The position numbers and the translations under genes were made by a program. From NCBI RefSeq assembly GCF_900112395.1, contig NZ_FOLN01000008.1:151665-215664 (forward strand): a stretch of 64,000 nucleotides of DNA, read 5' to 3'. This document shows positions 1-64,000 of this stretch, piece after piece (the stretch's first letter is position 1; every line of letters begins with the position of its first letter). The DNA is from Algibacter lectus (GTDB lineage Bacteria; Bacteroidota; Bacteroidia; Flavobacteriales; Flavobacteriaceae). The notes beneath the pieces are model-generated. The model saw only the letters and a program-made list of their open reading frames with translations. It had not been told where the DNA came from and ran no database searches.

Positions 1-542
1 CGCTTAACAAATACCTCTTTTACGTGGGGGTTAACCACTAAATCGGCATAACGTTGGCGGTAACGTAATTCAGGATCGGTAAAAGCATCAAATACTTTTC
101 CGTCTTTTTCTTTTGGTAATGGTAATGGTTTTAAAGCCTTACTTAATAAAGTAAAATCTTTAACACGAATAGTTTTTTCGCCAACCTTAGTTGTAAACAA
201 ATTGCCTTCAATACCAACAAAATCACCTAAATCTAGTAATTTCTTAAAAACATCATTGTATTTGGTTTTATCTTCACCAGCGCAAATTTCGTCACGGTTA
301 AAATATAGCTGTATACGTCCTTCGCCGTCTTGCAACTGCGCGAACGATGCTTTACCTTGTATGTTTATTGCCATCAATCTACCAGCAACAACCACCTGTT
401 TTTCTTCTGTAAAATCCTGTTTTATCGATTTCGATGTGTGGGTTACAGGGTATAAATCCGCCGGATATGGGTTAATGCCCATAGCGCGTAATTTTACTAA
501 TTTCTCTCTTCTTACAAGTTCTTGTTCTGATAATTGCGACAT
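1..542 (-). CDS. lysS: Lysine--tRNA ligase (class II), N-terminal part, cut by window edge
   Basis: The minus strand reads from ATG at 542 without a stop to the window edge, giving about 180 residues of a protein normally near 560. LysRS charges tRNA-Lys in the cytoplasm. The start MSQLSEQELVRREKL and the GINPYPADLY segment are typical of bacterial LysRS. The following OB-fold anticodon-binding region (roughly residues 55-160) contains GRLMAINIQGKASFAQLQD and RIQLYFNRD, and PELRYRQRYADL marks the approach to the class II catalytic domain, which lies outside the window. Identity is firm. Only the C-terminal catalytic core cannot be judged. Confidence 0.96.
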   Translation of the reverse strand, partial: MSQLSEQELVRREKLVKLRAMGINPYPADLYPVTHTSKSIKQDFTEEKQVVVAGRLMAINIQGKASFAQLQDGEGRIQLYFNRDEICAGEDKTKYNDVFKKLLDLGDFVGIEGNLFTTKVGEKTIRVKDFTLLSKALKPLPLPKEKDGKVFDAFTDPELRYRQRYADLVVNPHVKEVFVK

Positions 543-876
543 AGTCTAAAATGCTCTAAAAATTTTAAAGGCACAAAGATAAACATTTGGTTGTCCATTT
601 TCCATTAACAATTCCTCATTTTTTTTTGGGCGCTACCACAAGGGTCGGGCTATACGCTACAAGTCCTCGTAGGTCCAATTACCATTGGCCCTGCTGTGGG
701 CTTTTCACTGCTATCCCTAGCGCGGGCCATTTAGCTAAGTTATTTTTTTAATAGCAATGTGTTTTTGTAATTAGGTAAATTCAATATCTGAAACTCTTAA
801 ACTTTAAAAAAAAGCTGTAACAAAACGTTTAATAAAACGTCAAATAATTAAAATCATCAATCAAAATCAAATCATT
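543..876. other. Intergenic region between lysS and the YqaE-type gene
   Basis: No credible gene. It holds the lysS upstream region, a conspicuously GC-rich block at 628-728 (listed separately) and an AT-rich leader in front of the small membrane protein gene at 877. Confidence 0.7.
628..728. repeat. GC-rich block of about 100 bp, likely a dispersed flavobacterial repeat element
   Basis: This block is visibly GC-rich in an AT-rich intergenic region and begins after a run of T. It opens with GGGCGCTA and closes with TAGCGCGGGCC, so GCGCTA (630-635) and TAGCGC (718-723) form terminal inverted repeats. It also contains GGGTCGGGCTATACGCTAC and CTGCTATCCCTAGCGC. From memory, near-copies of such GC-rich stretches occur between genes in many Flavobacteriaceae genomes. 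Copy number here cannot be seen from one window. No protein-coding potential is evident. Confidence 0.5.
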
Positions 877-1035
877 ATGAGTTTCTGGAGAGTTTTACTT
901 TCAATCATTTGTCCGCCATTAGCTGTTTTAGATAAAGGCTGCGGATCTATAATAATCGTTTTCTTGCTATGGCTTTGTGGCTGGGTACCAGGCGTCATTG
1001 CAGCGTTAATTATTTTAAATAACCCTAAAAACTAA
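877..1035 (+). CDS. YqaE/Pmp3 family small membrane protein
   Basis: A 52-residue protein starting at ATG 877 and ending at TAA 1033-1035. It shows the Pmp3/YqaE layout: a first hydrophobic segment with ICPPLAVLDKGCG, a turn, then a second segment ending in WVPGVIAALIIL. Proteins of this family are two-helix inner-membrane proteolipids, often stress- or salt-induced, whose molecular role is poorly defined. The gene stands alone, facing the lipoprotein gene at 1115-1555, with a shared hairpin terminator between them. The length matches the family. Confidence 0.88.
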   Translation: MSFWRVLLSIICPPLAVLDKGCGSIIIVFLLWLCGWVPGVIAALIILNNPKN

Positions 1036-1060
1036 GTTTTAGTTTATTAGAATAAAAAAA

Positions 1061-1096
1061 GGGTCGTTGCAACTATTAGTTGCAACGCCCCTTTAA
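1061..1096. terminator. Bidirectional hairpin terminator
   Basis: Arms 1061-1074 and 1078-1091 (GGGTCGTTGCAACT and AGTTGCAACGCCCC) pair over 14 positions with one mismatch around a 3-nt loop. An A-run precedes and TTT follows. It sits between the convergent genes ending at 1035 (+) and 1115 (-). Confidence 0.8.
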
Positions 1097-1114
1097 AATA
1101 AGATTAGATATGTC

Positions 1115-1555
1115 TTATTGACAATAAGGCACTGTAAATGTACCTTCAACAGTTTTATCAGAACTAGAATCGGCTTTAATTTTTACAGTAATTTCAGTCT
1201 CAGTAAGTGATGTTACTTCAACAGTGGCATCTAAATAGTTGTATGGCGCTTCTCCTTCTTTATTGAAAACAACATTTATCCCTTCATAAACACCTACTTC
1301 AGGTGTAACGTAAGTAGATATTTCTAGGTCATAATCAAGAACAGAAGATTCGCAGTCAGCTACTATATTTGTTATGTTTACAGAAATATCTTCACCAGAA
1401 TCGAATGCTTTACCTCCTAAAGCTGTAAAATCATTTCCAAATACTTGTCCTTGTAATATTTGATTAGAAATGTTATCTCCTGAATTGTCGTCGTCCGAAC
1501 AACTTATCATTAGAGAAATTAATAATGTTAATGAAATTTTAAAGTAGGTTTTCAT
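1115..1555 (-). CDS. Hypothetical lipoprotein
   Basis: 146 residues with a signal peptide ending in a lipobox (SLMISC, Cys19) followed by an acidic SDDDNSGDN stretch, as in many surface-exposed Bacteroidota lipoproteins. The rest is predicted beta-rich, with two further cysteines, one in VADCESS and one in the C-terminal PYCQ, which could form a disulfide. No catalytic motif or known domain is recognised. The gene is monocistronic with hairpins on its 3' side. Secretion to the outer envelope is an inference from the lipobox. Confidence 0.75.
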   Translation of the reverse strand: MKTYFKISLTLLISLMISCSDDDNSGDNISNQILQGQVFGNDFTALGGKAFDSGEDISVNITNIVADCESSVLDYDLEISTYVTPEVGVYEGINVVFNKEGEAPYNYLDATVEVTSLTETEITVKIKADSSSDKTVEGTFTVPYCQ

Positions 1556-1922
1556 GGGTTTTGTTTTTTGTGAACAGCAAGGTTAATGATAATATTTGAT
1601 ATAATAAAATTCTTTCATTTATTAAATAATCAGTTTTTCTAATCACCCTAAATTGATGGTTAGTCTTGTTTGTCTGTAATATTTCAGCTTATAAATTCTA
1701 TTCTGTAGGTTTGGAGTGTGGGGCTAATGGGTTGGTTTTGAGAATGGTTTGTTCTTTTTTTTGCCTGAATCCTTGCGGAACAAAAACGGGTGAATTCATC
1801 GAAAAAAACAAAATATTTCATTATTTTTGCACTTCATTTTTAATAAGATAGCATGCCGTTAACTCTTGGATAGCCAACCATGGACTGTCAAGTGCGGATT
1901 GCCAACTCAATACTTAAAAACC
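1556..1922. other. Intergenic region upstream of ffh
   Basis: No supported gene. A possible 61-residue reading frame at 1666-1851 lacks any recognisable feature and ends in the ffh promoter zone. A TATTTTTG sequence at 1822-1829 fits the Bacteroidota -7 element (TAnnTTTG), though no clear -33 TTTG lies 19-20 bp upstream. Confidence 0.55.
1822..1829 (+). promoter_or_regulatory. Putative -7 element of the ffh promoter
   Basis: TATTTTTG matches TAnnTTTG and lies 93 bp before the chosen ffh start. The -33 element is not recognisable, so this is a weak call. Confidence 0.4.
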
Positions 1923-3251
1923 ATGTTCAATAATTTAAGCGATAAATTAGATAAAGCCTTACACGTATTAAAAGGTCACGGAAGCATAACCGAAGTAAAC
2001 GTAGCCGAAACGTTAAAAGAAGTTCGTCGTGCACTTTTAGATGCCGATGTTAACTTTAAAATAGCCAAAGATTTTACTAACCGAGTAAAAGAAAAAGCGC
2101 TAGGGCAAGACGTTTTAACCACTCTGCAACCAGGGCAATTAATGGTTAAAATTGTAAAAGATGAGCTTACCGAACTTATGGGTGGCGATGTAGAAGGTAT
2201 TAATTTATCTGGTACGCCAAGTATTATTTTAATGTCGGGTTTACAAGGGTCTGGTAAAACAACCTTTTCTGGTAAACTTGCAAATTATTTAAAAAACAAG
2301 AAAACAAAAAAGCCTTTATTGGTAGCCTGTGATGTTTATCGTCCGGCGGCAATCGATCAGTTACACGTTGTTGGTGATCAAATTGGTGTAGAGGTTTTTA
2401 GTGATAGAGGTAATACAGATCCTGTTGCAATTTCGCAAGCAGGTATTGCTCATGCAAAAGCAAACGGACATAACGTGGTTATTATTGATACCGCTGGTCG
2501 TTTAGCTGTAGATGAGGCGATGATGACCGAAATATCGAATATTCATAAAGCTATAAGTCCACAAGAAACATTGTTTGTAGTAGATTCTATGACGGGGCAG
2601 GATGCTGTAAATACTGCAAAATCTTTTAACGATGTCTTAAACTTCGATGGTGTTATCCTTACTAAATTAGATGGTGATACGCGAGGTGGAGCAGCAATTT
2701 CTATTAAATCGGTAGTGAATAAACCAATTAAGTTTATTGGTACTGGTGAGAAAATGGAAGCTATCGATGTGTTTTATCCATCACGTATGGCCGACCGTAT
2801 TTTAGGTATGGGAGATGTGGTGTCTTTAGTAGAACGTGCACAAGAGCAATTTGATGAGGTTGAAGCAAGAAAACTTCAAAAGAAAATTGCTAAAAATCAA
2901 TTCGGTTTCGACGATTTCTTAAAGCAAATTCAGCAAATAAAGAAAATGGGAAACATGAAAGACCTTATGGGTATGATTCCTGGTGCTGGTAAAATGCTTA
3001 AAGATGTCGATATAGATGATGACGCTTTTAAAGGTATTGAAGCTATTATTCATTCTATGACGCCAAGCGAAAGAACAAACCCAGCTATTATAAACGCAAG
3101 TAGAAAAATAAGAATAGGTAAAGGTTCTGGTACTTCTGTACAACAAGTAAATCAACTTTTAAAGCAATTCAACCAAATGAGCAAAATGATGAAGATGATG
3201 CAAGGTGGTGGTGGCAAAAAGATGATGCAGATGATGCAGAATATGAAATAA
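1923..3251 (+). CDS. ffh: Signal recognition particle protein Ffh (SRP54)
   Basis: 442 residues from ATG 1923 (MFNNLSDKLDKAL). The frame is open further upstream to a TTG at 1866, but those 19 extra residues do not resemble Ffh, so the ATG is preferred. Ffh binds 4.5S RNA and signal sequences and delivers nascent membrane proteins to FtsY. An N domain covers residues 1-95. The G domain has P-loop GLQGSGKT (106-113), DVYRPAAIDQL, DTAGRL and TKLDGD. The C-terminal M domain is methionine-rich and ends in KMMKMMQGGGGKKMMQMMQ, which forms the flexible signal-binding groove. Length and motifs are standard. Confidence 0.97.
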   Translation: MFNNLSDKLDKALHVLKGHGSITEVNVAETLKEVRRALLDADVNFKIAKDFTNRVKEKALGQDVLTTLQPGQLMVKIVKDELTELMGGDVEGINLSGTPSIILMSGLQGSGKTTFSGKLANYLKNKKTKKPLLVACDVYRPAAIDQLHVVGDQIGVEVFSDRGNTDPVAISQAGIAHAKANGHNVVIIDTAGRLAVDEAMMTEISNIHKAISPQETLFVVDSMTGQDAVNTAKSFNDVLNFDGVILTKLDGDTRGGAAISIKSVVNKPIKFIGTGEKMEAIDVFYPSRMADRILGMGDVVSLVERAQEQFDEVEARKLQKKIAKNQFGFDDFLKQIQQIKKMGNMKDLMGMIPGAGKMLKDVDIDDDAFKGIEAIIHSMTPSERTNPAIINASRKIRIGKGSGTSVQQVNQLLKQFNQMSKMMKMMQGGGGKKMMQMMQNMK

Positions 3252-3263
3252 TTATTTAGTTTA

Positions 3264-3315
3264 CAGTCTCAGTCTCAGTCTCAGTCTCAGTCTCAGTCTC
3301 AGTCTCAGTCTCAGT
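3264..3315. repeat. Hexanucleotide microsatellite (CAGTCT), eight full copies plus CAGT
   Basis: Perfect tandem CAGTCT runs from 3264 to 3311, followed by CAGT, and is bracketed by TTTA on the left and TTTACAGTTG on the right. It starts 12 bp after the ffh stop and ends 14 bp before the start of the four-helix-bundle gene. A degenerate ACTG-rich string (GCACTGTGACCGCGACTGCC) lies on the other side of that gene at about 3752-3771. The repeat is prone to slippage and could vary between strains. Confidence 0.95.
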
Positions 3316-3328
3316 TTACAGTTGAAGT

Positions 3329-3703
3329 ATGGATTTTAAAGAATTATTGGCCTATAAAAAAGCATTCGATTTGTCAATGCATATTTTTAATGTGTCAAAA
3401 GGTTTTCCAAAGGAGGAGACTTATTCTTTAACCGATCAAATTAGGAGAAGTTCTCGCTCTGTTTGCGCAAATATTGCAGAGGCATATCGTAAAAGGCGAT
3501 ATCCTAAACATTTCATTAGTAAATTAACAGATGCAGACGGAGAGAATTCTGAAACGAATACGTGGATAGATTTTGCTTTGGCTTGTAATTATATATCATC
3601 GGAAGATTATATGCATTTTTCGGAACAAGGAAAAGAGATTGGTAGACTAATAAATTACATGATAAATAATCCGGGGAAATTCGGAGTAAAAATAGAAGGT
3701 TAA
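3329..3703 (+). CDS. Four-helix bundle protein (S23 / 23S rRNA-intervening-sequence protein family)
   Basis: 124 residues. The pattern of an N-terminal LLAYKKAFDLSMHIFNVSK helix, FPKEETYSLTDQIRRSSRSV, then CANIAEAYRKRRYPKHFISKL and a C-terminal helix is that of the S23 ribosomal-associated family (Pfam PF05635 type). Members were first noted inside 23S rRNA intervening sequences but are scattered through Bacteroidota genomes. Their biochemical role is unsettled; nucleic-acid binding has been suggested from their basic surface. Here the gene lies between ffh and folD, with a CAGTCT microsatellite just upstream and an ACTG-rich string downstream, which looks like an inserted mini-cassette. Confidence 0.88.
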   Translation: MDFKELLAYKKAFDLSMHIFNVSKGFPKEETYSLTDQIRRSSRSVCANIAEAYRKRRYPKHFISKLTDADGENSETNTWIDFALACNYISSEDYMHFSEQGKEIGRLINYMINNPGKFGVKIEG

Positions 3704-3715
3704 AATAAAAATAAC

Positions 3716-3739
3716 GCATGCTTGAAATTTTGAGTATGC
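3716..3739. other. Short inverted repeat after the four-helix-bundle gene
   Basis: GCATGCT (3716-3722) and AGTATGC (3733-3739) pair over seven positions with one G-T wobble around a 10-nt loop. No T-run follows, so its role as a terminator is doubtful. It may mark the right boundary of the inserted cassette. Confidence 0.35.
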
Positions 3740-3790
3740 ATATAAGAGTGAGCACTGTGACCGCGACTGCCACTGAAAACTATATTTTAT

Positions 3791-4669
3791 ATGACAATTT
3801 TAGACGGAAAAAAAGTAAGTAACGACATTAAAGATGAAATCGCCGAGCATGTAAAAGCTATGGTTTCTAAAGGAGAAAAAGTGCCACATCTTGCTGCTAT
3901 TTTAGTTGGTACAGACGGTGCAAGTATGACTTATGTAAATGCAAAAGTAAAAGCTTGTGAACGTATTGGTTTTAATTCTACTTTAATAGATTTACCAGAT
4001 TATACTACTGAAGAAGAATTACTTCAAAAAATTGATCAATTAAATACCGATAACGATATTGATGGTTTCATAGTGCAATTACCATTGCCAAAACACATCG
4101 ATGAGCAAAAGGTTTTAATGGCTGTAAACCCAGATAAAGATGTTGATGGTTTCCATCCAACAAATGTAGGTAAAATGGCTTTAGATCTGCCAACTTTTCT
4201 ACCTGCAACACCTTATGGTATTATGGAGTTGTTAGAGCGTTATCAAATTGAAACCTCTGGTAAGAACGTTGTTGTTTTAGGACGTAGTCATATCGTTGGT
4301 CGCCCAATGAGTATTTTAATGAGTCAGAAAAGAAAAGCTGGTGATGCTACCGTAACTGTAGTGCACAGTCGTTCTAAAAACTTAAAAGAAATTACTTTAG
4401 AAGCTGATATTGTTGTCGCTGCTATAGGTATTTCGGAGTTTTTAACAGGAGATATGGTTAAGGAAGATGTTGTAATTATCGATGTTGGAATTACACGTGT
4501 GCCAGATGCTACTAAAAAAACTGGGTATAGATTAGCTGGAGATGTAGAGTTCGAAAGTGTAAGTAAAAAAGCAAGTTATATTACACCAGTACCGGGAGGT
4601 GTTGGCCCAATGACGATTGCAATGTTGCTTAAAAATACGTTATTGGCTCGAGAAAGAAATTTGCAATAA
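3791..4669 (+). CDS. folD: Bifunctional methylenetetrahydrofolate dehydrogenase / methenyltetrahydrofolate cyclohydrolase
   Basis: 292 residues, the normal FolD length. FolD interconverts 5,10-methylene-THF and 10-formyl-THF using NADP, feeding purine and formyl-Met synthesis in the cytosol. The catalytic Tyr48 and Lys52 stand in [26 protein letters not shown], the Rossmann-type [11 protein letters not shown] and the C-terminal [11 protein letters not shown] signature are all present. The usual PCTPxG is PATPYG here. The start at ATG 3791 follows the microsatellite-associated gene and has no visible Shine-Dalgarno sequence, as is normal for this phylum. Identity is firm. Confidence 0.97.
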
Positions 4670-4699
4670 ACGCTTAAACATTAATAAAATAGATAGAAT

Positions 4700-4951
4700 A
4701 TGCTAGATGCATTAATATTAAGATATTTAACAAAAAAAGGTGTAATAGCCTATTTCGCGGGACAAATAATATTTTTTGGTTTGTTAGCGTTTTATATTTT
4801 TGGAATAGAAGATAGCTCTATGGATCAGGGAGAAACACCATTTTTTATAGGAATGGTTGTTATCGCTTTAGTTTGGGCAGGTGTATGCTTGTTGTTTTGG
4901 AAGAAGCCAAAGGAAACTAAAGATTTGAATACCGCGGAAACTGAAAGTTAA
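4700..4951 (+). CDS. Small two-helix membrane protein, unknown function
   Basis: 83 residues with two strongly hydrophobic segments, about 15-36 (VIAYFAGQIIFFGLLAFYIF) and 49-67 (GMVVIALVWAGVCLLFW), separated by an acidic loop (EDSSMDQGE). The tail is charged (KKPKETKDLNTAETES). It starts 30 bp after folD and ends before a perfect hairpin terminator, so it is probably co-transcribed with folD. No family is recognised. The orientation and the idea of an inner-membrane helper protein are inference only. Confidence 0.65.
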   Translation: MLDALILRYLTKKGVIAYFAGQIIFFGLLAFYIFGIEDSSMDQGETPFFIGMVVIALVWAGVCLLFWKKPKETKDLNTAETES

Positions 4952-4969
4952 AACATAGAAATAAGAAAT

Positions 4970-5007
4970 AAAAAAAAGCCTCAAATTTAAATTTGAGGCT
5001 TTTTTTT
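4970..5007. terminator. Bidirectional rho-independent terminator
   Basis: A perfect 24-bp palindrome spans 4977-5000 (AGCCTCAAATTT and its complement). It is flanked by an A-run on the left and eight T on the right, so it works on both strands. It separates the folD group from the convergent rluF. Confidence 0.92.
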
Positions 5008-5761
5008 ATGCTTTGCGTTTTTTATTGTCTTCATAAGTTTTTGTGGAATCTTCCAAAAGCTTATTTAAATCAATAAATTCTTCTTTGCTTAACTCGCGAT
5101 ATTCGCCAATAGGCATATCGAGTTTAATATTCATAATTCTAACACGTTTTAAAGTCTCTACCTCGTAGTTTAGGTAATCGCACATACGACGGATTTGACG
5201 GTTTAAACCTTGTGTTAAAATAATTTTGAAGGTATAAGTGTTTATTTTTTGAACATCACATTTCTTTGTGGTTTTGTTTAGTTCTTCTAGAGGAATACCG
5301 CCTGCCATGCGTTCAATAAATGTTTGAGAAATTGGTTTGTCAACCGTAACTATATATTCCTTTTCGTGATTGTTACTAGCACGTAGAATCTTGTTTACAA
5401 TATCTCCATCATCGGTTAAAAGAATTAGGCCTTCACTTGGCTTATCTAATCGTCCAATAGGGAAAATACGTTTCGGGTAATTTATAAAATCAATGATATT
5501 ATCTTTTTCCACGGAAGTGTCTGTAGTACAAACAATACCTACGGGTTTATTGAATGCTAAATAAACAAACGATGTTTTAGTATTTGTAATTTCTTTGCCA
5601 TCAACGCATACTACATCGTTAGGCGCGATTTTAGTCCCCATTTCTGGTATGCTGCCATTAATTGTTACGCGTCCGGCATCGATTAGCTTATCGGCTTCTC
5701 TGCGCGAGCAATAACCAACTTCACTTAAAAATTTATTAATACGTTTTAATTGTACTTCCAT
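5006..5761 (-). CDS. rluF: 23S rRNA pseudouridine synthase, RluF type (RsuA/RluB/E/F family)
   Basis: 251 residues. An S4 RNA-binding domain (about 5-50: LKRINKFLSEVGYCSRREAD) precedes the synthase domain. Its catalytic Asp106 lies in IGRLDKPSEGLILLTDDGD. A later RQIRRMCDYL segment is the conserved RsuA-family motif, and the order RMC rather than RML is typical of the RluF subgroup. RluF modifies U2604 in 23S rRNA; the exact target here is inferred from subgroup. The lysine-rich tail (TYEDNKKRKA) ends inside the shared terminator. The gene is the last in a possible minus-strand run after the hydrolase and cupin genes. Confidence 0.9.
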   Translation of the reverse strand: MEVQLKRINKFLSEVGYCSRREADKLIDAGRVTINGSIPEMGTKIAPNDVVCVDGKEITNTKTSFVYLAFNKPVGIVCTTDTSVEKDNIIDFINYPKRIFPIGRLDKPSEGLILLTDDGDIVNKILRASNNHEKEYIVTVDKPISQTFIERMAGGIPLEELNKTTKKCDVQKINTYTFKIILTQGLNRQIRRMCDYLNYEVETLKRVRIMNIKLDMPIGEYRELSKEEFIDLNKLLEDSTKTYEDNKKRKA

Positions 5762-5779
5762 CTTGCAAAAATAGGTTAA

Positions 5780-6607
5780 TTAAGTGTTTAAAAAGTCTAA
5801 AATATGATTGTAAACTAAATCTGATTTTAAACCATGTCCAAAACCTTTAGTAGAAACAAACTCACCATTTGTGTAGTTCTGTTTAAATTTCAACCCATCT
5901 TTATAAGGAATAATTCTATCTTTTTTATCGTGAACAATAAGTCCTTTGGCTTTAAACTCTTGAGTAAATTGTGCTGCGTTAAAATATTCAGGTAAATTAT
6001 TAAAGCGTTTTAAAACATAGGTATTCATTGCTTTAGAAACGCGTTTGTTGTAGCCCATCATATCTATATATCTGGAGAAAACACCTGTAAAATCTGCAGG
6101 AGCTCCTAGAAGTACAAGTTTTTCTACATGGTCTATTGGTAAATTATAATTACCAAAAGCAGTAGCCATACCACCAACTGAATGCCCGATAATAGTTGTT
6201 GCTTTAAATTTTTTGGCCACAGCGAGTATACATTCAGAATAAATTAAAGCGTTAAAAATTTTTCCGCCAGAACTTCCGTGTGCAGGAGCATCTAGTGCAA
6301 TCACGTTATAATCTTCAGCTTTTAGAAGTTCAATTAAATCTTTCCAGCGGTAGGTGTTGCTTTCCCATCCATGTGCCAACAAAATAGTGTCTTTTTTACC
6401 GGGCCACTGGTAAGTTTTTATTTTAATATCGTTGCAAATAAGTTCGTCTTGTTGTGCACTTTTTAAGTAAGCGGCTTGCTTTTCGTTAGTTTTACCTTTT
6501 TTAGGAGAAGAAAATAAAACGATTGATAGGTGTGCAGCGTATTTTGGAGTTAAAAAACCAATAGCATTTATGCCGTTGCCAATAATTTTAGGGATATATT
6601 TTTTCAT
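5780..6607 (-). CDS. Alpha/beta hydrolase
   Basis: 275 residues of alpha/beta-hydrolase fold. The oxyanion segment is LLAHGWESNTYRW (about 77-89), the nucleophile Ser143 stands in GHSVGG, the acid is probably Asp230 or Asp227 in VHDKKDRIIP, and the base is His258 in GFGHG. ALDAPAHGSSGG is the usual strand-5 loop. The substrate cannot be told from sequence. The N-terminal hydrophobic stretch is weak, so a cytoplasmic or membrane-associated enzyme is likely. It lies 18 bp from rluF and 6 bp from the cupin gene, suggesting one transcript. Confidence 0.88.
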   Translation of the reverse strand: MKKYIPKIIGNGINAIGFLTPKYAAHLSIVLFSSPKKGKTNEKQAAYLKSAQQDELICNDIKIKTYQWPGKKDTILLAHGWESNTYRWKDLIELLKAEDYNVIALDAPAHGSSGGKIFNALIYSECILAVAKKFKATTIIGHSVGGMATAFGNYNLPIDHVEKLVLLGAPADFTGVFSRYIDMMGYNKRVSKAMNTYVLKRFNNLPEYFNAAQFTQEFKAKGLIVHDKKDRIIPYKDGLKFKQNYTNGEFVSTKGFGHGLKSDLVYNHILDFLNT

Positions 6608-6613
6608 TTTTGT

Positions 6614-6982
6614 TTACGCTTCTCGGTTTACTAAATCTATTGAAAAAGCTGGGGTGCAAATAGCAATATATTCGCAAACTTCGGTAAATGGATTAGAGTA
6701 TTGTACTCTAGTATTGCGTTCAATTTTTATAGATTGTCCCGCTTCTAAAACAATAGTTTCGCTATCGATAATAAATTGTTTTTTACCACTAATAATAAAG
6801 GTAAATTCATCGAATTCTGGAGTTTGAAAAGGCTCACTCCAACCTGCAGGGGCTTTCATGTGTGCAATGCTGATGTCTTTATTGCCATCGGTTGTGTTTC
6901 CAAAATGCTCTTTAATGATTTTGCCATCGGTTGTTGGTACAATAAAGGGATTGGCTTGAATGGTATATTTTTTTTTAGACAT
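6614..6982 (-). CDS. Small single-domain cupin protein
   Basis: 122 residues forming one cupin barrel. The segment PEFDEFTFIISGKKQFIID matches cupin motif 1 and LEAGQSIKIERNTRVQYSNP matches motif 2. The usual metal-binding histidines of motif 1 are not obvious (E and D are present instead), so metal binding and catalysis are uncertain. It directly precedes the hydrolase gene with a 6-bp gap, implying a joint role that I cannot specify. Start at ATG 6982 is divergent from lipB. Confidence 0.8.
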   Translation of the reverse strand: MSKKKYTIQANPFIVPTTDGKIIKEHFGNTTDGNKDISIAHMKAPAGWSEPFQTPEFDEFTFIISGKKQFIIDSETIVLEAGQSIKIERNTRVQYSNPFTEVCEYIAICTPAFSIDLVNREA

Positions 6983-7057
6983 ATCTTTAATTTTACTTTT
7001 GTCTTATTGCTGTTTTACGTTAATCTTTCTCCTTAAAATATTGTAATTTTGCAGCCT

Positions 7058-7756
7058 ATGAATAAGCAAATTGAACTGCAGGATTTAGGCTATAAAGATT
7101 ATAAAGATACTTGGGATTACCAAGAGGCTTTGTTTAAGGGTATTGTTGATGCAAAAATAAAGAATAGGAGAGAGGAAACCGCTCTAAAAACCAAAAACTA
7201 TTTTTTGTTTGTTACGCATCCGCATGTATATACTTTGGGTAAAAGTGGCGATTTGTCGAACTTGCTTTTAAATGAAGCACAGTTAGCCGAAAAAGGCGCG
7301 AGCTTTTATAAAATAAATAGAGGAGGAGATATTACTTATCATGGTCCAGGGCAAATTGTTGGTTATCCTATTTTAGATTTGGAGAATTTTTTCACCGATA
7401 TTCATAAATATTTACGCTTTTTAGAAGAAATGATTATTTTAACTTTAGCAGAATATGGTTTAAAGGCAGAAAGAAGCCCAGGTGAAACAGGAGTTTGGCT
7501 TGATGTTGGAACACCTTTTGCTCGAAAAATATGCGCTATGGGTGTGCGCGCAAGTCGTTGGGTTACTATGCATGGATTTGCATTAAATGTAAATGCTAAT
7601 TTGGGATATTTTGATAATATTATACCATGCGGTATTCGCGGTAAAGCAGTGACATCACTTAATGTAGAGTTGGCTCAAAAAACAGTTGATGAGGTTGAGT
7701 TAAAAGAGAAATTACTAAAACATTTTAAAGCTCTTTTTGAAGCTGAATTTGTTTAA
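7058..7756 (+). CDS. lipB: Octanoyl-[acyl-carrier-protein]:protein N-octanoyltransferase
   Basis: 232 residues from ATG 7058; an in-frame TTG at 7049 adds only MQP and overlaps a TAATTTTG promoter-like string. LipB moves octanoate from acyl-ACP to lipoyl domains, the first step of lipoate synthesis. RGGDITYHGPGQ (88-99) and YPILDL are the substrate pocket. The catalytic dyad is Lys157 (KICAMG) and Cys191 (IIPCGIRGKAVTS). The lipoyl domains encoded by pdhC at 14606 are a likely client. Length and motifs are standard. Confidence 0.96.
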   Translation: MNKQIELQDLGYKDYKDTWDYQEALFKGIVDAKIKNRREETALKTKNYFLFVTHPHVYTLGKSGDLSNLLLNEAQLAEKGASFYKINRGGDITYHGPGQIVGYPILDLENFFTDIHKYLRFLEEMIILTLAEYGLKAERSPGETGVWLDVGTPFARKICAMGVRASRWVTMHGFALNVNANLGYFDNIIPCGIRGKAVTSLNVELAQKTVDEVELKEKLLKHFKALFEAEFV

Positions 7757-7809
7757 AAAGAATCGCGATTATTTAAATAATAAATTGTTTTTACTTTAAA
7801 AAATTAAAT

Positions 7810-9834
7810 TTGATATCACCAGCATCCATAGATTTAGTATTTGAAACCGCCCGAGTAGAGGAGGTTATTGGCGATTTTGTAAACTTAAAAAAAGCAGGAA
7901 GTAATTTTAAAGGGTTAAGCCCTTTTAGTGACGAGCGCTCGCCAAGTTTTGTGGTATCGCCAGTGAAGCAAATCTGGAAAGATTTTTCAACAGGAAAAGG
8001 CGGTACATCTGTGTCTTTTTTAATGGAGCATGAGCATTTTACTTATCCGGAAGCGATAAAATATTTAGCAAAAAAATATAATATCGAAATAGAAGAAACC
8101 GAGCAATCTAATGAACAAAAAGAGCAGGCTAATGAGCGTGAAAGTTTGTATTTGGTTAGTGAATTCGCAAACACCTACTTTCAGAAAATTCTTCATAAAA
8201 CAGACCAAGGAAAATCTATTGGTTTAAGTTATTTTAAAGAGCGCGGTTTTACAGAAGAAACTATTAAAAAATTCGATTTAGGATATTCGCTAAACGAATG
8301 GCAAGGTTTTACCGATGAGGCTTTGAAACAAGGCTATAATATCGATTATTTAGCAAAAACAGGGTTAACCATTGTTAAAGGAGATAAGCGTTTCGATCGT
8401 TTTAAAGGTCGTGTGTTGTTTCCTATAAAAAGTATGAGTGGCCGTGTGTTAGGTTTTGGTGGTCGTATTTTGGTGCTTGATAAAAAAGCAGCGAAGTATA
8501 TGAATTCGCCAGAAAGTGATATCTACCATAAAAGTAAGGTGTTGTATGGTATTTATCATGCTAAGCAAAGTATTGCAAAAGAAGATAACTGTTATTTGGT
8601 TGAGGGTTATACCGATGTGATTCAGTTTCATCAAACAGGTATAACAAATGTTGTGGCATCTTCTGGTACGGCATTAACACCAGATCAAATTAGATTAATA
8701 AATAGGCTTACCAAAAATATTACGGTCCTTTTTGATGGGGATGCAGCAGGTATGCGAGCGTCGCTACGTGGTATCGATTTAATTTTAGAGCAAGGCATGA
8801 ACGTTAAGGTGTGTACCTTCCCAGAAGGTGAAGATCCTGATAGTTTTGCAAAACAAAATACATTAGAGGAAGTTTCTACATATTTAACTGAAAATGCTAA
8901 AGATTTTATTCAATTTAAAGCATCTATTTTATTCGAAGAATCTAAAAACGATCCGATTAAAAAAGCAGATACGGTTAGAGATATTGTAAATAGTATTTCT
9001 AAAATTCCAGACCAGATAAAGAAGGAAATTTACATTCAAGAATGTGCGCGTATCATGGATATGAGTGAATCTGTATTATTCAGCACACTTGCGCAAATTA
9101 ATAGTAAAACAGCCAAAGATAATAGCTCGAAGCCAGCAACTAATAAACAGAATTATAACATGGATCCGAATATGGATCCAAATCAAGACCCAAGAGAAGG
9201 TCCTCCGGATAATTATCCGTTTGAGGTGATTACAAATAAAGAGCCTGTAAAAAAAGTAGATGTTCAGTATCTTTTAGAACGAAAGATTATTGAAGTGCTT
9301 CTGCTTTATGGTAATGAGGTAGAGGAGTTTGAAGATTTAGTTTTGAAAGAAAATGAAAAAGGCGATTTGGTTTTAGAACCTGTTGTGCATGAGGCAAAAG
9401 TATTCGAAAAGGTGTTTTTAGATTTGCAGGATGATGAAATGGAGTTTACAAATACACAATTTAAGGAGCTTTATTACACCATTATTGATAGATTAAATCA
9501 GGATACGAAGTTTGAGTTAAAGACCTTCATCAATACCGTAAGTACAGATATGTCTAGCGAAATTACTACTATTTTAATGGATGATGATCGCTATGCGCTA
9601 GACGATTGGAATAGAATGAATATTTTTCCGAAGGAGAAAAAAATGAGTATAGCACAACTAGTAAGCGAGACCATACTTAATTTGCGTTGCTTTTTAATAG
9701 ATCAAAAAGTAAAAGAGTTTCAACAAGAAACGTTGCAAAATAAAAAAGACTCGAATAGAAACATACTAGAAGAAGTAAGAGACTATTCGGGTCTTAAAAT
9801 GTTGTTATCTCGAAAATTAAACCGCGTACTATAG
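7810..9834 (+). CDS. dnaG: DNA primase DnaG with a zinc-less N-terminal domain
   Basis: 674 residues from a TTG start (MISPASIDLVFETARVEEVI, matching other DnaG starts). DnaG lays RNA primers at the replication fork with DnaB. The N-terminal CHC2-type fold is recognisable, but its four zinc ligands are replaced: Ser37 and Ser40 (SPFS for CPFH), Asp58 and Thr61 (DFST for CFGC). The TOPRIM core keeps YLVEGYTDVIQF and VLFDGDAAGMRAS with its acidic metal sites. An Asn/Asp/Pro-rich linker (NMDPNMDPNQDP) precedes the C-terminal helicase-binding region. The 3' end overlaps the convergent regulator gene by 6 bp. Confidence 0.96.
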   Translation: MISPASIDLVFETARVEEVIGDFVNLKKAGSNFKGLSPFSDERSPSFVVSPVKQIWKDFSTGKGGTSVSFLMEHEHFTYPEAIKYLAKKYNIEIEETEQSNEQKEQANERESLYLVSEFANTYFQKILHKTDQGKSIGLSYFKERGFTEETIKKFDLGYSLNEWQGFTDEALKQGYNIDYLAKTGLTIVKGDKRFDRFKGRVLFPIKSMSGRVLGFGGRILVLDKKAAKYMNSPESDIYHKSKVLYGIYHAKQSIAKEDNCYLVEGYTDVIQFHQTGITNVVASSGTALTPDQIRLINRLTKNITVLFDGDAAGMRASLRGIDLILEQGMNVKVCTFPEGEDPDSFAKQNTLEEVSTYLTENAKDFIQFKASILFEESKNDPIKKADTVRDIVNSISKIPDQIKKEIYIQECARIMDMSESVLFSTLAQINSKTAKDNSSKPATNKQNYNMDPNMDPNQDPREGPPDNYPFEVITNKEPVKKVDVQYLLERKIIEVLLLYGNEVEEFEDLVLKENEKGDLVLEPVVHEAKVFEKVFLDLQDDEMEFTNTQFKELYYTIIDRLNQDTKFELKTFINTVSTDMSSEITTILMDDDRYALDDWNRMNIFPKEKKMSIAQLVSETILNLRCFLIDQKVKEFQQETLQNKKDSNRNILEEVRDYSGLKMLLSRKLNRVL

Positions 9835-10479
9835 GTGTTCTGCTAGTTTCGCTTGGTTAACTAAATCAATAAGGTTTGTTACTTTAAGCTTACGCATTAA
9901 ACGCGCTTTGTAAGTACTTACTGTTTTTTCGTTAATGTCTAATTCTTTAGAGATTTCTTTGTTTTTTCTACCGATAGTTAAAAGCTTTAAAACTTCAGCT
10001 TCTCTAGTGGATAACTTTTTGTAAAACGTTCCAGAGCCTTTATTCACTCTGTTCCCAAACGCTAGTTGTTGGGTTAGGTCATTACTTAAATAAATACCAC
10101 CATCGTAAACTTTTAAAATAGCTTCGTTGATAGTAATCACATTTACAGATTTATGGATAAATCCAGAAGCTCCTGCTTTAATAGCATTTATAGCATAAAC
10201 TTCTTCAGGTTCACCGCTAAAAATCACGGTTTTAATGTCGGGGAAATCATTTTTTAAATAACGTAAAAGGGTTAAACCATTAAGCTTAGGGAAATCAGCT
10301 TCAGTTAAAATAATGTCCACTTCGTTTTTTCTAATGAAATCTAAGATGTCATTTCCATCTTGTAAACTTCCAACAATTTCGATGTTTGGTGAGGCAGAAA
10401 AAAGCACCTCTAGTCCCTTCCTAGTAATAGGATGGTTGTCTGCTATTAATAATTTTATCATAATTTTCCGAGCTTTCAT
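9829..10479 (-). CDS. NarL/FixJ-type response regulator with Glu at the phosphoacceptor position
   Basis: 216 residues from the upstream ATG. The second in-frame ATG (10461, MIKLLIADNHPITRK) may be the true start because the receiver domain begins there. The receiver domain (7-125) aligns with NarL, but the phosphorylated Asp is Glu60 (ILTEADFPKLNG against LLDLNMPGMNG). FSG and HKS supply the switch Ser and Lys. A LuxR-type HTH follows (150-212: LSTREAEVLKLLTIGRKNKEISKEL, ISEKT-like NEKTVSTYKARLMRKL). It binds DNA, but no kinase gene is nearby. A constitutive, phosphorylation-independent mode is possible but not shown. Confidence 0.88.
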   Translation of the reverse strand: MKARKIMIKLLIADNHPITRKGLEVLFSASPNIEIVGSLQDGNDILDFIRKNEVDIILTEADFPKLNGLTLLRYLKNDFPDIKTVIFSGEPEEVYAINAIKAGASGFIHKSVNVITINEAILKVYDGGIYLSNDLTQQLAFGNRVNKGSGTFYKKLSTREAEVLKLLTIGRKNKEISKELDINEKTVSTYKARLMRKLKVTNLIDLVNQAKLAEHL

Positions 10480-10561
10480 TGTAAAGGGTTGAGAGAATAT
10501 ACTACTTGAAAGAAAAAAGCTCGGGGGCTAAAGTATGAGTTTTTTACGTATTTTACAAAAA

Positions 10562-11350
10562 TTACATCAAATTATCAGGAATATCACAGATTGGGATGGC
10601 AATCATTTTGTGTTTATTACTAGAATTAAATCTTTTGTAAATTTTAAAAACTTCAAGCTCGCGTCCAGAAAATTCTGCAGCTGTTTTGCCAGCTTCATCC
10701 ATGGACATTGCCCATTCTAACTCGGGATACGAGGCTCCAATTTGATCTTCATCACTTCTTGTATCTCCAAAAAGCCCGTCGCTAGGAGCAGCTTTCATAA
10801 TAGATTCTGGAACTTCTAAAAACTCACCAATTTCGTAAACTTGAGATTTTAATAAATCTGCGATTGGACTTAAATCTACACCTCCATCGCCGTATTTTGT
10901 GTAAAAACCAACACCAAAATCTTCAACTTTATTACCTGTTCCTGCAACTAATAGTTTATAAAGTCCGGCATAATAGTATAAAGTGGTCATGCGTAAACGT
11001 GCTCTCGTATTGGCTAGTGCCATATCGACTGTAGCTTTATCTCCGTCGAAAAACAATTCAGATTTAAAAGACTCAAATACTGGCGTTAAATCGGTTCTTG
11101 TATCGCTAACATTATCAAAGCGTTTAGAAAGTTGTGCAATATGTTCTTGTGCACGAGTAACGTGGCTTTCGGCTTGGTGTATTGGCATTTCAATACATAA
11201 AACGTTTAATCCAGTTTTGGCGCATAATGTCGAGGCAACTGCCGAGTCTATTCCGCCAGAAACACCTATTACAAAACCGTTTACTCCAGCTTTTGTTGCA
11301 TAATCTTTTAACCAATTTACAATATAATCTACTACTTTTTCTGTTTGCAT
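10562..11350 (-). CDS. nadE: NH3-dependent NAD+ synthetase
   Basis: 262 residues from ATG 11350 (MQTEKVVDYIVNWLKDY). The frame is open to 11407, but that 19-residue extension is hydrophobic and unlike NadE. The enzyme makes NAD from deamido-NAD, ATP and ammonia. The ATP-pyrophosphatase P-loop SGGIDS is at 31-36, followed by the dimer helices, GTGNKVEDFGVGFYTKYGDGG and the flexible LWGDTRSDEDQIG-like loop (FGDTRSDEDQIG). No glutaminase domain is fused, so it is the short ammonia-dependent form. It is divergent from gldB. Confidence 0.96.
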   Translation of the reverse strand: MQTEKVVDYIVNWLKDYATKAGVNGFVIGVSGGIDSAVASTLCAKTGLNVLCIEMPIHQAESHVTRAQEHIAQLSKRFDNVSDTRTDLTPVFESFKSELFFDGDKATVDMALANTRARLRMTTLYYYAGLYKLLVAGTGNKVEDFGVGFYTKYGDGGVDLSPIADLLKSQVYEIGEFLEVPESIMKAAPSDGLFGDTRSDEDQIGASYPELEWAMSMDEAGKTAAEFSGRELEVFKIYKRFNSSNKHKMIAIPICDIPDNLM

Positions 11351-11443
11351 TTTAGAAGAGTTTTGATATAAGAATACTACCTTTGCCAACAAAAATACTG
11401 TAATCACTCAATTAATAAAAATTTAAAACGTTTAAGTTTTAGT

Positions 11444-12409
11444 ATGAAACAACTGTCATTAATAATCCTTGTTGCTATTTGTGTTTTTTCTTGTAAAAAG
11501 AAAAGTGATGTAGAATTGGCATTGGAGAACAACAAGATAGATATTTCTGTAGAACGCTTCGATCAGTTTTTTGCACAAACTAATCTCGAAGAATTGCCTA
11601 AATTAAAAAAGGCTTATCCGTTCATGTTTCCGGCAGCTATACCAGATTCTATTTGGATAGAAAAAGTGAACGATACTTTGCAACAGGAGTTAAGTGGTGA
11701 GGTTGATAAGGTGTTTGTCAATTATCAAAACACGGAAGAAGATCTAGAGGAATTGCTAAGTTATATTCATTATTATTTTCCTGAATTTAATACGCCACGA
11801 GTTATAACTACAACTAGTAATGTAGATTATAGAAACCGAGTAATTGTTACCGATACTATTGTTTTGGTGGCTCTAGATGCCTACTTAGGGAAAGATCATT
11901 ATTTTTATCAAAGTATTCCAAAATACATTTCGGAAGATTTAAGGAAAGAACAGATTGTTGTAGATGTTGCTGAAGAATATGCTAAGAAACATGTTTTTCA
12001 ACCGGAAAGAAAAACACTTTTAGATGAAATGATCTATTTTGGTAAAATTCTATATTTTAAAGATCAGGTTATTCCTTTTAAGTTAGAAAACGAACGAATA
12101 AGCTACACTCAAGACGAGTTAACTTGGGTTAAAAATAACGAAAGTTCTGTTTGGCAATATTTTGTAGAACGTGAATTATTATACAGTACAAATTCTAAAT
12201 TACCTAACCGTTTTATAAACCCAGCTCCATTTTCTAAATTTTATTTAGAAGGCATAGATGGCGAATCTCCCGGGAAGATCGGGCAGTACATAGGTTGGCA
12301 AATAGTGAGAGCATACATGGATAACAACGACACATCTTTTAAAGATATGTTGATTATGAATGCCGAAGAACTCTTTAATAAATCAAAATTTAAACCAAAA
12401 AAAAAGTAA
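11444..12409 (+). CDS. gldB: Gliding motility lipoprotein GldB
   Basis: 321 residues with a signal peptide and lipobox ending at Cys17 (ICVFSC) followed by KKK. GldB is one of the core proteins for gliding in Flavobacteria and is thought to support the T9SS/gliding motor in the envelope. The conserved features ISVERFDQFF, YPFMFP, YIHYYFPEF, VLVALDAYLG and the C-terminal ESPGKIGQYIGWQIVRAYM identify it. The stop overlaps the gldC start by one base, so both are translated from one mRNA, as in other flavobacteria. Confidence 0.95.
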   Translation: MKQLSLIILVAICVFSCKKKSDVELALENNKIDISVERFDQFFAQTNLEELPKLKKAYPFMFPAAIPDSIWIEKVNDTLQQELSGEVDKVFVNYQNTEEDLEELLSYIHYYFPEFNTPRVITTTSNVDYRNRVIVTDTIVLVALDAYLGKDHYFYQSIPKYISEDLRKEQIVVDVAEEYAKKHVFQPERKTLLDEMIYFGKILYFKDQVIPFKLENERISYTQDELTWVKNNESSVWQYFVERELLYSTNSKLPNRFINPAPFSKFYLEGIDGESPGKIGQYIGWQIVRAYMDNNDTSFKDMLIMNAEELFNKSKFKPKKK

Positions 12410-12741
12410 TGGCTAATATAAAATCTAAAATTGAATTAAATGTGGAGTTAGATGAAAATCGAGTTCCAGAAAAATTACATTGGACAGCCCAAGATGGAGG
12501 TATTTCAAATGCTGAAGCTAAAGCCATGATGCTATCGGTTTGGGATTCTAAAACCCAAGAAAGTTTACGTATTGACCTTTGGACAAAAGATATGCCTGTA
12601 GATGAGATGAAAGTCTTTTTTCATCAAACACTTGTGGCTATGAGTAACACATTTAATCGTGCTACGCAAGATGAAAAAATGACAGCAACCATGAAGGATT
12701 TCTGTGATTATTTTGCTGAGAAATTAGAGATTAAAAAATAG
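12409..12741 (+). CDS. gldC: Gliding motility protein GldC
   Basis: 110 residues. The sequence IELNVELDENRVPEKLHWTA, then MMLSVWDSKTQESLRIDLWTKDMP and the C-terminal helix MKDFCDYFAEKLEIKK match GldC, a small cytoplasmic protein whose loss impairs but does not always abolish gliding. The gene begins at the last base of the gldB stop (TAATG). No signal peptide is present, which agrees with the family. The paired arrangement with gldB makes the call secure. Confidence 0.93.
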   Translation: MANIKSKIELNVELDENRVPEKLHWTAQDGGISNAEAKAMMLSVWDSKTQESLRIDLWTKDMPVDEMKVFFHQTLVAMSNTFNRATQDEKMTATMKDFCDYFAEKLEIKK

Positions 12742-12954
12742 TTTTTCACGCATATTCGAAATTTTTAATTTCTTTTTACGTCACAAAGTAGCGGTGTAAA
12801 TTGAAAAAAAATAACGGCTTTAGTTGTAGATATCAACTTTTAGCTTACATTGTTGCGTTCAAAACTTTAGATTTTTCAATATTTAAGATGAAATTTAAAA
12901 CAACTTTTTAAAGCTTCTAAAATTGAAAAGCTAGTTATACTAATAAAAAAACAT

Positions 12955-13437
12955 ATGAAAGAAGTAAAGATAGAATCCACCTTATACGTTTATGATGATT
13001 TAAATGAAACACCTGATGATGTTGTTGCATTAATGGCAAAAGCTATAGAAGCTCGAGATAAAGCTTATGCGCCATATTCTAAATTTCATGTGGGCACTGC
13101 CATACTTTTGGATAATAATGAAATAATTACAGGTAGTAATCAGGAAAACGCATCATATCCGTCAGGTTTGTGTGCTGAGCGTACAGCAATATATTATGCA
13201 GGAGCAAAATATCCAGAAGCAAAAATTGTACGTATGGCTATAACGGCGGGTTCAAAAGTAAAAACAACGTTATCACCAATTCCGCCATGTGGAGCTTGTC
13301 GTCAATCTATTGCCGAATATGAGGTAAAACAAGATAGCCCAATAGAGATTTATTTTATGGGCGAAACAGGTAAAGTGGCTAAGTCGAATTCATTGGCTAA
13401 TTTATTGCCTTTAGGTTTTGATAAATCAGCACTTTAG
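12955..13437 (+). CDS. cdd: Cytidine deaminase
   Basis: 160 residues, the homotetrameric short form. It converts cytidine and deoxycytidine to uridine and deoxyuridine in pyrimidine salvage. The zinc site is Cys73 and the proton shuttle Glu75 in CAERTA, with the two further Cys ligands at 112 and 115 in PPCGACRQ. YAPYSKFHVGTAI and the substrate-binding NQENASYPSG are conserved. A 213-bp upstream gap has no other gene. Confidence 0.95.
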   Translation: MKEVKIESTLYVYDDLNETPDDVVALMAKAIEARDKAYAPYSKFHVGTAILLDNNEIITGSNQENASYPSGLCAERTAIYYAGAKYPEAKIVRMAITAGSKVKTTLSPIPPCGACRQSIAEYEVKQDSPIEIYFMGETGKVAKSNSLANLLPLGFDKSAL

Positions 13438-13538
13438 ATTTTTAAAAAATCAGTATTCGTTCAAATTATTTGAAGATAATTTAAAGGCGTTCTCAAATTA
13501 AGTTTTTTTAATATTTTTTTCACTTTAAGGGCAATGGG

Positions 13539-13570
13539 TTTTTACAATTACTTGCAATGTGTTACTTTTG
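13539..13570 (+). promoter_or_regulatory. Putative promoter for pdhA-pdhC
   Basis: A TACTTTTG -7 element is at 13563-13570. About 19 bp upstream a T-rich GTTTTT (13538-13543) stands where TTTG is expected. The start codon lies 34 bp after the -7 element. The -7 is a perfect TAnnTTTG; the -33 is weak. Confidence 0.55.
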
Positions 13571-13603
13571 TCTTTCGCGAAATAAAAACATTAATACTAG
13601 TCG

Positions 13604-14602
13604 ATGCAAAAAATCACAAAAGAGGTTTACCTCAAATGGTATGAAGACATGTTATTCTGGAGAAAGTTTGAAGACAAGCTAGCTGCCGTTTACATTCAAC
13701 AAAAAGTAAGAGGATTTCTTCACTTATACAATGGTCAAGAAGCTGTTTTAGCAGGTGCTTTGCACGCTATGGATTTGACTAAAGATAAAATGATAACTGC
13801 TTATCGTAATCACGTTCAACCTATTGGTATGGGAGTAGATCCTAAACGTGTTATGGCAGAATTATATGGAAAAGTAACGGGAACGTCTCAAGGTATGGGA
13901 GGTTCTATGCATATTTTTTCTAAAGAATTTCGTTTTTATGGTGGTCACGGTATTGTTGGTGGTCAAATTCCTTTAGGAGCAGGTATTGCATTTGGCGATA
14001 AGTATCATGGTAGCGATGCTGTAACTTTATGTTGTTTTGGTGATGGTGCTGCAAGACAAGGTTCTCTTCACGAAGCATTCAACTTAGCAATGCTTTGGAA
14101 ATTACCAGTGGTATTTGTTTGTGAAAACAACGGTTATGCTATGGGAACTTCAGTAGAAAGAACAGCGAATCATACTGATATCTGGAAATTAGGTTTAGGT
14201 TATGACATGCCTTGCGGGCCTGTAGATGGTATGAACCCAATTAAAGTTGCTGAAGCTTTTGATGAAGCTATTCAAAGAGGTCGTCGTGGTGATGGTCCAA
14301 CTTTCTTAGAGTTGAAAACTTACCGTTACAGAGGGCACTCAATGAGTGATGCGCAACATTACAGAACAAAAGACGAAGTAAAGGAGTACAAGAAAATAGA
14401 TCCAATTACGCAAGTAAAAGATGTTATTCTTGAAAACAAATATGCTACGGAAGACGATATTAAAATAATCGATAAGCGTGTTAAAGATCGTGTTGCAGAA
14501 TGTGAAAAATTTGCAGACGAATCTCCATATCCAGAAAAGCAACAGCTTTACGATATGGTATACGAACAAGAAGATTATCCATTTATACAACACAAAATAT
14601 AA
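13604..14602 (+). CDS. pdhA: Pyruvate dehydrogenase E1 component, alpha subunit
   Basis: 332 residues. E1 alpha-beta decarboxylates pyruvate with thiamine diphosphate and passes the acetyl group to the lipoyl arm of E2. The TPP/Mg motif GDGAARQGSLHEAFNLA to CENNGYAMGTS is present, as are the phosphorylation-loop-like RYRGHSMSD and YRNHVQPIGMGVDP. The gene is 3 bp before pdhC, so one operon. The beta subunit gene does not follow, so E1 beta must be encoded elsewhere in the genome. The alpha-only layout excludes a homodimeric E1. Confidence 0.95.
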   Translation: MQKITKEVYLKWYEDMLFWRKFEDKLAAVYIQQKVRGFLHLYNGQEAVLAGALHAMDLTKDKMITAYRNHVQPIGMGVDPKRVMAELYGKVTGTSQGMGGSMHIFSKEFRFYGGHGIVGGQIPLGAGIAFGDKYHGSDAVTLCCFGDGAARQGSLHEAFNLAMLWKLPVVFVCENNGYAMGTSVERTANHTDIWKLGLGYDMPCGPVDGMNPIKVAEAFDEAIQRGRRGDGPTFLELKTYRYRGHSMSDAQHYRTKDEVKEYKKIDPITQVKDVILENKYATEDDIKIIDKRVKDRVAECEKFADESPYPEKQQLYDMVYEQEDYPFIQHKI

Positions 14603-14605
14603 GCT

Positions 14606-16234
14606 ATGGCAATAGTAGTAAATATGCCTCGTTTAAGCGATACCATGGAAGAAGGTACCGTTGCAGCTTGGTTGAAAAAAGTAGGAGATAAAATTGAAGA
14701 AGGCGATATTTTAGCCGAAATTGAAACTGATAAAGCCACAATGGAGTTTGAGTCTTTCAATGAAGGTACTTTACTTCATATTGGTGTTCAAGAAGGTGAA
14801 ACTACTAAAGTAGATGAGCTTTTAGCTATTATTGGTGACGAAGGTGAAGATATTTCGGCGCTTTTAAGCGGTGGTGATGCTTCAGCGGAAGCGACTGAAG
14901 AAAAAACAGAGGAAGCTGCTCCAGCAGTAGAAGAAACTAAAGACGAAGCGCCAGCATCGGCAGAATTGCCAGAAGGTGTTATAGTTGTTACCATGCCACG
15001 TTTAAGTGATACCATGGAAGAAGGTACTGTTGCAACTTGGTTGAAAAAAGTAGGTGATAGCGTTGAAGAAGGCGATATTTTAGCTGAAATTGAAACGGAT
15101 AAAGCAACAATGGAATTTGAATCATTCCAATCTGGTACTTTATTATATGTAGGTCTACAAGAAGGCGATTCTGCAAAAGTAGATGAGCTTTTAGCTATTA
15201 TTGGCCCTGCAGGAACAGATGTTTCTGGAGTTGCTTCTAGTTTTAGTACGGCTGTACCGGCTGCTAAAGTAGACGCTCCAAAAACTGAAGCTAAAAAAGA
15301 AGCACCAAAGAGTGCTCCTGCACCAGCTACTCCTTCTAAACCTAAAACAAGTGCACCTGCTCCAACGCCAGTAACGGCAGATGGGCGTGTACATGTATCT
15401 CCATTAGCAAAAAAGTTAGCTGAAGATAAAGGTATTAACTTAACAAAAATACAAGGGTCTGGAGAAAACGGACGCATTGTAAAACGTGATATAGAAAATT
15501 ACGAGCCAGCAACTTCTGCGGCGGCAGCGGGTAAATTTGTACCTTCTGGTCAAGAAGATTTTGATGAGGTTGATAATTCTCAAATGCGTAAAGCAATTGC
15601 TAAAGCGTTAACAAACTCTAAGTTTTCTGCACCACATTATTATTTAAGTGTGGAGTTCGATATGGAAAACGCTATGTCTTTCCGAACGCAGTTTAACTCA
15701 ATTCCTGATACTAAAATATCTTATAACGATATTGTCGTTAAAGCTTGTGCTTTAGCGTTAAAACAACATCCTCAAGTAAACTCTCAATGGTTTGCAGATA
15801 AAATGAGATTGAATAATCACGTACATATTGGTGTTGCAGTAGCAGTTCCAGATGGTTTAGTTGTACCGGTTGTTAAGTTTGCAAACGAGCAGTCGTTACC
15901 ACAAATTGGTGCTGCGGTTAGAGAGCTTGCAGGTAAGGCTAAAAACAAAAAATTAACTCCAGATGAAATGCAAGGTAGTACATTCACTGTATCTAACTTG
16001 GGTATGTTTGGTATCGATACATTTACATCGATTATCAATCAGCCAAACTCTGCAATTCTTTCTGTTGGAAATATTGTTGAAAAGCCAGTGGTTAAAAACG
16101 GACAAATTGTTGTTGGACATACCATGAAGTTATCATTAGCATGCGATCATAGAACGGTTGATGGTGCTACAGGTGCTTTATTCCTTCAAACATTAAAAGG
16201 ATATATTGAAAACCCGGTAACTATGTTAGTGTAA
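14606..16234 (+). CDS. pdhC: Pyruvate dehydrogenase E2 (dihydrolipoamide acetyltransferase) with two lipoyl domains
   Basis: 542 residues. Two lipoyl domains carry ETDKATMEFES (Lys43 and Lys166), separated and followed by Ala/Pro/Glu-rich flexible linkers. A peripheral subunit-binding domain (VHVSPLAKKLAEDKGINL) lies near 275-310. The catalytic domain ends with the active-site ACDHRTVDGATGALFLQ. E2 forms the core of the complex and moves acetyl groups to CoA. The swinging arms are lipoylated by the LipB pathway, whose gene is at 7058. The two lipoyl domains are close duplicates at both DNA and protein level. A terminator follows. Confidence 0.96.
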   Translation: MAIVVNMPRLSDTMEEGTVAAWLKKVGDKIEEGDILAEIETDKATMEFESFNEGTLLHIGVQEGETTKVDELLAIIGDEGEDISALLSGGDASAEATEEKTEEAAPAVEETKDEAPASAELPEGVIVVTMPRLSDTMEEGTVATWLKKVGDSVEEGDILAEIETDKATMEFESFQSGTLLYVGLQEGDSAKVDELLAIIGPAGTDVSGVASSFSTAVPAAKVDAPKTEAKKEAPKSAPAPATPSKPKTSAPAPTPVTADGRVHVSPLAKKLAEDKGINLTKIQGSGENGRIVKRDIENYEPATSAAAAGKFVPSGQEDFDEVDNSQMRKAIAKALTNSKFSAPHYYLSVEFDMENAMSFRTQFNSIPDTKISYNDIVVKACALALKQHPQVNSQWFADKMRLNNHVHIGVAVAVPDGLVVPVVKFANEQSLPQIGAAVRELAGKAKNKKLTPDEMQGSTFTVSNLGMFGIDTFTSIINQPNSAILSVGNIVEKPVVKNGQIVVGHTMKLSLACDHRTVDGATGALFLQTLKGYIENPVTMLV

Positions 16235-16262
16235 CCAGATTTTTAAAAATCTAAATATAAAG

Positions 16263-16295
16263 ACCTGTTTCATATTATTGAAGCAGGTTTTTTTT
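16263..16295 (+). terminator. Rho-independent terminator of pdhA-pdhC
   Basis: ACCTGTTTCA (16263-16272) pairs with TGAAGCAGGT (16279-16288) with one G-T pair and is followed by a run of eight T. Confidence 0.88.
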
Positions 16296-16318
16296 ATCTT
16301 TAATTTTTAAATCGAAAT

Positions 16319-17248
16319 ATGAAAAATATATTAAGTCTTAGTTTAGTAATGTTTGTTTTTAGCTGTGCTGCTCAAAATAAAATAGAAGAAAAATCTATTA
16401 AAACAAGTTTAGAGTATTTAGCATCCGATGTTTTGGAAGGCCGGAGTACAGGAAGTATTGGTATAGAAAAAGCGGCAGTTTTTATAGAGAACTTCTTTAG
16501 TGAAAATAATATAAAACCTTATTTTGAAACTTATAGAGATACCTTTAATGTAAAAGATATCATAGGTTATAATGTGGTAGGTTATATTGAAGGTAATGAT
16601 CCTGTTTTAAAAGATGAATTTGTGATTTTAGGTGCGCATTACGATCATATTGGTACGGCAAAAGAAGTTAATGGCGATTTTATTGCAAATGGAGCTAACG
16701 ATGATGCTTCGGGTACGGTAGCTGTTATGGAATGGGCAAAATATTTTTCTGAAACTAAAACTAATAAGCGTAGTGTTTTGTTTACGCTTTATGCTGCAGA
16801 AGAAATGGGCTTAAAAGGTTCTGGGCATTTAGCTGAGCGTTTAAAAAGCGATAGTTTAAATGTATATACCATGATTAATTTCGAGATGATTGGAGTTCCT
16901 AGAGCGGAAGGAGAAATGATGGCTTATGTTACCGGTTTTAAAGAATCGAATATGGCTGAAAAATTAAACAGTTACGCTAATGCTGAAATTATAGGGTTTC
17001 TGCCAAAGGCCAAAGAATTTAATTTGTTTAAACGTTCAGATAACTATCCATTCTACAAATCTTTTCAAATTCCGGCGCAAGCCATTTCAACCTTCGATTT
17101 TACAAATTTTGATTTTTATCATCATGTGGATGACGAAACTGAAAACATGGATTTTAAACACATGACGAACTTTATAAATAAAATGATTCCTGCTCTAGAG
17201 GGGATGATAAATGCTTCAACTAAAGAAATAAAACTTACCAATGAGTAA
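16319..17248 (+). CDS. M28 family zinc aminopeptidase, lipoprotein
   Basis: 309 residues with a lipobox at Cys16 (FVFSC), so an envelope-anchored enzyme. The M28 zinc site is readable in order: LGAHYDHIG (His and Asp), NDDASGTVAVMEWAKYF (bridging Asp), YAAEEMGLKGS (catalytic Glu and zinc Glu), NFEMIG, and a C-terminal His in HHVDDETENMDF. Family members release N-terminal residues from peptides. It overlaps the next gene by 8 bp, so they are translationally coupled. The peptide preference is unknown. Confidence 0.9.
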   Translation: MKNILSLSLVMFVFSCAAQNKIEEKSIKTSLEYLASDVLEGRSTGSIGIEKAAVFIENFFSENNIKPYFETYRDTFNVKDIIGYNVVGYIEGNDPVLKDEFVILGAHYDHIGTAKEVNGDFIANGANDDASGTVAVMEWAKYFSETKTNKRSVLFTLYAAEEMGLKGSGHLAERLKSDSLNVYTMINFEMIGVPRAEGEMMAYVTGFKESNMAEKLNSYANAEIIGFLPKAKEFNLFKRSDNYPFYKSFQIPAQAISTFDFTNFDFYHHVDDETENMDFKHMTNFINKMIPALEGMINASTKEIKLTNE

Positions 17249-17924
17249 AAATATAATTGTTACAGGAACAAGTAGAGGTATTGGTTTTGAGTTGGTACAG
17301 CTTTTTGCAAACGAAGGGCATAATGTATTGGCGCTTTCGCGGAATGAAAAAACTATTAGTAATTTGAATTTAGAAAACGTTACTTGTTTTTCTTTCGATT
17401 TAAATGACGAAAAGGCTTATGTGAAAGTTGAAACTTTTATTTCTGAAAATTGGAAACAAGTTGATGTGTTAATTAATAACGCTGGAGCTTTACTAAACAA
17501 ACCATTTTCAGAAATAACAATGGCAGATTTTGAAGCGGTTTATAAAACAAATGTTTTTGGTGTTGCTGAAATAACTAGAAAAGTACTTCCGTTTATGCAG
17601 GCTTCAAGCCACGTGGTTACTATTAGCTCTATGGGAGGTGTGCAAGGTAGTATGAAGTTTCCTGGCTTAGCAGCTTATAGTTCTAGTAAAGCAGCCGTAA
17701 TTACGCTTACAGAGCTCTTAGCAGAAGAATATAAAGAATCTGGTATTGCTTTTAATGTATTGGCATTAGGAGCTGTGCAAACCGAAATGCTGGAAGAAGC
17801 TTTTCCTGGTTATCAAGCACCAACTACAGCTTTAGAAATGGCTCAATATATTTTCGATTTCTCACTTAACGGAAATAAGTATTATAACGGTAAAATGTTA
17901 CAGGTTTCTAATTCTACGCCGTAA
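17241..17924 (+). CDS. Short-chain dehydrogenase/reductase (SDR)
   Basis: 227 residues of classical SDR. The cofactor motif TGTSRGIG is at 8-15, NNAG at 79-82, and the catalytic Ser129/Ser130, Tyr146 and Lys150 stand in SS and YSSSK. An NADP preference is suggested by the Arg in ALSRNEKT but is not certain. The substrate is unknown. It overlaps the M28 gene and is the last gene before a 363-bp gap. Confidence 0.9.
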   Translation: MSKNIIVTGTSRGIGFELVQLFANEGHNVLALSRNEKTISNLNLENVTCFSFDLNDEKAYVKVETFISENWKQVDVLINNAGALLNKPFSEITMADFEAVYKTNVFGVAEITRKVLPFMQASSHVVTISSMGGVQGSMKFPGLAAYSSSKAAVITLTELLAEEYKESGIAFNVLALGAVQTEMLEEAFPGYQAPTTALEMAQYIFDFSLNGNKYYNGKMLQVSNSTP

Positions 17925-18287
17925 TGTAAATACGCTTTAGAGTTTGTTTTTATTAAATTGTGAATTATGTTAAAATGTTTTGGTGGAAGGAAAGTCTTTC
18001 AGGTAGTGTAATTCTAATAAATCTATTCAATGCGTTAAACTGTTTAGGAGGTTTAAGTGAGTAAATTTAGATAGGTTAAAGATGGTTTAGGAAAGAAAAT
18101 GGAAAATCCGATAATCTGTTTTGTGTTTAAAAAGTGATTTTTTTTAGATATTTATGTTAAATTTTCAGACGATTTTGTAAAATTTAATCGTTAAAATGCA
18201 TAAATCATAGATATTATGCGTTAAATTTTAACTTTTTCCTTCATTTTTTAGTTGTAGGTTTTTATTTTCTACACCTTTGCTCATGCA
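17925..18287. other. Intergenic region before the T9SS type B cassette
   Basis: AT-rich, 363 bp, with no credible gene. A CACCTTTG string near 18271 resembles a weak -7 element for the large cargo gene, with a TTG about 17 bp upstream. Nothing else is evident. Confidence 0.6.
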
Positions 18288-21056
18288 TTGGAAATAATAC
18301 TTTGCTTAAAACCTAAATTAACTCAATTGAAAAAAGTCCTCTTTTTGGCTTTTGCTCTTCTAATATCTTGTTTTGCAAAAGTACATGCGCAATGCGATGA
18401 AGTAGTAACTTATAATGTTTGTGACATGACAATCGTTGATAAGGATGCTGACGGAACGCCCGACGGAATAATTAATTTATACGACGTTTATAATGCTCTT
18501 CCTGGAGTTTCAACGCCAATAACATCGGCTTCGGGTACTTGGTTCGATCCAAATTATAATTTCTCCCTAGATGTATCTACTGGTGATTTATATTTATGGG
18601 ATTTAAAAGATGCTTCGATTGATGTCGATTCGTACCAGTTTCAATTAATCGATACGTCTAGTGCGTGTCCCGATGGAATAAAAACACGATTAAATATTGT
18701 TCTCGGCCCTTTTGAAGGTAAACCTTTGCCGCCCGCAGGAGTTAACGATGCTAATGTTACGGTATGTCAAGCAGTATTAGCTGGTTTCGATTTATTTCAA
18801 GTTTTCGAGTCGCAACCATCACCTCACAAAAATGGTGTTTGGGAGTTTGTAGGGAATATGGGAGACCCAAGTAATTTTAAAGGCTTAAGTGTTGAAGGTA
18901 AGTTTAATGCCGAAATTCCTTATGAGCCTTACGGAGATCTAGTAGAGTTTGATGTTTTCGAATTTAAATATACCGTTTATGGTGTGTCGCCATGCGATTC
19001 TGAAAAAGTATCTTATTTTAAAGTAGAAGTTATTCGTGATGTACTTTCTGGGGAACCTTCAACTTATGATATTTGTGAAAGTGATATATTATCTGGAATA
19101 TGGGATGCAGATATTGATTTAACCGATGATAGATTCCTTGTAGGTGAAGATGTAGAAGGTACATGGAAATCTGCTTTTGATCCTACAAACCAAATTTCAA
19201 ACCCAGCAGATTCTAATATCAATATTAGAGAGGTTTATGATAATTTAAAAAGTAGTACTTCTAATTTTGGTTGTAGAGAATTTACGTATACGTATTCGGT
19301 AGAAGCAAGATCTTCTTTAACCGATTGCCCAAGTAAAGAATCGGAAGTAGTATTTAGAATTTACGAACCTATAAAACCTTTTTATCAAGTTGAGCCTCTA
19401 GAAGTGTGCTTAGATGATAATAAGCCGGCAGGTATAAGTTTATACAATGAATTAATTTTTACAACCGAAAACGGGATATTGTATGATTATGCGGAAGCAT
19501 CCAGCTGTAGTTCTTGGAGTTTTGTTTCGGGACCTTCAGATATTAGAATAGATACCGATTCTGGATATATCGATTTAAATACACTTACTCAAGCTAATGC
19601 CGGTACCTACGTTTTTAGGTACTATGTTTCTAGTTTGTGCAATGCTTGTGGAACTAGTGGTACATCGCCATGCGATCCACAATTCGCTAATGTTACTATT
19701 ATTTTATTACCGAAAAATTATGCAGGTGAAGATACTGTGGGGATGGAGTTTTGCGAAAACGATCCGTTAATAGCAAGTCCTTTAAATCTATTTTCTCGTT
19801 TGAACACTAATAGTATTGACGATCCAATTTACCAAGGACCTTTAGGAACATGGGTTGATAATATTTCTGGAGAAACTATTACAAATCCAACAACCTACGA
19901 GTTGCCAGAAGTAAAGGGTAGCCAGTTGTTCGATTTTACATATTCAACCTTAACAGATAAAGGTTGTGTGGCTAGTGCAAATTTATCGTTTACAGTTTAT
20001 GAAGAATATACTGCTGGTGTTGATACACTATTAGATGTTTGTGATAACAATGGTGTTTTTGATTTGTTTGATGAATTAGAAGGAAACCCTAGCGGAACAG
20101 GAACTTGGACAGGGCCAAACGGATTTGTTACAACCGATTATAAAGCTGAATTTGATCCAACAACGGCAGATGGTGGAGTTTATACTTATACCGTTCCGGA
20201 TAATGTAACACCTGCAGGAACAACAATGTGCTCTGGTAGTGAAGCAACTATTACGGTAACCCTTTATAAAAGCCCAAGTGCAGGAGAGGATGTTGCTTAT
20301 GATGTGTGCCGATCTGACTTGGAAATCGATTTAATAGATTACCTAGATGATACAGCGAATAGCGGAGGTGTTTTTATAGATGTAGATAATGGTAATTCAC
20401 CTATAGGGAGTTTATTAGATGTTTCTCAATTAGTGGCAGGAGTTTATAATTTTCGATACGAAATTCAAGGGCATGCGTCATGTCTTTTAGATACAGCCTT
20501 AATAGAAATTACTATTTCTGAGGTTGAGGTGCCAACAACATCTAATCAAACTTTTTGTGCTGTAGATGGTGAAACTGTTAATAGCTTAGTCGCGAATAAT
20601 GGATATGATTTTAATTGGTATGATACAGCCATTGATACAACTCCGTTGCCATTAGGAACTGTTTTGATAAACGGCGAAGACTATTTTGTTGCTGCTTTAG
20701 ATGAAAATGGTTGCGAATCTCCCAAAATAGTCATGACGGTTACTATCCTACCTTTTGGAGATGATAATTGTGAAAGTTGTATTAAAGATGGTATATCGGT
20801 TAATGGTGACAATGTAAACGATGTTTTCGATTTATGTAATTTACCAGAAACCTATCCAAATTTCGAATTAAATATTCACAATAGATATGGAGTTACCGTA
20901 TATAAAGGTACAAAAAGTACACCTTTGTTTTCTGGTAAATCGAATGTTTCAGGAACACTTGGGAAGCAATTGTCTTCTGGAGTTTATTTTTATGTTTTCG
21001 ATCCGAAAGACGGGATGACTAAACCTTTTCAGGGGAATTTTTATTTAAGCAAATAA
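18288..21056 (+). CDS. Large secreted protein with a T9SS type B (gliding-motility-associated, CHU_C) C-terminal domain
   Basis: 922 residues from a TTG at 18288. An in-frame TTG at 18327 gives 909 residues beginning KKVLFLAFALLISC and may be the true start. A signal peptide ends near KVHAQ. The body is a series of Cys- and Asp-rich, beta-sandwich-like repeats with motifs such as AGVDTLLDVCDNNG and AGEDVAYDVC. The last 85 residues match the type B sorting domain (GDNVNDVFDLCNLPETYP, LNIHNRYGVTVYKG, SGVYFYVF, GNFYLSK). Such proteins cross the outer membrane through the T9SS. It is directly followed by PorP/SprF and OmpA genes, its probable export partners. Function of the body is unknown, possibly an adhesin. 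Confidence 0.88.
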   Translation: MEIILCLKPKLTQLKKVLFLAFALLISCFAKVHAQCDEVVTYNVCDMTIVDKDADGTPDGIINLYDVYNALPGVSTPITSASGTWFDPNYNFSLDVSTGDLYLWDLKDASIDVDSYQFQLIDTSSACPDGIKTRLNIVLGPFEGKPLPPAGVNDANVTVCQAVLAGFDLFQVFESQPSPHKNGVWEFVGNMGDPSNFKGLSVEGKFNAEIPYEPYGDLVEFDVFEFKYTVYGVSPCDSEKVSYFKVEVIRDVLSGEPSTYDICESDILSGIWDADIDLTDDRFLVGEDVEGTWKSAFDPTNQISNPADSNINIREVYDNLKSSTSNFGCREFTYTYSVEARSSLTDCPSKESEVVFRIYEPIKPFYQVEPLEVCLDDNKPAGISLYNELIFTTENGILYDYAEASSCSSWSFVSGPSDIRIDTDSGYIDLNTLTQANAGTYVFRYYVSSLCNACGTSGTSPCDPQFANVTIILLPKNYAGEDTVGMEFCENDPLIASPLNLFSRLNTNSIDDPIYQGPLGTWVDNISGETITNPTTYELPEVKGSQLFDFTYSTLTDKGCVASANLSFTVYEEYTAGVDTLLDVCDNNGVFDLFDELEGNPSGTGTWTGPNGFVTTDYKAEFDPTTADGGVYTYTVPDNVTPAGTTMCSGSEATITVTLYKSPSAGEDVAYDVCRSDLEIDLIDYLDDTANSGGVFIDVDNGNSPIGSLLDVSQLVAGVYNFRYEIQGHASCLLDTALIEITISEVEVPTTSNQTFCAVDGETVNSLVANNGYDFNWYDTAIDTTPLPLGTVLINGEDYFVAALDENGCESPKIVMTVTILPFGDDNCESCIKDGISVNGDNVNDVFDLCNLPETYPNFELNIHNRYGVTVYKGTKSTPLFSGKSNVSGTLGKQLSSGVYFYVFDPKDGMTKPFQGNFYLSK

Positions 21057-21060
21057 GTTG

Positions 21061-21972
21061 ATGAAGATAAAATTATTTATACTATTTATAGTTTGTAATC
21101 TGTCGGTTTTTGCACAACAAGAACCACAGTACACACAATATATGTACAATATGAGCATGGTGAATCCTGCTTATATGATAAACGAGCCAAGCCTTGTAGA
21201 AGTTGGTGCTTTGCATCGAACACAATGGGTCGGTATTGATGGGGCTCCAAAAACAACTAATGTTTTTGCTAATATTCCGTTGAATGAAAAAATAGAATTA
21301 AGCGTTAATTATTTAAATGATAATATAGGTGGAAATGTAAATACAAGTGAAAACGTATTTAATGTAGATGCAGCTTATAAAATTAATTTAAATAAAGAGC
21401 TTAATTTGTCTTTTGGATTAAAAGCCGGCTTCGATCATTTAAATTTTAGTGCTATTGGTAGTAATGTGTCTGCCGATCCTTCTTTTGGAAACACTAATAA
21501 AACGGTTTTAAATATTGGAGCAGGAGCCTTTTTATTTCATAAAAATTATTACGTCGGGTTATCGTCACCAAATTTAATTCCTGCCGATTTAAGTGTTAAT
21601 GATGGTGTGATATACAACAACAGTATTCATGGGTTTTTAATTGCAGGTTACATTTATGAATTGAATGATTTGTTTAAAATAAAACCATCAACTGTTATGA
21701 AATTTGCTGGAGGAGCGCCTTTGTCTTTTGATGTTTCTGCAAATGTTCTTTATGATAATAAATTCGAATTAGGGGTGTCTTACCGATATCAAGACGCTGT
21801 TTCTGGTTTGGCTGTTTTCAACATAACACCAGATTTACGCATCGGTTATTCGCACGATTTTAATACGAGCCAATTAAAAAGTTACAACAATGGAAGTCAC
21901 GAGTTTGTTTTGCTTTATAGGTTTGATGTATTAGGTTTAAGTAAAAAATATTCATCTCCAAGATTCTACTAA
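21061..21972 (+). CDS. PorP/SprF family type IX secretion outer-membrane protein
   Basis: 303 residues from ATG 21061; an in-frame TTG three bases earlier adds one residue. The signal peptide is followed by QEPQYTQYMYNMSMVNPAYMI, the hallmark of PorP/SprF. The rest is predicted outer-membrane beta-barrel with GAGAFLFHKNYYVGLSSPNLIP and a C-terminal DLRIGYSHDFNTSQLKSYNNGSHE. In Flavobacterium johnsoniae SprF is needed to secrete SprB, a type B cargo encoded next to it. The gene here plays the same role by position, 4 bp after the type B cargo. It is a paralogue rather than necessarily SprF itself. Confidence 0.92.
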   Translation: MKIKLFILFIVCNLSVFAQQEPQYTQYMYNMSMVNPAYMINEPSLVEVGALHRTQWVGIDGAPKTTNVFANIPLNEKIELSVNYLNDNIGGNVNTSENVFNVDAAYKINLNKELNLSFGLKAGFDHLNFSAIGSNVSADPSFGNTNKTVLNIGAGAFLFHKNYYVGLSSPNLIPADLSVNDGVIYNNSIHGFLIAGYIYELNDLFKIKPSTVMKFAGGAPLSFDVSANVLYDNKFELGVSYRYQDAVSGLAVFNITPDLRIGYSHDFNTSQLKSYNNGSHEFVLLYRFDVLGLSKKYSSPRFY

Positions 21973-21973
21973 T

Positions 21974-24001
21974 ATGATTAAGAAAATAACTTTAATTTTT
22001 GCAATCTGTTTTATGTCTCAGTTGGCCGTTGGCCAAAAATCTAGAGGCGATCGTTTTTTCGAAAAAGGAGATTACATCAACGCAGCAAAATATTACGAAA
22101 CGGCCTTAGAAAAGGAACGTCATAAAAAAGATCTAGAAAATATAGCGGAATGTTATTACAATACGTTTCAGTATCGATTAGCATCCCGACATTTAAAGCA
22201 ATTGGTAAAAGGTCGATTTGGCGAAAAGGATAAAAGCTACAACAATGAATACAACTTCAAGCTGTATCAAATACTTTCTGCCTTGGGAGATTATGAGGTT
22301 GCTTTGGTGTATTTAAAATTGTATAAAGAGAATAATTCTGCAACGTTAGATGTTGCCGAATCTATCGAAACCATTGAAGCTTTCAAACTTAAAACACCAG
22401 ATTATAAAATTGAAAAAGCGCATTTCAATTCTGAAGCTTCAGATTTTGGAGCGGTAAAGTTTGGGGATAGTGTTTATTTTACTTCCGATAGAGATGTAAA
22501 TCAATTATTCGGAAAAACTTATAAATGGACGCATCAGCCATTTTTAGATATTTATGTAACTGCTGTAAACAAAGATCTTGATACTGTTGGCTATACAAAA
22601 GCATTACCGAAAATTATCAATTCTAAATATCACGAAGGAAATTTCTGTTTTAGTAAAGATGGTAATACCTTATATATTTCAAGAAGCAATATTGTAGATG
22701 GTAAGCGTGAATTTAACGATGCCAAAACCAATGATATTCACATTTATAAATGGGTAAAAGAGAATGGAAAATGGTTGAAGCCAGTGAAATTAGCGTTTAA
22801 TAAAAACGGATTCTCATATCAGCACCCAGCTTTAAGTCCAGATGGTAGCAAATTATACTTCTCGTCTAATTTAGAAGGGGGTTTTGGAAGTTTCGATTTG
22901 TATTACGTTACTTTAAGTGAAGATGAAATTAGCGAGCCCGTAAACTTAGGAGCTGAAATAAATACAGAGAATAGGGAGCATTTTCCTTTTATATCAGAAG
23001 AAGGACATTTGTTTTTTGCGTCTAACGGACATTTAGGTTTGGGTATGTTGGATAATTTTGTTTCGGAGTTGGTGGATAATGTATTTACTGCGCCAACAAA
23101 TTTAGGTGTGCCAATCAATTCTCAATACGATGATTTCGGAATAAATTATTACAACGAAAATGAAGGCTTTTTTGCTTCGAATAGAAATAAAAAAGACGAT
23201 AATATTTTCAAGTTTAAACAATCGGGGCCAATATTTATTAGAGAGTATATCAATACATTTGAAATTCGAGATGCTGTTACAAAAGAATATATTCCTAACG
23301 CTCAAGTTTTTTTAAGCAACCGCAAAAAAGCAGAGATTTATAGCAATACCTTAGATGATACTTCTGTTTTTAACATGAATTTGTTAGCAGATCATTACGA
23401 GCTTAAAGCTGAAAGTGAAGGGTATTATGCAAAAACACTCCCAGTAGAAGTTCTAGAAAAACAAGATCAAAAACATGTATTGTATTTAAAGCAAATCCCG
23501 CCACCACCACCTGTAGTTGTAGACCCTGTGGATGCTATAATTACAGAAAAGAAAATAGATAAGAAATTAAAAGAAGAAGATCCAACGAGGTTTGCTTTGC
23601 TTACCGATGTCGATGGACCACCGGTTATAGAGAAAGATGGTAAATTGTTTTTTAAGTTAGCACCTATTTATTTCGATTTTGGTACTTGGAATATTAGAGC
23701 AGATTCTAAAAAAATATTAGACGAATTATCTGCGAAATTAGAACGTTATCCTGATATATATTTAAAAATTAGTGCACATACCGATAGTCGTGGTAGTGCA
23801 AAATACAATCAAATTTTATCAGAGCGTCGTGCAGAATCTACAAGAAATTACATAGCTTTGGAAGGTTATATTAACGCTCGTAGATTATCGTTTAAAGGTT
23901 TTGGAGAAATGGAGCCTATTGTGCCGTGCCCTATGCTAAATTGTACAGAAGATGAGCACCAGCTTAACAGACGAAGCGAGTTCGAAATTATTAAATATTA
24001 A
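21974..24001 (+). CDS. OmpA family protein with TPR, PD40 repeats and a carboxypeptidase-like domain
   Basis: 675 residues. Signal peptide (to about VGQ21), TPR-like region 25-140, PD40/beta-propeller repeats about 140-410 (HPALSPDGSKLYFSSN and FPFISEEGHLFFASNGH), a CarboxypepD-reg-like domain about 420-500 (YIPNAQVFLSNRK), a Pro-rich hinge, and an OmpA peptidoglycan-binding domain at the C-terminus (YFDFGTWNIRADSKKIL, AHTDSRGSAKYNQILSERRA). This architecture is standard for the third gene in type B cargo-PorP-OmpA cassettes. It likely anchors the export complex to the wall. Confidence 0.92.
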   Translation: MIKKITLIFAICFMSQLAVGQKSRGDRFFEKGDYINAAKYYETALEKERHKKDLENIAECYYNTFQYRLASRHLKQLVKGRFGEKDKSYNNEYNFKLYQILSALGDYEVALVYLKLYKENNSATLDVAESIETIEAFKLKTPDYKIEKAHFNSEASDFGAVKFGDSVYFTSDRDVNQLFGKTYKWTHQPFLDIYVTAVNKDLDTVGYTKALPKIINSKYHEGNFCFSKDGNTLYISRSNIVDGKREFNDAKTNDIHIYKWVKENGKWLKPVKLAFNKNGFSYQHPALSPDGSKLYFSSNLEGGFGSFDLYYVTLSEDEISEPVNLGAEINTENREHFPFISEEGHLFFASNGHLGLGMLDNFVSELVDNVFTAPTNLGVPINSQYDDFGINYYNENEGFFASNRNKKDDNIFKFKQSGPIFIREYINTFEIRDAVTKEYIPNAQVFLSNRKKAEIYSNTLDDTSVFNMNLLADHYELKAESEGYYAKTLPVEVLEKQDQKHVLYLKQIPPPPPVVVDPVDAIITEKKIDKKLKEEDPTRFALLTDVDGPPVIEKDGKLFFKLAPIYFDFGTWNIRADSKKILDELSAKLERYPDIYLKISAHTDSRGSAKYNQILSERRAESTRNYIALEGYINARRLSFKGFGEMEPIVPCPMLNCTEDEHQLNRRSEFEIIKY

Positions 24002-24007
24002 AGTTTT

Positions 24008-24643
24008 ATGAAACAATATAAATGTGTCATTTTCGATTGCGATGGTGTTTTGGTGGATAGTGAACCTTTAAGCATACAGGTGTTAGTAGATATCGCAAAT
24101 GAATATGGAGCGAATATTGATTTAGCTTACGGAATGGAACATTTTAAAGGAAGTTTCTTCGATGCCTGTAAACGTATGATTTCTGAATTAGCACAAAAAG
24201 AATTACCAGATTCTTTAGAGAGTGAATACAGACAGCGCAGTTTTGAAGCTTTTAAAAAAGATATGAAACCCGTTGAAGGTGTTAAGGGGGTTCTGAAAAA
24301 TATAAATAGGCCATTCTGTGTTGCGTCTAGCGGTCCAGAAGATAAAATAGAACTTAATTTAGGGCTTACCGGTTTGTTATCTTTCTTCGAAAATAAAATA
24401 TTTAGTTGCTATAAAATCCAAAAATGGAAACCAGATCCAGCAGTGTTTTTATGGGCAGCCGAAACTATGGGGTTTAAGCCAGAAGAATGTGTTGTAATTG
24501 AAGATAGTATATCAGGAGTTCGTGCGGCAAAAGCTGGTGGATTCGATGTTTTTGGCTACGTAGCTCACGATTATAATAACCAATTAAAAGATGAAGCGAC
24601 CCAAACTTTTGATAGTATGGATAAGCTTTTAAGTATGATTTAA
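24008..24643 (+). CDS. HAD-superfamily hydrolase, beta-phosphoglucomutase-like
   Basis: 211 residues. HAD motif I FDCDGVLVDSEP places the nucleophile Asp10 and Asp12; motif II is in CVASSGPEDK, motif III a Lys in KIQKWKPDPAVF, and motif IV ECVVIEDSISGVRAAKAGG. A helical cap follows motif I, as in beta-phosphoglucomutase-like phosphatases. The substrate is unresolved, likely a sugar phosphate. It starts 6 bp after the OmpA gene but is probably not part of the export cassette by function. Confidence 0.9.
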   Translation: MKQYKCVIFDCDGVLVDSEPLSIQVLVDIANEYGANIDLAYGMEHFKGSFFDACKRMISELAQKELPDSLESEYRQRSFEAFKKDMKPVEGVKGVLKNINRPFCVASSGPEDKIELNLGLTGLLSFFENKIFSCYKIQKWKPDPAVFLWAAETMGFKPEECVVIEDSISGVRAAKAGGFDVFGYVAHDYNNQLKDEATQTFDSMDKLLSMI

Positions 24644-24723
24644 AACACCTTTTTGTTACATGAGGCTAGAATATGGGCTTCATTGAAATAATAAAAATCA
24701 CAATTTCCATTAAAAATATATCT

Positions 24724-25248
24724 ATGAAGAAAAAGTACACTTTAATTGCATTTCTGTTTTTGTCTTTAAATGTTATGGCGATGCAAATTTTTGTTAAACT
24801 TAGTGATGGTAAGACTATAGCCTTAGAGGTTGAAGCAAATGATACAATTGATAATGTAAAAGCAAAAATTCAAGATAAGGAAGGTATACCTCCAAATGAA
24901 CAAGTTTTAAAATACAACGGTCAGACTTTAGAGGATGGACGTACGCTAGCTGATTATAATATTCAAAAAGAATCTACTTTGTTTTTAGAGTCGTCTACAT
25001 TATCAGTAAATAATTTAGCGAATGTAGAGTGTAAATTATCCGTATATCCGGTGCCTGCTAAAAATTATATTTCTATTTCTAATTTAAAAGAAGTTAAAAC
25101 ATACCGTATTCTAAATGTACTAGGACAAGGAGTTCAGGAAGGTGTTGTTTCTAGTGGTAAAGATCGAATTGATATTCAAAGTTTAGATAGAGGTTTTTAT
25201 GTTTTGAATTTTAAAAATGAAGAATCATTACGTTTCTTGAAAGAATAA
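24724..25248 (+). CDS. Secreted ubiquitin-domain protein with T9SS type A sorting domain
   Basis: 174 residues from ATG 24724 (an upstream in-frame ATG at 24673 would only prefix the signal peptide). Signal peptide 1-19 ends VMA and predicted cleavage leaves MQIFVK, the exact N-terminus of ubiquitin. Residues 20-88 are a ubiquitin fold with [12 protein letters not shown] and [18 protein letters not shown]. By hand against remembered human ubiquitin, 52 of 69 positions are identical. A short linker (89-104) leads to a type A CTD (105-174: [16 protein letters not shown], then DRGFYVLNF and LRFLKE). Lys 6, 11, 27, 29, 33 and 63 are kept, Lys48 is Gln, and the LRLRGG tail and the Leu8/Ile44/Val70 patch are lost. 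It stands alone, convergent with the HMG-CoA reductase gene. Export and surface anchoring are inferred. Confidence 0.95.
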
Positions 25249-25272
25249 GCGGTTTCTTTTTATTGAAATCTC

Positions 25273-25293
25273 TAGACGGAATCTTTCTGTCTA
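25273..25293. terminator. Hairpin between the ubiquitin gene and the convergent HMG-CoA reductase gene
   Basis: TAGACGGAA (25273-25281) pairs with TTCTGTCTA (25285-25293), with one G-T pair, around a 3-nt loop. It overlaps the minus-strand stop codon, and a T-rich stretch follows on the plus strand. Probable terminator for both genes. Confidence 0.6.
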
Positions 25294-26610
25294 TTCCTTT
25301 CTTAAATTATTGATAGCATTTACAACAGCACTATGGCTAACAGGATTGTTTGCAAAATGTTCAACTAGAATCACTTTTTCTGCATCATTAGCTTCAAACT
25401 GATTTAAAATATTCATAAGGTGCATTTTCATGTGTCCTTTTTGAATACCAGTAGTTGTAAGCGAACGCAATGCTGCGAAGTTTTGTGCTAATCCTGCAAC
25501 TGCTACAATAGACATCAACTCTTTTGCCGATGGTTTATGGAGTAATTCTAAAGCTAATTTAACCAAAGGGTGTAAGCCTGTTAATCCGCCAACGGTACCC
25601 AAAGCTAATGGTATTTCCATCCAAAAGGTAAATATGCCGTTTTCAATTTTAGAGTGCGATAAGCTACTGTATTTTCCGTTTCTAGAAGCATAAGCATGTA
25701 CGCCAGCCTCTACAGCTCTAAAATCGTTTCCGGTGGCAAGTACAACAGCATCAATACCATTCATAATACCTTTATTATGAGTCACGGCTCTATAAGGTTC
25801 TACTTCTGCAATATTTACAGCTCTCACAAATTTTTCAGCGAAAGCTTTACCAGAAATGGCTTTATTTTCACTTAAATCTTCCACCTTACAACTTACCTCG
25901 GCACGCACTAAACATTCGGGTACGTAGTTAGAAAGGATGCTCATCACTATTTCTAGATGCTTTTCTTCTTCACAAAAACCAGAAAATAATAAAGCCTCAT
26001 TTTTAAAGGTTTTTGCAAATTGCTCTAGACAAGAATTTATAAAATTAGCACCCATGGCATCTAGCGTTTCAAAAGAGGCGTGTAGTTGGTAGTAGCCTTC
26101 AATATCGGCTGTTTTATCTCGTAATTCAATATCTAGAATACCACCGCCACGAGCTTCCATGTTTTTGGTAAGTGGCTTAGCTTCGGTAATTAATTTTTGT
26201 TTTACGGTGTCGAAAAACGATTTTAGATTTTCATAATCACCATGAAACATAAAATGAACTTGTCCAATTTTTGTAGTAGAAATTACAGTAGTTTTAAAAC
26301 CACCTCTGTCTAGCCAAAATTTTGCAGCTTTACTTGCTGCGGCTACAACAGAGCTTTCTTCAATAGCCATTGGTATGGCGTAAAGCGTTTCGTTTATTAA
26401 AAAGTTAGGAGCAACACCAAGTGGTAAATAATAATTACTAATGGTGTTTTCTATAAACTCATCATGTAATTGCTGTAGCTTTTCGTTATCATTCCAGTAT
26501 TGTTTTAAAACAGCTTTCGTGTTTTCTGCATTGGCAAAATAGGTATTTGCAATCCAGTCAATTTTTTTAGATTTAGATAATTTTGAAAATCCAGCAATCG
26601 TTTTACTCAT
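25291..26610 (-). CDS. Hydroxymethylglutaryl-CoA reductase (class II)
   Basis: 439 residues. Class II HMG-CoA reductase of the mevalonate route for isoprenoids. The catalytic residues align with the Pseudomonas mevalonii enzyme: Glu84 or Glu85 (MAIEESSVV), Lys280 (THNKGI), Asp296 (ATGNDFRAVE) and His393 (QKGHMKMH). LDAMGANFINSCLE is the CoA/cofactor dimer segment. Whether it runs in the biosynthetic (NADPH) direction is inferred from the Bacteroidota mevalonate pathway. No other mevalonate gene is next to it. A possible TATCTTTA -7 element lies at 26631-26638 on the minus strand. Confidence 0.93.
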   Translation of the reverse strand: MSKTIAGFSKLSKSKKIDWIANTYFANAENTKAVLKQYWNDNEKLQQLHDEFIENTISNYYLPLGVAPNFLINETLYAIPMAIEESSVVAAASKAAKFWLDRGGFKTTVISTTKIGQVHFMFHGDYENLKSFFDTVKQKLITEAKPLTKNMEARGGGILDIELRDKTADIEGYYQLHASFETLDAMGANFINSCLEQFAKTFKNEALLFSGFCEEEKHLEIVMSILSNYVPECLVRAEVSCKVEDLSENKAISGKAFAEKFVRAVNIAEVEPYRAVTHNKGIMNGIDAVVLATGNDFRAVEAGVHAYASRNGKYSSLSHSKIENGIFTFWMEIPLALGTVGGLTGLHPLVKLALELLHKPSAKELMSIVAVAGLAQNFAALRSLTTTGIQKGHMKMHLMNILNQFEANDAEKVILVEHFANNPVSHSAVVNAINNLRKE

Positions 26611-26630
26611 AATTTGTTCATTTAACGGTG

Positions 26631-26638
26631 TAAAGATA
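26631..26638 (-). promoter_or_regulatory. Putative -7 element of the HMG-CoA reductase promoter
   Basis: Minus-strand TATCTTTA differs from TAnnTTTG in the last base, about 20 bp before the start codon. No -33 element is clear. Confidence 0.3.
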
Positions 26639-26761
26639 ATACTCTTCTTATAATTAATCGTGAACTTGAGTTTTACTAGTTATTTATGTGTTAATATTAT
26701 CGTTTTTTTGAAGTATTTTTACTAAACTTGCCGGTATTATGAGAAATAAACATCAATTTTA

Positions 26762-28951
26762 ATGAAATACCTAAGATTCAGCTTTCAAATTTGTCTTTTT
26801 TTTACAGCCGTATTATCTGCTCAAAATAAAGAGGTTACTCTAGAAGAAATATGGAACGGAACATTTAGAACTGAAAGGCTGGATGCTTTACATTCTATGG
26901 CTAATGGTCAGCAATATTCTGTTTTAAATTTTAATCGTGAAGCACGAAGTACTTCTATAGATATCTACGATTATAAAACCTTAGAAAAGGTAAATACTTT
27001 GGTTAGTTCTAGTGATTTACCGAGTGTAGATTATTTTACGGATTACACGTTTAGTGCGGATGAAAGTCAAATTATATTAGCCACAAACGAGGAGTCCATC
27101 TTCCGTCATTCAGTACTTGGGCATTATTATATCTACGATGTAAAAAGTAAAAGTTTAACTTTAATTTCTGAAGAAAAAATACAAGAGCCAACGTTGTCTC
27201 CTAACGGAGATAAAGTAGCTTTTGCCAGAAATAATAATTTATATATTAAGGATTTAGTAACAACTGAAACTTTTCAAATAACCTTTGATGGTGTAAAAAA
27301 TAAAATTATTAATGGTATTACAGATTGGGTTTACGAGGAAGAATTTGCCTTTGTTCGCGCCTTCGATTGGAATGCCGATGGAACTCAAATAGCATACATT
27401 AGATTTGATGAAACCAACGTGCCTGAATTCTCGATGGATGTTTATGGTAAGGGGCTGTACCAAACACAAGAAGTGTTTAAATATCCTAAAGCTGGTGAAG
27501 CTAATTCTAATGTGTCACTTCATGTTTATAACTTGAAAACGACAAAAACAGCTAAAGTTAATTTAGGAGAAAAGATTGAATATATAGCGAGAATTGAATG
27601 GACTAAAAACGCTGATGTTTTAAGTGCCCAGGTTTTAAATCGTCATCAAAATAAATTAGACTTATTAGCTTATAACGCTGCTGAGAATAAAACTAGTGTA
27701 TTGCTAATTGAAGAAGATAAAGCTTATGTTGATGTTACCGATAATTTAACGTTTTTGAAAGATAATAGTTTTATCTGGACGAGCGAAAAGGATGGCTATA
27801 ATCACATTTACCACTACAGTAAAGATGGTAAGTTGATAAACCAAATAACTAAAGGAGCTTGGGAAGTAACCAATTACTATGGTTTTAATGAAAAAGCGAA
27901 AACTATTTTTTATCAATCGGTAGAAAATGGATCGATAAATCGTGATGTTTATTCTATTAAATTAAACGGTAGGAGCAAAACAAGACTAACCCAAGATGAA
28001 GGAACAAATGGGGCCGATTTTAGTGCCGATTTTTCATATTTTATAAATACATTTTCTAACGCTTCAACACCACCAAGATATACTTTAAACAGTGCTTCTT
28101 CTGGTAAGGTGATTAAGTTGATAAAAAATAATGAAGCGCTATCCAAAACGCTTTCAGAATATAAAATTTCTAACAAAGAATTTAGCACAATTGCTATAAA
28201 CGGAAACGATTTAAATATGTGGACGGTTAAGCCTACAGATTTTGATCCTTCAAAACAGTATCCGTTATTAATGTTTCAGTACTCTGGACCAGGTTCGCAA
28301 CAAGTTGCAAATAGTTGGATAAGTTCTAACGATTATTGGTATCAATTATTGGCGCAAAAAGGCTATATTGTAGCCTGTGTTGACGGACGAGGAACTGGGT
28401 TTAAAGGTGCTGATTTTAAAAAAGTAACTCAAAATGAATTAGGGAAATACGAAGTTGAAGATCAAATTGCTGCGGCTAAGCAGTTAGCGGCTTTACCTTA
28501 TATAGATGCCGAGCGTATTGGTATTTGGGGATGGAGCTTTGGTGGCTTTATGAGTAGTAACTGTTTGTTTAAAGGGAATGATGTTTTTAAAATGGCAATA
28601 GCTGTTGCGCCGGTAAGTAGCTGGCGTTTTTACGATTCTATTTACACAGAGCGTTACATGGCAACACCACAAGAGAATTCAAGTGGTTATGATGAAAATT
28701 CGCCTATAAATCATGTTGAAAAACTTAAAGGAGATTTTCTTTTAATTCATGGTTCTGGAGATGATAATGTGCATGTGCAAAACACAATGCGTTTGGTTGA
28801 AGCCTTAGTGCAAGCAAACAAACAATTTGATTGGGGGATTTATCCAGATAAAAACCATGGTATTTATGGTGGTAATACAAGGTTGCATTTATATACAAAA
28901 ATGACCAACTTTTTAGATAAAAATCTAGGTGATAAAATAAGCAAGAAATAA
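26762..28951 (+). CDS. Dipeptidyl-peptidase IV-like S9 peptidase
   Basis: 729 residues with a signal peptide (ending near VLSAQ). The N-terminal beta-propeller keeps DWVYEEEFAFVRAFDW, the double-Glu motif that holds substrate N-termini in DPP4. The C-terminal hydrolase has nucleophile Ser592 in GWSFGGFMS, an acid in HGSGDDNVH and His699 in KNHGIYGG. It cuts Xaa-Pro dipeptides from peptides in the periplasm. The two following POT transporters on the same strand suggest a peptide-use group. Confidence 0.93.
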   Translation: MKYLRFSFQICLFFTAVLSAQNKEVTLEEIWNGTFRTERLDALHSMANGQQYSVLNFNREARSTSIDIYDYKTLEKVNTLVSSSDLPSVDYFTDYTFSADESQIILATNEESIFRHSVLGHYYIYDVKSKSLTLISEEKIQEPTLSPNGDKVAFARNNNLYIKDLVTTETFQITFDGVKNKIINGITDWVYEEEFAFVRAFDWNADGTQIAYIRFDETNVPEFSMDVYGKGLYQTQEVFKYPKAGEANSNVSLHVYNLKTTKTAKVNLGEKIEYIARIEWTKNADVLSAQVLNRHQNKLDLLAYNAAENKTSVLLIEEDKAYVDVTDNLTFLKDNSFIWTSEKDGYNHIYHYSKDGKLINQITKGAWEVTNYYGFNEKAKTIFYQSVENGSINRDVYSIKLNGRSKTRLTQDEGTNGADFSADFSYFINTFSNASTPPRYTLNSASSGKVIKLIKNNEALSKTLSEYKISNKEFSTIAINGNDLNMWTVKPTDFDPSKQYPLLMFQYSGPGSQQVANSWISSNDYWYQLLAQKGYIVACVDGRGTGFKGADFKKVTQNELGKYEVEDQIAAAKQLAALPYIDAERIGIWGWSFGGFMSSNCLFKGNDVFKMAIAVAPVSSWRFYDSIYTERYMATPQENSSGYDENSPINHVEKLKGDFLLIHGSGDDNVHVQNTMRLVEALVQANKQFDWGIYPDKNHGIYGGNTRLHLYTKMTNFLDKNLGDKISKK

Positions 28952-28980
28952 TAAAAGCATAATTAACTAACAACAAATTT

Positions 28981-30534
28981 ATGGCAGCTAAGGCATTGCA
29001 ACCACATCAAAAGGAGTTATTTGGACAACCAATAGGACTGTATATTTTATTTTTAACCGAAATGTGGGAACGCTTTTCATACTACGGTATGCGTGCCTTA
29101 TTGGTGTTGTATATGACTACGCAAACTACGGGAGATGCTAGAGGTGCAGGTTTAGCCTGGACAGACCAAGAAGCTTTAGCGCTTTACGGTTGGTATACTA
29201 TGCTGGTTTATGTAATGTCTATCCCAGGAGGAATGATTGCAGATAAATTGATTGGTCAGAAAAAAGCCGTCCTATATGGAGCCGTTATTTTATGTATTGG
29301 TCATGCCGTTTTAGTACTTACTGATATTTGGGCATTTTATACCGGTTTAGGTTTAGTTATTCTAGGTGTTGGTTTATTAAAACCTAACATTTCTACTATG
29401 GTTGGTGGCTTGTATAAGGCAGGTGATATTAGACGTGATAAAGGATTTAGTATTTTTTATATAGGTATTAACTTAGGGTCGCTTTTAGCAACTATGATTG
29501 TTGGTGGTGTTGTTGCAAAATGGGGATGGCATGCTGGTTTCGGGTTAGCAGGTGTTGTTATGGTTCTTGGATTAATAAACTATATCGCTGGTCAAAAATA
29601 TTTATCTCAGGTCGGTAACTTTATACCGAGCACAAATGATAAAAACGAGGTGTCTTACGGTCAGTTGTATTCTGAGTTGTTTAGTTCTCCAAAACAATTA
29701 ATGTTTGCAGGTGTATTATTAGCGGCATCTTTATTTGGTTGGTATGCTATGGGCTGGGGTTATGGTCTATTGTTTTTGTTTTTAACAGCAATAGCGTCTT
29801 TATTAATGATGATTTATAAAGATTTAGATACGCAAGTGTATAAAGATCGTTTTGTTGTGTTACTGCTATCATTCATTATGGTAATTATCTTTTGGGGCGC
29901 TTTTGAGCAAGCCGGAGGGTTAATTAATTTATATACAGATACTAAGACGGATAGAGTGTTGTTTGGTTGGGAAATACCAACAGTTATGTTTCAAAGTTTA
30001 AATGCCGGATTTATTATTCTTCTTGCAACTACTGTAGCTGGTATTTGGGCTAAACGAAAACTAAAAGGAAGAGAAGCTTCTTCTATATTTAAAATGGCAG
30101 CAGGTATTATAATCATGGGCTTTGGTTTTCTATTCATGGTATTTGCAGCCATGGAGTTTGAAAAATCTGGAACGTCTAGCATGATTTGGTTAGTGTTAGC
30201 TTATTTATTTCATACCATTGGAGAGCTTTGTATTTCGCCAGTTGCGCTTTCTTTTATAACAAAATTAGCGCCTGTTAAATACGCTTCATTAATGATGGGA
30301 GTTTATTTCGCTGCCACTGGTCTTGGTAATAAAGTCGCTGGTGTTATAGGTGAATCTGCAAGTGAATTTGGAGAGCTTAATATTTTTGCAGGAATTGTAA
30401 TTTTTACTGTAGTTATTGGTGTATTATTTATAATAATTTTGAAGCCATTAAAACGGTTAACTCATGGAGCGGAAGAAAGCGAACGCGTTTTAAAAAACGA
30501 AGAAGCTGAAGGTTTCGAATTAGCTGAAAACTAA
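28981..30534 (+). CDS. POT family proton-coupled di/tripeptide transporter
   Basis: 517 residues of MFS fold with about 12-14 membrane segments. The POT signature ExxERFxYY is in EMWERFSYYGMRALLVLYM, and GLLKPNISTMVGGLY, FSIFYIGINLGSLL and the C-terminal YLFHTIGELCISPV are family markers. It imports small peptides with protons across the inner membrane. It starts 30 bp after the DPP4-like gene, consistent with uptake of the dipeptides that enzyme releases. A terminator separates it from the second POT gene. Confidence 0.95.
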   Translation: MAAKALQPHQKELFGQPIGLYILFLTEMWERFSYYGMRALLVLYMTTQTTGDARGAGLAWTDQEALALYGWYTMLVYVMSIPGGMIADKLIGQKKAVLYGAVILCIGHAVLVLTDIWAFYTGLGLVILGVGLLKPNISTMVGGLYKAGDIRRDKGFSIFYIGINLGSLLATMIVGGVVAKWGWHAGFGLAGVVMVLGLINYIAGQKYLSQVGNFIPSTNDKNEVSYGQLYSELFSSPKQLMFAGVLLAASLFGWYAMGWGYGLLFLFLTAIASLLMMIYKDLDTQVYKDRFVVLLLSFIMVIIFWGAFEQAGGLINLYTDTKTDRVLFGWEIPTVMFQSLNAGFIILLATTVAGIWAKRKLKGREASSIFKMAAGIIIMGFGFLFMVFAAMEFEKSGTSSMIWLVLAYLFHTIGELCISPVALSFITKLAPVKYASLMMGVYFAATGLGNKVAGVIGESASEFGELNIFAGIVIFTVVIGVLFIIILKPLKRLTHGAEESERVLKNEEAEGFELAEN

Positions 30535-30543
30535 AAAGTACAT

Positions 30544-30566
30544 AACCCTCTTTTGAGGGTTTTCTT
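30544..30566 (+). terminator. Hairpin terminator after the first POT gene
   Basis: AACCCTC (30544-30550) and GAGGGTT (30555-30561) form a stem around TTTT, followed by a T-rich stretch. Confidence 0.7.
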
Positions 30567-30592
30567 CATTATAACCATTAAATATTCTTTTT

Positions 30593-32377
30593 ATGAATAC
30601 AGATATTGAAAATCTATTTAAAGACAAAGTAATAGGGCATCCTGCAGGTTTGTTTATTATTTTCTTTACAGAAATGTGGGAACGTTTTTCATTCTACGGA
30701 ATGCGTATTCTTTTAGTATTGTTTTTAACTGCACCTATGCTTGGCACTAATCCAGGTTGGGAGTGGCCTCGTGAGCATGCTTTGGCTTTAATTGGAACTT
30801 ATGGTTCTATGCTGTATTTAACCCCTATTATTGGTGGTTGGGTCGCCGATAAAATTACGGGTTATAAATGGGCTGTAATTATTGGTTGCTTCTTCATGAT
30901 GCTTGGTCATTTATCTATGGTTTTTGAAACACCTTGGTCTTTGTATTTAGGTTTGGCTTTATTAATTGTTGGTACAGGTTTTTTTAAGCCTAATATGACT
31001 TCTATGATTTCTGAAATGTACAAAGGCAAAGAGTCTAAAAAAGATGGCGCTTATACTATTTATTATATGGGTGTAAATGCTGGAGCTTTCTTCGGAATGA
31101 TGCTTTGTGGTTATTTAGCAGAAAATATTGGTTGGAGCTATGGTTTTGGACTGGCAGGTATCTTTATGTTACTTGGTCTAATTCAGTTTTGGTTAGCAAA
31201 AGACTTTTTTGGACAAATTGGTGAAAAACCATCTAAAGTGCATGAAGTAGAATTGCCTCAAAATATTAATGAAAGAAATCCTAAAGAACAAGATGCAACA
31301 GAGCATGTTGAGAAGTTAAATCCTTTTACTTCTGTAGATAAGGTGTTGATAATTTTATCTGCACTAGGAGGCTTTTTATATCTTTTAAACGATCCAATTT
31401 CTAAGATAGGAAACGTTAATTTGTTAAACTTCAAATTAGGAGGTTTAGATGGTTCTAGTGTTACTGTTTTAACGGCGTTAGTTCTGTTTTTATATTTAAT
31501 AATAACACGTATTTCTCGATATTCTAGAATTGTGCGCGATAAAATTATTGCAGTGTCTGTTTTTGCTGTATTTACAGTAATATTCTTTGCAGCTTTCGAG
31601 CAAGCTTTAGGCTCTATGACGCTTTTTGCTAGAGATTATACAGAGCGTGCCCTTACTGGTAGTTCTGCAACAATTTTTAAAGTTATCGATTTAATATTAA
31701 CTGTAGGTCCATTAGCAATTATCACTTATGTTTTACTTTTGCTTTTCAAAAAAACATATAAGAAAATCTTATTGTCAAATATAATTCTGAGCTTGTCTTT
31801 TGTGTTTCTATGGTATATTGTTTATTATAAAATTAATAATGAATTCAGTAAAGATGCTACTGAAGTACCTGCAACTTGGTTTGGTATTTTAAATTCATTT
31901 TTCATAATTACATTAGCACCATTATTTTCTAGATGGTGGGAAAGTAAATATAACCCGAGTGCAGCCACAAAGTATGGTATTGGTTTATTGCTTTTAGGTT
32001 TAGGTTTTGGTGTGTTAGTTTTTGGTACATTGGGTATTCCGCAAGGCGCAAAAACAGCATCGGTTAGTATGGTGTTCTTAATATTGGCTTACCTGTTACA
32101 TACTATGGGAGAATTGTGTATTTCTCCGGTAGGTTTATCATACTTAAGTAAATTAGTTCCGGGTAGAATGATTGGGTTTATGTTCGGTATTTGGTATTTA
32201 GCCATTGCTATCGGTCAAAAAGCAGCGGGAACTATGGGAGGCATGATTGATAAGATTACTGCAGAGTATTCTCTAAGTAGTTTTTTCTTGATATTTACTA
32301 TTGTTCCGGCAATATTTGCGTTAATTTCATTAGTGCTGAATCCTTTACTTAAAAGGCTTATGCATGGTGTACGATAA
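30593..32377 (+). CDS. Second POT family peptide transporter
   Basis: 594 residues, longer than its neighbour because of a cytosolic stretch at about 205-240 and extra central helices. EMWERFSFYGMRILLVLFL, GTGFFKPNMTSMISEMY, YMGVNAGAFFGM and LLHTMGELCISPVGLSYL identify the POT family. It is a tandem paralogue of the gene at 28981, after a hairpin that may set a different expression level. The two may differ in peptide preference. Terminator at 32404. Confidence 0.94.
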   Translation: MNTDIENLFKDKVIGHPAGLFIIFFTEMWERFSFYGMRILLVLFLTAPMLGTNPGWEWPREHALALIGTYGSMLYLTPIIGGWVADKITGYKWAVIIGCFFMMLGHLSMVFETPWSLYLGLALLIVGTGFFKPNMTSMISEMYKGKESKKDGAYTIYYMGVNAGAFFGMMLCGYLAENIGWSYGFGLAGIFMLLGLIQFWLAKDFFGQIGEKPSKVHEVELPQNINERNPKEQDATEHVEKLNPFTSVDKVLIILSALGGFLYLLNDPISKIGNVNLLNFKLGGLDGSSVTVLTALVLFLYLIITRISRYSRIVRDKIIAVSVFAVFTVIFFAAFEQALGSMTLFARDYTERALTGSSATIFKVIDLILTVGPLAIITYVLLLLFKKTYKKILLSNIILSLSFVFLWYIVYYKINNEFSKDATEVPATWFGILNSFFIITLAPLFSRWWESKYNPSAATKYGIGLLLLGLGFGVLVFGTLGIPQGAKTASVSMVFLILAYLLHTMGELCISPVGLSYLSKLVPGRMIGFMFGIWYLAIAIGQKAAGTMGGMIDKITAEYSLSSFFLIFTIVPAIFALISLVLNPLLKRLMHGVR

Positions 32378-32403
32378 TAAAATAAAATGTTAAAATATAT
32401 AAG

Positions 32404-32430
32404 AACGCTCCTTTTTTAGGGGCGTTTTTT
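32404..32430 (+). terminator. Rho-independent terminator after the second POT gene
   Basis: AACGCTCC (32404-32411) and GGGGCGTT (32419-32426) pair with one wobble, followed by six T. Confidence 0.88.
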
Positions 32431-32464
32431 GTAAGTTAGGTACGGCTTTTGTTACTTTTGTAAC
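32428..32464 (+). promoter_or_regulatory. Promoter with a palindrome over the -7 element, for the thioredoxin-like gene
   Basis: TTTG at 32428-32431 and TACTTTTG at 32453-32460 are 21 bp apart, close to the Bacteroidota -33/-7 spacing. The -7 element lies within the inverted repeat GTTACTTTTGTAAC (32451-32464), which could be an operator. The start codon is 60 bp downstream. Confidence 0.6.
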
Positions 32465-32519
32465 AGGTTAACAGTTTTAAATAATAAATATGAAGCTGAA
32501 TACATTAAAATTAATTGCA

Positions 32520-33068
32520 ATGAAAAAAATAACATTCGTGTTTTTATTGACGCTTATTACTACGGTTTACGTAAGCGCACAAGAAATTAACTGGTTAACT
32601 TTAGATGAGGCTATAGCGCTTCAAAAGAAAGAGCCAAAAAAAATTATGATGGATATTTATACCAACTGGTGTGGGCCATGTAAAATGTTAGATAAAAATA
32701 CGTTTCAAAATAAAGAAGTAGCAGACTATGTAAATAAACATTATTATGCTGTTAAATTAAATGGAGAAGGAAATGATGTGGTAACGTATAAAGATAAAGC
32801 ATACGGTAACCCTAATTACGACCCGGCAAAAGCAAATAGGCGTAATTCTGCGCACGAATTAGCGCGCTATTTCCAAATAAACGCCTATCCAACAGTTTTG
32901 TTCTTTGATGAAACAGCTGAGGTTATTACGCCGTTAAGAGGATATCAAACACCTCCGCAATTAGAGTTGTATTTAAAAATGTTTAAAAACGACGATCACA
33001 AAAATATTAAAACACAAGATGAATTTAATACGTATTACAATGCGTTTAAAGCAGAATTTAAAGGGTAG
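32520..33068 (+). CDS. Secreted thioredoxin-fold protein with CGPC
   Basis: 182 residues from ATG 32520 (MKKITFVFLLTLITTVYVSAQ, a clear signal peptide); an upstream ATG at 32490 would add ten residues. The active site WCGPC (Cys51, Cys54) is followed by KMLDKNTFQNKEVADYVNKHY and the cis-Pro AYPTVLFF. The helical insert after the active site (VVTYKDKAYGNPNYDP) is typical of Thioredoxin_7-like periplasmic reductases. The partner protein is unknown. It has its own promoter. Confidence 0.88.
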   Translation: MKKITFVFLLTLITTVYVSAQEINWLTLDEAIALQKKEPKKIMMDIYTNWCGPCKMLDKNTFQNKEVADYVNKHYYAVKLNGEGNDVVTYKDKAYGNPNYDPAKANRRNSAHELARYFQINAYPTVLFFDETAEVITPLRGYQTPPQLELYLKMFKNDDHKNIKTQDEFNTYYNAFKAEFKG

Positions 33069-33090
33069 TTATAGTAGTCCTGAATAGATT

Positions 33091-35130
33091 CTAATATTCA
33101 ATTATAAAAGCTCCCTTTTCATGCGTGTCATGGAAAGGGAGTTTTCGTTTTTTACAAATAGCTTTCCATTGTTTGGTGTATGATTTATAATTGCTGCCAT
33201 CTGCAATTATGTATTTGGGGTGAATAGAATCGATTAATCTATTTAGGTTTATTTTGGGTGATTGACGTAGTAGAACATAATCGGGATTAAACGATTTGAC
33301 ATGGTAGGTGTTTAAGCTATCTACAATTAAAAGTTTTTTGTTTTTCAACAGATAAATAGATTGAAGTTTATTGTATTCAATGTTGTTAATAGAATGGCCT
33401 ACGGTATAGGTTTTTATAGTTGAATTTTTTAAAAGGGCCATGCTATCTAAATCATGAGCTACGCTTAATTTGTTTTGCATCGTGTTGCTAATCATGCTAA
33501 AGCGACTTTTATGAAACACCACAAATTGATTAGAAGGTTTTCTGAAATTTGTGTAAATAAGAGCACACTGAAAACTAATTACAGCTAAAAGCGCCCATTT
33601 TAAAATAGAAAACTTATAATTTTTACAGATTTGTATTATTGAAAAAATCATAAGATAAGACGTTAATACATGCCAGATGGTAAAATGAATATCGTTGAAG
33701 ATAAATGAATCTTGTTGAGAAATAACACTCATAATATAATTCATGCCGCTAATAATATATCTAAAAAAGTCTGCTAAAAATGGAGGTAATATATTTAGAG
33801 ATGCCATTAGAATCACAACAATTCCTAGACCTAAAATAATAGCTAACGGCGGAATAATAATGATGCTGGATAACAGGAATAGTCCCGCGAATTGATGAAA
33901 ATAAAAGAGTAGAAGCGGAGCAATACCAAATTGAGCCGCGATACTTATAGTAATAGTATGCCAATAAATATCTAGTAATTTGTTTTTTGGTTGCCATAAT
34001 TTATAAATCATCGGGTCTATGTAGACAATAGCAAATACAGCCATATAGCTCAATTGAAAACCAACATCGAATATGTAGAGTGGTTTCAGTAATAAAATAA
34101 CGAAAATTGAAATAGCCAAAGTGTTGTATATATTAGTTGGCCTTTTTAAGTTGTTTGCAATGGCAACAATACTAAACATGGTTACTGCTCGAGTTACCGA
34201 TGCTGTTAAGCCAGCAATTACCGCAAAACTCCATAGAATGATAAGTATTAAAATTGTTTTTTGAAGTTTACCAAATTTTAAGCGTTCCATCGGTTTTAAA
34301 ACCCAGTTTAGGAGAATTAGTATAACTCCAATGTGGAGTCCTGAAATAGCCAATATATGTATAGCTCCTGCATTTCTGTAATCGCTATAAATGTCTTCAC
34401 TGAGGTCTTGTCTTTGCCCCAGAAAAAGCGCATTAATTACAGCGAGTTCGTCGGGTTTAAAATGATATTTTTTTAATTTTGAATTAATAAATTGTCGAGT
34501 AGCATTTGCGTATCCAAATACCGTATGTGTGTTATCGCTAATTAAAAATAGCTCGGTAGGTTTTAAGCTGACTTGGTGATAAATGTATTTCTTTTCTAAA
34601 TACGATTCGTAATCAAATTGAAAAGGATTTAACGGATAGCCTAAGCTTTTAAAATTGTTCTTTGTAGAGAATATAGCGTCTACGTTAAGTGTCGGTTTTA
34701 AAGTGTCTTTTGCTATGCTTAGTAGTAGTTTTCCTTGGGTTCGGTTAGTGTCAACTTGTAAAACATCAATAATATATTTGTCGTAAAAAGTATTGGATTT
34801 TAAAACTTCTCGAATTCTGAAAGTGATAGCATGAGCAGAGTCATCTTCATTTAAAAGATATTGGCTGTAATGGTTGTTAAAATTTTGTTGATTATGGATG
34901 TTTACAGTGAGAATTCCAATCGAAATCATTAAGGTAAAAGCAGTAATCCCAAACCAAATAGTTTTAAAAAACTGTTTTCTAGATATAAAATAAGTGAAGC
35001 CTAACAGTAATGATGCAGCTAGTGTAAAATACATAGCCATCATTATTGGAATGGGAATAAAATACCCAATTAAAATGCCTATCACTAGGCAAATGGTTAG
35101 TTTAATTATGGTAAAATTGAGGATTTTCAT
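33091..35130 (-). CDS. ComEC/Rec2-related membrane protein without the metallo-hydrolase motif
   Basis: 679 residues. Four N-terminal hydrophobic segments, an extracytoplasmic OB-like (DUF4131) region, then the Competence core (HILAISGLHIGVILILLNWVL, GLTASVTRAVTMF, DVGFQLSYMAVFAIVYIDP). ComEC forms the DNA-uptake channel in transformable bacteria. The C-terminal 180 residues recall the metallo-beta-lactamase-like domain but lack HxHxDH, so no nuclease function is expected from it. It is the last gene of the surE-to-comEC minus-strand run. Natural transformation in this strain is not shown. Confidence 0.88.
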   Translation of the reverse strand: MKILNFTIIKLTICLVIGILIGYFIPIPIMMAMYFTLAASLLLGFTYFISRKQFFKTIWFGITAFTLMISIGILTVNIHNQQNFNNHYSQYLLNEDDSAHAITFRIREVLKSNTFYDKYIIDVLQVDTNRTQGKLLLSIAKDTLKPTLNVDAIFSTKNNFKSLGYPLNPFQFDYESYLEKKYIYHQVSLKPTELFLISDNTHTVFGYANATRQFINSKLKKYHFKPDELAVINALFLGQRQDLSEDIYSDYRNAGAIHILAISGLHIGVILILLNWVLKPMERLKFGKLQKTILILIILWSFAVIAGLTASVTRAVTMFSIVAIANNLKRPTNIYNTLAISIFVILLLKPLYIFDVGFQLSYMAVFAIVYIDPMIYKLWQPKNKLLDIYWHTITISIAAQFGIAPLLLFYFHQFAGLFLLSSIIIIPPLAIILGLGIVVILMASLNILPPFLADFFRYIISGMNYIMSVISQQDSFIFNDIHFTIWHVLTSYLMIFSIIQICKNYKFSILKWALLAVISFQCALIYTNFRKPSNQFVVFHKSRFSMISNTMQNKLSVAHDLDSMALLKNSTIKTYTVGHSINNIEYNKLQSIYLLKNKKLLIVDSLNTYHVKSFNPDYVLLRQSPKINLNRLIDSIHPKYIIADGSNYKSYTKQWKAICKKRKLPFHDTHEKGAFIIEY

Positions 35131-35154
35131 AATTAAACTAAGATATAAAATATC

Positions 35155-35730
35155 TTATAAAATCCGACGAGCTTCGTAAAAAGCTTTATGCCAGTAAGTT
35201 TCGTTTATCCAAGAAGTCATTACGCCTTTGCTGCTCGTGGCGTGTATAAACTCAATGTCGTTGTTTTCTATAGAGACAATAAGTCCAACATGGTTAATTG
35301 CATTTCTTCTATTGCCGGTTTTAAAGAATAACAAATCGCCTTTATGAACATCTTTTAAATTGATTTTATCGCCACGCTTGGCCATGTCTCGGGAAATTCT
35401 GGGTAAATTAACGTCATAAGCTCTAAACGATTCGTAAATTAAGCCCGAACAATCCATTCCTGCTTTTGTAGTGCCACCCCATTTGTATCGAACGCCTTCA
35501 AAACTTTCAGCATATTCAATAATGTTGTCGGCTTTGGTTCTTCTGCTATTTGCGTTTCTTGGTGTATATTTTTTTTCTTCGGAAGAAATAACTACTCGAC
35601 CATTTTCGTTTGCATCCGATTTTTTTGTTATTATTTTAGAAGAGGAATTTGAACTTCTTTTAGATCGTTTTGAAGATTTACAGCTGCTAAAACTAATGAA
35701 TAGGGCGAGTATAAAAATGATTTTTTTCAT
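35155..35730 (-). CDS. NlpC/P60 (C40) peptidase, lipoprotein
   Basis: 191 residues. Lipobox at Cys17 (ISFSSC), followed by a basic Ser/Lys/Arg-rich linker. The NlpC/P60 domain has Cys94 in MDCSGLIYESF, His147 in NAINHVGLIVS and His163 in FIHATSS as the third polar residue. It cleaves D-Glu to diamino acid bonds in peptidoglycan stem peptides on the periplasmic side. The gene is 7 bp downstream of lpxB and probably co-transcribed with it. Confidence 0.92.
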   Translation of the reverse strand: MKKIIFILALFISFSSCKSSKRSKRSSNSSSKIITKKSDANENGRVVISSEEKKYTPRNANSRRTKADNIIEYAESFEGVRYKWGGTTKAGMDCSGLIYESFRAYDVNLPRISRDMAKRGDKINLKDVHKGDLLFFKTGNRRNAINHVGLIVSIENNDIEFIHATSSKGVMTSWINETYWHKAFYEARRIL

Positions 35731-35737
35731 ATAAAGA

Positions 35738-36850
35738 TTAACCTTTTATGGCGTTGTATATTAATTTTGCGGTTTTTTCGCTAGCGCCTTTTCCGCCAAG
35801 GGCTTTTTCCAATTCATAATACTCTAAAAAGAGTTTTTTTCGGCCTTCTTTGTCCAAGATACGCTCTAACTCTTTTTTAAGATTTTTTTTATTAAAATCC
35901 CCTTGAATAAGCTCTGTTACCACTTCGCGGTCCATGACTAAATTGACTAAGGATATAAACTTTAATGTAATAATGCGTTTAGCAATTTGGTAAGATATTG
36001 CGCTGCCTTTATAGCACACCACTTGTGGTACTTTAAATAATGCGGTTTCTAGTGTAGCCGTTCCTGAGGTGACTAAAGCTGCTGTCGAAATACTTAACAA
36101 ATCGTAAGTTTTATTATCAATAAATTTTACGTTAGCCGATTTAATAAAGGTTTTATAGAAACTGTAATCCTGACTGGGAGCCCCGGCAATTACAAATTGG
36201 TAGGTTTTAAAATCGTTAACAAGACTAAGCATTACCGATAGCATTTTTGTGATTTCTTGCTTTCGGCTTCCGGGTAATAAGGCAATAATAGGTTTGTCGC
36301 TAAGTTGGTGTGTTTCTCTAAATGCTTTTTCGCTTACTTGCTCACGGTTGGCAATAGCATCAATAAGTGGGTGGCCAACAAAATGAACGTTGTAATCGTA
36401 CATTTTATAGAAATCCTCAACAAAAGGAAGAATAACATACATGGCATCCACATCGTGTTTTATATCTTTAACACGACTTGCTCGAGAGGCCCAAACTTGT
36501 GGTGAAATATAATAGTGTGTTTTAAAATTGGCAGCTTTGGCCCATTTCGCAATGCGTAAATTAAAGCCCGAATTATCAATAAAAATAACAACGTCTGGTT
36601 TATAGTCAGTAATATCTTCTTTACAAAAGCTTATAAATTTAGATATTTTTCGAAGATTCATAATAACCTCTATAAACCCCATAAAAGCACGTTCCTTGTA
36701 GTGAGTTACTAAAGTGCCGCCAACGGATTGCATGAGGTCGCCGCCCCAAAATCTAATCTCGGCATTTGGGTCTTCTTGAAACAAGGCTTTCATTAGGTTT
36801 GAGCCATGTAAATCTCCCGATGCTTCACCTGCTATTATGTAATATTTCAT
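35738..36850 (-). CDS. lpxB: Lipid-A-disaccharide synthase
   Basis: 370 residues, GT19 family. LpxB joins UDP-diacylglucosamine to lipid X, giving the lipid A disaccharide at the inner membrane. The start YYIIAGEASGDLHGSNLMKAL, FIDNSGFNLRIAKWAK, YYISPQVWASRASRVKDIK, LPFVEDFY, HFVGHPLIDA, LLPGSRKQEI and TSGTATLETAL are all diagnostic. The run surE, small membrane protein, lpxB is a common flavobacterial order. Confidence 0.96.
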   Translation of the reverse strand: MKYYIIAGEASGDLHGSNLMKALFQEDPNAEIRFWGGDLMQSVGGTLVTHYKERAFMGFIEVIMNLRKISKFISFCKEDITDYKPDVVIFIDNSGFNLRIAKWAKAANFKTHYYISPQVWASRASRVKDIKHDVDAMYVILPFVEDFYKMYDYNVHFVGHPLIDAIANREQVSEKAFRETHQLSDKPIIALLPGSRKQEITKMLSVMLSLVNDFKTYQFVIAGAPSQDYSFYKTFIKSANVKFIDNKTYDLLSISTAALVTSGTATLETALFKVPQVVCYKGSAISYQIAKRIITLKFISLVNLVMDREVVTELIQGDFNKKNLKKELERILDKEGRKKLFLEYYELEKALGGKGASEKTAKLIYNAIKG

Positions 36851-36885
36851 GTGCTATAACTTTTAAGTTGGGGTGATTTTAATTT

Positions 36886-37167
36886 CTAAAGCATTTTAAA
36901 AAGAAACGTAAACACAGCAATAAAAACAGTGACTAATAAAACACCTCTGGCGCGATAATCTTCTTTTCTTCTTATAAAAATAAAAAAACTAATAAGGTTT
37001 AAAACCGCACCTAAGCTAATTAGTTTTCCTAAAAAGCCTTCTGCGGCTGCAGCTTTAATTACAGTTGTAAAATCGTCACCTCTACCAAGTAGCGTTGCGG
37101 TTAAAATTAAGCCAACAGCATTTGCTATTAATCCAACGAGCATGCCTATAAAAATTTCTTTTTTCAT
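36886..37167 (-). CDS. Conserved small membrane protein, unknown
   Basis: 93 residues with three predicted helices: about 5-27 (IGMLVGLIANAVGLILTATLLG), 47-65 (GKLISLGAVLNLISFFIFI) and 75-93 (GVLLVTVFIAVFTFLF). Positive RRKEDYRARG lies between helices 2 and 3. No known domain. It begins directly after surE (the stop of surE is at 37168) and precedes lpxB, so it is probably in the same transcript. A membrane-related role is inference. Confidence 0.75.
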   Translation of the reverse strand: MKKEIFIGMLVGLIANAVGLILTATLLGRGDDFTTVIKAAAAEGFLGKLISLGAVLNLISFFIFIRRKEDYRARGVLLVTVFIAVFTFLFKML

Positions 37168-37941
37168 CTATTTTAAATTCCAAGTATTTAGTTGTTGTAT
37201 AAAGTGGTGTGCGGTTAAATCGAACTGTACGGGAACTACAGAAACATAGTGGTTTTCAAGCGCCCATTCGTCAGTGTCTTCACCGTTGTCTAAGTTTACA
37301 AATTTACCCGAAAGCCAATAGTAATCTTTCCCTTGTGGATTTTTGCGTTTATCGAAAGATTCTACCCAATTCGATTTTGCTTGTCTACAAATTTTGATGC
37401 CTTTTATGTCTCCACTTTTAGCATTTGGTATGTTTACATTTAGAACAACTCCTTTGGGTAAGCCTGATTTTAGTACATTTTCGGTAACCTTTTTTACGTA
37501 AGGTTTAGAAGCTTCAAAGTTAGCATCCCATGCGTAATCGAGTAAAGAAAAACCAATAGCCGGAATACCTTCAATACCTGCTTCAATAGCGGCACTCATG
37601 GTGCCAGAATAAATAACGTTTATGGCAGAGTTAGATCCATGATTTATTCCCGAAACACAAAGGTCTGGCTTTCGTGGCAGTAATTCTCTAATGGCTATTT
37701 TTACGCAATCGGCAGGTGTTCCAGAACAGCTAAACTCTTTTTGTGGCCCTTTACTAATTTCTACGTTTTGAGCAAAAAGCATAGCGTCTAACGTAATAGC
37801 GTGCCCCATGCCACTTTGCGGACTATCAGGAGCTACTACAAAAACATCGCCTAAATTAACCATAACTTCAATTAAAGCTCTAATTCCTGGAGCAGTAATG
37901 CCGTCATCATTCGTAATTAAAATAAGGGGTTTTTTCGACAT
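37168..37941 (-). CDS. surE: 5'/3'-nucleotidase SurE
   Basis: 257 residues. SurE is a metal-dependent nucleoside monophosphate phosphatase of stationary phase. The motif ITNDDGITAPGIRAL (10-24) supplies the two metal-binding Asp. VVAPDSPQSGMGHAIT, SGTPADCVKIAI, PDLCVSGINHGSN and YSGTMSAAIEAGIEGIPAIGFSL are conserved. Length is standard. It leads the minus-strand group and is divergent from the Prc protease gene. Confidence 0.95.
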   Translation of the reverse strand: MSKKPLILITNDDGITAPGIRALIEVMVNLGDVFVVAPDSPQSGMGHAITLDAMLFAQNVEISKGPQKEFSCSGTPADCVKIAIRELLPRKPDLCVSGINHGSNSAINVIYSGTMSAAIEAGIEGIPAIGFSLLDYAWDANFEASKPYVKKVTENVLKSGLPKGVVLNVNIPNAKSGDIKGIKICRQAKSNWVESFDKRKNPQGKDYYWLSGKFVNLDNGEDTDEWALENHYVSVVPVQFDLTAHHFIQQLNTWNLK

Positions 37942-38106
37942 AATTTGTTCTTAAATTATAATGCTAAAATACATAATTTCGATGGTAAACGTCTTATTTC
38001 TTCTGTTTAACAAAAAATTAGTAGCAAAAACCGATTGTTGGCATAGTTTTTTCTCTATTTTAGTAAAATGATATAAAATTCCCTAAAGAATTTTGAAATA
38101 CAGAAG

Positions 38107-40263
38107 ATGAAGAATATTATGAAAAAGAATTTTAAAGTACTATCGTTGTTAATGGTTTTGGCTTTTGCCTCGTGTAGTTTTACTTCTAAAAAATTCGATA
38201 ATCCAGATAAAGATAAAAAACTAATAGAACTTATAACCTTTGTTATTGAGCGCGGACATTTTGATCCTATTGCTTTTGATGATGCCTTTTCGGAAGAGTT
38301 GTTTTCCGATTATTTAGAGATTGTAGATCCTGTAAAAAGATATTTTTACGCTTCGGATTATAAAGAGTTTGAAAAATATAGAACAAGTTTAGACGATCAA
38401 TTAAAATCGGTAGATATTTCGTTTTTTAATTTGGTTCACGAGCGTGTTTTAGAGCGTATAAGTGAAGCAAAAGAGATTTATCACGATATCTTGGCGAAGC
38501 CTTTTGATTATACTGTTGATGAAGATTTTGATACTGATTATGAAAATACTGGTTATGTAAAGAATAGGAGAGAAATGAAAGCTCGTTGGAGACAGCAATT
38601 AAAGTTTTCGACACTTTCTAATTACGATGATATTTACGAAGAAGAAAAACGTGCCAAGGAAAAAGATCCGAAGTATGTTATGAAAACGGATAAAGTTATC
38701 GAGAAAGAAGCTCGTGAAGCGACTTTAAAATCTATCGATATTTATTTTAATGATAGTGTTGATGATTTAGATCGTGATGATTGGTTTGCGGTTTACGTAA
38801 ATACGATAGTAGAAGAGTTTGATCCGCACACATATTATTTAGCACCAAGAGGTAAAGAGAATTTCGACCAACGTATGTCAGGAAAACTTGAAGGTATTGG
38901 AGCGAGATTACAAAAAAGAATGGATTACATTAAAATTGTAGAATTAATTTCTGGAGGGCCAGCTTGGAGAAGTAAGCTTTTAGAAGTTGAAGATGTTATT
39001 TTAAAAGTAAAACAAGAAGATGAAGATGTTGCTGTAGATATTGTTGGTATGCGTATTAACGATGCTATTAAATATATCAAAGGGCCTAAAGGGACTAAGG
39101 TAACGCTTACTATTAAAAGTATGGATGGTACGGTTAAAGATGTAACTATTACTAGAGATGTGGTAGAGTTGATGGAAACTTATGCGAAATCATCGGTTGT
39201 TGAAAAAGAAGGTGGTCGTTTTGGAGTGATTGATTTGCCTGCGTTTTATGCTGATTTTCAGGATTATAAAAATATAAATGCAGCTAAAGATGTAAAGGAA
39301 GAAATTTTACGTCTTAAAAAAGAGGGTATTGAAGGTTTGGTATTAGACTTGCGTAACAATGGTGGTGGATCTTTACCAACTGTTGTAGATATGGCAGGTT
39401 TGTTTATCGAAGAAGGACCAGTGGTTCAGGTACGATCTACAGGGCAAGCAAAAGAAGTTTTAAAGGATAGTGATAAGTCTATTGTTTGGGATGGACCTTT
39501 GGTTGTTTTGGTAAACGAAATTTCAGCTTCAGCATCAGAGATTATGGCGGCGGCCATGCAAGATTATAAGCGTGCTATTATTATAGGGAGTAAACAAACT
39601 TATGGTAAAGGTACCGTTCAAAATGTCATAGATTTAAATAATGTTTTACGTAGTAATACAGGAGGAGATCTTGGAGCTATAGCGTTAACCACTAAAAAAT
39701 ATTATAGAATTAATGGTGGTTCTGTACAGTTAGAGGGTGTTAAAAGTGATGTGCAAGTACCAGGACGTTTTAGTTATATTGATGTAGGTGAAAAGGATAA
39801 AGATAATCCGTTACCTTATGATGAAATTGATGCGGCCGATTACAAGCCTTGGACGGGTTATTTCGATTATAATACAATTGTAGCAAATAGTAAAGCGCGT
39901 ATGGCGAATAATGCTCAATTAAAGCTTATTGATGAAAATGCTAAATGGGTGAAAAGTAAAATAGATGACACTAAGTTTTCATTAAATTTTGAAAAGTATA
40001 AAGAGCAATTGGATAGAAATGAGGAAGAAGCAAAACGTTTTGATGCTATTTCAGATTATAAAACTAATTTAACTTTTAACTCAACAAAATACGAGCAATC
40101 ACTTTTTGATAAGGATACTACAGATTTAAAAGAAAAGCGCGTGCGTTGGCATGAGAGCTTAAGTCAAGATGTTTATGTCGAGGAAGCTTTAAATGTTTTA
40201 GAAGATTTAAAAAACTTTCCAATAGAAAAAGTTGCTTCTACACACGCTCAAGCTAAAAATTAG
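38107..40263 (+). CDS. Tail-specific (carboxy-terminal processing) protease, S41
   Basis: 718 residues, lipobox at about Cys23 (LAFASC). An internal ATG at 38119 (MKKNFKVLSLL) is an equally good start. An N-terminal helical domain (about 30-230), a PDZ domain (KLEGIGARLQKRMDYIKIVELISGGP) and the S41 core follow. The catalytic Ser is in NEISASASEIMAAAMQDY and the Lys in GSKQTYGKGTVQN, as in E. coli Prc/Tsp. A C-terminal DUF3340-like domain completes it. It trims C-termini of periplasmic proteins. Confidence 0.94.
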   Translation: MKNIMKKNFKVLSLLMVLAFASCSFTSKKFDNPDKDKKLIELITFVIERGHFDPIAFDDAFSEELFSDYLEIVDPVKRYFYASDYKEFEKYRTSLDDQLKSVDISFFNLVHERVLERISEAKEIYHDILAKPFDYTVDEDFDTDYENTGYVKNRREMKARWRQQLKFSTLSNYDDIYEEEKRAKEKDPKYVMKTDKVIEKEAREATLKSIDIYFNDSVDDLDRDDWFAVYVNTIVEEFDPHTYYLAPRGKENFDQRMSGKLEGIGARLQKRMDYIKIVELISGGPAWRSKLLEVEDVILKVKQEDEDVAVDIVGMRINDAIKYIKGPKGTKVTLTIKSMDGTVKDVTITRDVVELMETYAKSSVVEKEGGRFGVIDLPAFYADFQDYKNINAAKDVKEEILRLKKEGIEGLVLDLRNNGGGSLPTVVDMAGLFIEEGPVVQVRSTGQAKEVLKDSDKSIVWDGPLVVLVNEISASASEIMAAAMQDYKRAIIIGSKQTYGKGTVQNVIDLNNVLRSNTGGDLGAIALTTKKYYRINGGSVQLEGVKSDVQVPGRFSYIDVGEKDKDNPLPYDEIDAADYKPWTGYFDYNTIVANSKARMANNAQLKLIDENAKWVKSKIDDTKFSLNFEKYKEQLDRNEEEAKRFDAISDYKTNLTFNSTKYEQSLFDKDTTDLKEKRVRWHESLSQDVYVEEALNVLEDLKNFPIEKVASTHAQAKN

Positions 40264-40277
40264 AAGAAATAAAATAT

Positions 40278-41372
40278 ATGAGTTCAAAATCTAGCTCACT
40301 AAAACAATTAGCACTCCAAAAATTTAAAAAGAATTTTTGGGGTGTTTTTAGTTTATGCTTTATTGGTTTTGTTGGTGTTGTTTCGGTGTTTGCATATGCC
40401 TTTGCACCCGATAATTCTCAATATGCGAACCAAATGCATTTATCAATTCATTCTAAAAGGCCAGGCTATACAGTAACAATGCTTACTATCCCCTCAGAGT
40501 TGAAAGTCAATCAGAATATGTTTGATAAACTCTTTTTTGGGAAGAAGAATACAGATTCTGAAATTCCTATTTCAGAATATCATATAGATGGTGAGACTTT
40601 GATTTATACTGAATATGCTTCGGATGGTTTGGAAGGTGTGAAAAAAACAATGGAGTTAAGTCGGTTTCCAAATAGTGATGCTGTATCGTTTATAAAAGAA
40701 AAATCATTCCTTTTTGGAACTGATAAATATGGACGTGATTTGTTGAGTCGCGTGCTAGTAGGTGCTAGGATTTCATTTTTTATTGGATTTGTAGCGGTGT
40801 TTATTTCATTAGTTATCGGCATTTTTATGGGGAGTATTGCGGGCTATTTTGGTGGTAAGGTAGATGCTGTTATTATGTGGATTATAAATGTAACCTGGTC
40901 TATACCTACTCTGCTTTTGGTAATAGCGATTACTTTAGCATTAGGCAAAGGTTTTTGGCAAGTGTTTATTGCTGTCGGTTTAACCATGTGGGTGGAAGTG
41001 GCTAGAGTAGTTCGTGGGCAAATAATTAGCACTAAAGAAATGCAATATGTAACAGCAGCAAGAGCTTTAGGTTTTAGTGATTACAGAATAATCACAAAAC
41101 ATATCCTTCCGAATATTATGGCACCGGTAATTGTAATTTCAGCAGCAAACTTTGCCGCAGCTATTTTAATAGAAAGTGGTTTGAGCTTTTTGGGTATTGG
41201 TGCGCAACCACCAATGGCTAGTTGGGGTGCTATGATAAAAGATCACTACAATTATATCATTTTAGGGAAGCCTTATTTGGCTTTAATTCCAGGGCTTTGT
41301 ATAATGAGTTTGGTAATGGCTTTTATGCTTATAGGTAACGCGTTACGCGATGCGTTAGATGTTAAAGGTTGA
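40278..41372 (+). CDS. ABC transporter permease, OppC/DppC type
   Basis: 364 residues. The N-terminal OppC_N helix (KKNFWGVFSLCFIGFVGVV) and an unusually large periplasmic loop (about 45-145) precede GTDKYGRDLLSRVLVGARISFFIGF and five or six further helices. The EAA loop is RALGFSDYRIITKHILPNIM. It forms one half of a peptide or nickel importer. The partner permease and ATPases are not adjacent. The extended loop is typical of Bacteroidota members. It starts 14 bp after the protease. Confidence 0.9.
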   Translation: MSSKSSSLKQLALQKFKKNFWGVFSLCFIGFVGVVSVFAYAFAPDNSQYANQMHLSIHSKRPGYTVTMLTIPSELKVNQNMFDKLFFGKKNTDSEIPISEYHIDGETLIYTEYASDGLEGVKKTMELSRFPNSDAVSFIKEKSFLFGTDKYGRDLLSRVLVGARISFFIGFVAVFISLVIGIFMGSIAGYFGGKVDAVIMWIINVTWSIPTLLLVIAITLALGKGFWQVFIAVGLTMWVEVARVVRGQIISTKEMQYVTAARALGFSDYRIITKHILPNIMAPVIVISAANFAAAILIESGLSFLGIGAQPPMASWGAMIKDHYNYIILGKPYLALIPGLCIMSLVMAFMLIGNALRDALDVKG

Positions 41373-41441
41373 GATCTTGTTGTTTTTGGCATGGTTTATG
41401 AAAAACGGTAGGCTTAACTTATGTAATCAAATTTTAATAGA

Positions 41442-42284
41442 ATGAAACACATTAAAAAGTATCACGCGTTTAGTTTTTTAATTATTGCTCTGGTTTTTTT
41501 ATCATCATGTAGTTCTAATGATGATTCTGATAAATCGGAAGATAATGAGGTTATTGCAGAAAAATTGGCTATAACTAGTTTTAAAATGTTGTCTAGCAAC
41601 CATACGTTTTCTGTTATAAAAGCACATACGCAACCGTTAGATTCTTTAGTTGTTTGTCTGTTTCCTTCGGCTGTAGACTATTCTAATATATCGCCCATAA
41701 TAGAATTTGAAGGTGCTAGTATTGAGTATAGAATAAATAATGAAGCTTTTCATGCTTATAATGTGAGTTTAGAAGAATCTATTGATTTTAGTTATCCAAA
41801 CACGATAGATTTTAAAGTTGCAAATTCCGATAATTCAGACTCTAAAGTTTATAGAATAATTGTTGATACAGAACGGCCTATTGTATTTAATAATATCGAA
41901 ATTGAAATACCTGATTCACAGGTAAATGTTAGTTATAGTGGGCTGGGAATTTCTACATGGACAAATGTTGGAAACTATCCTATTAGGCTAGCACTTAGAA
42001 CCACCGAATATGTAGATGTTGTGACTCCTGAAGCAGGCTTAAATAATGCTTTTAGTACAACGCTTACAGATCAATCGGATTTTGCGCAGCCTAACCAAAG
42101 CGGAGATGTGAATGTGTTTGCGGGAGCTACGATGGTTGGAGCATATAGCGCAACAGCTTTGTTTAATCTTTACTTTAATGAAAATTTAGGCTATCTTGTT
42201 TATGATGATATCGCTAATGAATATGTTAAAAATATTGGTTATCAGAAAGCAGCGTTAAAGTTGAAAGGGCAAATGATAGAATAA
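41442..42284 (+). CDS. Hypothetical lipoprotein
   Basis: 280 residues. Signal peptide with lipobox (FLSSCSSNDDSDKSED), then about 250 residues of predicted beta structure with no recognised domain. A central segment (VSYSGLGISTWTNVGNYPIRLALRTTEY) stands between two beta-rich regions. The Ser/Asp-rich stretch after the Cys is typical of surface-exposed Bacteroidota lipoproteins. It follows the permease at 69 bp. No partner can be named. Confidence 0.7.
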   Translation: MKHIKKYHAFSFLIIALVFLSSCSSNDDSDKSEDNEVIAEKLAITSFKMLSSNHTFSVIKAHTQPLDSLVVCLFPSAVDYSNISPIIEFEGASIEYRINNEAFHAYNVSLEESIDFSYPNTIDFKVANSDNSDSKVYRIIVDTERPIVFNNIEIEIPDSQVNVSYSGLGISTWTNVGNYPIRLALRTTEYVDVVTPEAGLNNAFSTTLTDQSDFAQPNQSGDVNVFAGATMVGAYSATALFNLYFNENLGYLVYDDIANEYVKNIGYQKAALKLKGQMIE

Positions 42285-42771
42285 TTCTCATACGTTCGCG
42301 ATTTTAAACTTGTGTTTGTTTTGTAACTTGAAGTAAGCAAATACTCAACTACCTTTAGCTAAGTCCAACATAGTGATTTTTAAAAACTGTGAACGTAGCA
42401 GTTGTTCTAATCTATATACAATTAGATGCTTTTCCGGATCCTACTCAGCTAGTAATAAACTTATTTCTTTTTTTAGATTTAGGATTTGAAAAATTATAAA
42501 AGACGAGAGTGTTTTTCTTGTTTGCGTTACAACATTATATTTCGCAACAAGCTTTTATTGTTTTCTTGAATTCCGATAAGTTTAAGTATGTCAAACCCCT
42601 TTTTTTTGGGGTGTCTGTTTGGGAAATCTCAATGAATTTTTCTTCTTTTTTCTAGGTTTCGGTTGTGTTGCAGTTTATATTAGGATATAATAAATCATCA
42701 CATATCTTAGTCAAATATAAAAATAAAAGGCTGTCAACTAAAGAAAAAAGAGGCGTAACTTATAAGTGAAG
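42285..42771. other. 487-bp intergenic gap without a recognisable gene
   Basis: AT-rich. No open frame with credible features was found on either strand. A weak hairpin ACCCC and GGGGT (42595-42612) encloses a T-run, a possible terminator for the lipoprotein gene. The region may hold decayed sequence. Confidence 0.55.
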
Positions 42772-43386
42772 TTATTGGCGGCTGTCTAAGTCCATATTTT
42801 CGTTAAGATCATCGATATAGCCTAAAACTTCGTCTTTTCCTATGTCTTTAGATGATGATGTAATAAAATAGTTAGGCATCTCTTCCCAGGTTTCTAATAA
42901 AATAGCTTTGTAGGCATTAACGTGATCTTGAATAGCTTTTGGTCTTAGTTTGTCGGCTTTAGTAAAGATGATAGAAAAAGGAATCCCGTTTTCTCCAAGC
43001 CATATCATAAAGTCAGAATCTACAGGTTGAGGTGTGTGTCGAATATCAACTAAAACAAACGCTGTAACAAGTTGTTCTCGTTGTCCGAAATAATTAGTGA
43101 TAAATTTTTGAAACACCTTTTTAGAGCTCTTAGAAACACGAGCATAGCCATAACCTGGTAAATCTACTAAGTGCCAGTTTTTATTAATTAAAAAGTGATT
43201 AATAAGCTGTGTTTTCCCTGGTCGTCCAGATGTTTTAGCTAAGCTTTTTCGGCTAGTTAGCATATTAATCAACGACGATTTTCCTACGTTACTTCTGCCA
43301 ATAAAAGCGTACTCCGGCAGTCTGCTTTTTGGGCATTTTTCAACTTCGGAATTGCTCATTACAAATTCGGCCGATTTAATATGCAT
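42772..43386 (-). CDS. engB: Ribosome biogenesis GTP-binding protein EngB (YsxC)
   Basis: 204 residues. G1 GRSNVGKSS, G3 DLPGYGYA, G4 TKADK, and the expected PGKTQLINHF switch segment. EngB helps late assembly of the 50S subunit and is usually essential. Start at ATG 43386 (MHIKSAEFVMSNSEVEKCP). The gene lies 48 bp downstream of the hydrolase gene on the same strand and may be co-transcribed with it. Confidence 0.96.
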   Translation of the reverse strand: MHIKSAEFVMSNSEVEKCPKSRLPEYAFIGRSNVGKSSLINMLTSRKSLAKTSGRPGKTQLINHFLINKNWHLVDLPGYGYARVSKSSKKVFQKFITNYFGQREQLVTAFVLVDIRHTPQPVDSDFMIWLGENGIPFSIIFTKADKLRPKAIQDHVNAYKAILLETWEEMPNYFITSSSKDIGKDEVLGYIDDLNENMDLDSRQ

Positions 43387-43434
43387 CTATCTTAATGTGT
43401 TTAATGTTGGGAATGTTTTATGCTAGAAAAGTGT

Positions 43435-44199
43435 CTAGAATTGTCTTTTTTCTAACCAAGCATCCATGATTTTATTGAATTCATCAGGGTGTTCCATCAT
43501 GGCTGCATGGCCACATTTGTCAATCCAATGTAATTCAGAATCAGGTAAAAGTTCGTTAAATTCTTCGGCAACTTCAGGTGGCGTTACGCTATCATTTTTA
43601 CCCCAAATAATACAAGTGGGCGTTTTCATGTTAGGTAAATCTTTTGCCATATTATGCCTAATAGCACTTTTGGCAATAGCTAAAGTTTTTATTAGCTTAT
43701 TACGGTTATTTACGGTTTCGTAAACTTCGTCTACAATTTCTTTGGTGGCAACTGCGGGATCGTAAAAAACATCTTGTGCTTTCTTTTTAATCACCTCGTA
43801 ATCGCTGCGTTTTGGGTAGCCTCCGCCCATAGCACTTTCGTAAAGGCCAGAGCTTCCGGTTATTATTAAGCCTTTTACAGTGTCGGGGAACATTTTTGTA
43901 TGGTACAAGCCAATGTGTCCGCCAAGCGAATTTCCTAATAAAATAACCTCATCATAACCTTTAAAAATTATAAATTCGTGTAGGTATTTGGCAAAGCTTT
44001 TTACGTTAGTTTTAAGCAGTGACATGCTGTAAATTGGGAGTTCGGGGATCAGGACTTTATATCCTTTTTGGCTAAAAAAATCAGTTACGGCATCAAAATT
44101 ACTCAATCCGCCCATTAATCCGTGTAGCACAATAATTGGTGTACCCTCTCCGGCTTCAATATAGCTGTAATTACCTTCTTTTTTTAAACTATGCGTCAT
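43435..44199 (-). CDS. Alpha/beta hydrolase
   Basis: 254 residues of the alpha/beta-hydrolase fold: VLHGLMGGLSNFDAV, nucleophile in LLGNSLGGHIGL, acid in IWGKNDSVTPPE and base in DKCGHAAMMEHPDEF. The pattern resembles C-C hydrolase and esterase subgroups, but no substrate can be assigned. It has a good promoter at 44225-44254 and stands back-to-back with the mraZ cluster. Confidence 0.9.
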   Translation of the reverse strand: MTHSLKKEGNYSYIEAGEGTPIIVLHGLMGGLSNFDAVTDFFSQKGYKVLIPELPIYSMSLLKTNVKSFAKYLHEFIIFKGYDEVILLGNSLGGHIGLYHTKMFPDTVKGLIITGSSGLYESAMGGGYPKRSDYEVIKKKAQDVFYDPAVATKEIVDEVYETVNNRNKLIKTLAIAKSAIRHNMAKDLPNMKTPTCIIWGKNDSVTPPEVAEEFNELLPDSELHWIDKCGHAAMMEHPDEFNKIMDAWLEKRQF

Positions 44200-44224
44200 T
44201 AATCAGTATTCATTGCATGAGAAA

Positions 44225-44254
44225 CAAATATAGTTATTTCATTGATATTTCAAA
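44225..44254 (-). promoter_or_regulatory. Promoter of the hydrolase-engB run
   Basis: On the minus strand TTTG (44251-44254) and TATATTTG (44225-44232) are 18 bp apart, a near-ideal Bacteroidota promoter. The -7 element lies 25 bp before the hydrolase start codon. Confidence 0.7.
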
Positions 44255-44418
44255 GGTTTTAATTCCTTCTGAAAAAAGAATAATTTTTCTGCGTCAAGAA
44301 TAGTGTTTTGAATTAAGATTTTTCTTATAAAATTAATTAAAGAATAGTCAAGTTTGCTTACCGTTTTTATTGATCTCGTCGATTGTAGGATGTATTTCGT
44401 CAAAAACTTGTTAACAAA

Positions 44419-44448
44419 GTGGGGTAAAGTGGTAAAATGTGGTAAAAT
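44419..44448 (+). promoter_or_regulatory. Triple GTGG direct repeat, probable MraZ operator
   Basis: GTGG occurs at 44419, 44429 and 44439, exactly 10 bp apart, each followed by an A/T-rich spacer (GGTAAA, TAAAAT, TAAAAT). MraZ is known to bind three or four short G-rich direct repeats with 10-bp spacing upstream of its own gene. The repeats end 6 bp before the -7 element at 44455 and about 47 bp before the mraZ start. Confidence 0.85.
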
Positions 44449-44454
44449 TTTCAA

Positions 44455-44462
44455 TATATTTG
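44455..44462 (+). promoter_or_regulatory. -7 element of the mraZ (division and cell-wall) promoter
   Basis: TATATTTG fits TAnnTTTG perfectly. The -33 region falls inside the GTGG repeats, so a bound MraZ would cover it. About 33 bp separate the element from the TTG start of mraZ. Confidence 0.7.
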
Positions 44463-44495
44463 AATCTTAAACGTTTAAACCATAGCGAAATACTA

Positions 44496-44966
44496 TTGGA
44501 CTTATTAACAGGAACATACGATTGTAAAGTTGATGCCAAAGGCAGACTTATGATGCCTGCTGCGATAAAAAAGCAGCTTGCGTCGGTGCTAGACGATGGT
44601 TTTGTTTTGCGAAGATCGGTTTTTCAGAAGTGTTTGGAGTTGTATCCAATGCAAGAATGGCAGGCGTTAATGCAGAAAATGAATAAGCTTAATAAGTTCA
44701 AGAAAAAGAACAATGATTTTATTCGAAGATTTACTGCAGGGGCAAAAATTATTGAAGTTGATGTTAATGGGCGCTTATTAGTGCCGAAAGATTTAACAGT
44801 TTTTGCTAACATTTCGAAAAATATTGTAGTGGCTTCGGCAATCAATATTATTGAAATTTGGGATAAAGATTTATATGAACAAGCCATTGATGATGCGGCA
44901 ATCGATTTTGCAGATTTAGCCGAAGAAGTTATGGGGCAAGATGATGAAGACTATGGAATATCATAA
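44496..44966 (+). CDS. mraZ: Transcriptional regulator MraZ
   Basis: 156 residues from TTG 44496 (MDLLTGTYDCKVDAKGRLMMP, matching other MraZ starts). The frame is open to a GTG at 44439, but that lies inside the operator. Two AbrB-like half-domains follow each other, with DAKGRLMMPAAIKKQL and DVNGRLLVPKDL as the two signature segments. MraZ forms ring-shaped oligomers and represses the division and cell-wall operon. It leads that operon here and overlaps rsmH by 14 bp. The acidic tail EVMGQDDEDYGIS is usual. Confidence 0.93.
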   Translation: MDLLTGTYDCKVDAKGRLMMPAAIKKQLASVLDDGFVLRRSVFQKCLELYPMQEWQALMQKMNKLNKFKKKNNDFIRRFTAGAKIIEVDVNGRLLVPKDLTVFANISKNIVVASAINIIEIWDKDLYEQAIDDAAIDFADLAEEVMGQDDEDYGIS

Positions 44967-45849
44967 TCCAGTATTATTAAAAGAAACGGTAGATGGTTTA
45001 AATATTAAACCTGACGGCGTTTATGTTGATGTTACTTTTGGTGGTGGCGGACACAGTAAGGAGATTTTAAAGCGACTTGGTGAGAATGGAAAATTATTTG
45101 CGTTCGATCAAGATTTGGACGCTCTTGAAAATACAATTGACGATACTCGATTTACATTGATAAACGAGAATTTTAGATTTATAAAACGTTTTTTGCGATT
45201 TCATGGTGTAAAAAAAGTGGATGGTGTTTTGGCAGATTTTGGCGTATCGTCACATCAATTTGATGTTGCAGAACGTGGTTTTTCTACTCGGTTTGAGGCT
45301 GATTTAGATATGCGGATGAATCAAGAAAAGGCATTGTCGGCATTTCATGTTATTAATGAATACGAAGAAGGACAATTGAAAGATGTGTTCTTGCAGTATG
45401 GTGAATTGCGTGCGGCGCCTGCTATGGCTAGTTTAATTGTTGCGCATCGTGAAAGTGAATCTATTGTTACAAGTGAACAATTGAAATCTGTTTTGCGAAA
45501 ATTTTTACCGCCAAGACATGAGAATAAAGTTTTAGCTCAAATATATCAGGCTATTAGAATAGAGGTGAATCAAGAAATTGAAGCTCTAAAAGAGTTTTTA
45601 TCTCAAACACCTGAGATTTTGAATGAAAACGGAAGGTTAAGTTTTATATCGTATCATTCTTTAGAAGATAGGTTGGTAAAAAGATTTATTAGAAACGGAC
45701 TGTTTGAGGGAGAGCCAGAACGTGATATGTTTGGCAATTTTGAAGTGCCGCTAAAAAAGGTTGGTGGCTTAATAGTGCCTACTGCTGCAGAGATTAAAAT
45801 AAACAACAGAGCACGAAGTGCAAAGTTAAGGATTGCTACAAAGGCTTAA
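44953..45849 (+). CDS. rsmH: 16S rRNA (cytosine1402-N4)-methyltransferase RsmH
   Basis: 298 residues from ATG 44953 (MEYHNPVLLKETVDGL); the frame begins four codons earlier with two other ATG. The SAM motif is VDVTFGGGGHSKEIL, then FAFDQDLDAL, ADFGVSSHQFD and AERGFSTR. The C-terminal SYHSLEDRLVKRFIRNG is the family signature. It methylates N4 of C1402 in 16S rRNA. Overlap with mraZ implies coupled translation. Confidence 0.96.
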   Translation: MEYHNPVLLKETVDGLNIKPDGVYVDVTFGGGGHSKEILKRLGENGKLFAFDQDLDALENTIDDTRFTLINENFRFIKRFLRFHGVKKVDGVLADFGVSSHQFDVAERGFSTRFEADLDMRMNQEKALSAFHVINEYEEGQLKDVFLQYGELRAAPAMASLIVAHRESESIVTSEQLKSVLRKFLPPRHENKVLAQIYQAIRIEVNQEIEALKEFLSQTPEILNENGRLSFISYHSLEDRLVKRFIRNGLFEGEPERDMFGNFEVPLKKVGGLIVPTAAEIKINNRARSAKLRIATKA

Positions 45850-45972
45850 TTTCAAATAAATAAAACGAGAGTGCTAGATCCAATACCGAATTGAAAAAGG
45901 AGGTTTTTGTGTCTTTAATAATAAGAGTGGTTTTTCCGCTTTTTTGAAAACATCATATTTTAGTCATTAAAG

Positions 45973-46293
45973 GTGAAAAATAATATATACGACATATTAA
46001 AAGGAACATTTTTAGTCAGTGACGATTCGTTTAAGAATTGGCGCATGATTTTATTTGTTTCCGCTTTAGCGATAGTTATGATAGCGAGCTCGCATAGTGC
46101 AGATAAAAAAGTTTACGAAATATCTAAACTTAATAATGAAGTAAAAGAAATGCGTTCGGCATTTGTGGATGGTCGTTCTAAATTGCAGCGTTTAAAAATG
46201 GAATCGACTGTGTTGGCAAAAATGAAAGAAAAAGGTTTGGCGACTTCCACAACGCCAGCAAAAAAGATAAAAGTAAAATCTCAAAATAATTAG
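45973..46293 (+). CDS. ftsL: FtsL-like division protein
   Basis: 106 residues from GTG. One transmembrane helix (about 25-40: MILFVSALAIVMIASSH), then a coiled-coil stretch (KKVYEISKLNNEVKEMRSAFVDGRSKLQRLKMES) and a basic tail. This topology and its place between rsmH and ftsI match FtsL, which links FtsQ and FtsB to FtsW/FtsI. FtsL sequences are poorly conserved, so the name rests on position, size and topology. A 123-bp gap after rsmH has no other gene. Confidence 0.82.
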   Translation: MKNNIYDILKGTFLVSDDSFKNWRMILFVSALAIVMIASSHSADKKVYEISKLNNEVKEMRSAFVDGRSKLQRLKMESTVLAKMKEKGLATSTTPAKKIKVKSQNN

Positions 46294-46299
46294 AATACC

Positions 46300-48312
46300 T
46301 TGGCTGTAAACGATAAGGGCATATTAAATAGACTATATTTTGTAGCGGGATGCATGTTTGTGTTCGGGCTTGCTGTGCTGTTTAAATTGTTCAGTATTCA
46401 GTATTTGCAAGGTGATAAATATAGAGCGCTAGTTGAAAAACGTGATGTTCAAAATATTACTATTCCTGCAAATCGTGGTAACGTGTATTCTGATAATGGT
46501 GGTTTGTTGGCGACATCGATCCCGAAGTACAATATTGCTATAGATGCGGTAGTGTCGCCAACTAAAAAGTTCGAAGAATTTGTTGGGCCGTTGTCCGATT
46601 CGCTTTCTAAATATTCAGGAAAATCATCATCATATTACGAGAAGTCTATTAGAAAAGCACGTGCGAATAAAAATCAATATTTGCTATTAGCAAAAAACAT
46701 TAATTATACCGATTATGTGCGTTTTAGAGGGTTTCCGCTTTTAAAATTAGGCGCAATTCCGGGGGGGCTTATTGTAAGTCAGAAAACAAAGCGTGAATTT
46801 CCAATGGGTGCTATTGCACAACGTTCTATTGGTTACGAGCGATTTGATGACGAAGGAAATGTAACGCGTGCCGGAATCGATGGTGCTTTTGGAGTAAAAT
46901 ATTTACGTGGTACCGATGGTAAGCGTTTAAAGCAAAAAATAGGAAAAAACAAATGGAAACCACTTACCGATTATAACCAAGTGGAGCCAAAAGATGGTTA
47001 TGATGTTTATACGACTATTGATGTAAATATTCAAGATATCGCACATCATTCGTTGTTGGGGCAGTTGGAGTATTACGAGGCTGAGCATGGTTGTGTGGTA
47101 GTTATGGATGTTAAAACTGGCGAAATAAAAGCTATTTCGAATTTAGCAAAAACCAAGAGTGGCGAATATTACGAAAAACGAAATTATGCCGTTTGGGAGT
47201 CGCACGAGCCGGGGTCTACTTTTAAAGTTATGGCGCTTATGGCTGCTCTAGAAGATAAGGTGATTGATACGGCAACGGTTGTAGATACTAGAAAAGGATC
47301 TAAGCGTTTTTACGGAAGAACAATTTATGATTCTCATCATGGTGGTTTCGGTAAAATTTCGGCAGCAAGAGCTTTAGAGGTGTCTTCAAATATTGGTTTA
47401 GCTACAATTATCGATGAGAATTATTCTAAAAATCCTAAGAAATTTATAGATCATATTAAGGATTGGAATCTTGATAAGCCTTTGGGTGTTTCAATTAAAG
47501 GTGAGGGGGATCCTGATATTCCAGAGCCAGGTGATAAAAAATGGAGTAGAAATGCTTTGCCGTCTATGGCTTATGGTTATAACTTAAGTTTAACGCCGTT
47601 GCAAACACTTGCTTTTTATAATGCAATTGCTAATGATGGTGAAATGGTAAAGCCAAGATTTATAAAAGCAGTTAAGGAGTTTGATGAAGAAATTGAGGTT
47701 TTTGAGAAGGAAGTAATTAATAAAAAGATTTGTTCTGATAAGACTTTAGGTGAAATTAGAGAGATATTAAAAAACATAGTGGTGAGAGGTACAGCAAGCA
47801 AGTTGTATTCTCCAAATTTCTCAATGGCAGGGAAAACGGGAACGGCGCAAACAGAGTATTGGATGGCTGATTGGAAAAATAATAAAAGATATATTTCGTC
47901 TTTTGCAGGTTATTTTCCAGCGGAAAACCCAAAATATTCTTGCATTGTAGTTATTCATAAACCAAGTACAAAAAAAGGGTATTACGGGGCCGATGTTACA
48001 GGGCCGGTTTTTAAACGTATTGCGCAAAAAATATTTACAGACACGCCTTTAATAGATGAAGTAAATTCTTTAGATGTAAAAGTTGCTTCTGTAGAAGATG
48101 AGTATAATAAGTTTTACGAAACTACAAAAACATACAAAACCATTATGCCGAATGTTGTAGGCTTGCCTGCTATGGACGCATTAGCGCTTTTAGAAAATAT
48201 GGATGTGAAGGTTAAGGTGAAACTTAACGGAAACGGCGTTGTGAAAGAACAATCAATAAATAAGAGTGCCAAGTTAAAAAACAATCAAACGGTTACATTA
48301 AAAGCATCATGA
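46300..48312 (+). CDS. ftsI: Division-type penicillin-binding protein (FtsI/PBP2x-like) with C-terminal PASTA domain
   Basis: 670 residues from TTG 46300. An N-terminal membrane helix, pedestal domain with IPANRGNVYSDNGGLLAT, then the transpeptidase domain: catalytic Ser in EPGSTFKVM, SSN in EVSSNIG and KTG in AGKTGTAQTE. The last 55 residues form one PASTA domain (MPNVVGLPAMDALALLENM). It crosslinks septal peptidoglycan with FtsW. E. coli FtsI has no PASTA, but such domains occur in Bacteroidota and Firmicutes homologues. It overlaps murE by 4 bp. Confidence 0.94.
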   Translation: MAVNDKGILNRLYFVAGCMFVFGLAVLFKLFSIQYLQGDKYRALVEKRDVQNITIPANRGNVYSDNGGLLATSIPKYNIAIDAVVSPTKKFEEFVGPLSDSLSKYSGKSSSYYEKSIRKARANKNQYLLLAKNINYTDYVRFRGFPLLKLGAIPGGLIVSQKTKREFPMGAIAQRSIGYERFDDEGNVTRAGIDGAFGVKYLRGTDGKRLKQKIGKNKWKPLTDYNQVEPKDGYDVYTTIDVNIQDIAHHSLLGQLEYYEAEHGCVVVMDVKTGEIKAISNLAKTKSGEYYEKRNYAVWESHEPGSTFKVMALMAALEDKVIDTATVVDTRKGSKRFYGRTIYDSHHGGFGKISAARALEVSSNIGLATIIDENYSKNPKKFIDHIKDWNLDKPLGVSIKGEGDPDIPEPGDKKWSRNALPSMAYGYNLSLTPLQTLAFYNAIANDGEMVKPRFIKAVKEFDEEIEVFEKEVINKKICSDKTLGEIREILKNIVVRGTASKLYSPNFSMAGKTGTAQTEYWMADWKNNKRYISSFAGYFPAENPKYSCIVVIHKPSTKKGYYGADVTGPVFKRIAQKIFTDTPLIDEVNSLDVKVASVEDEYNKFYETTKTYKTIMPNVVGLPAMDALALLENMDVKVKVKLNGNGVVKEQSINKSAKLKNNQTVTLKAS

Positions 48313-49772
48313 GTTTATTAAAAGACATATTGTATAAGGTTACTTTAAATGCTGTTGTTGGAAACACGAGCATGGATGTAAACAACATTCATTTCGATTC
48401 GCGCAACATTGTTAAAGGTGATGTGTTTGTGGCTATCCGTGGCAGTGTTGTGGATGGGCATAATTATATAGATGTGGCTATTAAAAATGGTGCGACTGCA
48501 ATAGTTTGTGAAGCGACTCCGGAAGATGTTGTTGATGGTATAACTTATGTAGAAGTTGATAATTCTAGTAAAGCTATGGCTATTATGGCATCTAATTTTT
48601 ATGGTGTGCCATCCGAGAATTTAAAACTTGTTGGTGTTACTGGTACTAACGGAAAAACAACAGTTGCTAGTTTGTTGTTTCAGTTGTTTAAAAACGCCGG
48701 TTTTAAGGTTGGTTTGCTTTCAACTGTAAAAATTATGGTAGATACTGTAGAGTATAAAGCAACCCACACTACGCCAGATTCTTTAACTATTAATAAGTAT
48801 TTAAAGGAGATGAATGCTGCAGGTGTCGAGTTTTGTTTTATGGAAGTTAGCTCGCACGGTATTCATCAATTTAGAACAGAAGGGTTACATTTTGAAGGCG
48901 GGATATTTACCAATTTATCGCACGATCATTTAGATTATCATAACACTTTTGCAGAGTATCGCGATGTTAAAAAACGTTTTTTCGACGGTCTACCATCAAC
49001 AGCTTTTGCGTTAGTGAATACCGATGATAAAAATGGAGCAATTATGCTTCAGAATACAAAAGCTAAAAAACAGACATACGCCTTAAAAGGCTATGCTGAT
49101 TATAAAGCACAAATTTTAGAAAACAGATTAAGCGGTTTATTGCTTAAGGTGAATGATAGTGAGGTTTGGACACGGTTAATCGGGAATTTTAATGCTTATA
49201 ATGTATTAGCTATTTATGCTACAGCGGAATTGTTAGGGCTCGAAAAAGTAGAAATCCTTCGTTTAATTAGTGATTTGGAAAGCGTGAGCGGACGATTTCA
49301 GTATTTAATTTCAGATGAAAAAATAACAGCGATTGTTGATTATGCACACACACCTGATGCATTGAAAAATGTATTGGAAACTATAAATAGTATTCGTACT
49401 AAAAATGAAGAGCTCATTACCGTTGTTGGTTGTGGTGGAGATCGTGATAAAACAAAGCGTCCAAAAATGGGGCATATCGCTACGGCGTTAAGCACAAAGG
49501 TAATTTTTACGAGTGATAATCCGCGAAGTGAAGAGCCACAAGCTATTTTAGACGATATAGAAAAAGGGGTAGAACCTCAAAATTATAAAAAGGCCTTAAC
49601 GATTTCAGATAGAAAACAAGCCATTAAAGCGGCTTGCCAAATGGCGCAACCTAACGATATTATTTTAATCGCAGGAAAGGGGCATGAAGATTATCAGGAA
49701 ATTAAAGGAGAACGTTTTCATTTTGATGATTATGAAACCGTGCAAGAGATATTAAAGCAATTACAGAAGTAA
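48309..49772 (+). CDS. murE: UDP-MurNAc-tripeptide synthetase (meso-diaminopimelate-adding)
   Basis: 487 residues. MurE adds the third stem-peptide residue in peptidoglycan synthesis. P-loop VTGTNGKTTVASL, the carbamylated Lys region and YAHTPDAL are present. The specificity loop is DNPRSEE, which selects meso-diaminopimelate rather than lysine. The start overlaps the ftsI stop (ATGA). It lies 16 bp before mraY. murF does not follow, unlike many clusters. Confidence 0.96.
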   Translation: MSLLKDILYKVTLNAVVGNTSMDVNNIHFDSRNIVKGDVFVAIRGSVVDGHNYIDVAIKNGATAIVCEATPEDVVDGITYVEVDNSSKAMAIMASNFYGVPSENLKLVGVTGTNGKTTVASLLFQLFKNAGFKVGLLSTVKIMVDTVEYKATHTTPDSLTINKYLKEMNAAGVEFCFMEVSSHGIHQFRTEGLHFEGGIFTNLSHDHLDYHNTFAEYRDVKKRFFDGLPSTAFALVNTDDKNGAIMLQNTKAKKQTYALKGYADYKAQILENRLSGLLLKVNDSEVWTRLIGNFNAYNVLAIYATAELLGLEKVEILRLISDLESVSGRFQYLISDEKITAIVDYAHTPDALKNVLETINSIRTKNEELITVVGCGGDRDKTKRPKMGHIATALSTKVIFTSDNPRSEEPQAILDDIEKGVEPQNYKKALTISDRKQAIKAACQMAQPNDIILIAGKGHEDYQEIKGERFHFDDYETVQEILKQLQK

Positions 49773-49788
49773 TTAAAATAGATAAAGA

Positions 49789-51030
49789 ATGCTGTATTAC
49801 TTATTCGAATATTTAGAAAAACAGTTCCAGTTTCCTGGGGCATCACTCTTTGGGTTTTTAACCTTTAGAGCAGCATTGGCTATGATTTTTGCTTTGCTTT
49901 TTTCAACAATTTACGGTAAAAAAATAATTAGCTTTTTATCTAGAAAGCAAATGGGAGAAACCATTCGCGATTTAGGTTTAGACGGTCAAAAGGAAAAAGC
50001 CGGTACACCTACAATGGGTGGAATTATTATCATTCTAGCAACGTTGATCCCTGTGTTGTTATTAGCAAAGCTTTCAAATATTTACATCATTTTATTAATA
50101 GTAACCACTATTTGGATGGGGATTATTGGTTTTATAGACGATTATTTAAAGAAGTTTAAAAATGATAAAGACGGTTTAAAAGGGCGTTTTAAAATTTTAG
50201 GACAAGTTGGTTTGGGAATTATAGTGGGTAGCACATTGTTTTTTCATCAAGATGTTACTATGAAGGAAAAATTGCCAATAGAGCAACAACGAGCATTATT
50301 GGTAGAAAATCCGGATATAGCGCCGTCGAAGTTGTTCGCGGCCGAAATGAAATCGACTAAAACAACCATTCCTTTTGTGAAAGGAAACGAGATTGAATAT
50401 GCGAAGTTAATCACATGGATTAGTCCAGATTTAGAAAAGTACGCTTGGATTATTTTTATTCTAGTTACCATTTTTATAATAGCCGCAGTTTCAAATGGTG
50501 CTAATTTAACCGATGGAATCGATGGTCTCGCGGCAGGAACATCGGCTATTATTGTGCTTACATTGGGGATTTTTGCTTGGGTTTCTGGTAATATTATTTT
50601 CTCAGAATATCTCAATATTATGTATATCCCACGTGTTGAAGAAATTACAATTTATATCGCTGCCTTTGTAGGTGCGCTAATTGGTTTTCTTTGGTATAAT
50701 ACCTATCCGGCACAGGTTTTTATGGGAGATACAGGTAGTTTAACTATTGGAGGTATTATTGCTGTAATTGCTATTGCGGTGCGTAAAGAATGGTTAATAC
50801 CGGTGCTTTGCGGAATCTTTTTAGCTGAAAACTTATCGGTAGTAATGCAGGTAAGTTGGTTTAAGTATACAAAGAAGAAATATGGTGAAGGCCGACGCAT
50901 TTTCAAAATGTCGCCATTGCATCATCATTATCAAAAATCGGGATATCACGAAAGTAAAATTGTAACACGATTCTGGATTGTTGGTATTTTGCTAGCTATT
51001 CTTTCAATTGTAACATTAAAAATTAGATAG
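49789..51030 (+). CDS. mraY: Phospho-N-acetylmuramoyl-pentapeptide transferase MraY with a long insert
   Basis: 413 residues against about 360 in E. coli. About 10 membrane helices. Active-site segments [24 protein letters not shown] and [13 protein letters not shown] are present, with the Asp and His clusters intact. The extra length is a stretch at about 155-215 ([15 protein letters not shown] to [13 protein letters not shown]) placed between helices, probably an extracytoplasmic loop. MraY makes lipid I at the inner membrane. Confidence 0.96.
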
Positions 51031-51079
51031 TAAATGTATGGTTTCCGCGAAAGCGTAGATTATATAAAATGATAAAGAA

Positions 51080-52420
51080 ATGGCAGAACAAAGACTAGTC
51101 ATATTAGGAGGAGGAGAAAGTGGTGTAGGAACTGCGCTTTTGGCTAAAACTAAAGGCTTCGACGTTTTTGTTTCCGATAAGGGAAAAATAAAAGAAAATT
51201 ATAAACAAGTTCTTGTACAAAATGATATTGAATGGGAAGATGAGAATCATTCTGAAGAAAAAATTCTGAATGCTAACATCGTCATGAAAAGTCCTGGTAT
51301 TCCTGATAAAGCGCCTTTGGTAAAACAAATTCGTGAAAAGGGAATTAAGGTGGTTTCGGAAATTGAATTTGCAGCCCAATATACCAATGCAACAATTATT
51401 GGTATTACGGGAAGTAATGGTAAAACAACAACGGCAACACTGGCGCATCACATTTTAAAAGAAGAATTGAATGTGGGGTTGGCTGGTAATATTGGCGATA
51501 GTTTTGCTAAGCAAGTTCTAGAAGAAGATTTTGATAATTACGTGCTAGAAATTAGTAGTTTTCAGTTGGATGATATTATCGACTTTAAACCTAAAATAGC
51601 TGTAATAACAAATATTACTCCAGATCATTTAGATCGATACGATTATAAATTTGAAAATTATATCGCATCTAAATTTCGAATTGCCAAAAACCAGAGTAAG
51701 GACGATTATTTAATTTATGATGCCGATGACGAGGTGATTGTAGATTATTTAAAAAAGAATCCGGTTCAATCAACATTATTGCCGTTTTCATTAGTGAAAA
51801 CAATAGAGAATGGCGCGTATTTAGACAAAGAAAATAACATTAAAATAACAATAGATAACACCCAAATAATTATGCCAACAAACAAAATAGCATTAGAAGG
51901 AAAACACAACGTAAAGAACGCTATGGCGGCTTCTACTGTTGCGCATTTACTAAAAATTAGAAAACAAACCATTCGTGAGAGTTTAGAAAACTTTCAGGGT
52001 GTAGAACATAGATTAGAGCAAGTTTTAAAAATAAATAAAGTACAGTATATCAACGATTCTAAGGCAACCAATGTAAATGCTACATATTTTGCTTTAGAGA
52101 GTATGAGTGCACCAACAGTTTGGATTGTTGGAGGTGTAGATAAGGGTAATAATTACCAAGAGTTGTTTCAGTTTGTAAACGAAAAAGTGAAAGCTATTAT
52201 TTGTTTAGGTGCAGAAAACGAGACTTTAATGAGCACTTTTGGAAATATGGTGGATGTTATTGTTGAAACTCAGTTTATGAGTGAAGCAGTAAAAATTGCT
52301 TATAAATTAGCTGAATCTGGCGATAACGTATTGTTGTCTCCGGCTTGTGCAAGCTTCGATTTATTTGAAAATTACGAAGATAGAGGTCGTCAGTTTAAAA
52401 ACGCGGTTAGAAATTTATAA
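51080..52420 (+). CDS. murD: UDP-N-acetylmuramoyl-L-alanine--D-glutamate ligase
   Basis: 446 residues. An N-terminal Rossmann-like domain (LVILGGGESGVGTALLAK), then P-loop GITGSNGKTTTATL and central ligase domain with EISSFQLDDI and NITPDHLDRYDY, and the C-terminal domain with YINDSKATNVNAT and LLSPACASFDLFENYEDRG. MurD adds D-Glu to the stem peptide. All catalytic segments are intact. It is 49 bp after mraY. Confidence 0.97.
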   Translation: MAEQRLVILGGGESGVGTALLAKTKGFDVFVSDKGKIKENYKQVLVQNDIEWEDENHSEEKILNANIVMKSPGIPDKAPLVKQIREKGIKVVSEIEFAAQYTNATIIGITGSNGKTTTATLAHHILKEELNVGLAGNIGDSFAKQVLEEDFDNYVLEISSFQLDDIIDFKPKIAVITNITPDHLDRYDYKFENYIASKFRIAKNQSKDDYLIYDADDEVIVDYLKKNPVQSTLLPFSLVKTIENGAYLDKENNIKITIDNTQIIMPTNKIALEGKHNVKNAMAASTVAHLLKIRKQTIRESLENFQGVEHRLEQVLKINKVQYINDSKATNVNATYFALESMSAPTVWIVGGVDKGNNYQELFQFVNEKVKAIICLGAENETLMSTFGNMVDVIVETQFMSEAVKIAYKLAESGDNVLLSPACASFDLFENYEDRGRQFKNAVRNL

Positions 52421-52479
52421 AACACTTAATGCTGTATAATAAGCGGAATAATAGAAAAGCGAGATAAGAAAAAAAGTAA

Positions 52480-53673
52480 ATGCAAACGCTATTTAAAAAT
52501 ATAAAGGGAGATCGATTAATTTGGGCCATTGTAGCGCTACTAGCTATATTGTCCTTTCTGCCTGTGTACAGTGCGGCGAGCGATTTGGCATATAGTAAAT
52601 ACGATGGAAATACATTTATTTCGTTCGTAAAACACTTTATGCATTTGGTTTTAGGGTTTGCAATTATGTATGGAGTGCACAAAATTCCGTACCGTTATTT
52701 TAAGGGGCTGTCATTAGTGATGCTACCTGTGGTTGGGGTTTTGTTATTAATTACCATGGCTCAAGGCACGGTAATGGGTGGTGCAAGTGCGAGTCGATGG
52801 ATTAAAATACCGGTTGTAGGTTTGTCTTTCCAGACATCTACTTTGGCCTTTGTGGTTTTAATGGTTTATGTGGCGCGATATATGTCGAAAGTAAAAGATG
52901 AAGTCATAACATTCAAGGCTTCTATTTTGCCGCTTTGGGCACCTGTATTTATTGTGCTGGCTTTAATTTTACCGTCTAACTTTTCTACGGCTGCTATTAT
53001 GTTTTTAATGGTAATGATTTTGGTGTTTTTAGGAGGTTATCCCGTGCGTTATATGGCTATTATCTTGGGTTCGGGCTTAGTTGCTTTAATACTCTTTATT
53101 ATGGTAGCTAAATTAACAACAGGGCCTTTAAATGTTAAAGTAACAACTTGGGAGAATAGAATTAAGAATTATTCTGATAGTGAAGATACTGATGCCGATT
53201 ATCAAATAGAAAAAGCGAAAATAGCTATTGCTTCTGGAGGAATTACTGGTGTTGGACCAGGTAAGAGTATTCAGAAACATGCTTTGCCTCAATCGTCTTC
53301 CGATTTTATTTTTGCTATAATTATTGAAGAATACGGTTTAATTGGAGGTTTTTCAATCATGATTTTATACATGTGGTTATTGTTTAGAGTGGTAATTGTT
53401 TCTCAAAAATCGGATACTATTTTCGGGAAATTATTGGTGTTAGGCGTTGGGTTGCCTATTGTTTTTCAAGCTTTAATAAATATGGCTGTTGCTGTAGAGC
53501 TATTTCCTGTAACGGGGCAAACGTTACCATTAGTTAGTAGTGGTGGAACATCTATTTGGATGACCTGTTTAGCTATAGGTATTATACTTAGCGTAAGTGC
53601 TAAGCGTGAAGAAATGAAGGAAAAAGAAATAAATGAAGATAATCCGTTAGAGATTCTTTCGGAGGCTATATAA
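52480..53673 (+). CDS. ftsW: Septal peptidoglycan glycosyltransferase FtsW (SEDS)
   Basis: 397 residues with about 10 transmembrane helices. The SEDS signature appears as GPGKSIQKHALPQSSSDFI, with the conserved Asp in QSSSDFIFA, and the C-terminal FPVTGQTLPLVSSGGTS. FtsW polymerises glycan strands at the septum together with FtsI. The motif KIPVVGLSFQTS in the first third corresponds to the usual P-loop-like segment of SEDS proteins. It sits between murD and murG. Confidence 0.95.
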   Translation: MQTLFKNIKGDRLIWAIVALLAILSFLPVYSAASDLAYSKYDGNTFISFVKHFMHLVLGFAIMYGVHKIPYRYFKGLSLVMLPVVGVLLLITMAQGTVMGGASASRWIKIPVVGLSFQTSTLAFVVLMVYVARYMSKVKDEVITFKASILPLWAPVFIVLALILPSNFSTAAIMFLMVMILVFLGGYPVRYMAIILGSGLVALILFIMVAKLTTGPLNVKVTTWENRIKNYSDSEDTDADYQIEKAKIAIASGGITGVGPGKSIQKHALPQSSSDFIFAIIIEEYGLIGGFSIMILYMWLLFRVVIVSQKSDTIFGKLLVLGVGLPIVFQALINMAVAVELFPVTGQTLPLVSSGGTSIWMTCLAIGIILSVSAKREEMKEKEINEDNPLEILSEAI

Positions 53674-53730
53674 ATATTGAATTAAAAAAGAAAAGAAATT
53701 TTCCCTTTGCGAGGAAAAGTTTAAAAAGGA

Positions 53731-54825
53731 ATGAAACCATATAAAATTATATTATCTGGAGGTGGAACAGGCGGACATATTTATCCGGCTATCGCTATTG
53801 CAAACGAATTAAAGTTGCGTTATCCTGATGCTCAATTTTTGTTTGTTGGTGCAAGCGATCGTATGGAAATGGAAAAGGTACCACAAGCCGGTTTTGATAT
53901 TAAAGGACTTTGGATTTCGGGTATTCAGCGTAAGCTAACCTTTAAGAATTTAATGTTTCCGTTTAAGTTAATTAGTAGTTTGTGGAAAGCTAATACAATT
54001 CTGAGACGTTTTAAGCCGGATGTGGCTATTGGAACGGGCGGATTTGCAAGCGGACCATTATTGCAAATTGCAAACTCTAAAGGAGTGCCTACTTTAATTC
54101 AGGAACAAAATTCGTATCCAGGAATTACAAATAAATTTTTAGCTAAAAAAGCTAAAAAAATATGTGTAGCCTATGATAATTTAGAACGATTTTTTCCTCA
54201 AGATAAAATTATAAAAACTGGCAATCCGGTGCGCCAAGGTTTGTTAGATATTGATACCAAAAGAGAAGAGGCGATAAAGCATTTCGATTTAAAACCGGGT
54301 AAAGTAACTCTTTTGGTTATTGGTGGTAGTTTAGGTGCGAGACGCATTAATCAATTAATCGAGAAGAAATTAGATTTTCTCGACACACAGAATGTACAAA
54401 TTATTTGGCAATGTGGTAAATTATATTACCAACAATATAAAATTTATGGTAATATAAAAAATGTGCAAGTTCATGAGTTTTTAAACAACATGGATTTAGC
54501 CTATGCTGCTGCAGATGTGGTGATTTCGAGAGCGGGAGCGAGTTCTGTTTCGGAACTTTGTATTGTTGGAAAACCAGTGATTTTTATTCCATCGCCAAAT
54601 GTTGCTGAAGATCATCAGACCAAAAACGCTATGGCTGTCGTAGATAAAGATGCGGCCATGATTATTAAAGAGGAAGATTTGGATGCCGATTTTCAAAATA
54701 AGTTCTCGCAACTTATTGCAGCACCCGTTCGTCAAGCAGAATTAGGACGAAACATAAAAGAATTGGCATTAGTAAATGCAACAAAAGATATAGTAAATGA
54801 GGTTGAAAAACTTCTAAAGAAATAA
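53731..54825 (+). CDS. murG: UDP-GlcNAc:undecaprenyl-PP-MurNAc-pentapeptide GlcNAc transferase
   Basis: 364 residues, GT28 family. The N-terminal donor loop [18 protein letters not shown], the acceptor region [11 protein letters not shown] and [19 protein letters not shown], then the C-terminal [10 protein letters not shown] and [11 protein letters not shown]. MurG makes lipid II on the inner face of the membrane. It starts 58 bp after ftsW and ends one base before murC. Confidence 0.97.
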
Positions 54826-56178
54826 ATGAATTTAAATAATATACATAACATCTATTTTATTGGTATTGGTGGTATTGGCATGAGTGCTATAGCGCGCTAT
54901 TTTAATGCGAATAATAAGCTTGTGGCGGGTTATGATAAAACTCAAACTGCAATTACTGATACTTTGGTAGAGTTAGGTATGCAAGTCCATTTTGATGATG
55001 ATGTAAAGCAGATTGATTCGGCTTTTTTAAATTTAGAAAACACATTGGTGGTTTATACACCAGCAGTGCCGAAAAATCATTCGGAATTAAATTATTTTAA
55101 ATCGAATAATTTCAACGTATTAAAACGTTCTGAAATTTTAGGCTTAATTACAGAAAACACAGTTTGTTTAGCCGTTGCTGGAACTCACGGAAAAACCACA
55201 ACAACAAGTATTCTTGGGCATTTAATGCATGAGTGCCATGTTGAACTTACTGCTTTTTTAGGAGGTATAAGTGAAAACTATAACTCTAATTTAATTTTAA
55301 AAGGAACAAGGGTTTCTGTTGTAGAAGCCGATGAGTTCGATCGTTCGTTTATGACCTTGTCTCCGGATTTCGCAGGGATAACATCTATGGATGCCGATCA
55401 CTTGGATATTTATGGTGATGCTTCAGAATTAAAAAAGACTTTTGAAGATTTTACAAAACGATTAAAACCCAACGGAAAACTGTTTGTTAAAAACGGATTG
55501 CCTTTAAAAGGAATTACATACGGTATTGAGGATAATTCTGATTATGCTGTTCAAAATATAAAAATAATAAATGGCGCGTATGTTTTTGATGTAAAAACAC
55601 CAACTACAGTGCTAGAAAATTTGGAGTTTAACCTACCAGGAAGACATAATTTGTCTAATGCATTATTGGCTTTGGCGATGGCTGTAGAATATGGTTGCCC
55701 GTACCAACAGCTCGCCAAAGCGTTAGCATCTTACAAAGGTGTTAAGCGTAGGTTTACTTATCAAATTAAAACGGATAGTTTGGTGTATATCGATGATTAT
55801 GCGCATCATCCAGCAGAAATTAATGCTGTGCATCAAGCGGTTCGCGAAATGTATCCAGGTAAAAGCGTGTTGGCTATTTTTCAGCCGCATCTATTCAGCA
55901 GGACTAAAGATTTTATTGACGATTTTGCTCAAAGTTTATCTCAGTTCGATGAGTTGATGCTTTTAGATATTTATCCTGCACGAGAATTACCAATGGAAGG
56001 TGTAACATCGGAATGGTTGTTGAGTAAGGTTAAAAGTGATAAAAAGCAGTTGGTGAGTAAAGCAAACCTGCTAGCTGAAATTAAAAAAAGTGAAGCTCAA
56101 GTTATTTTAACTATAGGAGCTGGAGATATTGGAGAACAAGTAAAACATATTAAAAAAGAGTTGAGTTTTGAAAGTTAA
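54826..56178 (+). CDS. murC: UDP-N-acetylmuramate--L-alanine ligase
   Basis: 450 residues. N-terminal IYFIGIGGIGMSAIARYF, P-loop AVAGTHGKTTTTSILGHLM, and the central EADEFDRSF, DADHLDIYGD and the C-terminal DDYAHHPAEI and FQPHLFSRTKDF. MurC adds the first L-Ala. It begins directly after the murG stop and overlaps ftsQ by 11 bp, so the three are translationally linked. Confidence 0.97.
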   Translation: MNLNNIHNIYFIGIGGIGMSAIARYFNANNKLVAGYDKTQTAITDTLVELGMQVHFDDDVKQIDSAFLNLENTLVVYTPAVPKNHSELNYFKSNNFNVLKRSEILGLITENTVCLAVAGTHGKTTTTSILGHLMHECHVELTAFLGGISENYNSNLILKGTRVSVVEADEFDRSFMTLSPDFAGITSMDADHLDIYGDASELKKTFEDFTKRLKPNGKLFVKNGLPLKGITYGIEDNSDYAVQNIKIINGAYVFDVKTPTTVLENLEFNLPGRHNLSNALLALAMAVEYGCPYQQLAKALASYKGVKRRFTYQIKTDSLVYIDDYAHHPAEINAVHQAVREMYPGKSVLAIFQPHLFSRTKDFIDDFAQSLSQFDELMLLDIYPARELPMEGVTSEWLLSKVKSDKKQLVSKANLLAEIKKSEAQVILTIGAGDIGEQVKHIKKELSFES

Positions 56179-56887
56179 TTGGAATTACATAAAAATGGTA
56201 GCTTTGTTCTGCTTGGTGGTTTTTCTATTTGCTTTTGCATCGGGAAGAAATAATGCTAGATTGATTACAGAGCCTGCTATAAAATTTACGGGAGAAGACA
56301 ACTTATTTGTTACTAATGAGACTGTTAGTAAGTTGTTAACACAAAATTACGGTGGTACTCAAAACGTTGCCAAAGAAACTTTAGATTTGAATAAGTTGGA
56401 AAATGTACTCAAATCGAACCCCATGATTAAGAGTGCCGAAGTGTATGTTGCAGTAAACGGAACGCTTAACGCGGAAATAAAACAAAAAACACCAATAGCA
56501 AGAGTTAGTACAAATGCGTCTTATTATATCGACGATCGAGGCTTTTATATGCCTTTATCTAGTAATTATTCGGCTAGAGTACCGCTTGTTACGGGTTATG
56601 TTGAGAAGAATAACTTAGAAAATATCTTTAAAATAGCAACAAAAATTAGAGAAGACGAGTTTTTAAAAATGAACGTTATAGAAATTCATCAAAATGCTAA
56701 TAATAAGCTGTTTTTAAAATTAAGACAGTGTAAGTTTTTAGTGCAATTGGGTGATTTAAACTTATTAGACAAAAAAATTAATAATTTGAAGGCATTTTAT
56801 CAAAAAAACATCAAAGAAAAGACGCTAGATAATTATAGCAAAGTAAATTTGCAATTCGATAACCAAGTAGTATGTACCAAAATATAA
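56168..56887 (+). CDS. ftsQ: Cell division protein FtsQ
   Basis: 239 residues from TTG 56168, overlapping murC. One membrane anchor (about 10-26: MVALFCLVVFLFAFASG), then a POTRA-like domain (about 45-110 with KSNPMIKSAEVYVAVNGTLNAEIKQKTP) and the FtsQ beta domain (YIDDRGFYMPLSSNYSARVPLVTGYV). FtsQ bridges early and late divisome proteins. Sequence identity within the family is low, but topology and position before ftsA are decisive. Confidence 0.9.
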   Translation: MKVNWNYIKMVALFCLVVFLFAFASGRNNARLITEPAIKFTGEDNLFVTNETVSKLLTQNYGGTQNVAKETLDLNKLENVLKSNPMIKSAEVYVAVNGTLNAEIKQKTPIARVSTNASYYIDDRGFYMPLSSNYSARVPLVTGYVEKNNLENIFKIATKIREDEFLKMNVIEIHQNANNKLFLKLRQCKFLVQLGDLNLLDKKINNLKAFYQKNIKEKTLDNYSKVNLQFDNQVVCTKI

Positions 56888-56890
56888 GCC

Positions 56891-58225
56891 ATGGAGCATA
56901 ACATATCAGTAGGATTAGATATAGGAACCACAAAAATTGTGGCTATGATTGGTCGTAAAAATGAATACGGCAAACTTGAAATTTTAGGCATAGGTAAGTC
57001 TAAAAGTTTAGGCGTGCACCGTGGTGTAGTAAATAATATTACACAAACCATTCAATCTATTCAGCAAGCAGTTCAAGAAGCAGAAGCGGCTGCCGAATTA
57101 AAAATTGACGGTGTAACGGTTGGTATTGCAGGACAGCATATCCGTAGCCTACAACATAGTGATTATATAACCAGACCACACTCAGATCGTGTTATTGACG
57201 ATGAGGATATAGATCGTTTAATAAACCAAGTGCATAAGTTAGTTATGTTACCTGGTGAAGAAATTATCCATGTCTTGCCTCAAGAATATAAGGTAGATGG
57301 TCAGGCCGAAATAAAAGAGCCTATCGGGATGTACGGTGGTCGTTTGGAAGCTAATTTCCATGTAGTTGTTGGGCAGGTATCATCTATTCGTAATGTTGGT
57401 CGTTGTATACAAAGTGCCGATTTAAATTTAGAAGGTATCACTTTAGAACCTTTAGCTTCAGCTAATGCCGTTTTAAGTCAAGAAGAAAAAGAAGCTGGTG
57501 TTGCTTTAATTGATATAGGTGGTGGTACAACCGATTTAGCTATTTTTAGAGATGGTATTATTCGCCATACCGCAGTTATTCCTTTTGGAGGAAATGTTAT
57601 TACTGAAGATATAAAAGAAGGTTGTTCAATTATTGAAAAACAAGCCGAATTATTAAAAATAAAGTTTGGTTCAGCATGGCCAGGCGAGAATAAGGATAAC
57701 GAAATTGTATCTATTCCTGGTTTACGCGGTCGTGAACCAAAGGAAATTACATTAAAAAATCTCTCAAAAATTATTCACGCTCGTGTTGTCGAAATTATAG
57801 AGCAGGTTTATGTCGAAATTAAAAATTACGGTCACGAAGAGCAAAAGAAAAATCTAATTGCAGGTATTGTGTTAACAGGAGGAGGAAGCCAGTTAAAACA
57901 CTTAAAGCAGTTGGTAGAGTATATTACAGGTATGGATACACGTATAGGGTATCCTAACGAGCATTTAGCAGGCGATAGTAATGAAGATGTTACTAGTCCG
58001 CTTTTTGCAACAGCAGTAGGCTTGGTTTTAGATGGCTTAAAGCGTCAAGAACGTAAAAAAATAGAACAGCAGGTAGAAGAAGAAGCTGTCGTTGAAGAGG
58101 AAGAAGTAGAACATCCTACCGAAGACGTAGAAGAAGAAATTAAAGCAGAACCGGTTAGAGAAAGACGTTCTTTTCTTGATAAATTAACCGATCGCGTTAA
58201 AGATTTTCTAGATAACGCAGAGTAA
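56891..58225 (+). CDS. ftsA: Cell division protein FtsA
   Basis: 444 residues of actin fold. Phosphate-1 motif GLDIGTTKIVAMIG, phosphate-2 IDIGGGTTDLAIF and adenosine motif VLTGGGSQLKHL. An acidic spacer (about 385-420: EEEAVVEEEEVEHPTEDVEEE) leads to the C-terminal amphipathic helix RRSFLDKLTDRVKDFLDN, the usual membrane-targeting tail. FtsA tethers FtsZ to the membrane. It starts 3 bp after ftsQ. Confidence 0.96.
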   Translation: MEHNISVGLDIGTTKIVAMIGRKNEYGKLEILGIGKSKSLGVHRGVVNNITQTIQSIQQAVQEAEAAAELKIDGVTVGIAGQHIRSLQHSDYITRPHSDRVIDDEDIDRLINQVHKLVMLPGEEIIHVLPQEYKVDGQAEIKEPIGMYGGRLEANFHVVVGQVSSIRNVGRCIQSADLNLEGITLEPLASANAVLSQEEKEAGVALIDIGGGTTDLAIFRDGIIRHTAVIPFGGNVITEDIKEGCSIIEKQAELLKIKFGSAWPGENKDNEIVSIPGLRGREPKEITLKNLSKIIHARVVEIIEQVYVEIKNYGHEEQKKNLIAGIVLTGGGSQLKHLKQLVEYITGMDTRIGYPNEHLAGDSNEDVTSPLFATAVGLVLDGLKRQERKKIEQQVEEEAVVEEEEVEHPTEDVEEEIKAEPVRERRSFLDKLTDRVKDFLDNAE

Positions 58226-58291
58226 AAGTATAGATTAAGAAATCCATTGAATAAAAAATATTTAGTACAAAACCCCAGTAAAACAGAGTTT

Positions 58292-60304
58292 ATGAGCAGC
58301 AACAAAGAATTCGAAAACATCGCATTTGATTTACCTAAAAATCAATCAAATGTTATTAAAGTTATTGGCGTTGGTGGTGGCGGTAGTAACGCTATCAATC
58401 ACATGTTTCAACAAGGTATAAAAGGTGTCGATTTTTACGTATGTAATACCGATGCACAAGCCTTGCAAAACAGTGGTGTGCCAAACAAAATACAATTAGG
58501 TCTAAACTTAACCGAAGGTCTTGGTGCAGGAGCAAATCCTGATATCGGAGAGCAATCGGCAGTAGAAAGTTTTGAAGACATCTCTCAAATGTTAGATTCT
58601 AATACTAAAATGGTATTCATAACAGCCGGAATGGGTGGTGGTACAGGTACTGGTGCAGCACCTATTATTGCTAAAATGGCTAAAGATATGGATATTTTAA
58701 CTGTTGGTATAGTTACAATGCCATTTCAGTTTGAAGGAAAAATGCGTATCGAGCAATCTCAAAAAGGTATTGAGAAATTGCGTGGTATGGTTGATTCATT
58801 AATTGTAATTAACAACAATAAACTTCGTGAAGTTTACGGAAATCTTGGTTTTAAAGCAGGGTTCTCGAAAGCAGATGAAGTGTTATCTACCGCTGCTCGT
58901 GGTATAGCCGAAGTTATTACACACCACTATACACAAAACATCGATTTACGTGATGCTAAAACCGTATTAAGTAATAGTGGAACAGCTATTATGGGGTCTG
59001 CATTAGCGTCGGGTCAAAACCGTGCGCAAGATGCTATTCGCAAGGCTTTAGATTCACCATTATTAAACGATAATAAAATTACAGGAGCTAAAAATGTACT
59101 GCTTTTAATTGTTTCTGGTGTACAAGAAATTACTATTGATGAAATAGGTGAGATTAACGATCATATCCAAAATGAAGCTGGCCATGGTGCTAACATCATT
59201 ATGGGGGTTGGTGAAGATGAATCTTTAGACGAATCTATTGCTGTAACTATTATAGCAACGGGTTTTAATATTGAACAACAAGACGAAATTTCTAATACTG
59301 AAACTAAAAAAGTAATTCATTCTTTAAGTGAAGAGAAAGAAGTAGAAGCTAAAGCGGTTAAAGAAGAAGTTGCGCCTGAAGTGATTGCTCCACCAGTTGT
59401 AGTAGAGAAAAAAGAAGAGCCTAAAGTTGTAAAACATACGTTGGATTTAGATGAAGAGGAGGAATTCACTTTTTTGGAAAAAAGCGTGATAAGAAAGGAT
59501 AAATTATCATCGCCGCCACAAAATATTAATTTAATTCCTACCTCAGAAATTTTAAAAAACATGAATGTTGTTTATGATGAAGTTCGTGTTAATGTTGAAG
59601 ATGAAGACGATTTCATTATAAATTCTGTTAACAATCAAGATGAAGACTACAACGAGATTGAAGTATTAGCAGACGAATTTGAAGAAGAAAAACAAATTAC
59701 TTTAACCTTCGATTTACCAATTAGTAACGAGACTAAAAAGGAACCGAAAAAGGAAGAAGTTGTAGAGAAAAAAGTAACGTTTAGTTTAGACGATGATGAT
59801 ATTAAAGACATCGCTGTTAACGATCACGTAGAAGTATCTGCTGCAAAGCCAAATGAAAATGGTGATATTAGATATACGTTAGATGATTTTTCTGAGGTAG
59901 AATCTTCATCTAACAAAAAACAAACTTCAAGTCAGGAGATTGTAGAAGAAATAGAAGAAGATATCGTTTTCGAAAGAAAAGTGGTTCAAAAAGAAGAAGT
60001 TGTTAAGCATAGCCTTCCCGACGAAGAAGAGGATATTGACCCGATGAATACGCCAATTTCAGAATTACTGAAAGAACGTGCGGCTGAACGTCGTCGTAAA
60101 ATGAAGGACTTCAACTATAAATTCAATAATGCAAAAATTGACGACATAGAAAAAGTGCCTGCTTACAAACGTCAAGGTGTAAATTTAGAAGATTCTAAAC
60201 ATTCATCTGATAACGATTTTTCAAGAACAAGTATTGGTTTAGATGATAATGATGATTTACAAGTAAGAAGAAATAACTCGTTTCTTCACGATAATGTAGA
60301 TTAG
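58292..60304 (+). CDS. ftsZ: Cell division protein FtsZ with a long acidic C-terminal extension
   Basis: 670 residues from ATG 58292 ([20 protein letters not shown]); an in-frame TTG at 58247 adds 15 residues unlike FtsZ. The tubulin-type GTPase domain (about 20-325) has [12 protein letters not shown], the GTP loop [17 protein letters not shown] and [14 protein letters not shown]. After it come some 330 residues rich in Glu, Lys and Val with no fold (for example [19 protein letters not shown]), against about 50 in E. coli. The very end, [10 protein letters not shown], matches the usual FtsA-binding C-terminal peptide. A terminator follows. Confidence 0.97.
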
Positions 60305-60335
60305 TGCATATCACTAAACTTAACTAAATTATAAG

Positions 60336-60368
60336 CCCGGAAAGTTAACCATACTTTTCGGGTTTTTT
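60336..60368 (+). terminator. Rho-independent terminator of the division and cell-wall operon
   Basis: CCCGGAAAG (60336-60344) and CTTTTCGGG (60354-60362) pair with one wobble around a 9-nt loop, followed by six T. Confidence 0.88.
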
Positions 60369-60438
60369 ATTGTGCTTATTATAGGGTTTACTATTAAAAC
60401 TAATCGGGATTCGGGTATTTTAATACTAAGTTTTTTTT

Positions 60439-60446
60439 ATCTTCGC
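60439..60446 (+). promoter_or_regulatory. Putative -7 element of the YqeY-type gene
   Basis: TATCTTCG differs from TAnnTTTG at one position. No clear -33 element. It lies 21 bp before the start codon. Confidence 0.4.
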
Positions 60447-60466
60447 ATATTAAATAAATTGAAAAA

Positions 60467-60916
60467 ATGGCTCTACAACAAGACATAATGACGGCGCTTA
60501 AAACCGCAATGAAATCAAAAGATCAAACTGCTCTTACAGCTTTACGCGCTGTTAAATCGGCTATTTTATTAGCTCAGACAGAAAGTGGTGCAAAAGAAGA
60601 GTTAACGGAAGATCAAGAGCTTAAAATACTTCAGAAGCAAGTAAAACAGCGTCGTGATAGTGCTGCTATTTATTTAGAACAAGGTAGAGAAGATTTAGCT
60701 GCTCCAGAATTAGCAGAAGCAGAGGTTATTTCTCAGTTTTTACCAGAAGCATTATCTGATGAGGAAATTGAAAAAGTAGTTGTTGCAACTATTGAAAAAG
60801 TAGGAGCGCAAGGTATGAAAGATATGGGTAAGGTTATGGGTATGGTAAGTAGTGAACTTGCTGGGAAAGCAGATGGTAAAACCATTTCTAATATAGTAAA
60901 AGCAAAATTGTCTTAA
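60467..60916 (+). CDS. GatB/YqeY domain protein
   Basis: 149 residues, the usual YqeY size. It begins MALQQDIMTALKTAMKSKDQTALTALRAVKSAI and ends with GMVSSELAGKADGKTISNIVKAKL, matching the family fused to GatB in tRNA-dependent amidation. A stand-alone YqeY may help charge tRNA, but this is not established. A TATCTTCG string at 60439-60446 may be its -7 element. The gene ends 36 bp before the tRNA-Arg gene and is the last core gene in the window. Confidence 0.92.
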   Translation: MALQQDIMTALKTAMKSKDQTALTALRAVKSAILLAQTESGAKEELTEDQELKILQKQVKQRRDSAAIYLEQGREDLAAPELAEAEVISQFLPEALSDEEIEKVVVATIEKVGAQGMKDMGKVMGMVSSELAGKADGKTISNIVKAKLS

Positions 60917-60952
60917 AAAAATATAAAAATTTTTTCGCTTGCGCGGAAATAA

Positions 60953-61026
60953 GGCTGCGTAGTTCAACTGGATAGAATATCAGATTTCGGCTCTGAGGGT
61001 TGGGGGTTCGAATCCCTTCGCGGTCA
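60953..61026 (+). tRNA. tRNA-Arg (anticodon UCG)
   Basis: A full cloverleaf folds by eye. Acceptor GGCTGCG pairs with CGCGGTC with G-T pairs, the D stem GTTC with GAAT, the anticodon stem TCAGA with TCTGA around loop TTTCGGC (anticodon TCG), and the T loop is TTCGAAT. The discriminator is A at 61026 and CCA is not encoded. The loop and stem pattern fit tRNA-Arg reading CGA. The gene marks the border between core genes and the accessory DNA to its right. Confidence 0.93.
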
Positions 61027-61031
61027 CGAAT

Positions 61032-61074
61032 AAAAACCGTTAGTTAATTGTTATGCAGTTAGTTAGCGGTTTTT
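61032..61074 (+). terminator. Hairpin terminator after tRNA-Arg
   Basis: AAAAACCGTTA (61032-61042) and TAGCGGTTTTT (61064-61074) pair over 11 positions, one of them G-T, ending in a T-run. The loop is 21 nt. Confidence 0.7.
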
Positions 61075-61097
61075 GCTGTTAATGGTTATAGTGAATT

Positions 61098-61117
61098 GGT
61101 ACGATAAATGGTACGAT
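61098..61117. repeat. Direct repeat GGTACGAT, two copies, near the tRNA end
   Basis: GGTACGAT at 61098-61105 and 61110-61117, 12-bp period, in a gene-free stretch 72 bp after the tRNA. Such short repeats beside an attachment site can be recombinase arm sites, but this is a guess from position. Confidence 0.45.
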
Positions 61118-61197
61118 TATGTTAACCAGTTGCATTAAGTATCTTTTTAAAATAGAATTGTTAATATCTTTTTTTATAGTACCGTTATCATTTGCCG

Positions 61198-61425
61198 CTA
61201 AAAGTTTTTTGTATACTTATCTAGTAGATAGCCAGTTTTAAAACTGTTTATTTCTGTGATCTTGTTTAGGCTAGAATTATAAACAACCTCAACAAAAAAT
61301 AAATCAATTGCGTAAAGATTGCATTTTTCCGATTCTGTGATATGATTATTTAAAAATGCACCGTTTTGGTTTACGGCTTCCATACGATCGTTTAAATCAA
61401 GTATATTAAATTCGTATAGGGTCAT
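61198..61425 (-). CDS. Small hypothetical protein of the accessory region
   Basis: 75 residues, MTLYEFNILDLNDRMEAVNQ at the start. The pattern CNLYAIDLFFVEVVYN followed by KITEINSFKTGYLLDKY looks like a compact alpha/beta domain; proteins of this kind occur in flavobacterial mobile elements, from memory. Its start overlaps the stop of the small membrane protein gene before it by ATGA, so translation is coupled. No function can be assigned. Confidence 0.72.
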   Translation of the reverse strand: MTLYEFNILDLNDRMEAVNQNGAFLNNHITESEKCNLYAIDLFFVEVVYNSSLNKITEINSFKTGYLLDKYTKNF

Positions 61426-61568
61426 TTTAAAAACATCTTTATTAACTCATAAGCGCCAACACAAACCCCAAATATTAGCATAATAACTAAGCCGTATTTC
61501 ATCCTTTGTATAGCCCACCAATTAGGATCATATTGTTTAAACTCTTTTTTCTTTTTTTCGCCAAGCAT
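61422..61568 (-). CDS. Small single-helix membrane protein
   Basis: 48 residues from ATG 61568 to TGA 61422-61424. A charged N-terminus (MLGEKKKKEFKQYDPNWW) is followed by a hydrophobic helix (YGLVIMLIFGVCVGAYELI). Its stop overlaps the start of the 75-residue gene downstream by 4 bp (ATGA), which supports both as real. No family is recognised. Confidence 0.62.
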   Translation of the reverse strand: MLGEKKKKEFKQYDPNWWAIQRMKYGLVIMLIFGVCVGAYELIKMFLK

Positions 61569-62091
61569 AGATTAAAGATAAGAATATTTTTTTTATTTAG
61601 TTTATAGCGTTGTTTGCTGTTCCTGCTGTTGTGGCTATAATATACGAATACATATATAAAAGGGTCTTAAATGCTTTGTTTGTGTGGCAATGATTATACA
61701 TAATTATAAGATCTAAACGCTTTATATATTGGCTGGTGTGGTGGTGGTGCTTTGCTTATGGCTAATGGTTAATACTTCTTAGTAGATTGGTTTAAGTGTA
61801 ACTACTTGATAACGTGATGGTTAAAAAGGTACTTAGAAAAGTACTCAATATTCCGCAATGTGTTTTGCTGCTGCATTTTATATACAGTCCGCATATATTT
61901 CAACCTTGTTACATCTGATGTTATTTGTAATGATTATTAATAAGATTTGTTGTTAAGAATAGCTATAAATAAAGGGTTAATGGTAGGTTGTGTTAAGATG
62001 TAACACCTTTGAATTTGTTACAAAATAAAAAAAGACTTGCTATAAAATAAATATATAACAAGCCTTTAATAGACAAACAGAAAACAAATTT
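61569..62091. other. 523-bp gap in the accessory region
   Basis: No convincing gene. A 30-residue minus frame (61802-61894, MRTVYKMQQQNTLRNIEYFS) is too short to support alone. TGTTACA/TGTAACA strings occur near 61910, 61999 and 62017, as they do in the gap around 63300. The terminator at 62024-62067 is inside it. A TATCTTTA on the minus strand (61573-61580) could serve the two-gene unit below. Confidence 0.55.
62024..62067 (-). terminator. Strong rho-independent terminator of the small-gene operon
   Basis: On the minus strand AAAGGCTTGTTATA (from 62067) pairs with TATAGCAAGTCTTT over 14 positions, two of them G-T, around a 9-nt loop, followed by a T-run. Confidence 0.85.
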
Positions 62092-62235
62092 TTAATCCCG
62101 ATACATTAACACTAGCAAACCAGCATCATAAACAAACGGGCTACTGTTAATTTTAAAACCATCGAGAGCCATTTTGTTTATTTTACTCTCTAGATCTTCG
62201 GGCTCATAAGCTTTAATTACTTTGTATTGTATCAT
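62092..62235 (-). CDS. Small protein resembling DUF1737/DUF4177-type domains
   Basis: 47 residues: MIQYKVIKAYEPEDLESKIN, then KMALDGFKIN, ending in AGLLVLMYRD. The arrangement of a beta strand, a helix with LESKINKMALDGF and a final strand with YDAGLLVLMY fits the short DUF1737/DUF4177-like fold, but this is inference. Its start overlaps the stop of the preceding 47-residue gene by ATGA. A strong terminator lies 25 bp downstream, closing the operon. Confidence 0.65.
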   Translation of the reverse strand: MIQYKVIKAYEPEDLESKINKMALDGFKINSSPFVYDAGLLVLMYRD

Positions 62236-62375
62236 GATTTTATTATTTTAATTTCAAATAAACCGTTTTGATTTTTTACGACGTTACCAACTGGTAAAAA
62301 ACCAAATTCAGCATTTTTAACCATCTGTACTTCTAATTCAGCGCGTGTACGTTCTTTTAATGTTATCTCTTGCAT
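62232..62375 (-). CDS. Small hypothetical protein, middle gene of a coupled operon
   Basis: 47 residues, MQEITLKERTRAELEVQMVK followed by NAEFGFLPVGNVVKNQNGLFEIKIIKS. The start codon directly abuts the stop of the 224-residue gene (62376), and its own stop overlaps the next gene by 4 bp. This chain of junctions supports coding. No known domain. Confidence 0.62.
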   Translation of the reverse strand: MQEITLKERTRAELEVQMVKNAEFGFLPVGNVVKNQNGLFEIKIIKS

Positions 62376-63050
62376 CTACTTAATATTTAAAATTTGTTCA
62401 TTATCGAAAGTTATTTTATAATCACTGCTTAGGCTCTTAACAATTGATCCAGTCATTTTTAAAGTATCATTTATATTAGTTTTGCGCTTCTTAGCAATTT
62501 TTACTATTTCTTTGACCTCTTCAATTTGCGTGGCTTGATTTTCGTTAGTTAAGTACAGTTTAAACAGCTCAGGATTAACAGTTACCTTATAGCTATCTTT
62601 TGAGATTTTCAAAAAGTCATCTAAATTGTAAACCTTTTTGGTGGGTGCTTCTTTTAGCTTCTCTACTAAACCAGGATTTAAGCGGCCAGCTCTACCTTCA
62701 ATACCTTGCCAATAATCGTGGTTGTGAGTGTAAAAAGGATACTTAATATCTAGTAGCTTTTTGTAACGTGTTTCCATGTCTGCTAGTTTATCTGCATTAA
62801 TGCCGCATAACTTTAAATATTCGTTATGATCTGCATCGGGGATAAATTTGTTTTTTTGGCTTTCGTGATAATTGGTAAAATGTTTAACAAATTCACCGTT
62901 TTGAAGATCGCTTAATTTTAAATTATGCTTTACTTTTTGTTTTGAAAGTTCATTTTTTGCTGCTTCCAGTATTTCCGGAACTAATTGTATATTTTTAATG
63001 AATCGTTGTTCATATTCTTGATCGTGTTGTAATAATTCTTTATTTCTCAT
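62376..63050 (-). CDS. Hypothetical protein, first gene of a mobile-element operon
   Basis: 224 residues from ATG 63050 (MRNKELLQHDQEYEQRFIKN). The frame remains open to an ATG at 63161, which would add 37 low-complexity residues. The protein is highly charged and helix-rich (for example ILEAAKNELSKQKVKHNLKL) with a central aromatic segment YPFYTHNHDYWQGIEGRAGR and no recognised motif. Its stop touches the start of the next gene. The surroundings suggest a mobile-element gene. Confidence 0.6.
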   Translation of the reverse strand: MRNKELLQHDQEYEQRFIKNIQLVPEILEAAKNELSKQKVKHNLKLSDLQNGEFVKHFTNYHESQKNKFIPDADHNEYLKLCGINADKLADMETRYKKLLDIKYPFYTHNHDYWQGIEGRAGRLNPGLVEKLKEAPTKKVYNLDDFLKISKDSYKVTVNPELFKLYLTNENQATQIEEVKEIVKIAKKRKTNINDTLKMTGSIVKSLSSDYKITFDNEQILNIK

Positions 63051-63240
63051 TGTTATATTTTGCCTTAGATAAGGGCTTTCATTTTTGCCGCTCTTATTTT
63101 TTATACGGCTGTTATGTTTTAATATGTTATTCGTATTGTGGGGATTAGTGGCAAATATCAAGGCGGGCGTGTATAGTGCATTTTATTTATTGAAATTTGT
63201 AAATAGTTAGGAGTTTGTTAATTATTCAGACTAAAGGTGT

Positions 63241-63439
63241 AGCGTGATACACTTATGTAACTTATTAACTAATTGATTTATAAATACTTAAACACATGTT
63301 ACACTGCTACACCCTATTTCAAACCCTTGTATTTTTTATACCCTATACCTATATACTATATATTATAATAATAAGTGTAACAGTGTAACAAGGCTAGTAA
63401 TAGCAAGGGATTGAACGTTTTTTTAGGGTGTATCACGCT
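63241..63439. repeat. Nested inverted repeats around an AT-rich core
   Basis: Outer arms of 12 bp (63241-63252 and 63428-63439) and inner arms of 10 bp (63297-63306 and 63381-63390) are perfect complements, with AT-rich DNA between the inner arms. Confidence 0.85.
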
Positions 63440-63465
63440 TGTATCAATGCGTAACGCTTGTATCA
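63435..63465. repeat. Direct repeat ACGCTTGTATCA, two copies
   Basis: Copies at 63435-63446 and 63454-63465, 19-bp period. The first overlaps the right outer arm of the inverted repeat, and the second ends against the stop codon of the gene to the right. Iteron-like. Confidence 0.75.
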
Positions 63466-64000
63466 TTAATTAAATAGTTTCTCAAGCTCGCTGTCTGTAA
63501 TTGTAGTTTTTTCTGTTGGTAGCTCAAAATCCTCATTTAGATTATATATTTCGTCCTTAGTAAAATGATAGTATCTACGTTGTTTTATGTCGTTGCTAAT
63601 ACTGGTAGTATTGCCGCTATAAGATGAAATAATTATACTGTGAAAAGGGTTTCGTTTACGCTTAGCATAGGATTTTTTATTAAAGTGCTTTTTAACGTCT
63701 CTGGCGAACCAACTCGAGTTCCAACGCTCATTCCTTCCAAAGGCTGAAATAAATTGATCTGCGGTAAAATAAACCTCGTTTTTAGTTTCATTTTCTAAAA
63801 AATAATCTGTGAGGTTTTCAATTATTGCCTTAATTAGTTGAGGTCGTGCATTCGCCTGCATTTTCTTTGCCGCATCTGTTTGAAACGTTTTAGGGTCTAG
63901 CCATAATCGGCTGGCTCTCTCAATTGGTTTATATTCATTAACTAAATAATAAAAAAACGCTGGTACTTCTTTAATTGCCTTTTCTAAAATATCAAAGTCA
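63466..64000 (-). CDS. 3' part of a gene resembling a mobile-element primase/helicase (cut by window edge)
   Basis: The minus frame is open from the window edge to the stop at 63466-63468, giving at least 177 residues; an internal Met at 63861 is unlikely to be the true start because the frame continues with convincing sequence before it (DILEKAIKEVPAFFYYLVN, then RASRLWLDPKTFQTDAAKK). The C-terminal part (ADQFISAFGRNERWNSSWFARD) looks like a winged-helix module. EVPAFFYYL and the basic segments recall the C-terminal region of phage-type D5 primase/helicase proteins of Bacteroidota. This is from memory of the family, not a search. Confidence 0.5.
   Translation of the reverse strand, partial: DFDILEKAIKEVPAFFYYLVNEYKPIERASRLWLDPKTFQTDAAKKMQANARPQLIKAIIENLTDYFLENETKNEVYFTADQFISAFGRNERWNSSWFARDVKKHFNKKSYAKRKRNPFHSIIISSYSGNTTSISNDIKQRRYYHFTKDEIYNLNEDFELPTEKTTITDSELEKLFN

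Follow-up and report, generated by a model that had tools for sequence, protein, structure and literature searches.

A ubiquitin predicted to be exported through the type IX secretion system in Algibacter lectus, and signal peptide-ubiquitin proteins with other tails across bacterial phyla

Algibacter lectus carries a gene (positions 24,724–25,248, plus strand, of the 64,000-nucleotide stretch of DNA analysed here, hereafter the window) in which a ubiquitin of eukaryotic type is set between a signal-peptide-like head and a type A sorting domain (CTD) of the type IX secretion system (T9SS). From this three-part architecture, the product is predicted to reside on or outside the cell surface. Our leading, and still tentative, reading is that it acts against competing bacteria; similar heads and ubiquitins are joined to unrelated tails in many other bacteria.

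Results

The gene is an open frame of 174 codons plus stop, and an earlier in-frame ATG at 24,673 would extend the product to 191 aa. The signal-peptide-like head (24,724–24,780, plus strand; residues 1–19 of the translation) has a hydrophobic core, an Ala at −1 and the end NVMA directly before the ubiquitin Met1; by this rule of thumb it qualifies as a Sec signal, and the junction is alike in the orthologues and other fusions described below. The ubiquitin domain that follows (24,781–24,987, plus strand; residues 20–88) is identical to human ubiquitin at 52 of 69 positions, has no RGG end after it, scores 83.1 bits with PF00240 (Pfam cut-off 25.4) and combines ubiquitin sequence with the beta-grasp fold that defines this family. 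In a structure search, the protein was 55% identical to the solved Bacteroides fragilis ubiquitin. A linker (24,988–25,041, plus strand; residues 89–106), modelled with low confidence at residues 93–101, leads to the CTD (25,042–25,245, plus strand; residues 107–174), which exceeds the cut-offs of both PF18962 (39.6 bits, cut-off 27; Pfam) and TIGR04183 (32.2 bits, cut-off 23; NCBIfam). A fold search with the whole protein returned ubiquitins only, and the CTD was hence folded separately; its predicted fold also matched solved CTD structures. The motifs PxP and GxY are invariant across the 13 CTDs compared.

ThiS and MoaD have the beta-grasp fold in common with ubiquitin; identity with either was rejected, as neither is among the 14 Pfam families that match the window protein at E ≤ 1. 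The preliminary description of this DNA, made from its letters alone, had proposed the same frame with the same three parts, a 52 of 69 match to human ubiquitin, a eukaryotic-type rather than a ThiS/MoaD-type domain and a T9SS type A tail, and all of these proposals held on recount and in the family and fold searches, the head by rule of thumb.

A coding gene on the opposite strand was rejected, the frame read there being full of stops. Neither a Bacteroidetes-type promoter near the gene nor a plus-strand sigma-70-like site in the gap upstream of it was found. A weak terminator-like hairpin with three G-C pairs (25,273–25,293, plus strand) lies between two convergent genes, and the scanned region holds three terminator-like sites against a mean of 0.7 in shuffled sequences.

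The contig that contains the window is 215,664 bases long and belongs to a 4.81-Mb genome (100% complete) with a single PF00240 match. Three-part orthologues were found in two congeners, G002 (86% identity; a single-contig assembly) and G003, Algibacter miyuki (62%, or 63% by BLASTP; estimated contamination of the assembly 7%). In both, the gene is placed as in the window genome, between a HAD-IA family hydrolase upstream (24,008–24,643, plus strand; TIGR01509, 66.7 bits) and a convergent hydroxymethylglutaryl-CoA (HMG-CoA) reductase downstream (25,291–26,610, minus strand; TIGR00532, 298.5 bits), which by synteny form the left and right borders of a variable site and lie outside the system itself. 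From stop to stop, the gap between these neighbours measures 647, 646 and 580 bp in the window genome (G000), G002 and G003, and in the congeners G001 and G004, which are without the gene, the same two neighbours are 14 and 11 bp apart. By HMG-CoA reductase, G003 is the furthest from the window genome (88.1% versus 91.6–97.9% for the others) and yet a carrier, a pattern suggesting an ancient gene that G001 and G004 have lost rather than a recent gain.

Over the three pairs within the genus, dN/dS (Nei–Gojobori) was 0.12–0.18 for the ubiquitin part and 0.28–0.37 for the linker and CTD, with dS of about 1 in comparisons with G003. These ratios indicate that the ubiquitin part is under purifying selection and more constrained than the tail. 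An assembly contaminant, a possibility raised in the preliminary description, is ruled out by the same site in three genomes with flavobacterial neighbours, and a dead gene by dN/dS well below 1 together with the absence of stops.

The conserved domain has lost the features by which ubiquitin is usually conjugated and recognised. Relative to human ubiquitin, the window copy carries L8S, R42V, I44K, K48Q and H68F, with Glu in place of V70, and its positions 70–76 read E-S-S-T-L-S-V, lacking the C-terminal RGG and Gly76 of a conjugable ubiquitin. The I44 recognition patch of ubiquitin consists of L8, I44 and V70 (and H68); in the window copy these positions are S8, K44, E70 and F68. All three Algibacter sequences replace L8 (S/N), R42 (V/I), I44 (K/T), K48 (Q/V), H68 (F/L/I) and V70 (E/S) and are devoid of the RGG end, with K6, K11, K27, K29, K33 and K63 kept. 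Their identity to human ubiquitin amounts to 45–52 of 69 positions versus 57–68 of 69 in 16 autotransporter-class sequences (11 confirmed singly with Pfam, L049 just at cut-off, and the others placed by likeness), among which L8 is kept in 15, I44 in 9 and V70 in 11. The comparison also covered 14 rows of other T9SS fusions, corresponding to 11 genes (L005/L042, L033/L045 and L035/L043 are duplicates), and left out L040, L038 and further duplicate loci. Because the RGG end is missing and the I44 patch is lost, conjugation or host mimicry by the window copy appears unlikely, as does canonical reading of the Algibacter ubiquitins by ubiquitin receptors; the role of ubiquitin mimic proposed in the preliminary description is weakened for this lineage. 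Since the receptor patch is lost and the domain is nevertheless conserved, another ligand is likely.

The window genome also encodes T9SS machinery. A profile search for SprA and the T9SS sortase (PorU) found SprA at 2743 bits and two full-length sortases (G000:C25 and G000:C18; L132 and L133), whose 1392 and 1373 bits exceed the cut-off of 420; two of the 14 control genomes also gave a score with the sortase model, but one under that cut-off. Directly upstream of the locus, at 18,288–24,001, lies a T9SS-type cluster. In it, a 922-aa protein bears a sorting domain of type B that scores weakly (29.4 bits against a cut-off of 35); it is accompanied by a member of the PorP/SprF family (244.5 bits) and by an OmpA-like protein akin to PorE, whose 286.7 bits fall short of the cut-off of 600.

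Within the family, 8 of 397 genomes have a PF00240 match, and within the phylum 6 of 395 (the window genome is counted in both); a control set of 14 named genomes has none. The head-ubiquitin-CTD design, which the preliminary description had named as the support to look for in other flavobacteria, recurs in Lutibacter (two), Seonamhaeicola, Ochrovirga, Carboxylicivirga, an uncultured Flavobacteriaceae bacterium and two further genomes, one of them with two copies; in a Flavobacteriales MAG (L046) a longer spacer precedes the CTD, and L051 scores under the Pfam gathering score for the T9SS domain. Six fusions outside the genus are 43–57% identical to the window protein (BLASTP). When open reading frames of at least 110 aa were compared at E ≤ 1e−8, the neighbourhoods outside the window/A. 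miyuki pair (six loci, some stretches being short on one side) shared no gene besides the fusion. A conserved partner, such as an immunity or conjugation gene, was rejected, as only the fusion is common outside that synteny. The NCBI record of the Seonamhaeicola algicola fusion (P0122) starts at the ubiquitin Met1, omits a 19-residue signal-peptide-like head encoded in the DNA and carries no name beyond 'T9SS type A sorting domain-containing protein'. At locus L038 the ubiquitin match is weaker (57 bits) and sits within an open frame of 1874 aa that has no signal-peptide junction.

Signal peptide-ubiquitin proteins extend far beyond the Bacteroidota. Of 200 loci confirmed in a scan of 84,980 species genomes, the 80 that ranked best against the window family yielded 83 proteins from bacteria of 15 named phyla and one unplaced, according to record titles. 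Titles of the MAG or uncultured type, a crude label, account for 48 of the 80 loci, for which MAG binning errors are possible; strain-named titles account for 25 and span four phyla (Bacteroidota, Pseudomonadota, Bacillota and Actinomycetota), and one relative (L090) lies on a complete Pseudomonas protegens chromosome. By the same rule of thumb, 77 of the 83 proteins have a hydrophobic head, with A, G or S at −1, that ends directly before the ubiquitin; of the six misses, three have such a head one residue off and three have none. One of the two peptide patterns used in the scan included this junction; the junction is nonetheless present in 69 of the 75 proteins lacking that pattern and, among the listed loci from family-model searches of the family and phylum genomes, which are free of pattern bias, in all but L038.

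The tails are of many kinds. Over 84 proteins, including the window protein (Pfam, E ≤ 0.001), we counted 18 autotransporter barrels, 10 T9SS domains, 5 SLH, 5 Glug, 4 Listeria-Bacteroides repeats and 3 IPTL-CTERM, besides Ig-like types; some signal peptide-ubiquitin proteins are tail-less. Autotransporter, SLH or IPTL-CTERM tails occur in Pseudomonas, Iodobacter, Akkermansiaceae, Saccharibacillus, Cohnella, Cocleimonas and others. Eight of 83 rows have the whole VLRLRGG end. What the preliminary description supposed to be rarity in bacteria is, by these counts, better described as a sporadic but widespread occurrence.

Free forms were seen in Flavobacterium-group genomes (L123, L125, L146–L148, L032 and L054), with a Cys at or near the end, as in the B. 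fragilis ubiquitin BfUbb, in L032, L054 and one L123 copy. Genome G733 has two free signal peptide-ubiquitin genes close together, G817 has three PF00240 matches close together, and Pedobacter cryoconitis (L109:5231-6630) has four tandem signal peptide-ubiquitin genes of 96–97 aa ending in LR or IRP. Such genes also occur on IMG/VR contigs (L134–L137, L142 and L143); one of these genes has the complete RGG end, and three have CTERM-like tails. Phage records gave no protein match to the window protein or to a Dyella free form; plasmids gave no DNA match to the window gene, and three plasmid records matched as protein, none over more than 80% of the query. The 420-kb replicon NC_014824.1 of Ruminococcus albus 7 has an annotated 'ubiquitin family protein' at 388198–388500. 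Among the matches listed by a plain homologue search (best 120 of 7950), polyubiquitins dominated.

A tree of 70 ubiquitin columns contained one starred branch of 101, did not place the window row and scattered eukaryotic rows amid bacterial ones, and in an AU test a single clade of all 17 T9SS rows was not rejected (p = 0.323). Judging from these results, 70 columns cannot separate one capture from many. Given the spread of head-ubiquitin proteins over many phyla, this flavobacterium need not have captured the gene directly from a eukaryote, and flavobacteria may have received theirs from other bacteria. Of the horizontal transfer from a eukaryote envisaged in the preliminary description, the eukaryotic type of the sequence stands; direct transfer into the flavobacterium is unsupported in view of the other-tail relatives in many phyla and the poorly supported tree.

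Discussion

The only experimentally characterised exported bacterial ubiquitin that we found is BfUbb. According to one report, it is a secreted antibacterial toxin of B. fragilis, the deletion of which abolishes inhibition; synthetic 76-aa BfUbb inhibits at 250 ng and bovine ubiquitin is inactive, an immunity protein seems unneeded, the gene occurs in 13 of 97 genomes, and B. fragilis is called 'one of a few bacteria' with ubiquitin (PMC5705921). Another showed that recombinant BfUbb binds human E1 and blocks ubiquitination in vitro; its authors ascribe the E1 binding to the terminal Cys (PMC3352274). The window protein resembles BfUbb in having a eukaryotic-type ubiquitin behind a signal peptide, a mature start at Met1 (predicted here), no GG end and a patchy occurrence among close relatives in the Bacteroidota (PMC5705921, PMC3352274), as well as no partner gene. 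In contrast, BfUbb is a free protein of 76 aa in its mature form, with a C-terminal Cys, and is not described as cargo of the T9SS, whereas the window protein has 174 aa, carries a T9SS type A domain, no longer has the I44 patch and belongs to a family with no conserved Cys.

With T9SS type A cargo such as FspA and NucA (CTD-translocon complexes 8glj and 8glk) the window protein shares CTD family and fold, a signal-peptide-like head and T9SS genes in the genome; the difference is its passenger, a ubiquitin. Ubiquitins with autotransporter, SLH or IPTL-CTERM tails likewise have a head, a ubiquitin from Met1 and an export or anchoring tail, but the tails are others and their ubiquitin is usually nearer to human. 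Eukaryotic ubiquitins, in polyubiquitin or ribosomal-protein fusions, share the fold and 52 of 69 residues, whereas the window protein is bacterial, has export signals and lacks the RGG end and the I44 patch. A literature search covering titles and abstract openings (subscription papers were mostly beyond reach) found no T9SS ubiquitin and no multi-tail family, in agreement with the earlier claim that a T9SS-sorted ubiquitin is undescribed.

Sec export, CTD-guided passage through the T9SS and removal of the CTD by the sortase constitute the established T9SS route. Along it, the window protein would cross the inner membrane by Sec, and cleavage after Ala19 would make the mature protein begin at the ubiquitin Met1; guided by its CTD, it would then pass the outer membrane via the T9SS, where the sortase would probably remove the CTD, leaving a ubiquitin of some 85 residues, its end unfit for conjugation, attached to the surface or released. 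We put first, at a rough probability of 0.4, the reading that this product is an extracellular stand-alone protein that harms competing bacteria in a BfUbb-like manner, because the window gene has the export logic of BfUbb, the missing GG, the patchiness and no partner gene. Going by BfUbb only, it would be aimed at some component of other bacteria rather than at a ubiquitin enzyme of a host. A first candidate would be a periplasmic peptidyl-prolyl isomerase, reportedly the BfUbb target (Jiang et al. 2023). The ubiquitin would be the cargo and the tail the export solution of the lineage, for which relatives would use autotransporter barrels, S-layer or IPTL-CTERM anchors, or no tail.

Other readings of the same protein have to be weighed against bacterial competition. 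It seems unlikely that it serves as a decoy, on the surface or released, against eukaryotes living nearby, be they algae, protists or animals, whose ubiquitin enzymes or receptors it might jam: we know of no T9SS delivery into the eukaryotic cytosol, and the Algibacter ubiquitins are changed at all of L8, R42, I44, K48, H68 and V70, with RGG end and terminal Cys absent. I44, H68 and V70 are, however, kept in many relatives with other tails, and the binding of human E1 and block of ubiquitination described for recombinant BfUbb speak for a decoy (PMC3352274), whereas the inactivity of bovine ubiquitin in the bacterial assay suggests that the bacterial sequence has a specificity of its own (PMC5705921). 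We also doubt that the ubiquitin is a folding or display head, a compact and stable cap behind the signal peptide with no ligand of its own. In 77 of 83 proteins it directly follows the predicted cleavage site, a near-constant position that would suit a cap, as would its place at the head of large repeat proteins (Glug, Ig-like, SLH) in other phyla, but in most T9SS fusions, in free forms and in short CTERM forms the ubiquitin is the sole cargo, leaving nothing else to cap, and it is more strongly constrained than the tail.

Cargo of the T9SS is often adhesive or enzymatic, and two carriers, Algibacter miyuki and Seonamhaeicola algicola, have algal names, both of which would agree with a domain that binds a carbohydrate or protein ligand in the habitat and kills nothing; as the ubiquitin is the only candidate binding module in the protein, we consider such an adhesin improbable. 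Patchy distribution and the 48 of 80 loci with MAG or uncultured-type titles might raise the suspicion of assembly contamination or a dead gene, to which we give next to no credence in view of the shared site in three genomes (one a single contig) amid flavobacterial neighbours, the dN/dS well below 1 in a frame without stops, and the relative on the complete P. protegens chromosome.

Extending the proposed role in competition beyond Algibacter, it is conceivable, if somewhat speculative, that these proteins form one class of extracellular ubiquitins across many phyla: a ubiquitin of eukaryotic type would have been captured behind a signal peptide, presented from its Met1 onwards and re-mounted on the export route of each lineage (T9SS, autotransporter, S-layer, IPTL-CTERM or free) as a non-conjugating weapon between microbes. 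The T9SS form in the window would then be a branch without the eukaryotic recognition patch.

Exported ubiquitins may have been overlooked owing to annotation, as suggested by the head-less Seonamhaeicola record, named only for its sorting domain, and by the BfUbb gene, which had been annotated too short (PMC5705921). Ubiquitin is the textbook eukaryotic protein, and the same report presents BfUbb as a rare case (PMC5705921). A T9SS-sorted ubiquitin under purifying selection, together with similar units on unrelated tails, would make extracellular ubiquitin a recurrent bacterial tool, and makes testable what ubiquitin does outside the cell when it is neither conjugable nor readable by its usual receptors.
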